46,997 bases of DNA from Spirochaetota bacterium. GTDB taxonomy: Bacteria > Spirochaetota > UBA4802 > UBA5550. The translations under genes and the position numbers were made by a program. Positions 1 through 46,997 of this stretch are shown here, piece after piece. The notes beneath the pieces are model-generated. The model was not told where the DNA came from. It saw only the letters and a list, made by a program, of their open reading frames with translations, and did no database searches. How positions within the stretch are numbered: position 1 is the first letter of the stretch; each line of letters begins with the position of its first letter. Location: positions 1-46,997 of the forward strand of contig QKCL01000055.1 of assembly GCA_003246895.1 (NCBI GenBank). Direction: 5' to 3'.

Positions 1-1432
1 GTTCATCGGGATTTTTGCTGTGATTTTTTTTCAGTACTTCGATTAAGCCGTTGATCCCGAATTCGCATCCCGATTCGTTTCTTGCTTCGATGATTCCGTC
101 TGTAAAGAGTAATATTTTATCTCCTTTGGCCACATTTAGTTTTTGTGTGGTATAGAGTTCATCCATATCTGTAGATATTCCCATTGGGATTCCTCCGCTT
201 TTCAGGAGTGAAATTCTGTGGTGGGATTTACTTAGGTGGAATGGCCTCAAATGTCCGGCATCGACAGATTCGAGAACATTATTTTTGTCTATTGTCATGT
301 AAAAGGCAGTAAAGAACATGCCGGAATCAAGGTCCCCCTCTTTAAGAACCTGTGAAACTTCCATGTTTACCTTTTTAAAAAGTTCTGCCGGGTCATTGTA
401 GAGTTCTGAATTCTGCCTGAATTTTTCCTTAATGAGCATGGTTATCATCGCTGCCGGGACGCCATGTCCCTGGACATCAACGATCAGAAAGCCGTACTTG
501 GAGTCACCTATGTCGAATATGTCATAGTAATCGCCGCTTACTTTTTCAGCAGCCCTGTTGTAAACGGCAAAATTGAAGTGCTGAACATCCTTGATGTGGG
601 GGAAGATTACCTCCTGTACCTTTGAGGCCATTTCGAGTTCATCTTCCATGATTTTGTGCTGCTTCTCAAGACGGTATATTTTTTCCTGTACAGAATCCGC
701 CATCTGATTAAATGCCGCCGACAGTTCACCAATTTCATCATTTCTGTTAATGTGAGGCCTTGCGTCAAAATTGCCTCTGGTGATTTCTACACTGCTTCTG
801 TGAAGGGCCTTTATGGGGTTTATTATCATACGGAACAAAAGCAGTGCGAAGAAAAGGTGAAACAGCGATATTATTGAAATAATGATTGTCATGAGTCTGT
901 AGAGGCGGTTAAGGCGTCCCGACATCTCTTTCGCGGAAAATTTTACAAGAATTATTGACTGGCCGGTGTTTTTTAGAACAAGAGGGATATAAAAAGAAAG
1001 ATCCATGGACTTTTCGTCAATAAATGAATAATACCGTTTTCCGGTAAATTCCATATTTGTCAGGGCCCTTACTCCAAAGAGAATATCCCTGTTGTCTATC
1101 TGAAAATTATCTTTCCCCTTCCTGATTATTTTTCCCTTTTCGGTATAGATGGCATATCTGGGGCTTGCTCCTGAAATGAGAGAGCTGATATCATCGATCA
1201 GATTGCCATTGTTCCCGGAAATTTTTTCGCGTGCTGAGTTTTCTTTCAATGTTCTATCTATAGTGTTTATGAGTTCACCGGTAATATCCTTTATTTTGTA
1301 TCTTGTGTTTTCTGTTATGAGCTCAATCTGATTTTCATAAATCACTATTGTAAAGAATGACATGTTTATTATTGCCAGCAGAAGATAGAGCAGGCTTATT
1401 TTTGCACCGATTGATTTTTTTAGTATCCTCAT
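1..1432 (-). CDS. HAMP-SpoIIE (PP2C-type) serine phosphatase, C-terminus cut by window edge
   Basis: This is a membrane sensor phosphatase of the RsbU/SpoIIE type, which dephosphorylates STAS anti-sigma-factor antagonists in partner-switching pathways. The translation begins MRILKKSIGAKISLLYLL, with an N-terminal membrane helix at about residues 8-28. An extracytoplasmic domain of about 150 residues follows, then a second helix near residues 195-213. A HAMP domain comes next (RMIINPIKAL, then NDEIGELSAAFNQMADSV). The phosphatase part shows ELEMASKVQEVIFP, AEKVSGDYYD (metal-binding Asp pair), IVDVQGHGVPAAM, DAGHLRPF and LLFTDGIIEARN. The start ATG at 1430-1432 has an AGGGAT-like site just upstream; an upstream ATG at 1440 runs into a stop at once. 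The gene is open at base 1, so about the last 40-60 residues are missing. The STAS genes at 3755 and 45678 are possible substrates by inference. Domain call sure; ligand and target unknown. Confidence 0.9.
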   Translation of the reverse strand, partial: MRILKKSIGAKISLLYLLLAIINMSFFTIVIYENQIELITENTRYKIKDITGELINTIDRTLKENSAREKISGNNGNLIDDISSLISGASPRYAIYTEKGKIIRKGKDNFQIDNRDILFGVRALTNMEFTGKRYYSFIDEKSMDLSFYIPLVLKNTGQSIILVKFSAKEMSGRLNRLYRLMTIIISIISLFHLFFALLLFRMIINPIKALHRSSVEITRGNFDARPHINRNDEIGELSAAFNQMADSVQEKIYRLEKQHKIMEDELEMASKVQEVIFPHIKDVQHFNFAVYNRAAEKVSGDYYDIFDIGDSKYGFLIVDVQGHGVPAAMITMLIKEKFRQNSELYNDPAELFKKVNMEVSQVLKEGDLDSGMFFTAFYMTIDKNNVLESVDAGHLRPFHLSKSHHRISLLKSGGIPMGISTDMDELYTTQKLNVAKGDKILLFTDGIIEARNESGCEFGINGLIEVLKKNHSKNPDE

Positions 1433-1630
1433 ATATTCATCCCTGATCAGTGTTTATAATTTAATAAGAAGCGTGAAATATTTAAAAAAAATATCAGAAT
1501 TGCGGGTATATTTCTTCTATAAATATAAGTTAACAGAAATTGCCATTTTTTCATTTTTAAAAAAATCTTAATTTTATTGACAATTGTTTTCATATATATT
1601 CAAGTTGTATCAACACGTTGAATTAAATAG

Positions 1631-1849
1631 CCTGTATTGATCCTCCATGACACGGAGGTGAGAGGGAATCCCGTTAGAATCGGGAGCGGACCCACCACTG
1701 TAACCGGGGACGAAAACTGAAAGATGCCACTGTATTTTATACGGGAAGGCTCAGTTAGTAGAATGATCCGGGAGCCAGAATACCTGTCAATATGGATGAG
1801 CGCAATGCCCGGGGAAAAGGGAGTGTTTTCGAGGATATAGATGGGAGAT
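1631..1849 (+). promoter_or_regulatory. Cobalamin (B12) riboswitch, copy 1
   Basis: The stretch holds the conserved parts of the adenosylcobalamin riboswitch in order: P2/P3 region with GGAGGTGAGAGGGAATC, the block GGGAGCGGACCCACCACTG at about 1681, TAACCGGGGACGAAAACTG, the GGAAGGCTCAG region at about 1744, and a B12-box variant GCCAGAATACCTG at 1774-1786. A TTGACA hexamer lies at 1577-1582 upstream, though no good -10 follows at 17 bp. A strong intrinsic terminator follows at 1850. No open reading frame follows the terminator before copy 2 starts, so this is an orphan switch as it stands. In the family, B12 binding normally promotes termination or blocks translation. Confidence 0.93.
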
Positions 1850-1882
1850 CCCCGGAGCTGTAAAGGTTTCGGGGTTTTTTTT
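1850..1882 (+). terminator. Intrinsic terminator of riboswitch copy 1
   Basis: Ten paired bases with G-U wobbles (CCCCGGAGCT with GGTTTCGGGG) close a GTAAA loop and are followed directly by eight T residues. Confidence 0.88.
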
Positions 1883-1885
1883 ATC

Positions 1886-1914
1886 TATAGACTGTTTGAT
1901 CTTTAAAATATAAT
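1886..1914 (+). promoter_or_regulatory. Possible promoter of riboswitch copy 2
   Basis: A perfect TATAAT lies at 1909-1914, 17 bp after a weak -35 (TATAGA, 1886-1891) and just before riboswitch copy 2. It sits after the terminator of copy 1. If it works, copy 2 is transcribed separately rather than in series with copy 1. The AT-rich context makes a chance match possible. Confidence 0.4.
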
Positions 1915-1921
1915 ATTTTAT

Positions 1922-2110
1922 GTGCTGATCCTCCATGACACGGAGGTGAGAGGGAATCTCGTTAGAATCGGGAGCGGACCCACCGCTGTAACCGGGGACG
2001 AAAACTGAAAGATGCCACTGTATTTGATGCGGGAAGGCTCAGTTGGTAGAATGATCCGGAAGCCAGAAGACCTGTCGGTGCTGTGATGACTTTTTTTATC
2101 GTGGATAATA
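1922..2110 (+). promoter_or_regulatory. Cobalamin (B12) riboswitch, copy 2
   Basis: This is a near-identical repeat of copy 1, displaced by 288 bp. It has the same GGAGGTGAGAGGGAATC, GGGAGCGGACCCACCGCTG and TAACCGGGGACGAAAACTG blocks, and a more canonical B12 box GCCAGAAGACCTG at 2062-2074. About ten substitutions separate the cores of the two copies, so the duplication looks recent. Its own terminator follows at 2116. No intact gene lies downstream on this strand until 2851, about 700 bp further on. Confidence 0.93.
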
Positions 2111-2115
2111 CTGGG

Positions 2116-2150
2116 AATCCCCGAAGCCGGAAAGGTTTCGGGGATTTTTT
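2116..2150 (+). terminator. Intrinsic terminator of riboswitch copy 2
   Basis: A 13-bp stem with one G-U pair (AATCCCCGAAGCC with GGTTTCGGGGATT) encloses a GGAAA loop and runs into a T tract (TTTTTTATTTTTTT). The sequence is related to the terminator of copy 1, so the whole aptamer-terminator unit was duplicated. Confidence 0.9.
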
Positions 2151-2185
2151 ATTTTTTTATATAAAACCGTTCTCGTTGAATATCT

Positions 2186-2225
2186 GGTTATTGCTGTTTC
2201 CGTTAAGTCGGAAGCAGCAATAACC
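2186..2225. repeat. Strong inverted repeat (16-bp stem, 8-nt loop)
   Basis: GGTTATTGCTGTTTCC at 2186-2201 pairs with GGAAGCAGCAATAACC at 2210-2225, with a single T-G wobble, around GTTAAGTC. Only a short T run follows on the plus strand (CTCTTTT). It stands alone between riboswitch copy 2 and the decayed locus, with no adjacent gene to terminate. It may be a leftover terminator of a deleted gene or a small structured element. Confidence 0.75.
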
Positions 2226-2292
2226 CTCTTTTAAAGAAGCATGTCATCGTATTATAATTTTGAAAATTTGTAAGTTTTTTATGCATATATTA

Positions 2293-2350
2293 CATAGCCT
2301 GTACTGATTCTCCATGCCACGGAGCTGAAACGGCAAAGTGGGAATTTCTC
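2293..2350 (+). promoter_or_regulatory. Decayed 5' fragment of a third cobalamin riboswitch
   Basis: The bases from about 2293 (ATAGCCTGTACTGATTCTCC) match the start of copy 1 at about 1627 almost base for base. The likeness continues through the CACGGAG stem and then fades at about 2330-2350. The conserved GGGAGCGGACCCACC block and the B12 box are absent. It lies immediately 5' of the meaB remnant, so it is probably the original leader of that lost locus. Inference from direct comparison within the window. Confidence 0.65.
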
Positions 2351-2678
2351 AGAATCCTGCAGTTCCTGCAGTCATCAACCGAGGAATAGAAATCCATGGC
2401 AATGCATCTTCATCAATGAGCGGCGATGGTCTTGATGAACTATGGGAAACTATCAGGGAATTTGAAAAAATAACACGCAGTTCAGATTATTTCGGACGCA
2501 GAAGGCATGCCCAGAATATTGAATGGGGCCACAGTCTTGTTCAGGGATACATGAACAGGTTTTTTTCAATATTGAAAGAGTCAGGACACATAAGCTGTTT
2601 CTTGAGAATATGATAATTAAAGGCCGGTTTTCTCCAACAAAAGCTGCATTACAGTTGCTTCGTCTTTTTGAAGGGTAA
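2338..2678 (+). pseudogene. Remnant of a MeaB/ArgK-type G-protein chaperone (C-terminal part, frameshifted)
   Basis: MeaB proteins are GTPases that protect and reload B12-dependent acyl-CoA mutases. One frame reads SSMSGDGLDELWETIREFEK and then SSDYFGRRRHAQNIEW. This matches the usual C-terminal region (GxGLDELW ... RRRxQ ... W) of the larger MeaB/LAO-transport ATPase group. A frameshift near 2590 moves the rest to another frame, which reads LFLENMIIKGRFSPTKAALQ, then LLRLFEG and a stop at 2676-2678. That is the expected family ending. The N-terminal two thirds, including the P-loop and switch regions, is missing. The sequence is not a copy of the intact meaB at 13704-14645, whose C-terminus differs strongly. 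It sits behind B12 riboswitch remnants, which supports former B12 regulation. Confidence 0.75.
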
Positions 2679-2850
2679 GGACTGGCATATAATTCGCTCT
2701 TCTTCCATGAAAATATTCCGGTGACTGGTTCTTCAGAACATTCATCGGAATTTTCTCCTCAATTAATCATCTTTATCCAAAAATATTATTATTCAGTAGG
2801 CGTCGGAAATATCCGAAAATTAAATCAGAAATATATATTTAAAGAGTTTA

Positions 2851-3747
2851 ATGAAAACTGCGGATGAAAAAATACTCGTACTGCCTGACAGGTTCAGGGA
2901 CCCCTTCCTTTTTGAAGGAATTATTTCAATGGGGGGAGAATTTCAAAGAACAGGAATCACCTTTGATCTGTCAAGGGTAGGTTTCATGGAGCCGTACTCC
3001 ATGGTATCTTTTCTTCTGCTGGGAAGGAACTATCTAAGAGAGTCCGGGGAAAAGATAAAACTGGTGAATATACCGGTTAAACTTCATCAGTATCTGGCAA
3101 GAATGGATTTTTTTGAGAAGGATATTTTTGAAGTACCCGAAATTCTGAACGAGAAACTGTTTCTGAAGAGAACGGCTGAAAGCCGGAGGCTCATAGAGAT
3201 AAAGGAGATTCCAAATAAGGAAAAGAAGAGCATAAAGGTTATCGCTTCAGTTATAGCCCTTTTCAGGAAAAGAGCTTCTCTTATTCTGAAGTACTGGATG
3301 AGCGAATCTGTAGTTGATTATTTTGTCACAGTAATATCTGAACTCTGCCAGAATATCTTTGAACACAGTCTTGATTCGGGATATCTGGCCATACAGACAT
3401 ATAATACTGGAAGAGAAAATATAGCAAGACTTGTAATATCCGATTCGGGGATAGGAATCAGAAAGAGCTTTGAGAATAAAGAGAATATGAGTTTTGAAAC
3501 AACCTCCGAGCTCATGGAAATGGCTTTGACAATGCCTATTTCAAGCAAGAGGCCCTATGGATATGGTCTCTGCCAGGTGAGTACAATTGTGGAAAGGCTC
3601 AAGGGCGGAATATACATGCGGTCGGGAGATGCATCTCTTACTGTTCTGTATAACAAAAAAGAAAGAGGGGCCAGTTATATTTTTCATAAAAACGGTCTTG
3701 AATATTTCAGTGGAACACAGATTTCCATTACACTATCATCAAAGTAG
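2851..3747 (+). CDS. STAS-like domain fused to a HATPase_c (anti-sigma/histidine-kinase-like) domain
   Basis: The 298-residue protein has an N-terminal STAS-like fold (about residues 1-90). A linker follows, then a GHKL ATPase domain. Its N-box is at about residue 164 (ELCQNIFEHS), G1 box at about 197 (ISDSGIGI) and G2 box at about 237 (YGYGL). No phospho-accepting His/DHp region is seen, so it resembles the RsbT/SpoIIAB class rather than a true histidine kinase. Such proteins phosphorylate or bind STAS antagonists. It is the first gene of a tight five-gene operon (2851-6700) and is followed 7 bp later by a STAS-like protein, its likely partner by inference. The start ATG has a weak AAAGAG site. 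Confidence 0.8.
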   Translation: MKTADEKILVLPDRFRDPFLFEGIISMGGEFQRTGITFDLSRVGFMEPYSMVSFLLLGRNYLRESGEKIKLVNIPVKLHQYLARMDFFEKDIFEVPEILNEKLFLKRTAESRRLIEIKEIPNKEKKSIKVIASVIALFRKRASLILKYWMSESVVDYFVTVISELCQNIFEHSLDSGYLAIQTYNTGRENIARLVISDSGIGIRKSFENKENMSFETTSELMEMALTMPISSKRPYGYGLCQVSTIVERLKGGIYMRSGDASLTVLYNKKERGASYIFHKNGLEYFSGTQISITLSSK

Positions 3748-3754
3748 GGAAAAC

Positions 3755-4294
3755 ATGATTATCAGAATTGTCAAAATTGCCAAAGAGGCGAAAGCCGAAT
3801 TACCTGATCTGATTACAAGACCGGTGGGCAGGAAGATGTATGAAAGAACAGCTGAAAAAATAGGAAATATAGACAGGGATGAAACAGTTATACTCGATTT
3901 TGATGAGGTAAAGGTGATAGATTCGTCATTTATTGATGAATTTATAGTTACATTAATAAATGATTCCCAGAAAAAAGGATTTTTTCTGAAATTATGCAAT
4001 GTTTCCAATATAATTGAGATAAATATTGAATCGGTATTTCAGTCTCATTCAAGATACAACAGGCGCATAGCCATAATGATGGATGATCTTGGGAACAATA
4101 ATAGATACTACATCGGGCCGCTTGCGGATTTTGAAAATGATATTATCGATTATCTTAGAATAAACAGACACGCCACCATCGATGATATTGTTAAATTTTC
4201 CGGTTTAAATGATGAGGAATCTGAAAAAACAATGCATGAACTTGTTGACTTGAGACTGATCCGATTCTATGATAATAAATATACTAATGTGTAA
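3755..4294 (+). CDS. STAS-like (DUF4325-type) domain with C-terminal winged helix-like region
   Basis: The 179-residue protein contains TVILDFDEVKVIDSSFIDEF at about residues 44-63. This resembles the STAS-like DUF4325 fold found beside HATPase proteins. The C-terminal 55 residues (IIDYLRINRHATIDDIVKFS, then EESEKTMHELVDLRLIRFYD) look like a winged-helix DNA-binding module. A frame open further 5' overlaps the previous gene, but the ATG at 3755 with GGGAAAAC before it is the sensible start. It could be a transcription regulator gated by the kinase-like protein encoded just upstream; that role is inferred. The next gene begins about 12 bp downstream. Confidence 0.75.
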   Translation: MIIRIVKIAKEAKAELPDLITRPVGRKMYERTAEKIGNIDRDETVILDFDEVKVIDSSFIDEFIVTLINDSQKKGFFLKLCNVSNIIEINIESVFQSHSRYNRRIAIMMDDLGNNNRYYIGPLADFENDIIDYLRINRHATIDDIVKFSGLNDEESEKTMHELVDLRLIRFYDNKYTNV

Positions 4295-4305
4295 GGTTGC
4301 ATGTA

Positions 4306-4770
4306 TTGCGTAAGGTTACCAAGGAAAATATAAGGAGAGATGACAGCCTTTTCGGGCTTCTTTCCCTGTATAAGTCATATAACACATATTTCAGGATACT
4401 TGAAAATGACGACAGGGATGAAGTTGCTGTTATTATTGTATCTAATCCTAAAATATGGAGAGATATTTCAGAAGGTGATCTGGAAAATTTTAAGGATATC
4501 AGAAGGTTAAGACTTGGTGTTACTAAAATGTCCCTGAAATATCTGCTTCCTGAGCATCTTATAGGGGTTCTTGGCCCCATGGCTGGTATAAAGATTCCTG
4601 CGAACAAGGCTGATATAATAAACAGTCTGGAAAACAAAGGGTATTATATAATCAGGACTTCAAAAAAGTACATGTCGCGTGTTTTATCGGGGATGAAGAA
4701 GCTGATAAACCTTTCTCCCCAGAAGAAGTATGAGATTCTGGAAAAGAGTTTTGTCAGGAAACAGGTATAG
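4306..4770 (+). CDS. Hypothetical protein of the partner-switching operon
   Basis: I do not recognise this 154-residue protein. It is mixed alpha/beta, basic toward the C-terminus, with no signal peptide or membrane helix. A central stretch reads EVAVIIVSNPKIWRDISEGD. The start is uncertain. A TTG at 4306 is preceded at 9 bp by AAGG and is preferred; an in-frame TTG at 4297 would extend it by three residues but has no spacing for a ribosome site. It follows the STAS-like gene by about 11 bp and precedes the next gene by 3 bp, so it is co-translated with the operon. Confidence 0.65.
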   Translation: MRKVTKENIRRDDSLFGLLSLYKSYNTYFRILENDDRDEVAVIIVSNPKIWRDISEGDLENFKDIRRLRLGVTKMSLKYLLPEHLIGVLGPMAGIKIPANKADIINSLENKGYYIIRTSKKYMSRVLSGMKKLINLSPQKKYEILEKSFVRKQV

Positions 4771-4773
4771 GAA

Positions 4774-5844
4774 ATGAGTTCTAGCAGCTACGATTCAATG
4801 AATGAAAAGACCCAGAAGCTTGAGGTAGCGCTCAAGTATACACATGGCGATATGGAAAAGGCCAAAATGATGGTCTCAGGAAAATATCAGGATATCGTAT
4901 TGATAAAGGGAAAGTATATTTCACCTGAACAGAATGAATCGGGGGTTTTTCTTGGATTTATCAATATTGAGGATGAGTATATTTCCGCAATAAGGTCTCT
5001 AAGTTCCTCGGGGGACAGTCTCTTCAGTAAGATCAGGATCTTTGATGACTGGAGGAATCTTTACAAAAGTCTTCTTGCCTATGGTAAGGACAGCGGCGGT
5101 CAGACTTCAATGGACTTTAATGATGCAATTCTTACGGAATTTATAGGCCGTGATGTTTTCCCCGATGCAAAAAGCAAAAATCTTGATTATCTTTCAACGG
5201 TGATGCAGGATTTTGTAAAGAAACAGATGCAAGACGGCAGTGCGAAATGCCAGATAGAGCTTGAAGAGACAAATTCCATGGAAGTTGAAGTTTCTGGAAT
5301 TGACATTATGAATCCTGCTTCAGATGGTCAGGGGGAGCAGGGGGGAGATGTCTCTGGTGGGCAGACTTCTGATAAACCGAAAAGTGCATTTGAAACTATT
5401 ATCGAAGGGATAGAATCCAGGGCGCAGTTCATTGTTGAGGGTAAATCGGTCCTGTCTCCTGTAAAGGGCAAATTTGTAAATGAGATATCCCAGGGAGAGA
5501 AAATATATGTGAGTCTTTCCGGAAAGGATGGTGTTTCATCCAAAATCATCGACGCATATAAGGCCAGGGATCACGAGGGTAATCCTCTTCCTATTCTTGG
5601 AAGAATTGTGGAAATGGTTCCGAATGAGGGTCAGGGATATATAATATATGTCCTTGTTGCAAAGGGGATATATGCCAAGATTATTGAAGAAGAGAATGTA
5701 AAGCTGCAGACCGAAAGCTCCCAGGCCATGAAAGCGCAGAGTAAAAACCAGGCAGAGAAAGAGAAAAAAGGTATCGGTATTTTTGCATATCTGATATTTG
5801 TTATGGTTATACTGGGACTGATCGTCATATTAACACTTCTATAA
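4774..5844 (+). CDS. Tail-anchored protein with UBA-like N-terminal helices
   Basis: The 356-residue protein starts with a helical segment, ALKYTHGDMEKAKMMVSGKY, followed by DIVLIKGKY. This resembles UBA-like motifs seen in uncharacterised spirochaete proteins. A Gly/Gln/Ser-rich linker lies at about residues 185-205. A second domain follows (SAFETIIEGIESRAQFIVEG, then ISQGEKIYVSLSG). The chain ends in one hydrophobic helix, IGIFAYLIFVMVILGLIVIL, with almost nothing after it. It would therefore be tail-anchored with its bulk in the cytoplasm. The start follows the previous stop by 3 bp. No function can be assigned. Confidence 0.7.
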   Translation: MSSSSYDSMNEKTQKLEVALKYTHGDMEKAKMMVSGKYQDIVLIKGKYISPEQNESGVFLGFINIEDEYISAIRSLSSSGDSLFSKIRIFDDWRNLYKSLLAYGKDSGGQTSMDFNDAILTEFIGRDVFPDAKSKNLDYLSTVMQDFVKKQMQDGSAKCQIELEETNSMEVEVSGIDIMNPASDGQGEQGGDVSGGQTSDKPKSAFETIIEGIESRAQFIVEGKSVLSPVKGKFVNEISQGEKIYVSLSGKDGVSSKIIDAYKARDHEGNPLPILGRIVEMVPNEGQGYIIYVLVAKGIYAKIIEEENVKLQTESSQAMKAQSKNQAEKEKKGIGIFAYLIFVMVILGLIVILTLL

Positions 5845-5845
5845 G

Positions 5846-6700
5846 ATGAACTTTCTGAAAACAGCAGCTGTAACTGTTTTTTTTCTGATACTGGTTCCGG
5901 TTATGGCGCAGATGCCGGACTGGAAATTCCACAGGGACAGGGAGGGAAACGGGTACTATTTTGACAGGGCAAACAAGATCCATGTACTGGACGTGAAGAC
6001 TGAAGAATACAGACCTGTTTCAGAAAGCGAAATCCCCTATTTTTACAATCTTTCTGTTGAACTGATAAGATCATATCACGCAAATGATGCAGTATATTAC
6101 CTTAAGTCAATTAACTCCATTAAGTCCGAAAATATCAGAATCATGAAAATCCAGCAGAATTCAGTTAAGCAGCTGAAGAAACTCTCCTCCAATAATGGAG
6201 AAAGATATGATATTATGGACCGGGAAAACTGTGTTCTCATAAATAGAAAGGGGGCAAAGTTTACGGTCACGAACGATCATGTAAAGTACAGATTTAATAT
6301 GGAGGAGAGGCCTTTTCTTCTGAAGAAAAGATGGAAGTATTACGGCACATCCCACTCCGTAAAATTTGGTGTTACCGGAGTTACTGACGGTGCTTTTGAT
6401 TATCTGGTTGGTATTGAATCGAGGATTTACAGATTCAGACTCACCGATATAGACACCGCTATATTATCGTGGCAGAGGGAGCTTGGTAAAGATGCTTTTA
6501 AGAGGAAGGAGATAGATAAAGGGGAAAGCTTTGTTATAAACAGCTTCCGTTATGGCGATGGGAGCCCCTTTTCCGGGATTGAAGGATATTTTATCAGGGG
6601 AAGGAGGTTTGTCTACATAAGGACCTTGTGCCATGATAATCTTGCAGGATCTGTCATGGAAAAGATGAAAATGGTTGTAGAGTCATTTCAGATGTATTAG
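5846..6700 (+). CDS. Exported protein of unknown function
   Basis: The 284-residue protein has a clear signal peptide (MNFLKTAAVTVFFLILVPVM, AQ cleavage region). The mature part is rich in Arg, Lys and Tyr, with beta-type stretches such as EGYFIRGRRFVYIRTLCHDN near the C-terminus. It begins one base after the stop of the tail-anchored protein gene and is the last gene of the operon. I do not recognise the family. Its place suggests an envelope output or sensor for the same pathway; this is inference only. Confidence 0.7.
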   Translation: MNFLKTAAVTVFFLILVPVMAQMPDWKFHRDREGNGYYFDRANKIHVLDVKTEEYRPVSESEIPYFYNLSVELIRSYHANDAVYYLKSINSIKSENIRIMKIQQNSVKQLKKLSSNNGERYDIMDRENCVLINRKGAKFTVTNDHVKYRFNMEERPFLLKKRWKYYGTSHSVKFGVTGVTDGAFDYLVGIESRIYRFRLTDIDTAILSWQRELGKDAFKRKEIDKGESFVINSFRYGDGSPFSGIEGYFIRGRRFVYIRTLCHDNLAGSVMEKMKMVVESFQMY

Positions 6701-6840
6701 TTTAGCTGTCCATTTTGAATTACTCTTCATAAATCAAGGCAATGCCTATGAGATTTTTATAAAAATGTTTGAAGGTTGTGAATCGGGCCGTGAAGAAATA
6801 TTGATGCCGGTGTTTCCATTCCGGTATATTCTGAAATTAA

Positions 6841-6865
6841 AAATCCCCTTTTGGAAAGGGGATTT
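6841..6865 (-). terminator. Terminator of the SPOR-domain gene
   Basis: AAATCCCCTTT and AAAGGGGATTT form a perfect 11-bp stem around TGG. Reading on the minus strand, the stem is followed by TTAATTT, 5 bp after the stop codon of the SPOR gene. It may also work for the operon ending at 6700. Confidence 0.75.
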
Positions 6866-6869
6866 ATTC

Positions 6870-7451
6870 TTATATTCTCTTGATTATTTTTGCCTGATCG
6901 TGGAGGGCATATTCCTTATATGCTGAAAATTTATCCAGATTTTTTTTAGCTTCATCCTCTGTCCTGTACGGCCCTGTAAAGAGCCTGTAGTCATTGTCTG
7001 ACCTTGATACAATGACGGTATGACCTCTGCTGCTCAGGTAATTGGCAACTGATTTAAAATCGGCCTGTTTGAATTTATTGTCCAGCTTTATGACATATGG
7101 ATAGTCTTTTTTGGGGTAAAGTTTATCTGCAGGTTTATTGTTGATGTTTATGTCTTTTACCAGCTTTGATACCTTTTCTCCAAGATTATTCACAGCATTA
7201 TATGTCTGGTCATCTACAATCTTCTTGTTGGCACCTCCGGCAAATTTTATCCCAACCACAAGGCCTGTGGTAAATGCCACTATAACCAGCGCGGCTATTG
7301 CCGTGAGTATTCTTATGGCTTTCTTCTGAGTGTTATGGCCGTCTTTTTCAGCCCCCTGTGTTGTTCTGGAAAAGAATTCCGGATCCATTCTGTCAAACTG
7401 TGGGGAAATGTCACGCATGTGTCTGCCATTGTAAAAATCCATGTTCTGCAT
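6870..7451 (-). CDS. SPOR-domain single-pass membrane protein
   Basis: The 193-residue protein has a cytoplasmic N-terminus and one membrane helix at about residues 46-68 (ILTAIAALVIVAFTTGLVVG). A periplasmic linker follows, with a C-terminal SPOR domain of about 75 residues (DYPYVIKLDNKFKQADFKSV ... YRLFTGPYRTEDEAKKNLDK). SPOR domains bind denuded peptidoglycan at division sites, so a role in cell-wall or division biology is likely. The ATG at 7451 has AGGTG 8 bp upstream. It is a single-gene unit with its own terminator. Confidence 0.82.
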   Translation of the reverse strand: MQNMDFYNGRHMRDISPQFDRMDPEFFSRTTQGAEKDGHNTQKKAIRILTAIAALVIVAFTTGLVVGIKFAGGANKKIVDDQTYNAVNNLGEKVSKLVKDININNKPADKLYPKKDYPYVIKLDNKFKQADFKSVANYLSSRGHTVIVSRSDNDYRLFTGPYRTEDEAKKNLDKFSAYKEYALHDQAKIIKRI

Positions 7452-7682
7452 AGTTATAGCACCTGAAATTAAGGAAATTGTTGAAATATATTATATATTT
7501 CGGCAGATAATTGCACTATTGTTAGCAGAGAAAGTAAATTTATAAAAAAATATTACAGTACACATCTGAATGACTAGTTGTAATAATTGAAACATTAAGT
7601 GATGTGGAGATTTTTTATTCAGTATTTGTGTTTTTTTGCCGGGGTGAGACAAATGAGAATATTTTTTCCAGTTATTATAAAA
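7452..7682. other. Gene-free spacer between SPOR gene start and DASS terminator
   Basis: The stretch is AT-rich with no plausible reading frame. It must carry the promoter of the SPOR gene on the minus strand, but I cannot pick one hexamer pair with confidence. Confidence 0.5.
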
Positions 7683-7710
7683 TCCGGGGTATGCTTCTGC
7701 ATACCCCGGA
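7683..7710 (-). terminator. Terminator of DASS transporter gene 1
   Basis: TCCGGGGTATGC and GCATACCCCGGA form a perfect 12-bp stem around TTCT. On the minus strand it runs into TTTTATAATAA, 48 bp after the transporter stop codon. Confidence 0.9.
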
Positions 7711-7758
7711 CATGTTTAAATACAATTTAGAGAATTAGTTCTCAACTCTGTATAAATC

Positions 7759-9237
7759 TTAGAACTTCCAGATAAGAGGCACAATTACGATTACAAGAAC
7801 CATTGTAAGTAACTGTGGGAACCATCCAGCTTTGATATAGTCCATGAAAGAAAGTTTTCCAGGACCAAGTACTATTGTGTTTGGAGGTGTGGCAATTGGA
7901 GTCATGAAACAAAGAGACGCAGCCATTGCACATCCCATAACTATAGGAGCAGGGTTAATTCCAAGTCCCTGAGCAGATGCAATACCTATAGGAGCAACGA
8001 TCAGAGTAGTTGCAGTGTTAGATGCAAACTGAGTTAGTGTTGCTGTAATAAGAATTACACCGATAAGAAGTCCGATAGGAGAACCAGCAACAAGGCTGTT
8101 CATTCCTTCTGCTATCATTCCAACAGCACCTGTTTTATCAAGAGCAGATGATGCAGGGAACATACATGCAAAAAGGAAAATTGTTGTCCATGATACAGAG
8201 TCAGTTGCTTCTTTCCATGTGATGATTTTTGTTGCAATAACAAGAGTTGCACCAAGAGCAGCAGCAACAAGAAGGTTGATATGAAGAGTCTTTCCAATGA
8301 AAGGAACATATTTACCAGCAGCCATTACAAAGATAACTATTGCGAAAAGAATTACAGCAAGAGGCATTTTGTTTGTTCTGAACTTGAAGTTATCATCGAG
8401 TTTTGGTCCTTCATAGTCATCCCCTGAAGTATCAATTGTACCTTGAGGAAGGAATCTTAGGCCAAATGTCATGAAAGCTATAGTAGCAATAATTGCTATT
8501 GGCGCACCAATATAGGCGAATTCAAAGAATCCGAAACCTGGAACACCAGCTTTTTCCATAACACCATTAGCAACACCGTTTGGAGGAGTACCGATAAGAG
8601 TCATAGTACCACCGAATGATGCAGCATAGGCCATGGCCATCATGAACTGTTTTGTTGAGAATCCGGCTTTTCCGATTACAGCAAGAACGATTGGAAGGAA
8701 ACATACAACCGCACCTGTGTTAGAAAGGAATGCAGAAAGAAGAGCAATAGTTCCCATGATGAAAAGGAGTACTTTCTTCTCATTTCCGCCGCCTTTTTCA
8801 ACTGCCCATTTACCAACTTTGTCAGCAAATCCTGTTCTGAATAGAGCCTCTCCCATCATGAACATGAAAAGGAATATCAGTGTCCATTGGTTGGCAAAGT
8901 CTTTAAATGCTACTGCCGGCTTTAGTATACCAAGAAGTACAAACATTGCAGTAGCGACCAGAGGAATGATCTCAGTAAGGAAAAGAACAAACGCAACACC
9001 AATAATAGCTATTGACATGTAAGCCTTTTTCTTATCGACCTTCTTGGCAGCTGGAGCCTCAGCTTTCTTTGGCTCTACCTTTTTCTCTTCGACTTTTGTA
9101 GCATCTTTCTTTGCTACGACTTTTTTTGCATCTTCAGCTGCATAAGCTTTTGTTGAAAAACTGTCCACTGAAGTGATAGTGGCCATGCCACCGAATGCTA
9201 AAAACAGAGTGAGAAATAAAATCCCAAACTTTTTCAT
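7759..9237 (-). CDS. DASS/SLC13-family dicarboxylate:Na+ symporter with signal peptide and Lys-rich linker
   Basis: The 492-residue carrier has two SNT motifs typical of the divalent anion:Na+ symporter family (AFLSNTGAVVCFLP and FASNTATTLIVAPIG). It also has TLIGTPPNGV and a matching TPPNTIVLGPG in the second half, the usual inverted repeat. Likely substrates are succinate and related dicarboxylates, because it lies next to the succinate-to-propionate operon. Unusual for the family, residues 1-33 form a cleavable-looking signal peptide ending in KAYA. A linker of about 40 residues, rich in Lys, Ala and Glu, follows before the first membrane helix at about residue 75. The start has a strong AGGAGG. 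A paralogue lies at 21495. Confidence 0.88.
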   Translation of the reverse strand: MKKFGILFLTLFLAFGGMATITSVDSFSTKAYAAEDAKKVVAKKDATKVEEKKVEPKKAEAPAAKKVDKKKAYMSIAIIGVAFVLFLTEIIPLVATAMFVLLGILKPAVAFKDFANQWTLIFLFMFMMGEALFRTGFADKVGKWAVEKGGGNEKKVLLFIMGTIALLSAFLSNTGAVVCFLPIVLAVIGKAGFSTKQFMMAMAYAASFGGTMTLIGTPPNGVANGVMEKAGVPGFGFFEFAYIGAPIAIIATIAFMTFGLRFLPQGTIDTSGDDYEGPKLDDNFKFRTNKMPLAVILFAIVIFVMAAGKYVPFIGKTLHINLLVAAALGATLVIATKIITWKEATDSVSWTTIFLFACMFPASSALDKTGAVGMIAEGMNSLVAGSPIGLLIGVILITATLTQFASNTATTLIVAPIGIASAQGLGINPAPIVMGCAMAASLCFMTPIATPPNTIVLGPGKLSFMDYIKAGWFPQLLTMVLVIVIVPLIWKF

Positions 9238-9263
9238 TAGTGTGAACCTCCTATAAAATTCTT

Positions 9264-9293
9264 ATTATCCGGAAATATCCGTATAACTTGCAA
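9264..9293 (-). promoter_or_regulatory. Possible promoter of DASS gene 1
   Basis: On the minus strand TTGCAA (9293-9288) and GATAAT (9269-9264) are 18 bp apart, about 25 bp upstream of the AGGAGG of the transporter gene. It is the best hexamer pair in the spacer, but the region is AT-rich. Confidence 0.38.
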
Positions 9294-9679
9294 GGTTGTG
9301 TATATATTTGTTTTTTTGTAAGCTCAGGTATTAAATATTACTTATTTAACATTAAAATATTATTTCAGTTTATATTCACGCTGTTGAATTGATTTAGCAA
9401 AGCATCAAACAACACGTTATATATTGAATATAAGAAATTTAGGTAAAAGAAGTATGTAAAAGATATGAAAACCAATTTAAAAATTAACAGCAATAATCAA
9501 TATAACATGATTAAACCAGCTGCCTGCTATAGCAACATTAACAGCCATAATAAATTATAAATCAGTTGTGAAAGATCAACAGCAAATTCAAAGTGTTGCG
9601 ATATTACAACACAGTTACAAATAAGTCAATCATTAATAACGAATAATTTTATAAATTTGTAATAATTAAATTTTAAATC
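9294..9679. other. AT-rich upstream region of DASS gene 1
   Basis: No gene is seen. It contains an inverted repeat GTGTTG/CAACAC (9593-9598 and 9607-9612) and several AACA-rich stretches that could bind a regulator of the transporter gene. None matches an operator I can name. Confidence 0.4.
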
Positions 9680-9700
9680 GGAGCCGGCAAAGCCGGCTCC
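9680..9700 (-). terminator. Terminator of the succinate-to-propionate operon
   Basis: GGAGCCGGC and GCCGGCTCC form a perfect 9-bp GC-rich stem around AAA, 8 bp after the stop of the decarboxylase beta-subunit gene. On the minus strand GATTTAAAATTTAATT follows. Confidence 0.85.
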
Positions 9701-9708
9701 TGTATTTT

Positions 9709-10875
9709 TTACCCAAAAAGGGAAAGTAGTACACCAGCAGAAACGGCTGAACCGATAACACCGGCAACGTTTGGTCCCATTGCATGCATGAGCAGGAAGT
9801 TTGCTGGATTTGATTTCTGACCAACAACCTGAGATACCCTTGCTGCCATTGGAACAGCAGATACTCCCGCAGAACCGATAAGTGGGTTAATTGGGTTTTT
9901 AAGGAATATGTTCATTACTTTTGCAAGAAGAACACCTGCGCCAGTACCTATACCGAACGCTACAACACCAAGTGCAAGAATAGCAAGTGTCTTAACGTTA
10001 AGGAAAGCAGTACCTGTTGCAGTAGCACCAACAGAAACACCGAGGAAAATAGTGACGATGTTTATAAGTGCATTCTGTGATGTTTCTGAAAGACGTCCTG
10101 TACATCCGCACTCTCTGAAAAGGTTACCAAGCATAAGCATACCGATCAGAGGAGCAGCAGCAGGAATAATTAAGCTTACTATGATTGTTACAACTATAGG
10201 GAATATTATTTTCTCAGTCTGAGAAACCGACCTTAGCTGTTTCATAACAATTTTTCTTTCATGATCAGTAGTAAGAGCCTTCATTATTGGCGGCTGGATA
10301 ATAGGAACAAGCGCCATGTATGAATAAGCTGCTACAGCAATTGGCCCCAGAAGATGTGAAGCCAGTTTTGATGAAAGGTAAATCGCAGTAGGACCATCAG
10401 CACCGCCGATGATACCGATAGATGCAGCTTCCTGAGCTGTAAAAAGTCCAGACATGATCGCACCCATGAAAGTTACGAAAATACCGAACTGTGCAGCTGC
10501 ACCAAGAAGCAGAGATTTTGGATTAGCAATTAGTGGTCCAAAGTCTGTCATCGCACCAACACCCATGAAAATGAGTGGAGGGAATATACCGAGGTGGTCA
10601 CCCAGGAAAAGATATCCAAGAAGTCCGCCTGGTTCAACTGTCTCAATAACACCTGCCGCAACATCTATATGCAGGTGAGGATGAGCCATGAGGTTTGCGA
10701 ATGGAAGGTTAGTTAATAACATACCAAAAGCAATAGGTACCAGCAGAAGGGGCTCAAAGCCTTTCTTGATAGCCAAGAAGAAAAGGATAAGCGAAACACA
10801 GATCATTACCATCTGCTGCCATCCAAGGCCATAGAAACCGGTACTTTGTAAAAAGTTCATTAAAGCCGTATTCAT
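9709..10875 (-). CDS. mmdB: Na+-translocating methylmalonyl-CoA decarboxylase, beta subunit
   Basis: This is the integral membrane Na+ channel subunit of the biotin-dependent decarboxylase family (OadB/MmdB/GcdB). It couples decarboxylation of carboxybiotin to Na+ export. The 388-residue chain has about ten hydrophobic segments. It carries the family hallmarks [31 protein letters not shown] and [14 protein letters not shown] with [19 protein letters not shown]. Its length fits the family. It is the last gene of the operon, 28 bp after the biotin carrier gene. Methylmalonyl-CoA rather than oxaloacetate is inferred as substrate because mutase and epimerase genes share the operon. Confidence 0.93.
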
Positions 10876-10903
10876 TTTAAAATCTCCTTATTAGATTATG
10901 ATC

Positions 10904-11284
10904 TTATCCAATCACAATCAGAACTTGTCCAGATTCTACTGAAGCTCCCTGCGCAACTTTTACTTCTTTAACTGTACCGCCAACTGGTGTGGCAATATCA
11001 TTTTCCATTTTCATAGCTTCAAGTACAAGTACAACATCTCCTGCTGCAACTGTATCGCCAGCTTTTACATTGAGTTTGAAAACTGTTCCTGGAAGTGGAG
11101 CTGTTATTGTACCGCTTCCGCCTGCTGCTGGAGCCGCTGCTGGAGCTGGAGCTGCTGCTGGAGCTGGAGCTGCTGCTGGAGCTGCTGCTGGTCTTGACAC
11201 TGGAGCTGCTACAGAAACACCACCGATTTCCTCAACTCCTACTTCATATTCTGTTCCGTTTACTACAACTTTAAAGTTCTTCAT
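10904..11284 (-). CDS. mmdC: Biotin carrier (gamma) subunit of the decarboxylase
   Basis: The 126-residue protein has a short N-terminal beta segment ([20 protein letters not shown]) and an Ala/Pro linker built of PAAAPA-type repeats at about residues 28-55. A biotinyl/lipoyl domain follows, with the biotin site EAMKMEN (Lys is biotinylated). It ferries CO2 from the alpha-subunit to the membrane beta-subunit. The chosen ATG has AAAGGGAGA at good spacing; an upstream in-frame TTG at 11308 lies before that site and is not used. In the family the flexible linker lets the carrier domain swing between active sites. Confidence 0.92.
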
Positions 11285-11308
11285 TCTTGAATCTCCCTTT
11301 AATTTCAA

Positions 11309-11704
11309 TTAGAATCTAGTGTTCATCTGATCCGCAACAGCAGCTCTGTGCCATGCAGGTGAACTTTCAATTGATTTTCTAACATTTTTAACAACAATAT
11401 TGTTTGCTGATGTGCCGAGAGCGGCAGCAACAACGGCTGATATTACAGCAATTAGTTCCTGGTTGTCACCCCTCGCCGGAGCAGCAGCAGATGCTGACTG
11501 TACAGCCGTCTTGGGGTTTTCAGGCTTTTTTACGAGAATAGCCGCCATCAAACCGATTACAAATTGCAGTATTATCAATACTATAAATGTTATTCCCATA
11601 CCCATAACAACTGTGACTAGTACACCAGTAAGCTGGTCGCTTTTTGCCATTGTTTTAATGAGCTCAGGGTTTGCGAATGTTTTTAAAAGAGTCGCCATAT
11701 CCAT
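11309..11704 (-). CDS. mmdD: OadG-family small membrane (delta) subunit of the decarboxylase
   Basis: The 131-residue protein has one N-terminal membrane helix at about residues 28-56 (GMGITFIVLIILQFVIGLMA). An Ala-rich linker and a polar C-terminal segment, SSPAWHRAAVADQMNTRF, follow. This is the architecture of the OadG/MmdD scaffold that holds the alpha and beta subunits together. The ATG at 11704 has GGAG 9 bp upstream. It lies between the alpha and biotin-carrier genes as in other decarboxylase operons. Confidence 0.88.
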   Translation of the reverse strand: MDMATLLKTFANPELIKTMAKSDQLTGVLVTVVMGMGITFIVLIILQFVIGLMAAILVKKPENPKTAVQSASAAAPARGDNQELIAVISAVVAAALGTSANNIVVKNVRKSIESSPAWHRAAVADQMNTRF

Positions 11705-11722
11705 ATTAAGTACTCCTATACC

Positions 11723-13273
11723 TTATAGAGGTAAGTTATCGTGCTTCTTAGCTGGAAGAGTATCTCTTTTACCTTCAAGCATAATAAGCGCGTCAATAAT
11801 TCTTTTTCTTGATGTAGATGGAATGATAACATCGTCAACAAATCCTCTTTCTGCTGCTTTGTAAGGATTGCTGAAGTTTTCATTGTACTCATCAAGTCTT
11901 TCCTGCTTGGTTTTGTTTGGATCTTTGGATTCTTTTATTTCCTTAGCGAAAATAACGTTAACTGCTCCATCACCACCCATAACTGCAATTTCTGCTGATG
12001 GCCAAGCAAATACCATGTCAGCACCAAGAGATTTTGAACACATAGCAAGGTTAGCACCACCATATGATTTTCTTGTTACAAGAGTAATCTTTGGTACAGT
12101 AGCTTCACTGTATGCATAAAGAATCTTGGCACCATGTCTGATTATTCCGCCGTATTCCTGAGCTGTTCCTGGAAGGTATCCTGGAGTGTCACAGATTGTT
12201 AATAGTGGAATATTGAATGCGTCACAAGTTCTGATGAATCTTGCACATTTGTCTGAACAGTTAATGTCTAGACATCCTGCCATAACCATTGGCTGGTTAG
12301 CAATGATACCTACTGATTTTCCATTCAGTCTTGCGAAACATGTTATGATGTTTTTCGCATAAAGAGGCATATACTCCATGTAGTCTGCGTTATCAACTAT
12401 ACCTGCGATAACATCGAACATGTTGTAAGCCTTGTTTGCACTGTCAGGAATGATAGTATCAAATTCAGGATTTTCTCTGTTTATATCATCTGAACATTCA
12501 AACTCAGGAGCAAGTTCCATGTTGTTTGAAGGCAGGAAGCTAAGTAATCTTCTTATTTCAGCGATACATGTTTCGTCATCACTTGAAAGGAAGTTAGCAC
12601 ATCCACTAACAGAGTTGTGTGTTTTAGCTCCACCGAGCTGCTCAGCTGTTACAACTTCTCCGGTTACCGCTTTGATAACGTTTGGACCTGTAATGAACAT
12701 CTGAGATGTCTGATCTACCATGAAGATAAAGTCAGTAAGTGCAGGAGAGTAAACCGCTCCACCAGCGCATGGTCCCATGATAGCTGATATCTGTGGTACT
12801 ACACCTGAGAATCTTGAGTTTCTGAAGAAAATTTCTCCATAACCGTTAAGAGCATCAACAGCTTCCTGTATTCTAGCTCCGCCGGAGTCGTTCATACCAA
12901 CAACAGGTGCACCAACTTTTGCAGCGTTATCAAGTACTTTAACGATTTTGTCAGCGTGTTTCTCTCCAAGAGATCCACCGATTACAGTAAAGTCCTGAGA
13001 AAACGCATAAACGATTCTTCCGTCAACCTGTCCGTAACCTGTTACTACTGACTCTCCGTCCATTTTTGTGCTGGCCATGTCGAAGTTAACACATCTGTGT
13101 ATTACAAATGCATCAATTTCAACAAATGTTCCTTCATCGAAAAGAAGGTTAAGTCTTTCTCTGGCAGTAAGTTTACCTTTTTGGTGTTGTGCATCAATCT
13201 TCTTAACACCACCGCCTAGAGCAATTTTTTCTTTTTTTTCTTTTAAGAACTTAATTTTGTCACTAACAGACAT
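11723..13273 (-). CDS. mmdA: Methylmalonyl-CoA decarboxylase alpha subunit (carboxyltransferase)
   Basis: The 516-residue cytoplasmic subunit transfers the carboxyl group of (S)-methylmalonyl-CoA to biotin. It belongs to the acyl-CoA carboxylase carboxyltransferase family. It has the KLTARERLNLLFDEGTFVEI start region, oxyanion-hole segments MNDSGGARIQEAVDALNGYG and MGPCAGGAVYSPALTDF, and the second-domain block ADMVFAWPSAEIAVMGGDGA. Length is typical. The same fold serves as PCC beta. The operon encodes no biotin carboxylase but does encode MmdB and OadG-type subunits, which points to the decarboxylase. Confidence 0.92.
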   Translation of the reverse strand: MSVSDKIKFLKEKKEKIALGGGVKKIDAQHQKGKLTARERLNLLFDEGTFVEIDAFVIHRCVNFDMASTKMDGESVVTGYGQVDGRIVYAFSQDFTVIGGSLGEKHADKIVKVLDNAAKVGAPVVGMNDSGGARIQEAVDALNGYGEIFFRNSRFSGVVPQISAIMGPCAGGAVYSPALTDFIFMVDQTSQMFITGPNVIKAVTGEVVTAEQLGGAKTHNSVSGCANFLSSDDETCIAEIRRLLSFLPSNNMELAPEFECSDDINRENPEFDTIIPDSANKAYNMFDVIAGIVDNADYMEYMPLYAKNIITCFARLNGKSVGIIANQPMVMAGCLDINCSDKCARFIRTCDAFNIPLLTICDTPGYLPGTAQEYGGIIRHGAKILYAYSEATVPKITLVTRKSYGGANLAMCSKSLGADMVFAWPSAEIAVMGGDGAVNVIFAKEIKESKDPNKTKQERLDEYNENFSNPYKAAERGFVDDVIIPSTSRKRIIDALIMLEGKRDTLPAKKHDNLPL

Positions 13274-13290
13274 ATATTGCCTCCAATATC

Positions 13291-13692
13291 TTATCTTTCG
13301 CTTAACTCTACAAGTACACCGTTAGTACTTTTTGGATGAACGAAAGCTATTTTTGCTCCGCCTGCTCCGTATCTGGGCTTCTCATCAATCATTTTGTAGC
13401 CCTTAGCCTGCATGTCTGCAATTGCCTGTTCAATATTTTCTACTCTGAATGCAAGGTGCTGAATCCCCTCACCTTTCTTTTCGATGTACTTGGCAATTGG
13501 ACCGTCAGGTGCTGTTGATTCAAGAAGTTCTACTTCTGCATCACCACATGGCAGGAAAGCAACACGAACTTTTTGCTCTTCAACTACTTCTGTTCCCATT
13601 GCCTCAAGACCGAGTGCATCAGTATAGAATTTAGTTGAAGCTTCCAGATCATTAACAGCTATACCTATATGGTCAACTTTTAATGCTTTCAT
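13291..13692 (-). CDS. mce: Methylmalonyl-CoA epimerase
   Basis: The 133-residue vicinal-oxygen-chelate protein interconverts (R)- and (S)-methylmalonyl-CoA. It starts KVDHIGIAVNDLEAS and has VELLEST, GEGIQHLAFRVENIE and a C-terminal KSTNGVLVELSE, all typical of the family. The metal-binding His in DHIG and in QHLAF and the Glu in VELSE are present. It links the mutase product to the (S)-specific decarboxylase. It lies 17 bp before mmdA and 11 bp after meaB. Confidence 0.94.
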   Translation of the reverse strand: MKALKVDHIGIAVNDLEASTKFYTDALGLEAMGTEVVEEQKVRVAFLPCGDAEVELLESTAPDGPIAKYIEKKGEGIQHLAFRVENIEQAIADMQAKGYKMIDEKPRYGAGGAKIAFVHPKSTNGVLVELSER

Positions 13693-13703
13693 CTTTTTTC
13701 CTC

Positions 13704-14645
13704 CTAGCTTAAATTTAATTTTCCTAATATCAAATCTGTTGCCGTATAAGGATCTGACTCCTTAGCAACAATTTTTTGCGCCAGTTCTTCGAACATACCA
13801 CCATTAGTTGTTTTTTCGAGCAACACCCTGGTCATTCTGTCCTTAACGAGATTCATGAGAGAATTCTTTCTATTCTCAACTCTTCTCTTGAATCCGTTAC
13901 CGCTTTCGAGCATATATTCTTTATGTTTGGCAATAGATTCCAGAACTCCCTCTATGCCTTCATTATTAGCCGCAATAGTCATATCAACAGGCGGAATCCA
14001 GCTTCTGTCTTCCTTCAGTTCAAGCATCATTGCAATTTCATTCTTTGTTTTAATTGCGCCATCCCTGTCTGCTTTATTTATTACAAAAACATCTCCAATT
14101 TCCATTACACCGGCTTTAATAGCCTGAATGTCATCACCTAACCCAGGCACGGAGACGAGTACTGTAGTGTCACACGCCTTTACTATATCCACTTCTGATT
14201 GGCCAACACCAACCGTTTCAATGAAAATATAATCGCAACCGAATATATCGAGAATATCGACGGCAGCTCCTGTTGCTTCCGAAATACCGCCAAGATGACC
14301 CCTGGCTCCCATCGAGCGTATGAATACTCCATCATCAGTATTAAGGTCACTCATTCTAACTCTGTCTCCCAGGATAGCCCCTCCTGTAAAAGGGCTGGTT
14401 GGGTCAATTGCAATAACCCCCACTGAGGCGCCGGTTTTCCTGACTGACTTGACAAGCTTGTCGGTCAGGGTACTTTTCCCGGCCCCTGGAGGGCCGGTAA
14501 TGCCTATGATATAAGCATTACCGGTATTTTTATATAGATCTTTTAAAAGAATCTGATCTACATCTTCATTGTTTTCAACTATGGATATAAGACGGGCAGC
14601 TGCCCTTTTTTCACCGTTAAGAAGTCTTTCCTTCAGGTTATCCAT
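13704..14645 (-). CDS. meaB: MeaB/ArgK-family GTPase, methylmalonyl-CoA mutase chaperone
   Basis: The 313-residue G protein protects the mutase from inactivation and gates cofactor exchange. It has the P-loop GPPGAGKSTL at about residue 52, AIDPTSPFTGGAILGDRVRM, IRSMGARGHLGG, the switch ETVGVGQSEVDI and the guanine-binding NKAD near residue 191. Length is within the family range. It lies directly after the cobalamin-binding mutase subunit gene. Its C-terminus lacks the RRR...W block of the meaB remnant at 2338, so the two are different subgroups rather than recent copies. Confidence 0.93.
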   Translation of the reverse strand: MDNLKERLLNGEKRAAARLISIVENNEDVDQILLKDLYKNTGNAYIIGITGPPGAGKSTLTDKLVKSVRKTGASVGVIAIDPTSPFTGGAILGDRVRMSDLNTDDGVFIRSMGARGHLGGISEATGAAVDILDIFGCDYIFIETVGVGQSEVDIVKACDTTVLVSVPGLGDDIQAIKAGVMEIGDVFVINKADRDGAIKTKNEIAMMLELKEDRSWIPPVDMTIAANNEGIEGVLESIAKHKEYMLESGNGFKRRVENRKNSLMNLVKDRMTRVLLEKTTNGGMFEELAQKIVAKESDPYTATDLILGKLNLS

Positions 14646-14660
14646 AATCTTAAACCCCTG

Positions 14661-15056
14661 TTATTTTTTTACGTTAGCTTTAATAAAGTCTATTGTTACA
14701 GTTGTAGGTGTACCTGGAGTAAATACTTCAGCACATCCTTTTTCTTTAAGGTATGGGATATCATCCGCAGGAATAACTCCACCACCTATGAAAAGAATGT
14801 CATCTCCACCTTTTTCTTTAAGCAGTTCTTTAACTCTAGGAAGCAGTGTGCTGTGTGCTCCTGAAAGGATACTGCAAGCAACGCAATCAACGTCTTCCTG
14901 GATTGCTGCGTTTGCTATCTGCTCTGGAGTCTGACGAAGACCAGTATAGATAACTTCCATACCTGCGTCTCTTAAAGCTCTAGCTACAACTTTAGCTCCT
15001 CTATCGTGACCGTCAAGTCCAGGTTTTGCTACCAAAACTCTTATAGGTTTACTCAT
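14661..15056 (-). CDS. mcmB: Methylmalonyl-CoA mutase, small cobalamin-binding subunit
   Basis: The 131-residue protein is a free-standing B12-binding domain. It carries the base-off DxHxxG motif in [16 protein letters not shown] (His is the lower cobalt ligand, with the partner Lys and Asp in place). [17 protein letters not shown] and EVFTPGTP are also typical. It pairs with the large subunit encoded next to it to form a split mutase. Start codon follows GGAGG-like bases (AGGAGGATTTGAA). Confidence 0.95.
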
Positions 15057-15118
15057 TTCAAATCCTCCTGGAATCCTTATCTTATAAATTTACAGTTTGC
15101 TGATATTCGCCGAAAACT

Positions 15119-16726
15119 TTAAGTTTTAACAGCAGCAAGAATATAAGGCATAACGTTTTCGTCGCCTTCACAAGCTTTCTTAAGTGCAGCAAGAGCGGCA
15201 TCAGTAGCAGCCTGATCTCTACTAGCTCTAACGCCCTGAGTCTTCTTCTTCATAGATTCTCCAACAGAAGGATCAACTTTAAGAAGGTCTTTTGGTGGCT
15301 GCTCTTCAATCTGGAATTTGTTCATACCAACGATAACAGTTTTTCCAGCTTCAATATCTTTCTGATAGTTGTAAGCTGAATCCATGATTTCCTGCTGGAT
15401 GTAACCTTTTTCGATAGCAGCAACAGCTCCGCCAAGATCATCAATTTTCTTGATGTATTCCATAGCTTTTGCTTCAATTTCGTTAGTTTTGGCTTCAACA
15501 AAGTAAGAACCGGCAAGTGGGTCGATTGAGTTAGTTACACCACTTTCATAAGCAACGATCTGCTGAGTTCTAAGAGCTACCCTTACTGAATCTTCTGTTG
15601 GAAGAGCAAGAGCTTCGTCTTTAGAGTTTGTGTGTAGAGACTGAGTTCCACCCATTACAGCAGCAAGTGTCTGAATAGCAACCCTTACGATGTTGTTTTC
15701 AGGCTGCTGAGCAGTAAGTGTTGATCCACCTGTTTGTGTGTGGAATTTAAGAGACCATGATTTAGATTTTTTAGCTTTAAATCTGTCTTTCATGATTTTT
15801 GCCCAAAGTCTTCTTGCAGCTCTGTATTTTGCAACTTCTTCAAGAAGGTCATTGTGAGCGTTAAAGAAGAAAGAAAGTCTTGATGCGAAACTGTCTACGT
15901 CAAGACCAGCTTTGATAGCTGCATCAACGTAAGCGATACCGTCTGCAAGTGTAAAACCAACTTCCTGAGCAGCTGTAGAACCAGCTTCCCTGATGTGGTA
16001 TCCTGAAATACTGATAGTATTCCACTGTGGAACTTCTTTTGAACAGTATTCGAAAATGTTAGTGATAAGTCTGATTGACGCTGCAGGAGGGAAAATGTAT
16101 GTTCCCCTTGCGATGTACTCTTTAAGAACGTCATTCTGAATTGTTCCTCTCAGCTTGTCAGCAGTTGTTCCCTGCTTTTCAGCAACAGCTATATACATAG
16201 CGAGAAGAACAGATGCAGGAGCGTTGATTGTCATTGATGTACTTACTTCACCAAGGTCAATTCCTCCGAAAAGGATTTCCATGTCAGCAAGTGAGTCAAT
16301 AGCAACACCAACTTTTCCTACTTCTCCTTCTGATAGAGAATCATCTGAGTCATATCCAATCTGAGTTGGAAGGTCCATAGCAACAGAAAGTCCCATTGAA
16401 CCGTTTGCGATAAGATACTTGTATCTTTCGTTAGATGCTTCAGCTGTAGCGAAACCAGCGTACATCCTCATTGTCCAGAATCTACCTCTGTACATTGTAT
16501 CCTGAACACCCCTTGTGAATGGGTATTCGCCAGGAAATCCAATTTCTTCAGCATAGTTAGTGTTCTGAACATCCAGTGGAGTATAAAGTCTTTTGACATC
16601 TTCTCCGGAACCAGTAACGAATTTTGCAAGTCTCTCAGGTCTTTTTGCAAGGCCTGCAGCGACTTGTGCATCGTACTCGTCACTTTTAGCTTTAATCTCT
16701 TTGAGTGTTTCCTCGTTGAACATCAT
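15119..16726 (-). CDS. mcmA: Methylmalonyl-CoA mutase, large catalytic subunit
   Basis: The 535-residue TIM-barrel subunit converts succinyl-CoA and (R)-methylmalonyl-CoA by a radical B12 mechanism. It shows [80 protein letters not shown] and [10 protein letters not shown]. These fit methylmalonyl-CoA mutases rather than isobutyryl-CoA mutases, though exact substrate is inferred from the operon. It lacks the B12 domain, which the next gene supplies. Two adjacent ATGs exist (16726, 16723), preceded by AAGGGGGAA. Confidence 0.94.
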
Positions 16727-16773
16727 ATGTGTTCCCCCTTTATAATCTTGAAAATTATAATCTGCTAAACTTT

Positions 16774-18276
16774 TTATTTAAGTTTCATGCTGCCTGTTTT
16801 GTTAAATCTGTCATGCCATGATAGCGCCTCAGAAATAAGATGAGGTGTGTGCTGATTAGGCTGCTCCTTCTGAGCTCTGTCGAAATATTCCTGAAGCATA
16901 GGTCTGTAATCCGGATGAGCACAGTTCTCAATAATTTTCTTGGCTCTTTGTTTTGGATTTGTACCTCGACAGTCAGCAAGTCCCTGCTCAGTTACGATTA
17001 TCATTACTTCGTGTTCTGTATGGTCATGGTGAGAAACCATAGGAACGATTGAAGAGATATCGCCATTCTTAGCAGTTGAAACAGTTGTAAAGAATGTCAT
17101 GTAACCGTTTCTTGTAAAGTCTCCTGAACCACCAAGACCGTTCATAAGACGAGTTCCCATAATGTGTGTAGAGTTAACGTTTGCGTAAAGGTCAACTTCG
17201 ATAGCAGTATTCATTGTAAGAACACCGAGTCTTCTGGCCATTTCAGGGTTATTGCTTATTTCCTGTGGACGAATAATAACTTTATCCTTGTAGAAATCTA
17301 TGTTGTCATAGAATCTCTTAACACCGTCAGGGCTCAGAGTAACAGATGTACAGGAACATGTCTTGATTTTACCTGAATCGATAAGGTCAAGCATTGAATC
17401 CTGAAGTACTTCAGTAAAAGATGTAAGATTTTCGAATCTGGAACCGTTAATACCGGCAAGAACAGCGTTAGCAACACTACCAACACCTGACTGAAGCGGA
17501 AGAAGGTTTTCAGGAAGTCTTCCAGCCTTGACTTCGCTCTCAAGGAAATCTATAAGGTGTCCTGAAATCTTTTTGGAATCCTCATCAATATCTCCAAGTG
17601 GACGGCAGTCATCCGGAATATCACACATTACAATCGCAACAATTTTTGATGGATCACATGGAATGTATGGAGTTCCGATTCTGTCATCTGATTTTTCAAT
17701 TGGAATTACTTTTCTGTTTGGCGGATTTAGAGGAGAATAGATATCGTGCATTCCCTCCAGTGCAAGTGGCTGTGTAGTATTTACTTCGATAATTACCTTT
17801 TCAGCCATTTCAACATAAACATTTGAGTTACCAGCTGAAGTTGAAGGTATGATTCCTCCGTCTTCTGTTATAGCTACAGCCTCGATTATGGCTACATCTA
17901 TTTTACCCCAGAAACCTTCACGAACCTGCTGACCGGACTGGCTTAAGTGAACATCCTGATACTTAACATCACCGCTGTTGATAAGATTTCTCAAATCTCC
18001 GTTAGTTTGATATGGCATCCTCATGTTAATAATGCCGGCCTTTGCCCATGCACCATCAAGTTCCTTTCCAACTGATGCACCTGTGTAAAGATTAAGTCTG
18101 ATTTGCTCCCCTGCTTCAGCTCTTTTAGCCACAGCCAGAGGTACACATTTTGGATAACCAGCTGGAGTAAAACCACTTGTTCCAACAGTCATTCCGTCTT
18201 TGATGTAAGCAGCAGCTTCTTCAGCAGAAACTACTTTGCTCAATAGAGCCTGATTACGAATACGTTCTTTAGACAT
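16774..18276 (-). CDS. Acetyl-CoA hydrolase/transferase family: succinate (propionyl-CoA:succinate) CoA-transferase
   Basis: The 500-residue protein belongs to the Ach1/Cat1/AarC class. It shows [14 protein letters not shown] near the N-terminus, [14 protein letters not shown]-type sequence ([18 protein letters not shown]) and the glycine-rich loop [14 protein letters not shown]. It also has [18 protein letters not shown], all typical. It would move CoA from propionyl-CoA to succinate, closing the cycle at no ATP cost. Acetate as acceptor cannot be ruled out from sequence. An upstream extension of the frame exists, but the ATG at 18276 has AGGAGG at 9 bp and fits the family start. It is the first gene of the nine-gene operon. 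Confidence 0.9.
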
Positions 18277-18553
18277 ATAAAACTCACCTCCTGAATCTCT
18301 ATTCATTTTTTTTAATAGATACAGGGTCGTTCCGGATTTTTTCCACTTAAATATGTACTTAAAAAATCCGTCCCGATCCCAGGGATCGCTAGCAAAACCC
18401 AATGGGCATAAAAAAAGTTGATCCACATATCTCGAATCTCTATTATATGTTCATAACAGATCAAGACAGTAAATCAACTTTCATTTTTTTTGCAAGGGTT
18501 CGGATAAAGGGCCGCTTCATCCACCAGGCAAAACCGTCATTCACTAAAAATAT
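18277..18553 (-). promoter_or_regulatory. Leader/promoter region of the succinate-to-propionate operon with inverted repeats
   Basis: There is no gene here. Three inverted repeats are visible: CGGATTTTTT/AAAAAATCCG (18333-18342 with 18361-18370), CGATCCC-A-GGGATCG near 18374-18388, and AAAGTTGAT/ATCAACTTT (18414-18422 with 18473-18481). The last is followed on the minus strand by a T run, so it could be a terminator or attenuator with a long loop. A TATAAT (minus strand, 18447-18442) lies inside that loop and may be the -10 of the operon. Which of these is used cannot be told by reading. Confidence 0.5.
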
Positions 18554-18925
18554 CTATATTCCAAAGCCTTCTATTTCGTCTTTGTTACAGTCCCCTTTTT
18601 GTTCCGCATTTCTATCATGAAGAACCTTGAGATATTTTGTATAACATATCCGGCAGGTTGAAACAAGAGCCTTTCTCACTGCGCCGTGATAAATAATCCT
18701 GAACTTATCTTCGATATGCTTTATATCTTTAATACTCTCTCCAACGAGTATTTTTTTAACGACATTTCTTGCAACTTCAGTCATTAATGAGCAGTCAGCG
18801 TCAAGTATTTCCCCGGTAGCAACATCTATCTCAATTGCCAGAACAATCACACTGTAAAGTTCTGCAAGAGTTATACCCTCTGGAACCTTCGCGTAACCGG
18901 TAAGGAGAAGATTGTTTACATCCAA
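18554..18925 (-). CDS. DUF3870-like small protein
   Basis: The 123-residue protein resembles the DUF3870 family seen in anaerobes, often near CoA or dicarboxylate metabolism genes. Telling parts are LLLTGYAKVPEGITLAELY, VAIEIDVATGEILDADCSLM-type sequence and the C-terminal ACRICYTKYLKVL-like segment (here STCRICYTKYLKVLHDR). Three acidic and two Cys positions look conserved but I know no activity. The start is TTG at 18925, chosen because GGAGGG lies 6 bp before it; the overlapping ATG stops at once. It has its own promoter-like sequence. Confidence is moderate for the family, low for any role. Confidence 0.7.
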   Translation of the reverse strand: MDVNNLLLTGYAKVPEGITLAELYSVIVLAIEIDVATGEILDADCSLMTEVARNVVKKILVGESIKDIKHIEDKFRIIYHGAVRKALVSTCRICYTKYLKVLHDRNAEQKGDCNKDEIEGFGI

Positions 18926-18960
18926 ATATATCCCTCCGCTCGCTAAACTACATCAAGTTA

Positions 18961-18989
18961 ACACTAGAAGAGGCCGATTTTTATGTCAA
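18961..18989 (-). promoter_or_regulatory. Probable promoter of the DUF3870-like gene
   Basis: On the minus strand a perfect TTGACA (18989-18984) is followed after 17 bp by TAGTGT (18966-18961), about 35 bp before the TTG start. Confidence 0.5.
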
Positions 18990-19079
18990 CAAATTATAAA
19001 ATTTTTATAAAATTAATTTTTTATATTACACAAATACAATATCTTAGTATAACTTTAGCATACTATGCACAGCAAAAAA

Positions 19080-21017
19080 TTATTTGTCTGACATAATCTC
19101 CCTTGTATAATTCAGCAAACCCCCGCTCAATAAAATATTTCTCTGTCTCTCAGATGCAGTAATCAGGAGCACATAACTTTTATTGTTCACTTTTATACTG
19201 ACACTGTCTCTGTTTTTAACGGCATCATGCAATCCTTCGAAGACAAAGTCTCCACCCTGTTCAATTTCATCATAATCTGCAGGATTCTCAAAAATCAAAG
19301 GCAGAATGCCGAAATTTATCAGATTGGCCGAATGTATCCGCTCAAAGGATTTTGCAATTACAGCTCTCACTCCAAGATACATTGGGCATATTGCCGCATG
19401 TTCACGGCTGGAACCCTGGCCGTAACTTTCTCCACCCACAATGACAGTATAAAGACCCTGTTTTTTAAGATCCAGTGATCTGGAGGAGAATTCAGAATCA
19501 ACATTCTCAAAAACATATTTGGAATACTCAGGAATATTTGATCTGTATTTAAGTCTCTGTCCAGCGGGCATTATATGATCAGTGGTAATCTTGTCCCCAA
19601 CCTTGAGACCGATTTTTCCTGAAATTGAATCCAGAAGTTTATCAGTTACAGGAGGTTCACCGATATTGGGCCCTCTGAAAACCTCAACATTGCCAAATTC
19701 AGGCTCCAGCACCATTGAATCATCTATGAGAAAACTGTCTGGAACATCTACATCCGGATAATCCCCTGAAACAGATCCCAGAGGATCTACAAGCTCCCCC
19801 TTAATGGCAGAGAGTGCCGCAGCCTCAGGGCTTACAAGATATATTTTGCCGGAAGCCGTACCGGACCGGCCTTCAAAATTTCTGTTATTTGTTCTGAGTG
19901 AGATTCCCTCAGTAACCGGAGCCTGTCCCGAACCAATACAGAAGCCGCAGGCCGACTCCATTATCCTTGCTCCGCTTGCTATAATATCTGCAAGTGCACC
20001 GTTCCTTGATATCATCTCGAAAACCTGCTTCGAACCCGGGGCAACGATGAAACTCACATCAGGGTGAACCTTTTTACCTTTTATAATTCCGGCAACAGTC
20101 ATGAGATCCTTATAGGATGAGTTTGTACAGCTCCCCACAGCCACCTGATCAACTTTTAAACCAGCCAGATCAGAAATCTTTTTAACATTGTCAGGAGAAT
20201 GTGGACATGCAACCATTGGAACGATTTCGGAAAGATCTATATCAATTGTGCGGACATATTCAGCGTTCTCATCGGGAAGCAGTTCAATAAAATCCGCCTC
20301 GCGCCCCTGTGCTTTCAGAAAAGCCAGGGTATTTTCATCACTGGGGAAAAGTGAAGTTGTAACACCAAGCTCCGCCCCCATATTTGTAATCGTTGCCCTT
20401 TCCGGCACAGAGAGGGTTTTTATTCCGGGCCCTGTGTATTCAACAACTGTTCCCACATTACCCTTTGTTGTCAGAATTTCCAGAACTTTCAGTATAACAT
20501 CTTTTGAACTAACCCAGGGCCTTAACTTTCCAGTGAGCCTTACATTTACAACACCCGGACATGTAAGGTAGAACGGCCCGCCGCCCATTGCAACAGCAAC
20601 GTCAAGCCCTCCGGCCCCGATTGCTATCATCCCGATTCCGCCGCCTGTGGGAGTGTGACTGTCGGATCCCAGAAGTGTTGAGCCGGGTTTTCCGAACCTC
20701 TCAAGGTGAACCTGATGGCATATGCCGTTTCCTGCTTTCGAATAATATATTCCGTGCTTTGAATTTACCGTCTGAAGATACCTGTGGTCATCGGCATTCT
20801 CAAATCCCATCTGCAGCGTATTGTGATCAACATATGATACAGAAATGTCCGTTTTAACACGGTCAATACCCATTGCCTCAAACTGCAGATAGGCCATTGT
20901 ACCGGTTGCATCCTGTGTCAGGGTCTGATCTATTCTTATTCCTATCTCTTCCCCCTGATTCAGTTCGCCGGAAACCAGATGATTTTTCAGTATTTTATAT
21001 GCCGCGGAAAATCCCAT
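19080..21017 (-). CDS. Aconitate hydratase, monomeric-type of about 645 residues
   Basis: The protein catalyses citrate-isocitrate exchange through a [4Fe-4S] cluster. Iron-sulfur ligands are seen in AVGSCTNSSYKD and ACGFCIGSGQAP. The substrate-binding parts LLGSDSHTPTGGGIGMIAIG, YGQGSSREHAAICPMYLG and KSFERIHSANLINFGILPL are intact. At 645 residues it fits the shorter putative-aconitase group and not the AcnA of about 890 residues. The ATG at 21017 has GAGGTGG before it; a GTG 15 bp further up lies within that site. It is divergent from the DASS gene at 21495 and could supply C6 to C4 acid metabolism. Confidence 0.92.
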   Translation of the reverse strand: MGFSAAYKILKNHLVSGELNQGEEIGIRIDQTLTQDATGTMAYLQFEAMGIDRVKTDISVSYVDHNTLQMGFENADDHRYLQTVNSKHGIYYSKAGNGICHQVHLERFGKPGSTLLGSDSHTPTGGGIGMIAIGAGGLDVAVAMGGGPFYLTCPGVVNVRLTGKLRPWVSSKDVILKVLEILTTKGNVGTVVEYTGPGIKTLSVPERATITNMGAELGVTTSLFPSDENTLAFLKAQGREADFIELLPDENAEYVRTIDIDLSEIVPMVACPHSPDNVKKISDLAGLKVDQVAVGSCTNSSYKDLMTVAGIIKGKKVHPDVSFIVAPGSKQVFEMISRNGALADIIASGARIMESACGFCIGSGQAPVTEGISLRTNNRNFEGRSGTASGKIYLVSPEAAALSAIKGELVDPLGSVSGDYPDVDVPDSFLIDDSMVLEPEFGNVEVFRGPNIGEPPVTDKLLDSISGKIGLKVGDKITTDHIMPAGQRLKYRSNIPEYSKYVFENVDSEFSSRSLDLKKQGLYTVIVGGESYGQGSSREHAAICPMYLGVRAVIAKSFERIHSANLINFGILPLIFENPADYDEIEQGGDFVFEGLHDAVKNRDSVSIKVNNKSYVLLITASERQRNILLSGGLLNYTREIMSDK

Positions 21018-21331
21018 AAACACCCACCTCACTCAGTATTAATCCACTTTTATCTGCCGGTGTCTGCCCGATCAAGCTTTTTTCAGATCCGGAACAGCAA
21101 CTTTACATTTACTAAATATTTCAAAAAAAATTTTTGCAAATCCCCCAGACTATATTAATGAATATTCTCTCAATTTATTCAAGAATAAGAACCCCGTTTT
21201 TATGAAATTTCAACCGCAACTTTAAAGTGACCTCATTTAGTAATTGACAAAATCAAAGATCTGTTCAATGCATGATTGCTTTTTCAAAATCACATTTCCC
21301 CGAAGGAGGTTCAGAGTCAGCAGTATAAATT

Positions 21332-21405
21332 AAAAAAACCAAACCAGAGACAGGCATACCTGTCAAATATGGTTCTGTGAGAATAAGCAGCCATGTGGTT
21401 TTTTT
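21332..21405 (+). promoter_or_regulatory. Possible structured leader/attenuator upstream of DASS gene 2
   Basis: AAAAAAACCA (21332-21341) and TGGTTTTTTT (21396-21405) can pair. A small hairpin GACAGG-CATA-CCTGTC (21349-21364) sits inside. The 3' arm doubles as a T run, so the shape is terminator-like. It is about 90 bp before the transporter start. No known riboswitch consensus was recognised. The rest of the spacer 21018-21331 shows no gene. Confidence 0.35.
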
Positions 21406-21465
21406 GACACATCCAGCAGTTTAATCAAAACAGGTACCTAACAGTTTTTGTCGTTACAATTAATT

Positions 21466-21477
21466 TTTGTGCACAAA
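21466..21477 (+). promoter_or_regulatory. Perfect palindrome TTTGTGCACAAA before DASS gene 2
   Basis: This 12-bp perfect palindrome ends 17 bp before the ATG of the transporter, next to its ribosome site (GGAGG). It could be an operator overlapping the start region, or chance. Confidence 0.35.
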
Positions 21478-21494
21478 GTGCATGGAGGATTTTT

Positions 21495-22892
21495 ATGAAA
21501 GGTTTATTTAAGTCTTTCTTTGTACTGCTCTTCATAATTGCAGGAGCAGCAGTACTTTTTGCGGCAGATTCAGTTACAACACCTGCAAAGCCTGCCATTG
21601 ACTACACAAAGGCCTGGATTTCAATAGGCATTCTTGCTGTAGCATTTATCTTTTTCATGACAGAGTGGGTCAGACTCGAAGCAACAGCACTTGCAGTCCC
21701 TGTTGCCCTGGTCATTACGGGAGTACTCCCTGCGGAACAGGCATTTAAGGATTTTGCCAACAACTGGACACTCATCTTCCTGTTCATGTTCATGATGGGA
21801 GAAGCCCTTTTCAGAACAGGTTTCGCCGACAAGGTCGGCAGATGGGCAGTAGCAAAGGGCAAGGGACGTGAAAAACTTGTAATGGCCAATATCATGATCG
21901 TAGCAGCTCTTCTTTCCTCGGTATTATCAAATACCGGCACAACCGTATGCTTTCTACCCATCGTACTGGGAGTTGTATCACTCGCCGGATTTAATACCAG
22001 GGGATTCATGATGGCACTTGCCTTTGCTACTTCATTCGGAGGTACACTGACACTAATAGGAACACCTCCAAATGGTGTAGTAAACGGAGTAATGAGCAAG
22101 GCCGGAATCCCTGCTTTCGGATTCTTTGAGTTTGCACTCATAGGCATACCGATCGCCGTTATAGGTATAATCAGCTTCCTGACAGTGGGAATAAAATTTC
22201 TACCCAAGGGGCAGGTTGATACAAATGCGGAAGATTACTCCGGACCCAAGGTAGAAGAAAACTTCAAGTACAGAACAGAAAAAATGTGGCTTGCGGTAGG
22301 ACTCTTTGTTTTTGTTATAGTAATCATGGCAGCAGGGGACTACATCCCCTTTATAAAAAAGACTCTGCATATTAACCTTCTTGTTGCAGCAGCACTGGGA
22401 GCAACACTGGTAATAACAACCAAATGTATAACATGGAAAGAGGCAACAGCTGCGGTATCGTGGCAGACAATATTCCTCTTTGCCTGCATGTTCCCAATGA
22501 GTACAGCTCTTGAAAAAACAGGTGGAGTGCTCATGATAGCCCAGTCAATGAACAGTATAGTTGCGGGCTCACCAATGGCACTTCTGGCCGGAATGGTTCT
22601 TGTAACAGTTCTGCTGACACAGTTTGCCTCAAATACTGCGACAACACTTATTGTTGCGCCAATAGCAATAGCCTCTGCCCAGGGAATGGGGGTAAACCCA
22701 GCTCCGATACTCATGGGAGTTGCCATGGGAGCAAGTCTCTGCTTCCTAACACCTATTGCAACACCGCCGAACACAATAGTGCTTGGCCCGGGACAGCTCA
22801 AATTTATTGACTACATTAAAGCCGGATGGCTGCCCCAACTCATAACCACAATTTTAGTTATTGTGCTTGTACCCTTAATCTGGAAATTCTGA
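21495..22892 (+). CDS. DASS/SLC13-family dicarboxylate:Na+ symporter, second copy
   Basis: The 465-residue carrier is a close paralogue of the one at 7759-9237. It shares ANNWTLIFLFMFMMGEALFR-type sequence, FADKVGRWAV, VLSNTGTTVCFLPIVLG, TLIGTPPNGVVNGVM, QFASNTATTLIVAPIAIASA and TPPNTIVLGPGQLKFIDYIKA. It also has an N-terminal signal-like helix ending near LFAADS, with a short linker of about 15 residues instead of the long Lys-rich one. Two SNT motifs mark the Na+/substrate sites. The gene has GGAGG 9 bp before the ATG. The homologous tail at 23922 shows that this locus was once duplicated. Confidence 0.9.
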   Translation: MKGLFKSFFVLLFIIAGAAVLFAADSVTTPAKPAIDYTKAWISIGILAVAFIFFMTEWVRLEATALAVPVALVITGVLPAEQAFKDFANNWTLIFLFMFMMGEALFRTGFADKVGRWAVAKGKGREKLVMANIMIVAALLSSVLSNTGTTVCFLPIVLGVVSLAGFNTRGFMMALAFATSFGGTLTLIGTPPNGVVNGVMSKAGIPAFGFFEFALIGIPIAVIGIISFLTVGIKFLPKGQVDTNAEDYSGPKVEENFKYRTEKMWLAVGLFVFVIVIMAAGDYIPFIKKTLHINLLVAAALGATLVITTKCITWKEATAAVSWQTIFLFACMFPMSTALEKTGGVLMIAQSMNSIVAGSPMALLAGMVLVTVLLTQFASNTATTLIVAPIAIASAQGMGVNPAPILMGVAMGASLCFLTPIATPPNTIVLGPGQLKFIDYIKAGWLPQLITTILVIVLVPLIWKF

Positions 22893-22898
22893 TTTTTT

Positions 22899-22923
22899 CA
22901 GGGAGGAGCATAACTTCTCCCTG
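22899..22923 (+). terminator. Hairpin just after DASS gene 2
   Basis: CAGGGAG and CTCCCTG pair around an 11-nt loop, 7 bp after the stop codon. There is no real T run, so termination is uncertain. The remaining bases to 23170 show no gene. Confidence 0.45.
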
Positions 22924-23170
22924 ACTTTGTCTGCAAATCTTTCTCCGGAAAATACAGGTGCGTCAGAAACCTAAGATCCGCACCCTCACCGGCATTTAAA
23001 GTAATGCCGGTACATTATAGAATTGCCAGCTCTGTTCTGTAAAATTGCAGGTACAACAAACCCCTAAATCCCTGCCCCCCCTGTAATGAGATACAAATAC
23101 GGCTTGACTGCAAAATTAAATTCTGTTAACAGGATTTAATTCAAAAAAACACACAAATAAAGAGGCCGTT

Positions 23171-23806
23171 ATGAAAACAATCAGATGTATCCTTGCCGCT
23201 CTTGCTGTTTTTATGTGTACTGTCCCGTCATTTGCGGAAAAGGATTATACAGTAGACTATCTGGGAACATGGAAATGGAGTGACTCAACCGGCATAAAAC
23301 TTGTTGCGATTCTATACAACACTAAGGGGACGATTGAATTTACCATCAGGAACAATGGTTCACTTAAACCGCTGGAAACAGGGCTCCTTTCTGGTTACTA
23401 TGATGGTTTGTGTTTTTCAAAAACCAGTGATTATTCGGATTGTAATGGACCAGCTTTTTTGGCAACAAAGATCAGCGATAATGAATATAAGCTGGTAAGG
23501 AAAAATGGCGGAGAAACTATCAGATTCACGAGATTTGTAGATGAGGAACTTTTCAATGATTTTCTGAACAAAGCAAGAGCCCTTTACAGCAGAAACGATT
23601 ACGACAATGCATTGGAAATGTCCATTAAGGCTTCACAAATAAATTCCAGAAATGTCGACGCATTGCTGATACAGGCTGAATGTTATAAGCAGAAGGGGGC
23701 AGACTCCGATTGCTATCAGGTATACGAGAAAATCATCACTATTGACCCTAACAACAAAAAAGTAATCCCCATCAAGAAATGGCTGGATCGATTCCAGGGC
23801 AAGTAA
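23171..23806 (+). CDS. Exported protein with C-terminal TPR-like repeats
   Basis: The 211-residue protein has a signal peptide (MKTIRCILAALAVFMCTVPS, cleavage after FA). A beta-rich domain of about 100 residues follows (YLGTWKWSDSTGIKLVAILY). Two TPR-like helix pairs come next (ARALYSRNDYDNALEMSIKA, AECYKQKGADSDCYQVYEKI). It would act in the periplasm. I do not recognise the family. The ATG has AAAGAGG 7 bp upstream. It stands between DASS gene 2 and the remnant of a third DASS copy, so it may have been part of a duplicated unit. Confidence 0.7.
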   Translation: MKTIRCILAALAVFMCTVPSFAEKDYTVDYLGTWKWSDSTGIKLVAILYNTKGTIEFTIRNNGSLKPLETGLLSGYYDGLCFSKTSDYSDCNGPAFLATKISDNEYKLVRKNGGETIRFTRFVDEELFNDFLNKARALYSRNDYDNALEMSIKASQINSRNVDALLIQAECYKQKGADSDCYQVYEKIITIDPNNKKVIPIKKWLDRFQGK

Positions 23807-23888
23807 AACCAGCCTTTTAATTTTTTCCGCTCAGGTTCATTACAGGCTTCGGCTTAGTCAAGAACCAACACACATTAGTTTTCAATAT

Positions 23889-23918
23889 ACCAAATCCACC
23901 ATTTTAGGTGGATTTGGT
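23889..23918. repeat. Perfect 12-bp inverted repeat
   Basis: ACCAAATCCACC and GGTGGATTTGGT are separated by ATTTTA. No T run follows on the plus strand. It is a possible terminator of the gene ending at 23806, or a junction structure, since the homology to the DASS tail starts immediately after it. Confidence 0.6.
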
Positions 23919-23921
23919 GCA

Positions 23922-24105
23922 TCCCCGAAGCTCAAATTTATTGATTACATAAAAGCCTGCTGAATGCCCCGGGCTCATAACCACAATTCCGGTTACTGTC
24001 CCATACCCTTAATCCGATAATTCCGATTTTTTCCATGCAGGAGAAAAACTTCACCCTGACTTTGTCTGCAGATCTCGACCGGAAATTCCGGCATCACAGA
24101 TTCTG
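23922..24105 (+). pseudogene. Remnant C-terminus and 3' flank of a third DASS transporter gene
   Basis: Bases from about 23922 align with the end of DASS gene 2 from about 22790. Shared runs include AGCTCAAATTTATTGA, CTCATAACCACAATT, ACCCTTAAT and, past the stop codon, CCTGACTTTGTCTGCA. It reads KLKFIDYIKA and then meets a stop. The likeness goes on through the 3' flank to about 24105. So an ancestral tandem duplication covered at least the 3' end of the transporter plus flank, and the rest of that copy is gone. Confidence 0.8.
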
Positions 24106-24183
24106 CTGCCTTGAGCTATCATTTTTATCCCACAACTATCTATTGAACTTGATTTTATGCCCATTCTGCCATTTTCTGACAGA

Positions 24184-24897
24184 ATGAATATGGTACTTCT
24201 TCATAAAAACGATTTTATCTCCCCTGACACGGTCAGGATTTCAGGCAGGCGTCTTAAACATATCGACACTGTCCACCGGGCAGAAACCGGCAAAGAACTC
24301 TCAGTGGGCCTTCTTGGGGGCAAAACAGGCTCCGGAATCATATCCTTCATGAATAATGATTCACTGACGATGAAAGTATCCCTGGATACACTGCCTCCTG
24401 CCCCGCTCCCGCTAAAGGCAATAATTGCTCTGCCGAGGCCCAAGGCTATTAAAAGACTCATTCAGTCTGCAACCACTCTCGGCATCAAGGAGATATACCT
24501 TATTAACTCATGGAAAGTGGAAAAAAGCTACTGGCAGAGCCCTGTTCTTTCCATGGAAAATATAGATTTGCAGATAGAACTTGGACTGGAACAGTGCAGA
24601 GATACAATTAAACCGAATGTGTATCTTAAAAAACTGTTTAAACCATTTGTTGAAGATGAACTTCCATCAATCGCACAAGGCACAAGGGCTATTATCGCCC
24701 ACCCATACTGTAACATTAATATAAAGGAAGAAAACGCACAAAAAAATGACATCACCCTTGCAATTGGCCCTGAAGGGGGCTTCACAGACTACGAAATCGG
24801 CAAATTTATTGAGACCGGTTTCACTCCTGTGAACATGGGGGAGAGAATTCTAAAAGTAGAAACTGCCCTTACATACATGACAGGTCACCTTTTTTAA
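24184..24897 (+). CDS. rsmE: 16S rRNA (uracil-1498-N3)-methyltransferase
   Basis: The 237-residue SPOUT-fold enzyme methylates U1498 of 16S rRNA using SAM. It has a PUA-like N-terminus and the trefoil-knot motifs LAIGPEGGFTDYEI and NMGERILKVETA, both hallmarks. RPKAIKRLIQSATTLGIKEI also fits. The start is placed at ATG AAT ATG because it fits the family N-terminus; an in-frame ATG at 24157 would add nine residues. Neither has a clear ribosome site. It opens a plus-strand run of genes to 28378. Confidence 0.92.
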   Translation: MNMVLLHKNDFISPDTVRISGRRLKHIDTVHRAETGKELSVGLLGGKTGSGIISFMNNDSLTMKVSLDTLPPAPLPLKAIIALPRPKAIKRLIQSATTLGIKEIYLINSWKVEKSYWQSPVLSMENIDLQIELGLEQCRDTIKPNVYLKKLFKPFVEDELPSIAQGTRAIIAHPYCNINIKEENAQKNDITLAIGPEGGFTDYEIGKFIETGFTPVNMGERILKVETALTYMTGHLF

Positions 24898-24948
24898 TTA
24901 CAGAATTATTCACTAAAGTTTTTACCCCGCCTGGCCGATATATAGTTC

Positions 24949-25239
24949 ATGAATATTTCCAGCGGCATATCAGAAATCAATATACCCTCAATGAACCGTG
25001 CAGGCAGGACTCAGAATAAAACCTACCTCTGGCCTGTTTATCAGGAAGGGAAAGTTGAAAAAATCAGGGGAACTTCAAGGCAGTTTGGTGAACCCATATA
25101 CTTTAAACCTTCAGCTACAGAAAAGGATGAAATTCTTAAAAAACATGCTTCATCGGATAATTCATACTCTTCCAGGGGTATTTTGACCAAAACTTCTCCA
25201 GCCATGGAAAGGGGTTCCCTCTTTAACGCACTGGCCTGA
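24949..25239 (+). CDS. Small hypothetical protein
   Basis: The 96-residue polar protein has no signal or membrane helix. Its C-terminal part has a Gly/Pro-spaced pattern (YSSRGILTKTSPAMERGSLF). It ends one base before the next start codon, which suggests a real gene translated with the oxidoreductase. I do not recognise it. Confidence 0.5.
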   Translation: MNISSGISEINIPSMNRAGRTQNKTYLWPVYQEGKVEKIRGTSRQFGEPIYFKPSATEKDEILKKHASSDNSYSSRGILTKTSPAMERGSLFNALA

Positions 25240-25240
25240 C

Positions 25241-26815
25241 ATGCTTCTTGACATAAACAATATTGTACTCCTGCCCGACGAAAATGATGATATAATCGAA
25301 ACCAAAGCCTCACAGATGCTGAACTGCAGCAATTTAAGGCTTATAAAAATTCTTAAAAAATCACTCGATGCACGCAATAAAGGAAACATACACTATAAAT
25401 ACCGTATTGCCGCTGAAATTCCAGTTAATGAAGCTTCAGATATTATAACAAAAGGTCTGGCAGTTGAATATTTACCTCAAAAACAGGCAGCTCCACCCAG
25501 AATATCAGTCAAAAAAAATATTGTAATAATAGGCCTGGGGCCTGCCGGCCTCTTCAGCGCCCTGCGCCTTGCAGAAGCAGGTGCCAGAGTAACTATTCTG
25601 GAGCGTGGAAAACCTGTTGAGGAGAGAATGGCCGACATTGAGATTCTTGAAAGGGACGGCATTCTCAACACAGAAAGCAATGTACTCTTCGGTGAGGGAG
25701 GAGCAGGAACATATTCTGACGGCAAACTGACTTCACGGAGCAATAAACCGGAAATAAACTGGTTCTATGAGAAAATGATAGAGTTCGGAGCAAAGGAATC
25801 GATCTCCTACGAATCAAAGCCGCACATAGGCACGGATAAGCTTCAGGCCATAGCAAAAAACGCAAGAAACCACCTGCTTAAACTCGGCTCAGAGATACAC
25901 TTCAGCGAAAAGGTAACCGGCTTCACCTTCAGTAATAACAGAATCTCCTCTGTCCTTACTGCATCAGGGAATGAATATGTTTCAGATACTGTAATTCTCG
26001 CAACAGGGCATTCATCGAGAGAGGTCTATGAACTGCTCGAAAGCGAAGAAATATGCCTGGAGCAGAAAGGGTTTGCCATTGGCGTCCGCATTGAACATCC
26101 CGCGGAAGAGATAAACAGCATCCAGTACGGAAATTCAAAGTATAAAAAAGTGCTCCCCACAGCAGAATACCAGCTGATACATACAGATAAAAGAACCGGC
26201 AGAGCTGTCTATTCGTTCTGCATGTGCCCGGGCGGCACAATAGTGAACTCATCATCCGAAAAGAGCATGCTCTGCACAAATGGTATGAGCAACTCCCGAA
26301 GGGACATGCGCTTTTCTAACTCGGCAATTGTTGTGACTGTCGCTCCCGGGAACATGGGCAATGGACCCCTTGCAGGGATACGGCTTCAGAGAAAGATTGA
26401 AAAAAAAGCATTTCTTGCAGGAGAAGGCAGTTTCAGGGCGCCGGCCCAGTCCCTTCTGTCCTTTCTCGGAAAAAAGGAAAATGTTCTTCCCGACATATCA
26501 TCCTACAGAAACGGTCTTGTTCCTGCTGAACTGGAACAGTACCTGCCGGCTTTCATTACAGCGGAGATGAGGAAGACGATTCCACTCTTTGACAGAAAGA
26601 TGAAGGGATTCATCTCCGAAAATGCCGTGCTCATCGGCCCAGAAACCAGAACATCCTCGCCGGTTAGAATTACAAGAAACCCGGATTTTCAGTCTGTATC
26701 GACAGAAGGCCTTTACCCCATAGGCGAAGGCGCAGGATATTCGGGAGGTATAGTAAGTTCCGCAATTGACGGAATAAAATGTGCCGACTCAATTATAGAA
26801 TCTCACAAATCATAG
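25241..26815 (+). CDS. FAD-dependent oxidoreductase (uncharacterised FAD-dependent dehydrogenase family)
   Basis: The 524-residue protein has an N-terminal domain of about 85 residues with a ferredoxin-like look. A dinucleotide-binding fold follows (NIVIIGLGPAGLFSALRLAE, ILERGKPVEERM). Next are NVLFGEGGAGTYSDGKLTSR, VILATGHSSREVYELLE and a late FAD-contact segment GLYPIGEGAGYSGGIVSSAI. This matches the COG2509 type, whose substrate is not known. All flavin-binding glycines are present. It overlaps closely with the small gene before it. Confidence 0.87.
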   Translation: MLLDINNIVLLPDENDDIIETKASQMLNCSNLRLIKILKKSLDARNKGNIHYKYRIAAEIPVNEASDIITKGLAVEYLPQKQAAPPRISVKKNIVIIGLGPAGLFSALRLAEAGARVTILERGKPVEERMADIEILERDGILNTESNVLFGEGGAGTYSDGKLTSRSNKPEINWFYEKMIEFGAKESISYESKPHIGTDKLQAIAKNARNHLLKLGSEIHFSEKVTGFTFSNNRISSVLTASGNEYVSDTVILATGHSSREVYELLESEEICLEQKGFAIGVRIEHPAEEINSIQYGNSKYKKVLPTAEYQLIHTDKRTGRAVYSFCMCPGGTIVNSSSEKSMLCTNGMSNSRRDMRFSNSAIVVTVAPGNMGNGPLAGIRLQRKIEKKAFLAGEGSFRAPAQSLLSFLGKKENVLPDISSYRNGLVPAELEQYLPAFITAEMRKTIPLFDRKMKGFISENAVLIGPETRTSSPVRITRNPDFQSVSTEGLYPIGEGAGYSGGIVSSAIDGIKCADSIIESHKS

Positions 26816-26908
26816 CCCCCTTTTTATTTAATTAATTCCTTGAAAAATGACGCTTTGAAATGATCATGTTCAAAAAAAAGAATAAATTTCAGGAGATATG
26901 GAATTTAT

Positions 26909-27598
26909 ATGAAAATCATGAAAATTCCGGTTTTTTCTCTGGCGGTTCTGCTATTTGCCTGCAGTACTCCCCAGAAAACCGATCCACAAACCAAAGTATA
27001 TGACAAAATGGAAAGAGTCATAAGGGTTAATTACTTTAGCGGAAGCAGCCTTAAATACACGGAAAATCTATCCTACAGGGGTAAAAACAAAAAACCTTTC
27101 AGGATCATTTACAAGGAGAATACAGCAAATGGCCTTGTACCTGTAAGAGAAATCCAGTATGCCTTCTCGGGAGAGAATATCCGACAGAAATCCTTTTATA
27201 AGTACAATGGAAACAGAAAAGAAAAGGAAGGTACAATTTCATATGTATATACCGGTGATGTCCTTCAGGAAATCAGGTACTTTACCATTCTAAGGCCCAC
27301 TAAAAAATCCTTTATGTTTGCACTTCAGCAGTTTTCCTATTCCGATGATGTTATAGATAAAAGGCGCTTTATACATTTTGAGATAAACCCTGATAATCTC
27401 AAGCCAATGCAGAACTGCCAGTATGTAATACTCTACAAAAACGGCAAAATTGACTGCATGAAAACATGGATTCTCGATTCAGAGACAAAAAAAGTCGTTG
27501 AAAAAAATAACAAAAGTATTACTTTAATTACTAAAATAATTAAAGACTTGGATTATAATTATACGAAAAAATCCAGCGGACAGGAATTTAACATCTAG
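26909..27598 (+). CDS. Putative lipoprotein
   Basis: The 229-residue protein has a signal peptide with a lipobox (VLLFAC, Cys at about residue 18), then a Ser/Thr/Gln-rich start. The mature part is rich in Lys, Tyr and beta-type stretches (REIQYAFSGENIRQKSFYKY, then GTISYVYTGDVLQEIRYFTI), with a repeating pattern like surface lipoproteins of spirochaetes. No family is recognised. It ends 9 bp before the thioredoxin gene. Confidence 0.72.
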   Translation: MKIMKIPVFSLAVLLFACSTPQKTDPQTKVYDKMERVIRVNYFSGSSLKYTENLSYRGKNKKPFRIIYKENTANGLVPVREIQYAFSGENIRQKSFYKYNGNRKEKEGTISYVYTGDVLQEIRYFTILRPTKKSFMFALQQFSYSDDVIDKRRFIHFEINPDNLKPMQNCQYVILYKNGKIDCMKTWILDSETKKVVEKNNKSITLITKIIKDLDYNYTKKSSGQEFNI

Positions 27599-27607
27599 GA
27601 GGATTAA

Positions 27608-27922
27608 ATGGGAGCATTACTTGAAGCGACAACTGATAATTTTGACAGCGAAGTACTGGGCAGCACAGGGAAGGTACTTGTAGATTTCTGGGCGCCATGG
27701 TGCGGGCCATGCAAAATGCAGCTTCCTATTCTTGAAAAACTGGCCCAGTCAGGTGAAATTAATGCCAAAATTTTCAAGGTAAACACAGACGAAAGCGGAG
27801 AAATTGCACAGAAATACGGAATTACTTCCATACCGACACTAATCCTCTTTGAAGGCGGACAGGAAGTTGAAAGATATGTCGGCCTTCAGCCTGAAAATGT
27901 TCTCAAGGGAAAACTTGCTTAA
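27608..27922 (+). CDS. trxA: Thioredoxin
   Basis: The 104-residue thiol-disulfide oxidoreductase has the active site FWAPWCGPCKM, the conserved Asp (VDFWA), the cis-Pro in GITSIPTLILFEGG and the C-terminal Gly turn. The length is that of a free cytoplasmic thioredoxin, with no signal peptide. A strong AGGAGG lies 6 bp before the ATG. It is followed 3 bp later by dtd. Confidence 0.94.
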   Translation: MGALLEATTDNFDSEVLGSTGKVLVDFWAPWCGPCKMQLPILEKLAQSGEINAKIFKVNTDESGEIAQKYGITSIPTLILFEGGQEVERYVGLQPENVLKGKLA

Positions 27923-27925
27923 TAG

Positions 27926-28378
27926 ATGAGGGCTGTCGTACAAAGAGTCAGGAAAGCCTCTGTAACTGTATCCGGAGAAAAAATTTCGGAAATAGACAGG
28001 GGCTTGCTTGTTTTTATAGGGTTCAGTCAGGAAGACAGCGGAAAGGACAGTGACTATATCATCGGCAAAGTTGACTCACTTAGAATATTTCCAGACGAAA
28101 ATGATGTAATGAACCTGTCAATTGGTGAATATGGAGGAGAAGTTCTCCTTGTTTCCCAATTTACCCTCTATGGGGATGCCAGAAAGGGCAGAAGGCCTTC
28201 ATATTCACGTTCAATGAAGCCTTCCTTTGCAGAACCATTCTACAAAAACTTTATAGAACTGTTTAAAAATAAAACCGGACTGAAGACAAAGACCGGGGTA
28301 TTCGGCGCGGACATGGATGTGGAGATACTCAACTGGGGCCCCATTACCATACTTCTGGACAGTGAAAAGAACTTTTAA
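27926..28378 (+). CDS. dtd: D-aminoacyl-tRNA deacylase
   Basis: The 150-residue enzyme removes D-amino acids from mischarged tRNA. It begins MRAVVQRVRKASVTV and carries the active-site segment VSQFTLYGDARKGRRPSY. The Gly-cisPro motif reads NWGPITILLDS, where NDGP is more usual; the Gly-Pro pair is kept. Length is standard. It is the last gene of the run and converges with yraN. Confidence 0.94.
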   Translation: MRAVVQRVRKASVTVSGEKISEIDRGLLVFIGFSQEDSGKDSDYIIGKVDSLRIFPDENDVMNLSIGEYGGEVLLVSQFTLYGDARKGRRPSYSRSMKPSFAEPFYKNFIELFKNKTGLKTKTGVFGADMDVEILNWGPITILLDSEKNF

Positions 28379-28458
28379 CAATCACCACGTATACCAAATG
28401 CCTGCAAATCCAGTCCTTTATCCCTACTGATCTATGGTAATCCTTTTCAATGGTAAAT

Positions 28459-28833
28459 CTACCTGACTATATCTTCAACCCAGTTGAAATCATCTCCTTC
28501 AAAACTGATTAGATCAAAGCGGCAGGTGATTTCCTTTTTATAGTATTGCGGATTATTTAATAGAAAGTGCTGCGCAGATTTTTTGAGAGAATTGATTTTC
28601 CTGCGGCTTATTGAATAGATGGCTCCACCGTAAGTATCGCCGGTACTGCGGGTTTTCACTTCCACAAAGAGGAGAAGGCTGTTCTTTACTGCAACAATAT
28701 CTATTTCACCATTACGACCGGCAAAATAATTCCGTGCAAGTATATTGAAACCTTCACTCTGAAGCCTCAACGCGGCTCTCTCCTCCCCTTCCCTTCCGTA
28801 ATTTTTTTTGTCAGGAAAGCCCGGATCTTCCAC
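28459..28833 (-). CDS. YraN/UPF0102 endonuclease-like protein
   Basis: The 124-residue protein has the restriction-endonuclease-like core typical of the family: GREGEERAALRLQSEGFNIL, NYFAGRNGEIDIVA and LLFVEVKTRS (the E-D-ExK metal site). Its biochemical role is not settled in the family. Start codon overlaps the stop of the HD-GYP-like gene, so it ends the long minus-strand unit starting at 35947. Confidence 0.9.
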   Translation of the reverse strand: MEDPGFPDKKNYGREGEERAALRLQSEGFNILARNYFAGRNGEIDIVAVKNSLLLFVEVKTRSTGDTYGGAIYSISRRKINSLKKSAQHFLLNNPQYYKKEITCRFDLISFEGDDFNWVEDIVR

Positions 28834-30017
28834 TAAAACTCCCAGAGCACATCAAATATATCTATACCTGCTTCCTTCTCGTTGAGAACCTTTGTAATAA
28901 ACTTCGTTGAATCATCAACAAGACTTACTATATGTGTATCGCTGTACTTTGTCCTGTTTTCGTCAAAAATCAGCTTGATGATAGGTCTCAAGGGCTTTGC
29001 CTTTACGGAACCTATAACAATGCCTATGGTCTTGTCATTCAGCTCAACCAGTGAACCTATTGGATATACAGACATTCTGGACAGGAACACCTTCAGTATA
29101 TCGGGATCAAATTTCTTTACACCGCTTGCAAGAAGATTTTTCATTGCATGGTAGGCACCGACCTTTTCCCTGTATGTCCTGTTTGAAATCTGAGCCTCAT
29201 AGCTGTCAGCTATTGACGCAATCCGGGCATACTCGTCAATCTCCTTCCCCTTTAACCCCCTGGGATATCCAAGGCCGTCAAACTGCTCATGATGCTGCAG
29301 TGATATATTGGCAATCTTTTCTGTAGCCTCAGGAAATGATATGAGGGATTTATAACCGTGAAGAGGGTGAGCCTTGATCATCTGGAATTCACTGTCCGTG
29401 AGGTTTGACTGTTTATGTGTAATATAAACTGGAACCTTTGTCATGCCTGAATCAATAAGTATTGTTCCCATGCCGAGTTCAAGCTGTTTCTGACGGTCAT
29501 ACCCCATTGCCTGGCCGATGAGAACTGAATAGAATGTAACGTTCACAGAATGCGTAACAAGGTAATTCTGTCCCCCGTCCTCGAGACCGCTCAGGAAAAG
29601 AAAAACATTACCGTTTTCTTCAATAAGATTTATTATGGAATTTACAGCACTAACTATTGCCTGAAAATCGATAGGAAGATCTTTCCTTATTGAATTGTAT
29701 GTCTTTTCAATTATCTCACATGAATTGCTGTGAACCTCTATGAGTTTTTTTCTCATTGAAAGAAGTTTATCATAATCAGCCATTACCTGATTACTGCTGG
29801 CGGCCATTCCTGTGCTGTCAGCAATGCCTGGGGTATATATTATCTCCCCCATGGTCTCAACTTCTGTTATACCCCATTTCATGAGTTTTTTGATATCTTC
29901 TTCTTTAAGGGCAATATTCGGTTCAACAAGCATATTTTCACTGTCAATATACACAGCCTGGTTAAAGATTGTACCCGGTCTTAAATCCTCAACAGATATT
30001 TTTTTCATCTCAGCCAT
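28833..30017 (-). CDS. HD-GYP-like protein with altered HD motif
   Basis: The 394-residue protein has an N-terminal domain like that of HD-GYP phosphodiesterases (EDLRPGTIFNQAVYI). The HD-GYP domain follows at about residues 145-330. The GYP hallmark ISLQHHEQFDGLGYPRGLKG and ARIASIADSYEA are intact, as are VTHSVNV and KAHPLHGYKS. The HD dyad itself, usually HDIGK, reads IDSGMTK at about residue 187, so one metal-binding His is missing. It may be a c-di-GMP binder or a weakened phosphodiesterase. Start overlaps the stop of the FlhB-like gene, hinting at a motility-linked role. Confidence 0.85.
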   Translation of the reverse strand: MAEMKKISVEDLRPGTIFNQAVYIDSENMLVEPNIALKEEDIKKLMKWGITEVETMGEIIYTPGIADSTGMAASSNQVMADYDKLLSMRKKLIEVHSNSCEIIEKTYNSIRKDLPIDFQAIVSAVNSIINLIEENGNVFLFLSGLEDGGQNYLVTHSVNVTFYSVLIGQAMGYDRQKQLELGMGTILIDSGMTKVPVYITHKQSNLTDSEFQMIKAHPLHGYKSLISFPEATEKIANISLQHHEQFDGLGYPRGLKGKEIDEYARIASIADSYEAQISNRTYREKVGAYHAMKNLLASGVKKFDPDILKVFLSRMSVYPIGSLVELNDKTIGIVIGSVKAKPLRPIIKLIFDENRTKYSDTHIVSLVDDSTKFITKVLNEKEAGIDIFDVLWEF

Positions 30018-30286
30018 TAATAATCCGCCCTTTGAATCTTTCTTTTAAAATCAAGGTTTACATTGTAGCAATATGCCATAACCACGGCAACAGCCTTGAA
30101 AAGCTCTTCGGGTACCGTATCTCCCGTATCAATTTTATAAAGGACTTCCGTTAAATCCGGATCTCTATAAACGGTTATACCATTATTATCGGCAATCTGA
30201 AGCATTTTTTTTAAAAATTCTCCCCTGGCTTTTGCCATAACACGGGGAGAAATTTTATCATATTTTAAAGCAATACCCTTTTCCAA
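30017..30286 (-). CDS. FlhB C-terminal-domain-like small protein
   Basis: The 89-residue protein resembles the cytoplasmic C-terminal domain of the flagellar export switch protein FlhB/EscU. It shows ALKYDKISPRVMAKARGEFL, ITVYRDPDLTEVLYKIDTGD and PEELFKAVAVVMAYCY. It lacks the membrane part and the NPTH autocleavage site. Such free FlhB-like proteins occur next to a FliK-like gene in many flagellated bacteria, and here too. A regulatory role in hook-length or export switching is inferred. Confidence 0.85.
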   Translation of the reverse strand: MEKGIALKYDKISPRVMAKARGEFLKKMLQIADNNGITVYRDPDLTEVLYKIDTGDTVPEELFKAVAVVMAYCYNVNLDFKRKIQRADY

Positions 30287-30288
30287 AC

Positions 30289-31311
30289 CTAAACCTTTAT
30301 ATCAAAATCTCTTTTTATATAAAAATCTGTACTCCAATCATTAATTATATCAAGAATTTTTTGATAATTATTATACGAAAGAGAACATTTGTCTATCCCC
30401 ATGGCTTCAAGATTTTGTATTAGAAAATCACTTCTGTTACGCAATACATTCTCTGCCTCTTCATTTTCAAGGTAAAAAATAATCCTCATATTCTCGCGGA
30501 GTTTCAAGAAATGTATGGAAACTTTTCCAAGCCCGGAGAATGTAACATCAACAATTGCAGAATCTCCACCCATCGAATACCTTGCGGTAACAGGAACTGA
30601 ATCGCTGTCTCCCAGATAAAAAATACCGGATTCAGAATCATCACCATCGGCGCCTGCCAGTTCCAGATAGTTCTTAAGAAGATCTTCATTTTTATTTTTA
30701 AAAAAATCAGCTATTTCATCATCAACATCTTCATTATTATACGAAAATGAATCAACCATGAACAATTTTTTCATAATATCCATTATCAATGACTGTGCGT
30801 ATCCCGCTGAAAACGAAGACATTCGTAAAATTGCTTGAGAGGAGAGGCCTCTTTTATACAATTCCATAAACATTTCTGACTTTTTTTTGATTTTATCCAA
30901 ATCCTTTATGGAACCCATGAGAAAGAGATTTAATTCAAAAATTCCCGGTGCTGTTGTACGGATAAACCTGACAATTTCGTGTATTGAGCTGTTTCCATTT
31001 GATGAAATCAGATCTCTGATCTGGTCAGGTATGCCGCCTTCTTTCGAGACGGAAGCCATGGAGAAGATAAAACCTGCTCCGCTCCTGGCCTTCAAGACCA
31101 ATGAAAGAATATCACCTTTAGACGGCAGCCCCGCGGGGAAATCAGCCCTGACCCGCACACCCATAATTTCGAGTATTGCGGACTTATCAACTATTCTCAA
31201 AACTCTGGCCTTTAATGTATCTCCGGTTCTGACATTTTTCAGAATTTTAGACAGATCAGCAAGTCTCTCGTTTACAGGCTTTATTACAAGATTCTGCATG
31301 GACACTTTCAT
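30289..31311 (-). CDS. FliK-like / hook-length-control-like protein
   Basis: The 340-residue protein has an N-terminal small-beta-barrel-like stretch (GDTLKARVLRIVDKSAILEI). The middle is helical, and the C-terminal domain looks like the FliK C-terminus (VTFSGLGKVSIHFLKLRENM, then FYLENEEAENVLRNRSDFLI). The assignment rests mostly on context, since it sits 2 bp from the FlhB-like gene. Its start lies beside the stop of rnhB. It could also be an unrelated protein of the same order. Confidence 0.65.
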   Translation of the reverse strand: MKVSMQNLVIKPVNERLADLSKILKNVRTGDTLKARVLRIVDKSAILEIMGVRVRADFPAGLPSKGDILSLVLKARSGAGFIFSMASVSKEGGIPDQIRDLISSNGNSSIHEIVRFIRTTAPGIFELNLFLMGSIKDLDKIKKKSEMFMELYKRGLSSQAILRMSSFSAGYAQSLIMDIMKKLFMVDSFSYNNEDVDDEIADFFKNKNEDLLKNYLELAGADGDDSESGIFYLGDSDSVPVTARYSMGGDSAIVDVTFSGLGKVSIHFLKLRENMRIIFYLENEEAENVLRNRSDFLIQNLEAMGIDKCSLSYNNYQKILDIINDWSTDFYIKRDFDIKV

Positions 31312-31312
31312 G

Positions 31313-31942
31313 TTAATGTCCCATACTCTTTAATGGTTCATAGCTGAGTCTGTGGATAGGAGAAGGGCCATGTTTTTGTATGCTGTGACGATGCAGTTTT
31401 GTACCATATCCCATGTTGGTTTTAAATCCATAGACATTGAATTTACTGTCAAAATCGACCATAACCCTATCTCTCCTGACCTTGGCCACTATTGAGGCAG
31501 ATGCGATGGATAGGGATTTCTGGTCCCCCTTAATGATAGACACACTGGGTATCCCAAAATCAAATTTAAAACTGCCGTCCATGAGAATCAGATCCGGCCT
31601 GATATGCAGCTTCCCGAGAAGCCGTTTTATTGCTGTTTCAGTGGCGATATTTATATTTGTTGCATCTATGGATCTGTGCGAGATAAATCTGGTCGCTGCA
31701 GTAACAGCATTGCTGTAGATTATTTCTTCCGCGACGATTCTTTTTGCATGACTGATCTTTTTGGAATCATTAATATACTGCAGGTCATCATGGAACAAAT
31801 CAGTATTTTCAAGATCATATATCACAAGGCCAACACAAAGGGGCCCGGCCAGAGCACCTCTCCCGACCTCGTCCACACCGGCAATGAGTTTATAACCCTT
31901 TGCCAGAAATGATGTTTCAATTGAAAAATCCGGTTTATTCAT
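31313..31942 (-). CDS. rnhB: Ribonuclease HII
   Basis: The 209-residue enzyme removes RNA from RNA-DNA hybrids. It has AGVDEVGRGALAGPL (catalytic Asp-Glu), INDSKKIS, LILMDG (third Asp), SIIKGDQKSLSIASASIVAK and NMGYGTKLH, all hallmark parts. The length is typical. It follows rplS after a terminator-like hairpin and begins a run into the flagellar-type genes. Confidence 0.95.
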   Translation of the reverse strand: MNKPDFSIETSFLAKGYKLIAGVDEVGRGALAGPLCVGLVIYDLENTDLFHDDLQYINDSKKISHAKRIVAEEIIYSNAVTAATRFISHRSIDATNINIATETAIKRLLGKLHIRPDLILMDGSFKFDFGIPSVSIIKGDQKSLSIASASIVAKVRRDRVMVDFDSKFNVYGFKTNMGYGTKLHRHSIQKHGPSPIHRLSYEPLKSMGH

Positions 31943-31950
31943 GTTAAATC

Positions 31951-31980
31951 AAAAAGGGCAGACCTGATCAGTCCACCCTT
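31951..31980 (-). terminator. Terminator-like hairpin after rplS
   Basis: On the minus strand AAGGG-TG-GAC and GTC-TG-CCCTT pair with a 7-nt loop and a symmetric TG/TG internal loop, followed by TTTTT. It lies between rplS and rnhB and would lower transcription of the genes that follow. Confidence 0.55.
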
Positions 31981-32012
31981 CATAAAAAACAAGTGATATA
32001 TGGGACTTAAAG

Positions 32013-32447
32013 TTATTCAGCCTGAGCTTCAGGTGCAACATCAGCCTTAGGAGCCTCTTCAACTTTAGCAGCAGACTTGGCTTCCGCCGATTTTGAAGAC
32101 ATAAATCTTCTTTCTTTAAGTTTCGCTGATTTACCTTTTCTTTCCCTGAGGAAATAAAGTTTGGATCTTCTTGCCTTTCCTTTCCTTACAGTCTCAACTT
32201 TAGCTATTCTTGGTGAAAAGACAGGGAATATCCTCTCTACTCCAACCTCAAATGAAATTTTTCGTACTGTAAATGTTTTGCTAAGACCCTTGTTGTCTAT
32301 TGCAATAACGATACCTTCGAAAACCTGAATTCTCTCTCTGTTACCCTCAACGATTCTATAGTGTACACGAACGGTATCACCAACTTCAAAATCAACGGCT
32401 CTGTCAACCGGTTTAATCTCGTTTTCTATAGCCTGTAATAAATCCAT
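32013..32447 (-). CDS. rplS: Ribosomal protein bL19 with Ala/Glu-rich tail
   Basis: The 144-residue protein carries the bL19 core at residues 1-115 ([67 protein letters not shown]). A tail of about 28 residues, rich in Ala, Glu, Lys and Pro ([20 protein letters not shown]), follows the usual end. GGGGAG precedes the ATG. It stands 5 bp after trmD, the standard order. Confidence 0.97.
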
Positions 32448-32452
32448 CTCGA

Positions 32453-33151
32453 TTACTCCCCTAGTATTTTTCTCATAAGATATTTTTTATAAAGATCGGG
32501 TCTAATCGCCCGTGTTTTTTCAATTCTCTTTTCAAGCCGCCATCTGGCTATTTTCGAATGATTCCCCGATAACAAGACATCGGGAACCTCCACTCCGCCA
32601 TATTCACATGGCCTTGTATACTGAGGATATTCAAGAAGATTGCTTTCAAAAGATTCTTCAATGAGTGATTCCTCATTTGACATGAATCCGGGAACATATC
32701 TTGAAACAGCATCAGCTACAATTAAAGCTGCAAATTCACCACCGGAAAGAACATAATCCCCGATGGATATTTCCTCATCAACATACCTATCTATAATTCT
32801 CTGGTCAATGCCTTCATAATGCCCGCATAAAATTGAAATCTCACCATACCCGGACATTTTTTTAACAAGGTTCTGATCCAAAGGCCTGCCTGACGGTGTC
32901 ATATAAACCCTCAAAGCATTGCCGCTTTCATTAGCCTCCATGGCCATTGCATATGGCTCAGCCTGAAGTACCATTCCTGAACCACCGCCATAGGGATAAT
33001 CGTCACATCTTTTAAACCTGTCTTCAGAATAATGCCTTATATCCACTATTTCAAATTTAATTATCCCGGAATCAACAGCCTTCCCCATCAAACCGGATCT
33101 GAGTGGCGACTCAAAAAATTCCGGAAACAGTGTATAAATTCTAAAGATCAA
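32453..33151 (-). CDS. trmD: tRNA (guanine-37-N1)-methyltransferase
   Basis: The 232-residue SPOUT enzyme makes m1G37 in tRNA. It has [59 protein letters not shown] and [11 protein letters not shown]. The start is taken as TTG at 33151. The AGGGA of the overlapping rimM end is well spaced, and the protein then starts at the family N-terminus. Upstream in-frame TTG codons would add residues inside rimM. The two genes overlap by 11 bp. Confidence 0.95.
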
Positions 33152-33674
33152 GCATTCCCTCAATGGGAAAGATATCAATAATTCCTTCAGACATACGGTC
33201 CATCTCTACAACACCATCAATAAAAGGAACAAGAACCTCTGCGCCGTCAATATTCTCTATAATAAAGATATCCCCGGCACCTGCTTCCATAATATCAACA
33301 ATACTTCCGTATTCCTTATTGTCAAGAAAGACCTTTAAACCGATGAGGTCATAGTAATAAAAACTGCCCTCATCCAGATCTTTCCTGCTTTCTTCTGCAG
33401 TCTCCTTCATTATAAGGAGTTCCGCCCCTCTCAGGGAATCGGCTGCATTCCTGTCATCAATGCCCTCAAGCTGGAGCAGGGCATCTTTTTTACTGACAAG
33501 TTTAAAATCTTTTACAACTTTTTTTTCATTTTTACCTGCCCTGCTGAGATAAATCTCCTTTCCGGCAGCAAAACGGCTCAGGATATCGGTTGTTACATAT
33601 ATCCTAAGCCTTCCATTCAATGCATGGGAACCTACAACTTTCCCTATTCTCAAATAATCATTTTCCAAGATCAA
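33141..33674 (-). CDS. rimM: Ribosome maturation factor RimM
   Basis: The 177-residue 16S processing factor has the N-terminal RimM domain (YLRIGKVVGSHALNGRLRIY) and a C-terminal PRC-barrel (FYYYDLIGLKVF, GAGDIFIIE, VLVPFIDGVV). Start is TTG overlapping the khpA stop; there is no ATG in frame near the family N-terminus. It lies between khpA and trmD, as in many bacteria. Confidence 0.94.
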   Translation of the reverse strand: MILENDYLRIGKVVGSHALNGRLRIYVTTDILSRFAAGKEIYLSRAGKNEKKVVKDFKLVSKKDALLQLEGIDDRNAADSLRGAELLIMKETAEESRKDLDEGSFYYYDLIGLKVFLDNKEYGSIVDIMEAGAGDIFIIENIDGAEVLVPFIDGVVEMDRMSEGIIDIFPIEGMLDL

Positions 33675-33907
33675 TCAAGTATTTCCAGAACTACCCTTTT
33701 TCCTGTCTTGGCAGCTGAGGCATTAATAATAGTTCTTATAGCTCTTGCAATTCTACCGTGCTTGCCAATGACTTTACCTATATCTTCTTTTGTTACTTTC
33801 AACTCAAGAATTGTAGATTTCTCGCCTTCAATTTCACGGATTTCAACCTGCTCAGGATTATCAACCAGAGCCTTTACCATATAACCGACAAGCTCACTAT
33901 AATTCAT
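33671..33907 (-). CDS. khpA: KH-domain RNA-binding protein KhpA
   Basis: The 78-residue protein is a single KH domain with the GxxG loop in IGKVIGKHGRIARAIRTIIN and the family start YSELVGYMVKALVDNPEQVE. KhpA proteins bind RNA, usually with KhpB. GAGGAGG precedes the ATG. It follows rpsP by 17 bp. Confidence 0.95.
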   Translation of the reverse strand: MNYSELVGYMVKALVDNPEQVEIREIEGEKSTILELKVTKEDIGKVIGKHGRIARAIRTIINASAAKTGKRVVLEILD

Positions 33908-33924
33908 TGCAGCCTCCTCAAAAA

Positions 33925-34188
33925 TTATTTAACACTTTTAAACTTTTGCCAGATACCTTCTTTTTTCAATAACTGCAAAATTGTGTCTGTAGGCTGTGCA
34001 CCGTTTCCAAGCCATTTTAGTACTTTCTCTTCATTAATTTCAAATTGAGTACCATTAACGATCGGCTGATATCTACCAATAAAATCAACTACTTCACCGT
34101 CTCTCTTTTTTCTACTATCTACCGCAACAACTCTGTAAAATGGTCTTTTCTTAGTTCCCACTCTCTGTAACCGAATCTTTACCGACAC
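33925..34188 (-). CDS. rpsP: Ribosomal protein bS16
   Basis: The 87-residue protein shows [28 protein letters not shown] and a [12 protein letters not shown] ending, all standard. Start is GTG, with AGGAGG 8 bp upstream, so the non-ATG start is well supported. It is the first ribosomal gene of the unit. Confidence 0.97.
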
Positions 34189-34254
34189 TTGGTTTACCTC
34201 CTGATATAGTTAGGGAGTAAAGTATTTTAAACCCTGTTTTATTGTCAACATTAA

Positions 34255-34908
34255 TTAAATCAATGCTGCATTTTTTAAATTAATTACATTTTTATTAACA
34301 TCTCCGCCCTTGAAGGCAGAACTTCCGGCAACTATTATGTCAGCTCCGGCGGAAACAACTTCCCTGATATTTTCAGTATTAACACCGCCGTCAACCTGAA
34401 TAAGCAGATCACTAAGTCCGTTGCTCACAGCAAAATTCTTTATTTTTTCAATTCTGCCTGTCGCTTCCGGCATATATGACTGTCCGGCAAAACCCGGATC
34501 AACAGACATCACAAGAATCATTCCGCAGTACGGCAGAATATCATATACAGACTCCACCGGAGTTGCCGGATTAATTGTGATTCCGGCCCTGCTGCCGCTC
34601 TTTTTTATCCTTTCAAGACACCTGATCGGGAAACGGGTGCTCTCATAATGTATTACCGTACACCATGGGCCAAACCGAAGATACTCATCAAGGCTATTTT
34701 CAGGTTTTTCAATCATAAGATGAATATCAAGCGGTATATCTGTATGCTTTTTGATATCCCCTATGAAACCTGGCCCGAATGTTATATTGGGCACAAAATG
34801 CCCGTCCATTACATCCATGTGCAGAAGATCTATAACTGAACCGTCAAAACCGGCAATATCCCGGCCTATCGTTGTCAAATCACCGGCAATAATTGACGGC
34901 GAAACCAT
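34255..34908 (-). CDS. rpe: Ribulose-phosphate 3-epimerase
   Basis: The 217-residue TIM-barrel enzyme links ribulose-5-P and xylulose-5-P. It has SPSIIAGDL, LLHMDVMDGHFVPNITFGP, DIHLMIEKPE, MSVDPGFAGQSYMPEA and QVDGGVN. The ATG at 34908 has AGGGA 7 bp upstream; in-frame ATGs at 34935 and 34929 would overlap the PASTA gene and lack a site. Length is typical of the family. Confidence 0.94.
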   Translation of the reverse strand: MVSPSIIAGDLTTIGRDIAGFDGSVIDLLHMDVMDGHFVPNITFGPGFIGDIKKHTDIPLDIHLMIEKPENSLDEYLRFGPWCTVIHYESTRFPIRCLERIKKSGSRAGITINPATPVESVYDILPYCGMILVMSVDPGFAGQSYMPEATGRIEKIKNFAVSNGLSDLLIQVDGGVNTENIREVVSAGADIIVAGSSAFKGGDVNKNVINLKNAALI

Positions 34909-34918
34909 AACCGAATCC

Positions 34919-35947
34919 CTAGAAGTCATTTGCATTTATACTCATTACACGGATATTTTTCTTGTCTTTGCTTATGGTAATCTTCGCATTACCTGTTCTG
35001 TTGAAAATGAACCTTATTTTGCTTCCGTCTTTCAGGTCTTCTGAAAATCTCACCCTTTTTGAACTGTTATCCTCAACCAGCGCTTCGTAATGCCCGCTTC
35101 CCGATCCGGAAGGAATGGTAAAATCAACAGTCTCATATGCTGAATAGGGATGCTCCTTCATTGAATACCAGTAAACCTTTATATTGACAGTTGCACCGTC
35201 TGCAATTTTTGAATTGGGGGCAATGCTCTGTGAAAAGACTATACCGCTTTTGCTTTTATCACTGGTATTCACTATTTCCTCTTTGATCTTAAGGCCCTTT
35301 GAAAGGAGAAGGTCATAACAAAGGTCAATGGACTGATCCACAACAGAAGGCATACGTTTATCATCCTTTTTCTCGCTTCCGCTTGATACAAGGAGATTAA
35401 CCTTCATATCCGGCGATACTTTCTCTCCGCCCCTTGGGGACTGGGCTATTACCACATTTTCAGCTGTTTTGTCCGAAGGCACATAGGAGATTACCCCGGT
35501 GCTTATTGATACAGTCTTGTCCTGGTAGTGAAGGTTCTTCAGTTTATTAATGGCAATTGGAAGCTGTGCCCCTGTCAGGTTTGGAACATCTATATAAAAT
35601 TTACTTCTGCTTACAACAAGTCTCAGGTTGCTGCCCTCTCCTACCACCTCACCGCTGTCGGGATGCTGTGAAAGAATTATTCCGTCTTCAAGGTCGTAAA
35701 CCTCTTCAAACTTTATATTGGGCTGAAAACCCTTTCTGATGAGGCTGTTGCTCACCTCTATATACCTTTTACCAACGAGTTCAGGCACTTTTACATCCCT
35801 TGACGACTCTGTCAAAAAAATAAGAATCATCGTTGACATGAAAATATAAAGTGTAAATCCCAGGAAAAATATAAGGGCAAGCTTTCCCATGGGCCTGAAG
35901 TATTTAAATTTCATCTCTTCATTATTTTCTTTGATTTCTTTAGTCAT
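34919..35947 (-). CDS. Membrane protein with PASTA repeats
   Basis: The 342-residue protein has a cytoplasmic N-terminus, one membrane helix at about residues 24-46 (LALIFFLGFTLYIFMSTMIL) and three PASTA repeats (VKVPELVGKRYIEVSNSLIR; YIDVPNLTGAQLPIAINKLK; KRMPSVVDQSIDLCYDLLLS). A beta domain follows. PASTA domains bind peptidoglycan fragments and are usually fused to Ser/Thr kinases; no kinase is present here. The start is uncertain between 35947 and an ATG at 35914. It opens the unit leading to rpe and the ribosomal genes. Confidence 0.85.
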   Translation of the reverse strand: MTKEIKENNEEMKFKYFRPMGKLALIFFLGFTLYIFMSTMILIFLTESSRDVKVPELVGKRYIEVSNSLIRKGFQPNIKFEEVYDLEDGIILSQHPDSGEVVGEGSNLRLVVSRSKFYIDVPNLTGAQLPIAINKLKNLHYQDKTVSISTGVISYVPSDKTAENVVIAQSPRGGEKVSPDMKVNLLVSSGSEKKDDKRMPSVVDQSIDLCYDLLLSKGLKIKEEIVNTSDKSKSGIVFSQSIAPNSKIADGATVNIKVYWYSMKEHPYSAYETVDFTIPSGSGSGHYEALVEDNSSKRVRFSEDLKDGSKIRFIFNRTGNAKITISKDKKNIRVMSINANDF

Positions 35948-35991
35948 TTCTCTGCTCTCTGATATACTATAAATACAGTTCTGTAAACTCT

Positions 35992-36012
35992 TTGACAAAG
36001 CAATTTTGTCAA
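35992..36012. promoter_or_regulatory. Operator-like palindrome upstream of the PASTA gene
   Basis: TTGACAAA and TTTGTCAA form a perfect 8-bp inverted repeat around GCAAT, 45 bp before the PASTA gene start. Each arm contains a TTGACA-like -35 hexamer, so this may be a promoter element or a repressor site, or both. Confidence 0.45.
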
Positions 36013-36124
36013 TAAAATAACGTCCTATCAATAATTAATTAAAAATAGCGGGCAAAATTCTCACTTAATTTTTTCCGGACCGGACACTTTTATCTCCTAA
36101 TGCCGATGAAGGCACTTTTTTTTA

Positions 36125-36153
36125 TCGACATAATCAATCCAATGGTGTAATAT
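36125..36153 (+). promoter_or_regulatory. Possible promoter of the 36208 operon
   Basis: TCGACA and TAATAT are 17 bp apart, 55 bp before the ATG of the SbcD-like gene. It is a fair sigma-70-type match. Confidence 0.42.
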
Positions 36154-36207
36154 TCCGGGATATGGGCTGTTTAAAAGTTCCCTTATAAAAATCACGGGCC
36201 TTCAAAG

Positions 36208-37311
36208 ATGGATAAAATCAAAATACTCTTAACATCTGACATGCATATGGGGAAACCACTTAATCTCCCCGGAATATGTACGGAACTGAGACAACAGACA
36301 CTGAAAAAGATATTCAAACTTGCCGGTGAACACGACATTCTTCTTGTTGCCGGTGACTTTATTGAACTATCTTCAATAGACAATTCCCTCATGGATGAAA
36401 TAAAAGAAAACTTTGCAATACTTGCTGAAAAGGGCATTGAAATATACTATACTCCGGGAAAATCCGAACTTGATCAAGAAGGGAATGTACACAGTTCCCT
36501 GACATCAGTATCTGAAAAGATAAACATTTTTTCAGACATCAACGAAACAAGATCATACAGATCACAAAAGGGAGACATTATTATCCACGGGATTCAGGCC
36601 GGAAGCAGGTTCCACCCCTCTGAAGTTCTCACGGCAGGAAAGAAAAGCTTCAACATCGGGCTTTTCCACAAAAATTTTTCTCCTCACCTGTCCGAAACCG
36701 CTGTCCATGGACATATCACCAAAGAAGACCTCAAATCACTGAGGTTTGATTTCTATGCAATGGGAATGAACCATTCTTTCAAGGTTTTCCGCTCCATGGA
36801 CAGAATAATAGGAGCTTATGCCGGAAGCCCTGAACCATGTTCAATTACAGAAACCGGGGACAGATTTGTTCTTTCCCTCATAACAGAAGGACACCATCTC
36901 AAAAGCATAAAGAGAATTCAGGTAAATTCAACCTCAATAGCAAACCTTCATATAGACTGTAAAGAATTCAACTCCGCTCATGACCTGATTTCTCATATAA
37001 ACGCAAAAACCGATGAGAAAAACATTTATTCCGTTACACTGGACGGAATGCGTTCATTTAAAATTGAAGAACTCCTTAAGGATTACGCAGCAGAAACCGG
37101 CAGGCATTTGAAAATTACAGACAACTCAGTACCGGATCTGGATATGCAGTTTCTTTCAGGAAATGAAAAGCCCAATTCCTTCTATTCTGTAATTCTTGAC
37201 CTGATGAAGGATATCTCCACAGAAGATGCAAACAGAGATGCTATTTCCAGGGCAATATATAATTCGTTCGGTAAAGGCAAAAACCGGGGGACAGAATATT
37301 GCAGTTTCTAG
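36208..37311 (+). CDS. SbcD/YhaO-like metallophosphoesterase with eroded active site
   Basis: The 367-residue protein has the calcineurin-like phosphoesterase fold of SbcD/Mre11. Motif I (LLTSDMHMG) and motif II (LLVAGDFIEL) are kept. Motif III, normally GNHD, reads TPGKSELD; motif V, normally GHxH, reads AMGMNHSF. The motif IV His (GLFHKNF) is present. With several metal ligands lost, nuclease activity is doubtful. Its C-terminal third (from about residue 230) looks like the capping and helical part of SbcD. It overlaps by 13 bp with the coiled-coil protein gene that follows, the order seen for sbcD-sbcC and yhaO-yhaN. Confidence 0.78.
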   Translation: MDKIKILLTSDMHMGKPLNLPGICTELRQQTLKKIFKLAGEHDILLVAGDFIELSSIDNSLMDEIKENFAILAEKGIEIYYTPGKSELDQEGNVHSSLTSVSEKINIFSDINETRSYRSQKGDIIIHGIQAGSRFHPSEVLTAGKKSFNIGLFHKNFSPHLSETAVHGHITKEDLKSLRFDFYAMGMNHSFKVFRSMDRIIGAYAGSPEPCSITETGDRFVLSLITEGHHLKSIKRIQVNSTSIANLHIDCKEFNSAHDLISHINAKTDEKNIYSVTLDGMRSFKIEELLKDYAAETGRHLKITDNSVPDLDMQFLSGNEKPNSFYSVILDLMKDISTEDANRDAISRAIYNSFGKGKNRGTEYCSF

Positions 37312-39224
37312 ATCTGAAAATTATGTGTTCCGGCCGTTTAACCATGGTGGAGCTTCGGGATTCCATAAATGTTTTGAAAGACACAAATCCGGATATTCTG
37401 GAAGACATAGAAAAAGGCATCTCATACATGCTCACAGATGCTGAGGGAGAGGAATTTGCCCATATAGAATCCATTGACGCAGCAGTTGATTGCGGGAATG
37501 CCCGTTGTGACATCTCCTCAAATAAAAAAAATACAGACACCGAGATTAAACTGTACGAAAGGGAAACATTCCTGAAGACCTCAACTCCCGGAGATTCCCC
37601 TCTCGGAAAAACTGCCTATTCAGATGAAATATACAGATCTTTTATAAATGCTGCCGCTTCAAATTTTAAACTTTCAGAAGATCCGGAAAATTTAATCAGG
37701 GAAACAAAAAAGGAACTGGAACTGCTTGAAATTAAAAAACTCAGACGTGATAAACTTGTCAGGGAACATGACAGGCTGGAAAAAAAACTGAATAAACTCA
37801 TTAAGGAGAAATCTGAACTGGAGCAGGAAATCGAGGTCCTGAATAAAATAAAACTGATAAAAGCCGAAATTGAAAAAATCGAAAGCGAAAAAAAAGATAT
37901 AACTGAAGAACTCCATGAAATTCAAGAAATTCACGATTCCATAGGCTACCTGGAGGAGAGGATTCATAATCTGTCCATGATTTCCGGGAAAAGACTGAAA
38001 AATTCCGATCTCGACAATATTCAGAATATTTTCAGTTCCATGAGGGATTTTTCAGCCAGGGTTGAAAACAGGAACACGGAACAAAGCTCTCTTCTGAAAA
38101 AAATGATAAAACGCAGTTCCGCTGTTATAATATTCATACTGACTATCTTTATGTTCTTTTTAAGCAGAAACTCCTTCAATTTTCGGGAAACCGCAGAGTC
38201 TCTTTCAGTTTTAATTTATGCTGGAGCTCTCATGGTAATTGCCGATGCAGTCATTTCCATTACCAGATACCATAGAAATAAAAAATTTCTAAAGCTCACC
38301 CATGATGAAATAGAAAGAAAGAAAATTGAACTCAATGAAATTCTGGAGCTCAACATTGAAGATGCAGAACGGATAAATTATGAGATATATGAATATCTTG
38401 GACAGTACTTTGAGGAGTACACAGAGGCTGAGGAACTGGGCCATGAAAAAAGAACACTGAAGAACAGAATAAAGGTCAGGCGCAATGAGGAGACCCTGAA
38501 GGAGAACATGAGCCTGTTAAACAGGGAAATTAAACAGAAACAGAAGGATCTTGAGATACTTGTACATGGACTTGGAAAGAATTTAAAGGAAAAAATTGGC
38601 CTGGATCCCATAAACATTATTATCTCCGACACCAGTGATGAAATTAATACATTGATAAATTCAATAGATGAGACAGAAGGAATATGCAGTGAAGCCCGAA
38701 AGGAAGCGCAGGAATATGACAGGCTCGACAGGGAAGGCCCCTATTTTGATCAGAGGATAGAATACCTTCAAAAAAAGATTGATACCGCCCTTGAGCAAAA
38801 TGATATCATAAAGATACTTTCTCCTGTCATAGACAAAAGTCTCGCCGAATGGAAAGACAGGTTTGCAGGAAACTGTTCAGAGAACATAGCAGAGCTTTTC
38901 AATGAACTCACAGAGAACAGTTTTTCCGAAACAGTAAACGGCAGTACCGTTGATAATTACCTTAGAAATTCAGAAGAAATTCCAGGCTTCGATGAGAAAG
39001 GTCACAGATTGTTGCTCATTCTCATTCAGTATGCAATTTCCACTTCAAACACTTTCCGGCTCCCTCCCTACATTGTCAACCTTGACAGAAACCTTGATTT
39101 AATTAAAAATATTCACTCCTTCAGAAGAATAATGCTTGAATTGTCTGCCCATAGACAGGTCATTATATTCTCCACATCCGATCTGCCGGATACTGAATCT
39201 TGTGAGCTGAATATAAATGGATAA
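37299..39224 (+). CDS. YhaN/SbcC-like coiled-coil membrane protein lacking a normal Walker A
   Basis: The 641-residue protein has the layout of YhaN: an N-terminal lobe, coiled coil (about residues 130-230), two membrane helices (about 271-288 and 302-322), a second coiled coil and a C-terminal lobe. MQFLDLKIMCSGRLTMVELR followed by INVLKDTNPDILEDI matches the family start, but at the site of the P-loop (normally GPNEAGKST). The C-terminal Walker B/D-loop region reads LPPYIVNLDRNLD without the usual Asp-Asp. A GDSPLGKT string at residues 98-105 fits a P-loop pattern but lies in the wrong place. Start is TTG inside the previous gene. Likely a pseudo-ATPase partner of the SbcD-like protein. Confidence 0.7.
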   Translation: MQFLDLKIMCSGRLTMVELRDSINVLKDTNPDILEDIEKGISYMLTDAEGEEFAHIESIDAAVDCGNARCDISSNKKNTDTEIKLYERETFLKTSTPGDSPLGKTAYSDEIYRSFINAAASNFKLSEDPENLIRETKKELELLEIKKLRRDKLVREHDRLEKKLNKLIKEKSELEQEIEVLNKIKLIKAEIEKIESEKKDITEELHEIQEIHDSIGYLEERIHNLSMISGKRLKNSDLDNIQNIFSSMRDFSARVENRNTEQSSLLKKMIKRSSAVIIFILTIFMFFLSRNSFNFRETAESLSVLIYAGALMVIADAVISITRYHRNKKFLKLTHDEIERKKIELNEILELNIEDAERINYEIYEYLGQYFEEYTEAEELGHEKRTLKNRIKVRRNEETLKENMSLLNREIKQKQKDLEILVHGLGKNLKEKIGLDPINIIISDTSDEINTLINSIDETEGICSEARKEAQEYDRLDREGPYFDQRIEYLQKKIDTALEQNDIIKILSPVIDKSLAEWKDRFAGNCSENIAELFNELTENSFSETVNGSTVDNYLRNSEEIPGFDEKGHRLLLILIQYAISTSNTFRLPPYIVNLDRNLDLIKNIHSFRRIMLELSAHRQVIIFSTSDLPDTESCELNING

Positions 39225-40212
39225 AAACGGACAACTTACATTTACCGATGATCCCCTTTTAAATGAAACCTCTGAAATTTATCAGTTCATTTCTGAAGGG
39301 AAATTCAGGGAAGCGATCAAGAAAGCCGACAAACTCATGAATGTGAACCCCGAGTACCCAGGACTCATTGAAGCATACCGCACTGCAAAATTCTGGAGCA
39401 ACAGAGAGAAGGAAGTCAGAAAAACCGAAGAGGGGAAAAAAACAGCGGATTTTCTCATGGAGGAGTGGGAGAACTACGAAGAGTATGCATCCGGAAGCGG
39501 TATGATAAACTCCGCGCCATACAGGGCCGCCATGCGTTTCATTTTTTTCAAGGCCTCAAACCACTACAAGCTGGCTTTTCAGAAAAATGAGGATACTGTA
39601 AACAAGTTTGATCTTCTCATCCGCCTGGGGGAATGCTTTCTGAGATTAAAGGAACATCAGTACGCAGTTGAAACCCTGGAATATGCAAAAAATTCATACA
39701 GTTCAAATGCCAGGCTTCTCTTTATCCTTGGAGAGTCCTATTATCACATAAATGAAATTCCCAAAAGCCTCATGAACTTTCAGGAGGCTTTTCTCATCAA
39801 CCCTGCAGAGGTGGATCTGTCCCTCATTGAAGCCAGGCCCATACGTGAAATAATTGCAATAATAATAGATTCCGGTAAAAAATACAGGGACATAAGGGAA
39901 TGGATACCGGTTTACGGTGTAATCCACGACATATTCTACATCAAAAAAAATATTAACAAACACCATCTTGAAATTCTCAAGAGCGAAGTTTACAGCCTTG
40001 AAAACAGCTATGTAAAGCTTTCAAAAGATGAAATCGAGGAAACAAATATACTCCCCAGAATGCTCAACAAATATCTCTGGCTCTATGACTATTATGAAAA
40101 TCAGAATGTGAACCCGGAAAACACGGACCAGATAAGAAGCAGACTCCTGAACCTTGACTATGACCTTTTCCACGAATATTTCAACAGCCCTCCACATAAA
40201 AAGAGAATTTGA
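39217..40212 (+). CDS. TPR-repeat protein
   Basis: The 331-residue protein has an N-terminal repeat (IYQFISEGKFREAIKKADKL) and a central array (LLIRLGECFLRLKEHQYAVE, LLFILGESYYHINEIPKSLM). An uncharacterised C-terminal helical region follows. It lacks a signal peptide and is probably cytoplasmic. It overlaps the preceding gene by 8 bp, so it likely belongs to the same complex or pathway. Similar TPR proteins are common in spirochaetes; function unknown. Confidence 0.78.
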   Translation: MDKNGQLTFTDDPLLNETSEIYQFISEGKFREAIKKADKLMNVNPEYPGLIEAYRTAKFWSNREKEVRKTEEGKKTADFLMEEWENYEEYASGSGMINSAPYRAAMRFIFFKASNHYKLAFQKNEDTVNKFDLLIRLGECFLRLKEHQYAVETLEYAKNSYSSNARLLFILGESYYHINEIPKSLMNFQEAFLINPAEVDLSLIEARPIREIIAIIIDSGKKYRDIREWIPVYGVIHDIFYIKKNINKHHLEILKSEVYSLENSYVKLSKDEIEETNILPRMLNKYLWLYDYYENQNVNPENTDQIRSRLLNLDYDLFHEYFNSPPHKKRI

Positions 40213-40309
40213 TGGTAAAACTCCATTTTCTTCCCGTAAATTTTTTTTATTGCATTTTTCACTTAAAAATTAAAATACTAAATAAATTTTTATCCTGGCG
40301 GTTTATCAG

Positions 40310-41482
40310 ATGAAGGGTTTTACAATTATTTCCTATCCAACAGAAAAGAATGACTGCCTTCTGTCCCTGACACAGATGCGCTCCAGATACATGCTGCCCC
40401 TCGGAGGAAGGTTTCGCGTTGCTGATTTTACAATAAGAAATTCTGTATCGTCCGGCGCAAACAGCACAATAATATATACCGGCAGGGAAAATGACGGATT
40501 AAAAAAGTATCTCAGGGAGTACCAAAAAACAAACGAAACAGTTGAGAATGGCGGGAAAGAATCCCATGACATTAAAGTTTTTCCTCTGACAAAGTCAAAT
40601 CTCAATTCCGTAATGGATGTAATACAGGATTGCAACACATCACAGTTTGTCCTATACAACGGGGATACTCCTTCAATCATAGACTTTGAGCTTCTCCTGA
40701 AAAAATTCAAGAGTTCAAAAAAGAAGAGCATACTCTTCAAGATGCAGCTTAACGGAAAGTCCTCCATGGCCCACAAGATAGTAATATGCGAGAAGAGGAA
40801 TCTCCTTTCTGTAATTAAAAACGCCATACACCAGAAATATGAAGCGCCGAATTTTTTTGAGATGATAATAAACATGCTCATTCACAACGGAATATCGGTT
40901 TCAACCATGGACGCCTGGTACTGGCCCATAAAAAATGTAAATGAATACTATAACCTGAACCGCCAAATTATCTGGGACAGAGACATTTCCGAGCTCCTTC
41001 AGAGAGAAGGCGTACTGAAAAGCCAGATAAAAAGCGACCAGTATGCACTCATTGACAAACACGGCTCTGTGACAGGATCTTTTCTCTCTGACTACTGCTA
41101 CATAAACGGCAGGGTTGAGAACTCGATTATATTCCCGGGAGTGGAAATCCATGAAAAGGCATACGTCAGGGATTCCATAATTCTCCCCTTTGTTACCATA
41201 GGCCCCAACACCAGGGTCATAAACTCAATAATAGATGAGAACCTGGATCACGATTCTGAGCGATACACCATCGGCGAGAACTGCCGCATAGGTTCGGACG
41301 AAGAGCATATAAAAAACTCTGATTTCCCGAAACTCCTTGAATCAAGCCTGACACTGATCGGCAAGGGGAACCACATCCCCGATAACTCGAAAATTGGTTC
41401 CGGATGTTATGTTACTGACAAAAAGGGAGAAGGATACTTCTCTGAGAAAAACATTCTCAGGGACGGGGAATCTGTACTGTAA
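40310..41482 (+). CDS. GlgD-like protein (ADP-glucose pyrophosphorylase family, probably non-catalytic)
   Basis: The 390-residue protein shows LPLGGRFRVADFTIRNSVSS near the N-terminus, FVLYNGDTPSIIDF as the sugar-nucleotide centre, and a C-terminal left-handed beta-helix (INGRVENSIIFPGVEIHEKA, RDSIILPFVTIGPN). These match GlgC/GlgD proteins. The glycine-rich loop (GGxGxRLxPLT) is replaced by YPTEKNDCLLSLT, as in non-catalytic GlgD subunits. A regulatory role in glycogen synthesis with a GlgC encoded elsewhere is likely but not shown. Confidence 0.82.
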   Translation: MKGFTIISYPTEKNDCLLSLTQMRSRYMLPLGGRFRVADFTIRNSVSSGANSTIIYTGRENDGLKKYLREYQKTNETVENGGKESHDIKVFPLTKSNLNSVMDVIQDCNTSQFVLYNGDTPSIIDFELLLKKFKSSKKKSILFKMQLNGKSSMAHKIVICEKRNLLSVIKNAIHQKYEAPNFFEMIINMLIHNGISVSTMDAWYWPIKNVNEYYNLNRQIIWDRDISELLQREGVLKSQIKSDQYALIDKHGSVTGSFLSDYCYINGRVENSIIFPGVEIHEKAYVRDSIILPFVTIGPNTRVINSIIDENLDHDSERYTIGENCRIGSDEEHIKNSDFPKLLESSLTLIGKGNHIPDNSKIGSGCYVTDKKGEGYFSEKNILRDGESVL

Positions 41483-41543
41483 AACCTTTCCCCTTCATGA
41501 TGAAAAGTTCTTGCCTTATTGGCCTTGATGCCATTCATATAAG

Positions 41544-41586
41544 GTAACCTCAATAACCAGCATTTATGATGTTCCATTGAGGTTAC
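41544..41586. repeat. Perfect 11-bp inverted repeat before mtnP
   Basis: GTAACCTCAAT (41544-41554) and ATTGAGGTTAC (41576-41586) pair around a 21-nt loop, ending about 17 bp before the GGAGG of mtnP. No T run follows, so it is less likely a terminator; a regulatory stem or a relic is possible. Confidence 0.6.
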
Positions 41587-41615
41587 AACCACTTACAAAA
41601 ATTCTGGAGGATACC

Positions 41616-42471
41616 TTGAACAAAGCAAAAATCGGAGTTATCGGAGGATCAGGCCTCTACGATATCGATGGTGCCAGACTCATTGAAGAGCTTGACATTG
41701 ATACACCATGGGGAAAACCCTCTGATAAACGTAATAGATATTGAAGGTACAACCGTTGCATTTCTCCCAAGGCACGGCAAAGGGCATGTACATGCACCGC
41801 ATCAGGTAAATGTCCGTGCAAATATAGCTGCACTTAAAATGATCGGCGTTGAACAGATAATAGCCTTTTCTGCAGTTGGCAGTCTTAAGGAGGAGATTCC
41901 TCCTCTGGACTTTGTTCTTCCTGACCAGGTAATTGACAGAACCAAGGCAAGGGTCAGCACATTTTTCGAAGACGGAGTTGTGGGGCATGTGACTTTCGGT
42001 GATCCATTCTGCACCAGGCTGCAGGAGATAATCCCTCCGGTTGCTGCGGAACACGGAATAAAAATGCATACAGGAGAGACTCTCATCTGCATGGAAGGCC
42101 CGATCTTCTCAACAAGAGCAGAGAGCAACCTCTACAGGTCCTGGGGTGCGGGAATAATAAACATGAGTACACTGCCTGAGGCAAAACTTGCCCGTGAAGC
42201 TGAAATCTGCTACGCGGTAATCTGCATGAGCACTGACTATGACTGCTGGCACGAGTCTGAAGAGGATGTGACAGTTGAAATGGTCGTGGCCAATGTTAAT
42301 AAAAATTCTGAAAACGCAAAGGCCATTCTGAAGACACTGGTCCAGAGACTTGGAAACTGCGGGGACTGTATGTGCCACGGAGCATCAAAATACGCAGTAA
42401 TGACAGCTCCGGAAAAGAGAAACCCGGAAACAGTAAAAAAACTGAAAACAATACTTCCCGATTATTTCTAA
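41616..42471 (+). pseudogene. mtnP: S-methyl-5'-thioadenosine phosphorylase gene with a frameshift
   Basis: The product would cleave methylthioadenosine to adenine and methylthioribose-1-P in the SAM salvage path. The gene starts at TTG 41616 with GGAGG 5 bp before, giving KAKIGVIGGSGLYDIDGARL, the phosphate-binding start of the family, and then DTPWGKPSD. That frame stops at 41742. The following family sequence (LINVIDIEGTTVAFLPRHGK, HQVNVRANIAAL, STDYDCWHESEEDV) continues in the next frame to 42471. The break falls at CTGAT (41722-41726); loss of one CTGATNNN unit would explain it. A shorter frame from ATG 41668 exists but lacks the GGSGLYD loop. It could be a sequencing error. Confidence 0.85.
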
Positions 42472-42514
42472 ACCATAAATATAAAGCAGAATATGGCCCT
42501 TCCGGGGGCTGTAT

Positions 42515-43714
42515 TCAGTATTTTTTCATTATACCAAGAGCCGCTGTTGCCACATTAAGATCTATGGAGGTTTTCATATTCGAGGCCAAACCTCTATTTT
42601 TAATTGAAACTATTGTATTTCTCACTGCAAATGTTATAGCAACATCATCTGTAAGTCCATAATCTCCCCCAAGAGTCAGGGCATAAAATTCGACTTCTCT
42701 CTTTTCTGTTTTTGACCTGCTTTCATAAGTTTCAGAATTAACTTTTGAATAAATTACGGAGGAGTATATATTCAGCTCATTCAGCGCTCTCCACTGAAAA
42801 CCTGCCACCATGCTGTATGAATATCTGACCCTGTCTTCTGTAACACCGCCGCTGTATGTTTCATTTTTAGAAATATAGGGGAAAACAAATGATACTTCAG
42901 CTTTAAGATCGAAGGTTCTTTTTACAGGAAACATCACACCCAGTGAATATCCAATTCCCTTTTTCTGAACATAATGGAATGAAACAGACTCTGAATTGTT
43001 GTTTGCAGAGTTCAAATTATCTGTATACTCAAAATTATTTTTCTCAAAAGCATACTCACCCAAACTGATGCCCATCCCAAGACTGTAACTGTTGCCTGAT
43101 TCATAATACCCCAAAATACAACCCAGTGAATAATACTGGGAAGTACTTTTTAATAGTATATCGGAAGGTGTTGATGGTGTTACCTCAGATTTATTCTTTT
43201 CAATAACCTCACCGTCCATCTGGAATGAAATTCCAAAGGACCTGTTTCTGGCAAACTTTACAGATGATGCTGCAACAAGTCCCAGGCCGTAACTCTTCTC
43301 CTCCTCTGAAATCTCACTGGAAATCGTAGCGATAGTGTAGGAGCTGTCAGTTATCTGTTTTTTAAAGACACTGTCTCCCGAGGGGCCCCTTATCCCAAGT
43401 CCATATGAAAAACGTCCGCTGTGAAGGGCCCATGAACCGAGCACAGAACCGTCAAATTTTGTATCTATCTCACTGTCGAATGTATAATCAATATCATTTA
43501 TACTGAGATCGCCATCTGTACCGGTAACTCTGCTTTGAGTATAGAGTATGGAAAACCGGTTTCCCTTCTGAAAACTAATGAGAGCTGGGTTCCTTATTGA
43601 ATTAAAACCGCTATCCGGATCTGTCATTGCAAAACCTGCAATGACAGGTTCAGTATATGCATATAACTGAATAGACAAAATAGACAGAATGATAATTATG
43701 CTTTTTTTAATCAT
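42515..43714 (-). CDS. Outer-membrane beta-barrel protein (FadL/OMPP1-like)
   Basis: The 399-residue protein has a signal peptide (MIKKSIIIILSILSIQLYAY). A start like that of FadL-type barrels follows (DPDSGFNSIRNPALISFQKG), then many alternating aromatic/polar strands (FSYGLGIRG, SYSLGMGISLGEYAF, IGYSLGVMFPVK, VRYSYSMVAGFQWR). It ends in an aromatic residue (KKY). It should sit in the outer membrane. Cargo is unknown. The ATG at 43714 has GCGGGA before it; an in-frame start 15 bp further up is less likely. Confidence 0.72.
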   Translation of the reverse strand: MIKKSIIIILSILSIQLYAYTEPVIAGFAMTDPDSGFNSIRNPALISFQKGNRFSILYTQSRVTGTDGDLSINDIDYTFDSEIDTKFDGSVLGSWALHSGRFSYGLGIRGPSGDSVFKKQITDSSYTIATISSEISEEEKSYGLGLVAASSVKFARNRSFGISFQMDGEVIEKNKSEVTPSTPSDILLKSTSQYYSLGCILGYYESGNSYSLGMGISLGEYAFEKNNFEYTDNLNSANNNSESVSFHYVQKKGIGYSLGVMFPVKRTFDLKAEVSFVFPYISKNETYSGGVTEDRVRYSYSMVAGFQWRALNELNIYSSVIYSKVNSETYESRSKTEKREVEFYALTLGGDYGLTDDVAITFAVRNTIVSIKNRGLASNMKTSIDLNVATAALGIMKKY

Positions 43715-43865
43715 GATAAATCCCGCCATAACAGAATTAAAAATAATAAATACTAATATTTATATAAAATGTATTGACTTACTGATAATTTTTGATTATT
43801 CTTTTAGTACATTATTAATAGTAATTGCAACTACTTTTAAACATCATATTTCCTCCTTAATGGCG

Positions 43866-43902
43866 CATAAGAAAGCCTCCTGAAAAGGGAGGCTTTCTTA
43901 TG
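43866..43902 (-). terminator. Terminator of the DHH-CBS gene
   Basis: CATAAGAAAGCCTCC and GGAGGCTTTCTTATG form a perfect 15-bp stem around TGAAAAG, 7 bp after the stop codon of the DHH-CBS gene. No long T run follows, but the stem is very stable. The AT-rich bases 43730-43865 hold no gene. Confidence 0.75.
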
Positions 43903-43909
43903 GCGGGTA

Positions 43910-45205
43910 CTATCTTGCCTTAAGAAATGACAGATAATCATTTCTGGTTATTATTCCCTCTAATTTACCCATATTCATCACAGGAAGATGTCCTATACGG
44001 TTCATAAACATTATAGATTCAATTTCACGCATTGTTGTTTCAGGTGAACAGGTAATAAGCTTTGTTTTCATGTAGCCCTTGACCGGTGAATGCATCTGCC
44101 CTGATTTTCTGCCTTTCATTATATCCTTCAATGTCAGCATACCCACAAGATCACCATTCTCATTTAATACAGGTACACCGGACAGATCCACATCCTCCAG
44201 AAATATGGAAGCCTCAAGAAGTGTCCAGTTCTCCCGGATAGTAAAAACATCCCTTGTCATCATGTCTCCGGCGGTTACGGCGTTTTCAAGATTCTCGGTA
44301 AGATGGCGCATAAATCTTTCATATACTGATTCTCCGTCTTCATTTTTTACAACAGCTGAACCGGCCTTGGGGTGGCCTCCCCCTCCGAATGACCCCAATA
44401 TGTCAGAGAGGTTGATCACATTTTTCTGACTCCTTCCTATTATCAGGTTACTGGAATTCTTTTTAAAATGGAAAACTGAAAACAGTGCATCGGGATTTTC
44501 AAGATCAAAGATCTCATCCACTACCGAGGAAAGCCCGGAGATCTGCTTATCCATATCGTTATAGCTGAACAGAATCATGTGCCCGTTTATATCCACCCAT
44601 ACAAGGTTCTTCAGCATGGTATGAAGCATGGACATCTGATTATCTTCTTTGAGAAACTTGGTGAAGCTCTTGACAAGCTTGATATCAGCTCCATTTTTCA
44701 GAAGAAATGATGCGACATCAAAATCCATTTTCAAAACATTGTCATGGGTAAAATTTCCTGTATCTGCATATATTCCTGCCAGAGCAATTGTGGCATCCTT
44801 GCTGTTAATGTGAACCCTATGCTTTATGAGCTCCATGCCAACAATGGATGTATTTGCACCGCTGGGCATGTAATGGAGCCTGGCGTTTTCTATATCAGTT
44901 GTGCCTTTGCCGTGATGATCATATATTTCTATTTCAGATACAGGCCCATCAATAAGTTCAAAATACTCCGAGACTTTAGGCCTTGTGCTTGAATCAACAA
45001 TTACCATCCGTTCAACCTTTTGTCCCTTCAGATCAGCCGGGTCCATAAAATCTATATGATTTCTGTATAGAATACACAGATTTTTCACTTCAGGCTGGAC
45101 AAGCCTGCTCATTACGGGAATATGATCCGGAAACAGATACTTTGCAAGAACCATGGATCCGATACAGTCCAGGTCCATATTTGTATGGCCAACGATTATT
45201 TTCAT
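43910..45205 (-). CDS. DHH-family phosphoesterase with two C-terminal CBS domains
   Basis: The 431-residue protein starts VGHTNMDLDCIGSMVLAKYL, has IVDSST and EIYDHHGKGT (DHH motif), IALAGIYADTGNFTH and the DHHA1 glycine motif ILGSFGGGGHPKAGSA. Two CBS domains follow at about residues 310-430 (TRDVFTIRENWTLLEASIFL; KLITCSPETTMREIESIMFM), which commonly bind adenine nucleotides. The layout matches the front half of the long CCA-adding/poly(A) polymerase fusions, but the polymerase part is absent here. It may hydrolyse small nucleotides such as oligoribonucleotides or pyrophosphate. The ATG at 45205 follows AGGCGGT. Confidence 0.87.
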   Translation of the reverse strand: MKIIVGHTNMDLDCIGSMVLAKYLFPDHIPVMSRLVQPEVKNLCILYRNHIDFMDPADLKGQKVERMVIVDSSTRPKVSEYFELIDGPVSEIEIYDHHGKGTTDIENARLHYMPSGANTSIVGMELIKHRVHINSKDATIALAGIYADTGNFTHDNVLKMDFDVASFLLKNGADIKLVKSFTKFLKEDNQMSMLHTMLKNLVWVDINGHMILFSYNDMDKQISGLSSVVDEIFDLENPDALFSVFHFKKNSSNLIIGRSQKNVINLSDILGSFGGGGHPKAGSAVVKNEDGESVYERFMRHLTENLENAVTAGDMMTRDVFTIRENWTLLEASIFLEDVDLSGVPVLNENGDLVGMLTLKDIMKGRKSGQMHSPVKGYMKTKLITCSPETTMREIESIMFMNRIGHLPVMNMGKLEGIITRNDYLSFLKAR

Positions 45206-45345
45206 CAATACCGCCTGTCATATAATATCACCAATATAATGAAAGCGGTACATTCCAGTCAATTTGTACTGTAATTTTTTTCTGATAGCATTGCATATTA
45301 TTTCAGGAACCCTTCTTTAAAGGGAGTGCTACCCCCTTTTTCAAA

Positions 45346-45592
45346 TCACATATCTGAAATTACAAATGAATTAACAGAAACATTAAGTCTGCTGAGTATT
45401 TTTAATGAACATGCTTTGGGACACCCGCCAATGGAAATGACTTCACCTGCCTCTCTGGACTTGAAAGATAACCCTCACTTCCCGAAGAGATGAAACTGAG
45501 GCATGACATTCTCCCGAATGCTCCCCAATAAAGTCTTCTTGCTGCCTTGTCATCCAAGGTAATCCGCTCTACGGCATGACAAAGTCGAATTC
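45346..45592 (-). pseudogene. Decayed DGC-domain (putative zinc-binding) protein gene
   Basis: On the minus strand one frame reads ITLDDKAARRLYWGAFGRMS followed by CLSFISSGSEGYLS. A frame change near 45460 leads to KSREAGEVISIGGCPKACSL, KILSRLNVSVNSFVISDM and a stop at 45346. This fits the DGC family (expected pattern: CLAGIG, FI.SA, IDGCP.AC..K.L). The usual DGCP is GGCP here. No start codon or 5' part remains. The surrounding bases 45209-45345 and 45593-45677 hold nothing else. Confidence 0.68.
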
Positions 45593-45677
45593 AATTTCCC
45601 GGCATGATGAATAAAAATGGACAATGGTGTATATTTGGCAATTTGGCAAAATAACCAAATATGATTCAAAAAATATA

Positions 45678-46016
45678 TTAATATATCATTTCAGCAAAAC
45701 TTTCGCTGGAAACAATATTAAAAAAGGAATCGAGTCCTCCTGCATTGAAAAGCTTTTTCAGGGATCCGCTGAAATTATAAAAAACCAGTCTGATATCCTT
45801 TCCCCTGGTATTCTTAAGAAGGTCAACAAGATAGCTTATTCCACACGAATCTATTGACTCTATTGATTCAAAATTCAAAGCAATAAGATCAACATCTTCC
45901 CTGGTTGATTCAATTACATCTGTAACCGCAGACTTCAGCTCAGATATAATATCTATTGTAAGCTTCTTGTTCAGGTGAATTATTGCAGTTCTGTTATATA
46001 GTTCAGAATAAATCAT
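45678..46016 (-). CDS. STAS-domain anti-sigma factor antagonist
   Basis: The 112-residue protein is a single STAS domain of the SpoIIAA/RsbV type. Its phosphorylation site sits in ESIDSCGISYLVDLLK (Ser of DSCG), after the beta-strand LIALNFESIE. Dephosphorylation by a SpoIIE-type phosphatase would free it to bind an anti-sigma kinase. No kinase gene is adjacent. The gene encoding the SpoIIE phosphatase at the other end of the window is one possible partner, but others certainly exist outside. Confidence 0.88.
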   Translation of the reverse strand: MIYSELYNRTAIIHLNKKLTIDIISELKSAVTDVIESTREDVDLIALNFESIESIDSCGISYLVDLLKNTRGKDIRLVFYNFSGSLKKLFNAGGLDSFFNIVSSESFAEMIY

Positions 46017-46266
46017 AATACCGTATTTTTAAATTTTTGTGATTTACAAATTAATAACGAATATAATAGATATTGTACAGTAAAAAACAGCATCAAAAAT
46101 AAAATTAGTGTTAATTTTTTCATAAATTCAATGTTTCTGGAGCAAAAATAAACCTCTTTACAAATTCTCCATCTTAATAATCTGAACAGCGGCATATTAC
46201 AGGATAACCAAATACTGTTTGACATTGACCTGCTTTTACATCTCCAATAAAGCAGGGAAAATTAAC

Positions 46267-46997
46267 ATGAATATTGACAATCTTCTAAATGTAAATCTGA
46301 TACCCCACGCAATATCCCTTATCTCTGCTTATGCAATTGCAGTTTTTTCCCTGCTTTATGGAAAACTGACACGTGAAAAAATCCTTCTTGCTCTCATCTG
46401 TGTCACATGGACCATGATTTCATGGGCTTTCATTTCACATAATCTAATAACAGACTTTACCCTGCTTTTGAAGACAGAAAGATATATACACAGTGTCATT
46501 GTTTTTGTGCCTGTCATTACACTGTATCTGTTTCAGACAATATGTGAAACTCACAACCGGCGGATCCTTTTCTTAAGTGTTTTAACCAGCATTATCCTGT
46601 CGGTATTTACACATACCAATCTTTATTTTTATGGTTTTAATGCTTACCCATGGGGAATCGTTGCAAAACCCGGTCCCGTATTTCATGTATTCATGGTTTA
46701 TGCAGGAATATTAACTCTATATACATACCATATATTTACAGAAAAAATCAAAAAGGAAACTAACCCGGTAATTATTCTCAAAATTAAATACTTTTTCATA
46801 AGTTTTCTTCTTTCAGCCCTTCTTTCTTTCTTTAATTTTCCGTCAACAATGGGCATAAACATCTATCCACTCAGTGCATTTATTTTTATTCCTCTGTGGA
46901 TACTGGCATACGGAATTTTTCAGCCAAAAGTTAAGGATATTAACTGGTTTTTTCTCCAGAATTTTAATCTTCTCACAATTGCATTTCTTTTTCTTTT
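46267..46997 (+). CDS. Multi-pass membrane protein, N-terminal part (7TM sensor-like), cut by window edge
   Basis: The visible 243 residues start MNIDNLLNVNLIPHAISLIS and contain about seven hydrophobic segments, ending in WILAYGIFQPKVKDINWFFL. The layout resembles the N-terminal 7TM region of bacterial histidine kinases or SpoIIE phosphatases, with aromatic-rich helices and a short polar segment FNAYPWGIVAKPGPVFH. The output domain lies past the window edge. AGGGA lies about 9 bp before the ATG. The 250 bp before it hold no convincing gene. Confidence 0.6.
   Translation, partial: MNIDNLLNVNLIPHAISLISAYAIAVFSLLYGKLTREKILLALICVTWTMISWAFISHNLITDFTLLLKTERYIHSVIVFVPVITLYLFQTICETHNRRILFLSVLTSIILSVFTHTNLYFYGFNAYPWGIVAKPGPVFHVFMVYAGILTLYTYHIFTEKIKKETNPVIILKIKYFFISFLLSALLSFFNFPSTMGINIYPLSAFIFIPLWILAYGIFQPKVKDINWFFLQNFNLLTIAFLFL

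Follow-up and report, generated by a model that had tools for sequence, protein, structure and literature searches.

Two intact cobalamin riboswitches next to a meaB pseudogene in a Spirochaetota genome: most likely the orphaned leader of a lost gene

Introduction

Why would a genome carry two intact riboswitches in a row with no intact gene directly behind them? The question is raised by a locus at the end of a metagenome-assembled contig (QKCL01000055.1) of a Spirochaetota bacterium, 1.6 kb from the contig end in an assembly of 95 contigs. The window, which is the whole stretch of DNA analysed here, has a length of 46,997 nucleotides. A sequence-only reading of the window had noticed two near-identical B12 riboswitches, each with its own terminator and with no gene to control, and offered two explanations: either the decay is very recent, or the copies function as free RNAs acting in trans, as in ethanolamine regulation. 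The evidence presented below favors the former. With a probability of roughly 0.7, we consider the locus to be a sequential tandem transcriptional OFF switch with a deleted target and a third copy decaying beside it.

Results

Two full-length aptamers with their own terminators

An Rfam covariance-model search (cmscan), a check proposed by the sequence-only reading, identified exactly two cobalamin aptamers (RF00174) in the window. Both are on the plus strand and full length (model positions 1-189): copy 1 at 1621-1805 (100.5 bits, E = 4.2e-24) and copy 2 at 1909-2093 (102.4 bits, E = 1.3e-24), each exceeding the curated threshold of 31.5 bits over the whole aptamer. Copy 1 is followed by an intrinsic terminator at 1850-1882 on the same strand (a hairpin with a 10-bp stem at 1850-1874, then eight U) and copy 2 by another at 2113-2156 (a hairpin with a 16-bp stem at 2113-2149, with U tracts). 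Compared with shuffled sequences, the terminators fold with z scores of -4.5 (copy 1) and -4.6 (copy 2), none of 200 shuffles being equally good. Both copies had thus been placed and described correctly. The term “near-identical” holds for the aptamers, whose cores align without gaps over 151 nt (1638-1788 versus 1926-2076) at 95.4% identity, but not for the joining stretch before each terminator, which differs; the terminators themselves are 82.8% identical over 58 aligned positions.

Copy 1 has a U in its B12 box where a G is usual; damage was considered as an explanation and rejected, because the same U is present in another genome (G014). Sequestration of the 5' arm of the terminator by the aptamer motif CCGGGGA was also considered: this duplex ranks first in copy 1 as well as in four homologues, whereas in copy 2 and others it does not, and the antiterminator is therefore left unspecified. 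The TATAAT at 1909-1914 has no -35 element at the proper distance upstream, either on reading the sequence or in the promoter listing, so transcription probably reaches copy 2 only by reading through copy 1.

Related riboswitches in the genome and the order

The genome contains nine RF00174 matches, and the seven outside the stranded locus all precede genes: btuB-like receptor genes, a cbiK-like gene, an exbB/exbD/tonB-like set, a ferredoxin/cobN-like cluster and a cobalamin-synthesis operon (names given from reading translations, not from family searches). The expression platforms of copies 1 and 2 share the pattern GGGA-n-ATCCCCG...AAGGTTTCGGGG-U-run with riboswitches of this genome and of the order that stand before btuB-like or cobalamin-cluster genes. 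The terminators of the pair and of these cis-acting members are similarly spaced from the B12 box (42-70 nt) and share one terminator sequence family. A tree of 32 sites places copies 1 and 2 together with the riboswitch of this genome's ferredoxin cluster, with very short end branches, and the pair would therefore be explained most simply by duplication within its own lineage. Serial arrangements are also found elsewhere in the same order. In one genome (G028, contig C19), a cbiK-like gene is preceded by two consecutive cobalamin riboswitches with terminators, and another (G024, contig C22) has two that are ~370 nt apart.

The similarity of the copies, together with a metagenome-style assembly in which the locus lies so close to a contig end, could also indicate an assembly error, in which repeats were joined or collapsed and the true downstream gene is missing from the contig. 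The two copies do have an exact stretch of 40 nt in common; however, this is the longest such stretch, and their identity to the other riboswitches of the genome does not exceed about 80%. In addition, the pseudogene and the decayed third copy described below consist of unique sequence, which an assembler would not make up. We regard this explanation as improbable.

Several observations were made on the B12 loci themselves. In the genome of the window, two adjacent btuB-like genes (L030: 5250-7340 and 8118-10217) have almost identical riboswitch leaders (7663-7848 and 10537-10722), another recent local duplication. The B12 regulon of G024 is unusually dense, with 19 cobalamin riboswitch matches (contigs C22, C25, C41 and C96; L034, L035, L037 and L093), about ten of which are on one 65-kb contig. 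Several btuB-like genes also have a hairpin between the riboswitch terminator and the start codon, in which the apical TARCGGCAATTA is invariant while the stem varies but mostly pairs, and which is followed by a CTCTCCGGAGAGAGATAAA-like stretch. Its sites are L030:10204-10423, L030:7329-7548, L032:8221-8440, L032:7792-8011 and L035:7935-8154 on the minus strand and L037:11168-11387 on the plus strand. All of its four exact occurrences in the genome of the window are at B12 loci; it has no convincing match in Rfam and is absent behind the window pair. It is possibly an undescribed leader RNA element.

A third copy, a broken meaB and a lone hairpin

The absence of a gene to control, as originally claimed, holds for the DNA directly behind the pair, where there is no intact gene and no open reading frame of note starts between 2150 and 2338. 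Further downstream, a meaB pseudogene is followed by an intact operon on the same strand. This region also contains a perfect 17-bp hairpin with a weak U tract at 2186-2225 on the plus strand (-28.5 kcal/mol, z = -8.0, loop UUAAGU). It is the single strong hairpin past the second terminator, and no other copy was found in the genome at useful similarity, so it is not a repeated element there. It is probably the terminator of a lost gene, or a separator.

Two features beyond this hairpin had been overlooked in the sequence-only reading. The first is the decayed 5' part of a third cobalamin riboswitch on the plus strand, at 2289-2405. It is certain for 2289-2328, which is 87.5% identical to copy 1 over 40 nt (E = 3.9e-7), and weaker beyond, where a longer gapped alignment to ~2405 scores 39.5 against a maximum of 25.5 in 200 shuffles. 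Even at a permissive threshold, Rfam cmscan recognizes no third aptamer in 2150-2860, and copy 3 is therefore based on pairwise alignment only. The second, at 2404-2678 on the plus strand, is a pseudogene comprising the C-terminal third of a meaB-type GTPase gene, with one frameshift and with the N-terminal two thirds missing. With both frames read together, the remnant matches NF006958 (E = 3.7e-12, profile positions 240-329 of 333); it also matches PF03308 (E = 5.9e-5) and, weakly, MeaB/MMAA structures. The stretch 2289-2678 most plausibly represents a deletion junction that would have joined a riboswitch to the end of a gene.

MeaB serves as the chaperone of methylmalonyl-CoA mutase, a B12-dependent enzyme. 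The same window contains an intact meaB (13704-14645), but this gene is of another subtype and does not suggest itself as the source of the remnant: it fits TIGR00750 better, whereas the remnant fits NF006958 best, and there is no DNA match between them. It belongs to a minus-strand stretch (13704-18426) encoding MeaB, methylmalonyl-CoA mutase-like and acyl-CoA transferase-like proteins, that is, B12-dependent metabolism 11 kb from the stranded pair. Intact meaB genes of the same type as the remnant are found in two members of the family (G006 and G003), on contigs without a riboswitch match; thus, meaB need not be the original target.

The next intact genes are unlikely to be the target

The first intact gene downstream (2851-3747, plus strand) encodes a HATPase/STAS protein and starts a conserved five-gene signalling operon, likewise overlooked before, which continues with a STAS protein and three more genes and lies 700 nt past the second terminator. 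Comparison with relatives, another check that had been suggested, was informative for this operon, whereas the whole block of the stranded locus was not found in relatives by DNA search. Plasmid sequences matched it in two records only, over short stretches at the level of the aptamer, and thus gave no hint that the locus is of mobile origin. The operon is present in nine relatives, with differing upstream neighbours. When 20 HATPase/STAS loci were scanned with cmscan (two of them with less than the usual 1.5 kb upstream), no riboswitch was found near the gene in relatives, and the only matches were in the window's own genome. Because it is kept in relatives without any riboswitch upstream, the operon is probably not the ancestral target of the pair.

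The pair might nevertheless still act in cis on this operon if B12 control was gained by rearrangement and low B12 allowed read-through of both terminators across the pseudogene. Both are on the same strand with no intact gene between them, and no promoter-like plus-strand site is listed from 2490 to the gene start at 2851. Such read-through, however, would have to overcome the 17-bp hairpin and a terminator-like hairpin within the pseudogene (2536-2559, followed by seven T), and there is a promoter-like site at 2230-2258, past the pair and its terminators. With the operon conserved in relatives that have no riboswitch, we consider continued control in cis unlikely.

The two copies have remained structurally perfect

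The two copies differ at 13 of 160 aligned positions in their structured part, and 11 of these differences are transitions. All 40 canonical pairs are nevertheless intact in both copies, and one P1 pair is altered on both sides between them. When differences were placed at random, no pair was broken in 0.3-4% of trials (chance 0.003-0.04), depending on the share of transitions in the model. According to this pattern, structural selection acted on the copies during most of the period since they were duplicated, and the preserved cores weigh against a long-dead locus, which would not look maintained. With all pairs kept despite these differences, either the loss of the target is recent or some function is left in the pair; a recent deletion explains retention of the pair equally well.

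Discussion

We propose that the locus was the leader of a B12-regulated transcription unit, in which duplication within the lineage would have produced the pair. If the pair behaves like the cis-acting copies, binding of B12 should favor the terminator. In the working state, polymerase would have had to pass both terminators, and B12 on either aptamer would have stopped transcription; with two checkpoints in series, repression would be tighter and the response steeper. A deletion would then have removed the gene behind the second terminator, its own terminator hairpin probably being left at 2186-2225. The adjoining unit, headed by the third riboswitch, would also have been cut, in a deletion that fused the 5' part of this riboswitch to the last third of meaB. 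Today, the only products of the locus are probably short, terminated RNAs, roughly 230-270 nt long for copy 1 alone or 500-550 nt for the two copies together. None of the relatives compared, all of which are outside the genus, revealed the ancestral target, and its loss is what we therefore infer.

The suggestion of very recent decay has thus gained support from the decayed third copy fused to a broken meaB, from a downstream operon that has no riboswitch in relatives, and from two platforms equal to those of cis-acting copies in the same genome. The locus provides a clear snapshot of a riboswitch array outliving its gene, with two structurally perfect copies and one decaying beside a broken gene. 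Its main warning is that a regulated gene cannot be taken for granted wherever a riboswitch is intact. Should it turn out that the copies are maintained in the absence of a cis target, they would represent a second kind of trans-acting B12 RNA.

Three known systems invite comparison. The antisense-acting cobalamin riboswitch at pocR in Listeria (PMC9943018) resembles the window pair in not standing in front of a usual target. In contrast to it, the window pair is opposite no gene: the neighbouring gene, on the minus strand, has its start at 1432 and points away from the pair, there is no opposite-strand gene from 1433 to 2850, and the downstream genes are co-oriented with the pair.

EutX/Rli55 is an RNA with an AdoCbl riboswitch which, under B12 scarcity, sequesters the ANTAR regulator EutV (PMC5821096). 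Like the window pair, it combines an AdoCbl aptamer and a terminator without an obvious cis target. By the same logic, the copies here could be B12-sensing free RNAs acting in trans, for example with the hairpin at 2186-2225 sequestering a protein when B12 is scarce. In line with this idea, both copies are intact yet lack a target gene, a strong free hairpin lies past the second terminator, and the genome has genes for ethanolamine ammonia-lyase (eutBC). The eut genes, however, form a short permease-eutBC cluster on another contig (EutB on C1, E = 6.6e-219, with a eutC-like gene and the permease adjoining), which has no RF00174 match. ANTAR proteins gave no matches in the genome, and the search is valid because it was positive in 11 of 198 genomes of the phylum. 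A single strong hairpin was seen at 2186-2225, where EutX/Rli55 would have two of the ANTAR type, and its UUAAGU loop does not resemble an ANTAR site; the platforms are those of cis-acting copies with no added domain. The proposal of a free RNA as in ethanolamine regulation gained no support and is very improbable here; since eutBC is present, the link between B12 and ethanolamine is not completely closed. Nothing points to a trans mechanism of another type. A live B12-gated free RNA, which would end at terminator 1 or 2 with B12 and extend through the 17-bp hairpin without it, seems to us highly improbable; this hairpin would then be an output domain for a non-ANTAR protein or RNA partner.

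The closest counterparts of the proposed leader of a lost gene are tandem AdoCbl riboswitches with multiple expression platforms, listed as “pseudo-cooperative” (PMC9481103, Table 1). Like these, the window pair consists of two complete cobalamin riboswitches in series, two aptamers of the same class each with its own expression platform ending in an intrinsic terminator. The difference is that the window pair has no gene within 700 nt except the meaB pseudogene, and that its ligand response is predicted. Because there is no common regulated gene downstream, only this pseudogene and then the operon at 2851, we assign the pair as an orphaned remnant of a tandem system rather than a working one. 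It is most likely a further instance of a known tandem layout in an orphaned state, an ordinary leftover of deletion rather than a new free regulatory RNA.

Follow-up and report, generated by a model that had tools for sequence, protein, structure and literature searches.

Loss of active-site motifs in a retained Mre11-Rad50-type gene pair with an adjoining TPR gene in a Spirochaetota bacterium

The module described here lies at positions 36208-40212 of a 46,997-nt stretch of DNA (referred to in full as the window) from an uncultured Spirochaetota bacterium (GCA_003246895.1, contig QKCL01000055.1, forward strand). It contains three open reading frames on the + strand, encoding a phosphoesterase (MPE), a coiled-coil protein (CC) and a TPR protein (Table 1). 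The first two frames overlap by 13 nt and the last two by 8 nt, and CC starts with a TTG codon that aligns with the ATG of its relatives. The same adjacent and co-directional arrangement of MPE and CC is found in the relatives, where the two genes overlap or are separated by 14 nt or less in 37/37 measured loci. Neighbouring genes in the window resemble housekeeping genes: trmD, rimM and rpe were recognized by eye, and PASTA and hexapeptide nucleotidyltransferase genes by Pfam.

Table 1. Genes and features of the module, with positions in the window.
Feature	Positions	Strand	Remarks
MPE, Mre11/SbcD/YhaO-like phosphoesterase	36208..37311	+	367 aa; lacks motif III and the first motif V His
GNHD place in MPE, now GKSE	36457..36468	+	residues 84-87
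GHxH place in MPE, now GMNH	36763..36774	+	residues 186-189
CC, Rad50/SbcC/YhaN-derived coiled-coil protein	37299..39224	+	641 aa; Walker A, signature, Walker B and H-loop gone
P-loop (Walker A) place in CC, now NVLKDTNPDILEDIE	37368..37412	+	residues 24-38
CC membrane helix 1, predicted	38106..38162	+	residues 270-288; hydropathy
CC membrane helix 2, predicted	38208..38264	+	residues 304-322; hydropathy
CC order-specific segment adjoining membrane, YEFLLQYFEEY type	38355..38474	+	residues 353-392; top conservation in CC
Walker B place in CC, now YIVNLDR	39069..39089	+	residues 591-597
TPR protein	39217..40212	+	331 aa; highest conservation within module

The window MPE matches the Pfam family Metallophos (25.6 bits, cut-off 21.5) and does not reach NCBIfam TIGR00619 (sbcd; 31.6 bits, cut-off 77.65). 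An earlier note on this DNA had stated that the protein lacks GNHD and the first His of GHxH, and alignment agrees: motif III reads PGKSE and motif V reads GMNH. Motif I (DMHMG) and motif II (GD) remain, as do His154 in motif IV and His189, which is the second His of motif V. Five of the seven metal ligands are in place, the Asn being replaced by Lys85 and the first motif V His by Met187, while the proton-donor His of GNHD is replaced by Ser86. Because these five ligands remain, metal binding and weak hydrolase activity may be possible. The predicted model of MPE (pLDDT 86.5) has an Mre11 phosphoesterase core and a capping domain; among Mre11 structures, 4tug_D superposes best on it, over model residues 3-309 (Z 26.3, rmsd 3.0, 280 aligned).

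In the window CC, none of Walker A, the ABC signature, Walker B and the H-loop is present at its aligned place. The absence of a P-loop and of the Walker B acids had been noted before, and NVLKDTNPDILEDIE and YIVNLDR indeed occupy these positions; the signature and H-loop can be added to the list. A P-loop-like string, GDSPLGKT, occurs out of register at residues 98-105. As this string is missing from that place in the six sister proteins, and the probability of at least one such string in a composition shuffle is 0.015, it was rejected as a shifted P-loop and treated as chance. Hydropathy predicts two hydrophobic helices (270-288 and 304-322), in keeping with the YhaN layout with two membrane helices that had been proposed. 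Neither the window CC nor its relatives L031 and L034, which also lack Walker motifs, match an AAA family of Pfam (AAA_27 or AAA_23); such a model is matched by the CCs of L038, L043, L070 and L139. A profile comparison links the Walker-lost CCs to the intact ones (probability 100, E 1.5e-63). A sequence search of the Walker-lost profile against solved structures returned mainly coiled-coil noise. A head of two lobes connected by a long antiparallel coiled coil, as in Rad50, may be present: the CC model, which is only moderate (pLDDT 73.6, pTM 0.42), has the Rad50 head as its best match (Z 13.5, rmsd 3.7, 231 aligned), with the reservation that its alignment included intact relatives, which may bias it toward the head fold. 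Foldseek returned mostly SMC-like proteins for this model, Rad50 first, with poor superposition.

Motif tables covered the window's order (42 MPEs, 41 CCs) and seven outgroup pairs; one locus (L062) has no CC or TPR gene because its contig ends. The module is all-or-none: its parts are present in 43/46 order genomes, and no part was found in the other three (G006, G012 and G036). In compact pairs of two other Spirochaetota families the motifs are intact. Within the order, GNHD has been lost from 42/42 MPEs and the ABC signature from 41/41 CCs. Walker A is kept in 34/41 CCs and is absent only from a clade of seven genomes in four genera that includes the window. This clade has a single origin (support 100/99 in the CC tree, which omits L140, L143, L146, L148 and the partly masked CC of L037, and 100/100 in the TPR tree, which omits the partial L050 and L051). 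It is nested in family f1 in the TPR tree and not in the CC tree alone, probably due to its long branch in the latter. MPE is thus altered throughout the order; loss of the ATPase came later and is confined to one sub-clade. The earlier note had held that normal motifs at the same locus in relatives would make the window's copy a decaying one; Walker A is indeed present in most relatives within the order, but GNHD in none of them, which means that the window does not hold a single decaying copy of a locus that is normal elsewhere. Relatives, trees and fold searches together support the proposed origin from an SbcCD/YhaO-YhaN-type pair.

The altered motif III could be read in another way, namely that MPE has stayed a hydrolase that depends on metal, with GExE for GNHD as an unusual site and with a non-DNA substrate, and that CC would serve as its membrane anchor. 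In families f2 and f4-f7, the motif III Asn position is acidic in 20/20 MPEs (Glu in 18, Asp in two), the remaining six ligands are almost always present and the motif III His survives in two of the 20; furthermore, D11, H13, D50 and H189 are kept in 38/38 MPEs outside f3, the window's included. Against this reading, f1 MPEs have K, R, P, T, I and others at the Asn position, and 17/18 of them are without the first motif V His; the motif IV His is gone from 5/7 Walker-lost members and f3 MPEs lack nearly all ligands. We consider a hydrolase of this kind fairly unlikely.

A second alternative is ordinary pseudogenisation, with a pair that is losing its function and will vanish, and with open frames that reflect recent inertia. 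Constraint on CC is indeed partly relaxed in the Walker-lost clade, as the window CC evolves fast: its branch (2.45) is the longest in the CC tree, and the clade has a higher CC/TPR branch ratio, with a median of 5.9 vs 2.4 for intact members (from five Walker-lost and 26 intact rows; L034, L035, L037, L050, L051, L061 and f3 were omitted). The absence of the whole module from three order genomes also fits with decay. Against this, the loss is common to seven genomes of four genera with full-length open frames in 7/7, gene order and tight spacing are maintained and dN/dS is low in a close Walker-lost pair (L034/L035: CC 0.177, MPE 0.115, TPR 0.011). For MPE and TPR only this pair carries the selection argument, since dS is saturated for both in the pair L031/L033. 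Sequence identity in the clade drops in both CC heads and stays near intact levels in the N-coil, the membrane-adjoining regions and the 362-384 segment (based on 6/7 Walker-lost rows, L035 being omitted as near-identical to L034, and 8/11 intact f1 rows). With open frames in every member and low dN/dS in one close pair, the Walker-lost clade is not simply decaying, and pseudogenisation appears quite improbable. The earlier argument that overlapping genes and long intact frames speak against random decay thus holds for the retention of the module, with the qualification that CC is less constrained than before.

A working DNA-repair nuclease-ATPase with non-standard residues, comparable to the standard-residue SbcCD of other bacteria, would agree with the Mre11-like and Rad50-like predicted folds, but is very improbable: in the window pair, MPE is without two metal ligands and the catalytic His, and CC is without Walker A, the signature and Walker B. 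In addition, an SbcD with GNHD and GHLH is encoded separately in the genome, although its SbcC is spread over two frames. An anti-phage system was also considered and rejected: PADLOC gave LmuB and similar matches for intact CCs (L043, 9.6e-14; L070, 3.4e-20), only a weak PbeC match for the window CC and no match for the window MPE or TPR protein. The housekeeping-like neighbours were a further ground for setting this reading aside.

The TPR gene had been described as a third member of the module, and both the operon and its co-presence across the order genomes agree with this. The protein belongs to a Spirochaetota-wide family. Outside the order its gene has another, older neighbour, encoding a long GreA-type protein, and for this reason the link to MPE and CC may be operonic only. 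In 10/10 order genomes tested, the GreA-type gene is on another contig than the TPR gene, which has moved to a place behind MPE-CC. An N-terminal motif of the TPR protein, QLTFxDDP, was rejected as a tie to MPE-CC, being found also in TPR proteins outside the order, apart from these genes.

Like YhaO-YhaN (SbcEF), a pair characterized by a role in repairing DNA double-strand breaks, the module has a phosphoesterase gene adjoining a gene for a long coiled-coil ATPase, and two compact outgroup CCs (L070 and L139) that align over their full length with this family score above the cut-off of AAA_27 (PF13514), the YhaN family. The module differs from YhaO-YhaN in the lack of an AAA match for the CCs of the window, L031 and L034, its MPE without GNHD, its added TPR gene and a new CC segment adjoining the membrane (residues 353-392), which was found in 41/41 order CCs and 0/7 outgroups with a profile built from those 41. 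With Mre11-Rad50/SbcCD it has in common the predicted MPE core and cap and Rad50 heads as top CC match. It differs in lacking a complete di-metal site with the proton-donor His and an ATPase site, and in that a membrane hairpin is predicted at the end of the CC coil, where Rad50 carries a zinc hook. The B-subunits of eukaryotic replicative DNA polymerases belong to a different complex and are not known to have membrane helices or to pair with a coiled-coil ATPase. In these subunits, an inactivated calcineurin-like phosphoesterase has become a scaffold (PMC4996933).

Both active sites look lost, yet selection keeps the genes, and a scaffold role is therefore probable. Our preferred explanation, which we consider reasonably likely, is that the proteins form a membrane-anchored complex of Mre11-Rad50 type (YhaO-YhaN-like) in which nuclease activity was lost first and ATPase activity afterwards, the latter in the window's clade, and that this complex has persisted as a structural scaffold to which TPR is the adaptor. 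In the complex that we infer, with its topology, biochemistry and scaffold role, the CC coiled coil would end in a two-helix membrane hairpin at the position of the Rad50 hook, with both head lobes in the cytoplasm. MPE, with its Mre11 core, capping domain and C-terminal helices at the place of the Rad50-binding helices, would dock at the base of the coil, and the TPR protein would bind the assembly, perhaps via the order-specific CC segment close to the membrane. ATP may still bind CC in most of the order, where Walker A and B are kept and the signature is lost, while in the window's clade assembly would have to be ATP-independent. As a guess, the scaffold might link the inner membrane with a cytosolic partner reached via the TPR protein. 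More tentatively, one may picture a staged exaptation, in which a membrane-tethered Mre11-Rad50-type machine dropped its nuclease, acquired a TPR partner along with the membrane-adjoining segment and, within one clade, also dropped ATP to become a purely structural, SMC-like scaffold for a spirochaete-specific process.

The interpretation offered in the earlier note is partly supported by these results. Inactive phosphoesterase scaffolds are already known; what is new is a bacterial pair in which both partners were inactivated, in stages. To our knowledge, no other bacterial Mre11-Rad50-type pair has both partners inactivated and yet kept, and a literature search of partial coverage found no report of this MPE-CC family. 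The order displays all stages together, from the intact outgroup through the altered nuclease site to the lost ATPase, and also a lost metal site with the ATPase kept. As every stage can be found side by side, the usefulness of the complex architecture without catalysis becomes testable in this order.

The window carries a three-gene module that encodes a Mre11/SbcD/YhaO-like phosphoesterase (MPE), a coiled-coil protein derived from Rad50/SbcC/YhaN (CC) and a TPR protein. A PASTA gene (identified by Pfam) and an rpe-like gene (identified by eye) are transcribed divergently from it. The earlier note had described a phosphoesterase without GNHD (motif III) and the first His of GHxH (motif V), and this is borne out by PGKSE and GMNH at these respective places. 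Its claim that the coiled-coil partner has lost the P-loop (Walker A) and Walker B also holds at the aligned places, where the signature and H-loop are missing as well, and the TPR gene does overlap as a third member. Basic residues are present on the coil side of both predicted CC membrane helices, which suggests that these form a hairpin with the heads in the cytoplasm.

Location of the module in the window
Feature	Position	Orientation	Arrangement
Three-gene module (MPE, then CC, then TPR)	36208-40212	co-directional	genes overlapping

In structure searches, the MPE model (pLDDT 86.5) retrieved Mre11 or SbcD throughout the top of both lists, and its two C-terminal helices, 323-334 and 340-355, lie at the place of the Rad50-binding helices of Mre11, the longer matches having a large rmsd. 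The CC model (pLDDT 73.6, pTM 0.42) must be read with caution, as its alignment included intact relatives; Rad50 heads led its matches (Z 13.5 and 13.4), followed closely by SMC-type proteins. Profiles of Walker-lost and intact (Walker A-retaining) CCs matched over their full length (probability 100, E 1.5e-63).

An MPE match was found in 43 of the 59 genomes searched, and module parts are present in 43 of the 46 genomes of the window's order. None of the three genes was found in G006, G012 and G036 among these 46; the sole TPR match of G036 was weak (E 6e-6) and this genome was counted as module-free. All three genes occur together in 41 loci (the window, L031-L069 except L062, L149, and L098, assigned to G038 by its contig coordinates), with the TPR gene cut by contig ends in a few; contig ends remove one or two module genes in G044 (L062) and G045. 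The MPE and CC genes overlap or lie at most 14 nt apart in 37/37 measured loci of relatives.

A TPR profile scan of 84,980 species returned 67 loci. By their titles these belong to MAGs and isolates of Spirochaetota or Treponema, except for L093, titled just "uncultured bacterium". MPE and CC lie upstream in loci with at least 39% identity and a sufficiently long contig, while no MPE-CC pair was found upstream of more distant TPR genes (L105-L137). The distant TPR gene instead precedes a long gene, the product of which ends in GreA domains in L170, and the long GreA-type protein is encoded on a different contig from the module in 10/10 order genomes tested. We conclude from this distribution and change of neighbour that the TPR protein is of long standing in the phylum and became associated with MPE-CC within the window's order. 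Pairing of TPR with a long protein (~740 to 900 aa) recurs across the phylum, in L168, L169, L170, L172 and other non-order loci.

The outgroup loci L070, L138 and L139 (families f18 and f27) encode GNHD and GHFH in MPE, and a CC of the same compact size with GxNExGK[ST], LSCG and two membrane helices. The motif III Asn is replaced by Glu (18) or Asp (2) in the 20 f2 and f4-f7 genomes, and by any residue in f1, the family of the Walker-lost clade. In the order members L067 and L042, motif III is GEHE, with the His retained and the Asn gone. D11, H13, D50 and H189, retained everywhere except f3, presumably match one metal site of Mre11, and the lost Asn and His the other.

Sequences with the expected residue at each MPE motif position
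Group	Genomes	I Asp	I His	II Asp	III Asn	III His	IV His	V His	V His	Remark
Outgroups	7	6	6	7	7	7	7	7	7	one sequence truncated
f2 and f4-f7	20	20	20	20	0	2	20	19	20	
f1, intact CC	11	11	11	11	0	0	10	1	11	
f1, Walker-lost	7	7	7	7	0	0	2	0	7	
f3	4	4	0	0	0	0	0	0	2	

LSxG is missing from 41/41 order CCs (by eye). Beyond the Walker-lost clade, Walker A is retained in 34/34 order CCs and Walker B in 33/34, the exception (L037) being masked there. Family f3 (L068, L069, L098 and L149) is the mirror image, having lost nearly all MPE metal ligands while keeping CC Walker A and B. The intact CCs of L043 and L070 match PADLOC models of LmuB (Lamassu; best 3.4e-20), probably reflecting generic Rad50-like heads.

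Both trees unite the seven Walker-lost members in a single clade (CC 100/99, TPR 100/100), which in the TPR tree is nested within f1 (100/99). They cover four genus codes (g1, g5, g9 and g10). Walker loss was a single event, followed by retention. By the Nei-Gojobori method, dN/dS of the close Walker-lost pair L034/L035 was 0.177 over the whole CC (0.32 in the N-terminal head, 0.14 in both the coil and the C-terminal head), 0.115 in MPE and 0.011 in TPR. CC values were 0.12-0.22 for three intact pairs and 0.06 for the f3 pair. However, CC constraint did relax in the clade: the terminal CC/TPR branch ratio has a median of 5.9 there (5 rows) versus 2.4 in the 26 other rows, and no CC end branch is longer than that of the window.

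When the Walker-lost clade is set against intact f1, mean pairwise identity drops in both CC heads (20.0 vs 34.3% for the N-head, 25.3 vs 44.7% for the C-head) and in the C-coil (23.3 vs 32.2%). It is better kept in the N-coil (30.2 vs 31.6%), the pre-membrane region (35.1 vs 41.2%), the membrane helices (21.7 vs 21.9%), the post-membrane region (28.8 vs 28.9%) and residues 362-384 (51.9 vs 64.0%). A profile of segment 353-392 scores at least 43 bits in 41/41 order CCs, the same 41 from which it was made, and below 1 bit in outgroup CCs.

The window's genome encodes a separate SbcD with GNHD and GHLH. Behind this intact gene, SbcC (L144, G000:C32, 3596-6720, minus strand) reads as two ORFs (279 and 744 aa) that lie in separate frames, owing to a frameshift that is either genuine or an assembly error. 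We take SbcEF to be YhaO-YhaN. SbcEF is called poorly characterised in PMC6452273. PMC4996933 lists seven metal ligands for DP1, assigns re-protonation of the leaving group to H85 of Mre11, and describes polymerase B-subunits as phosphoesterases turned into scaffolds. The module is real, conserved and selected. We therefore infer that its proteins, probably catalytically dead, would form a complex that no longer cuts DNA and may be retained for its architecture, as a scaffold.
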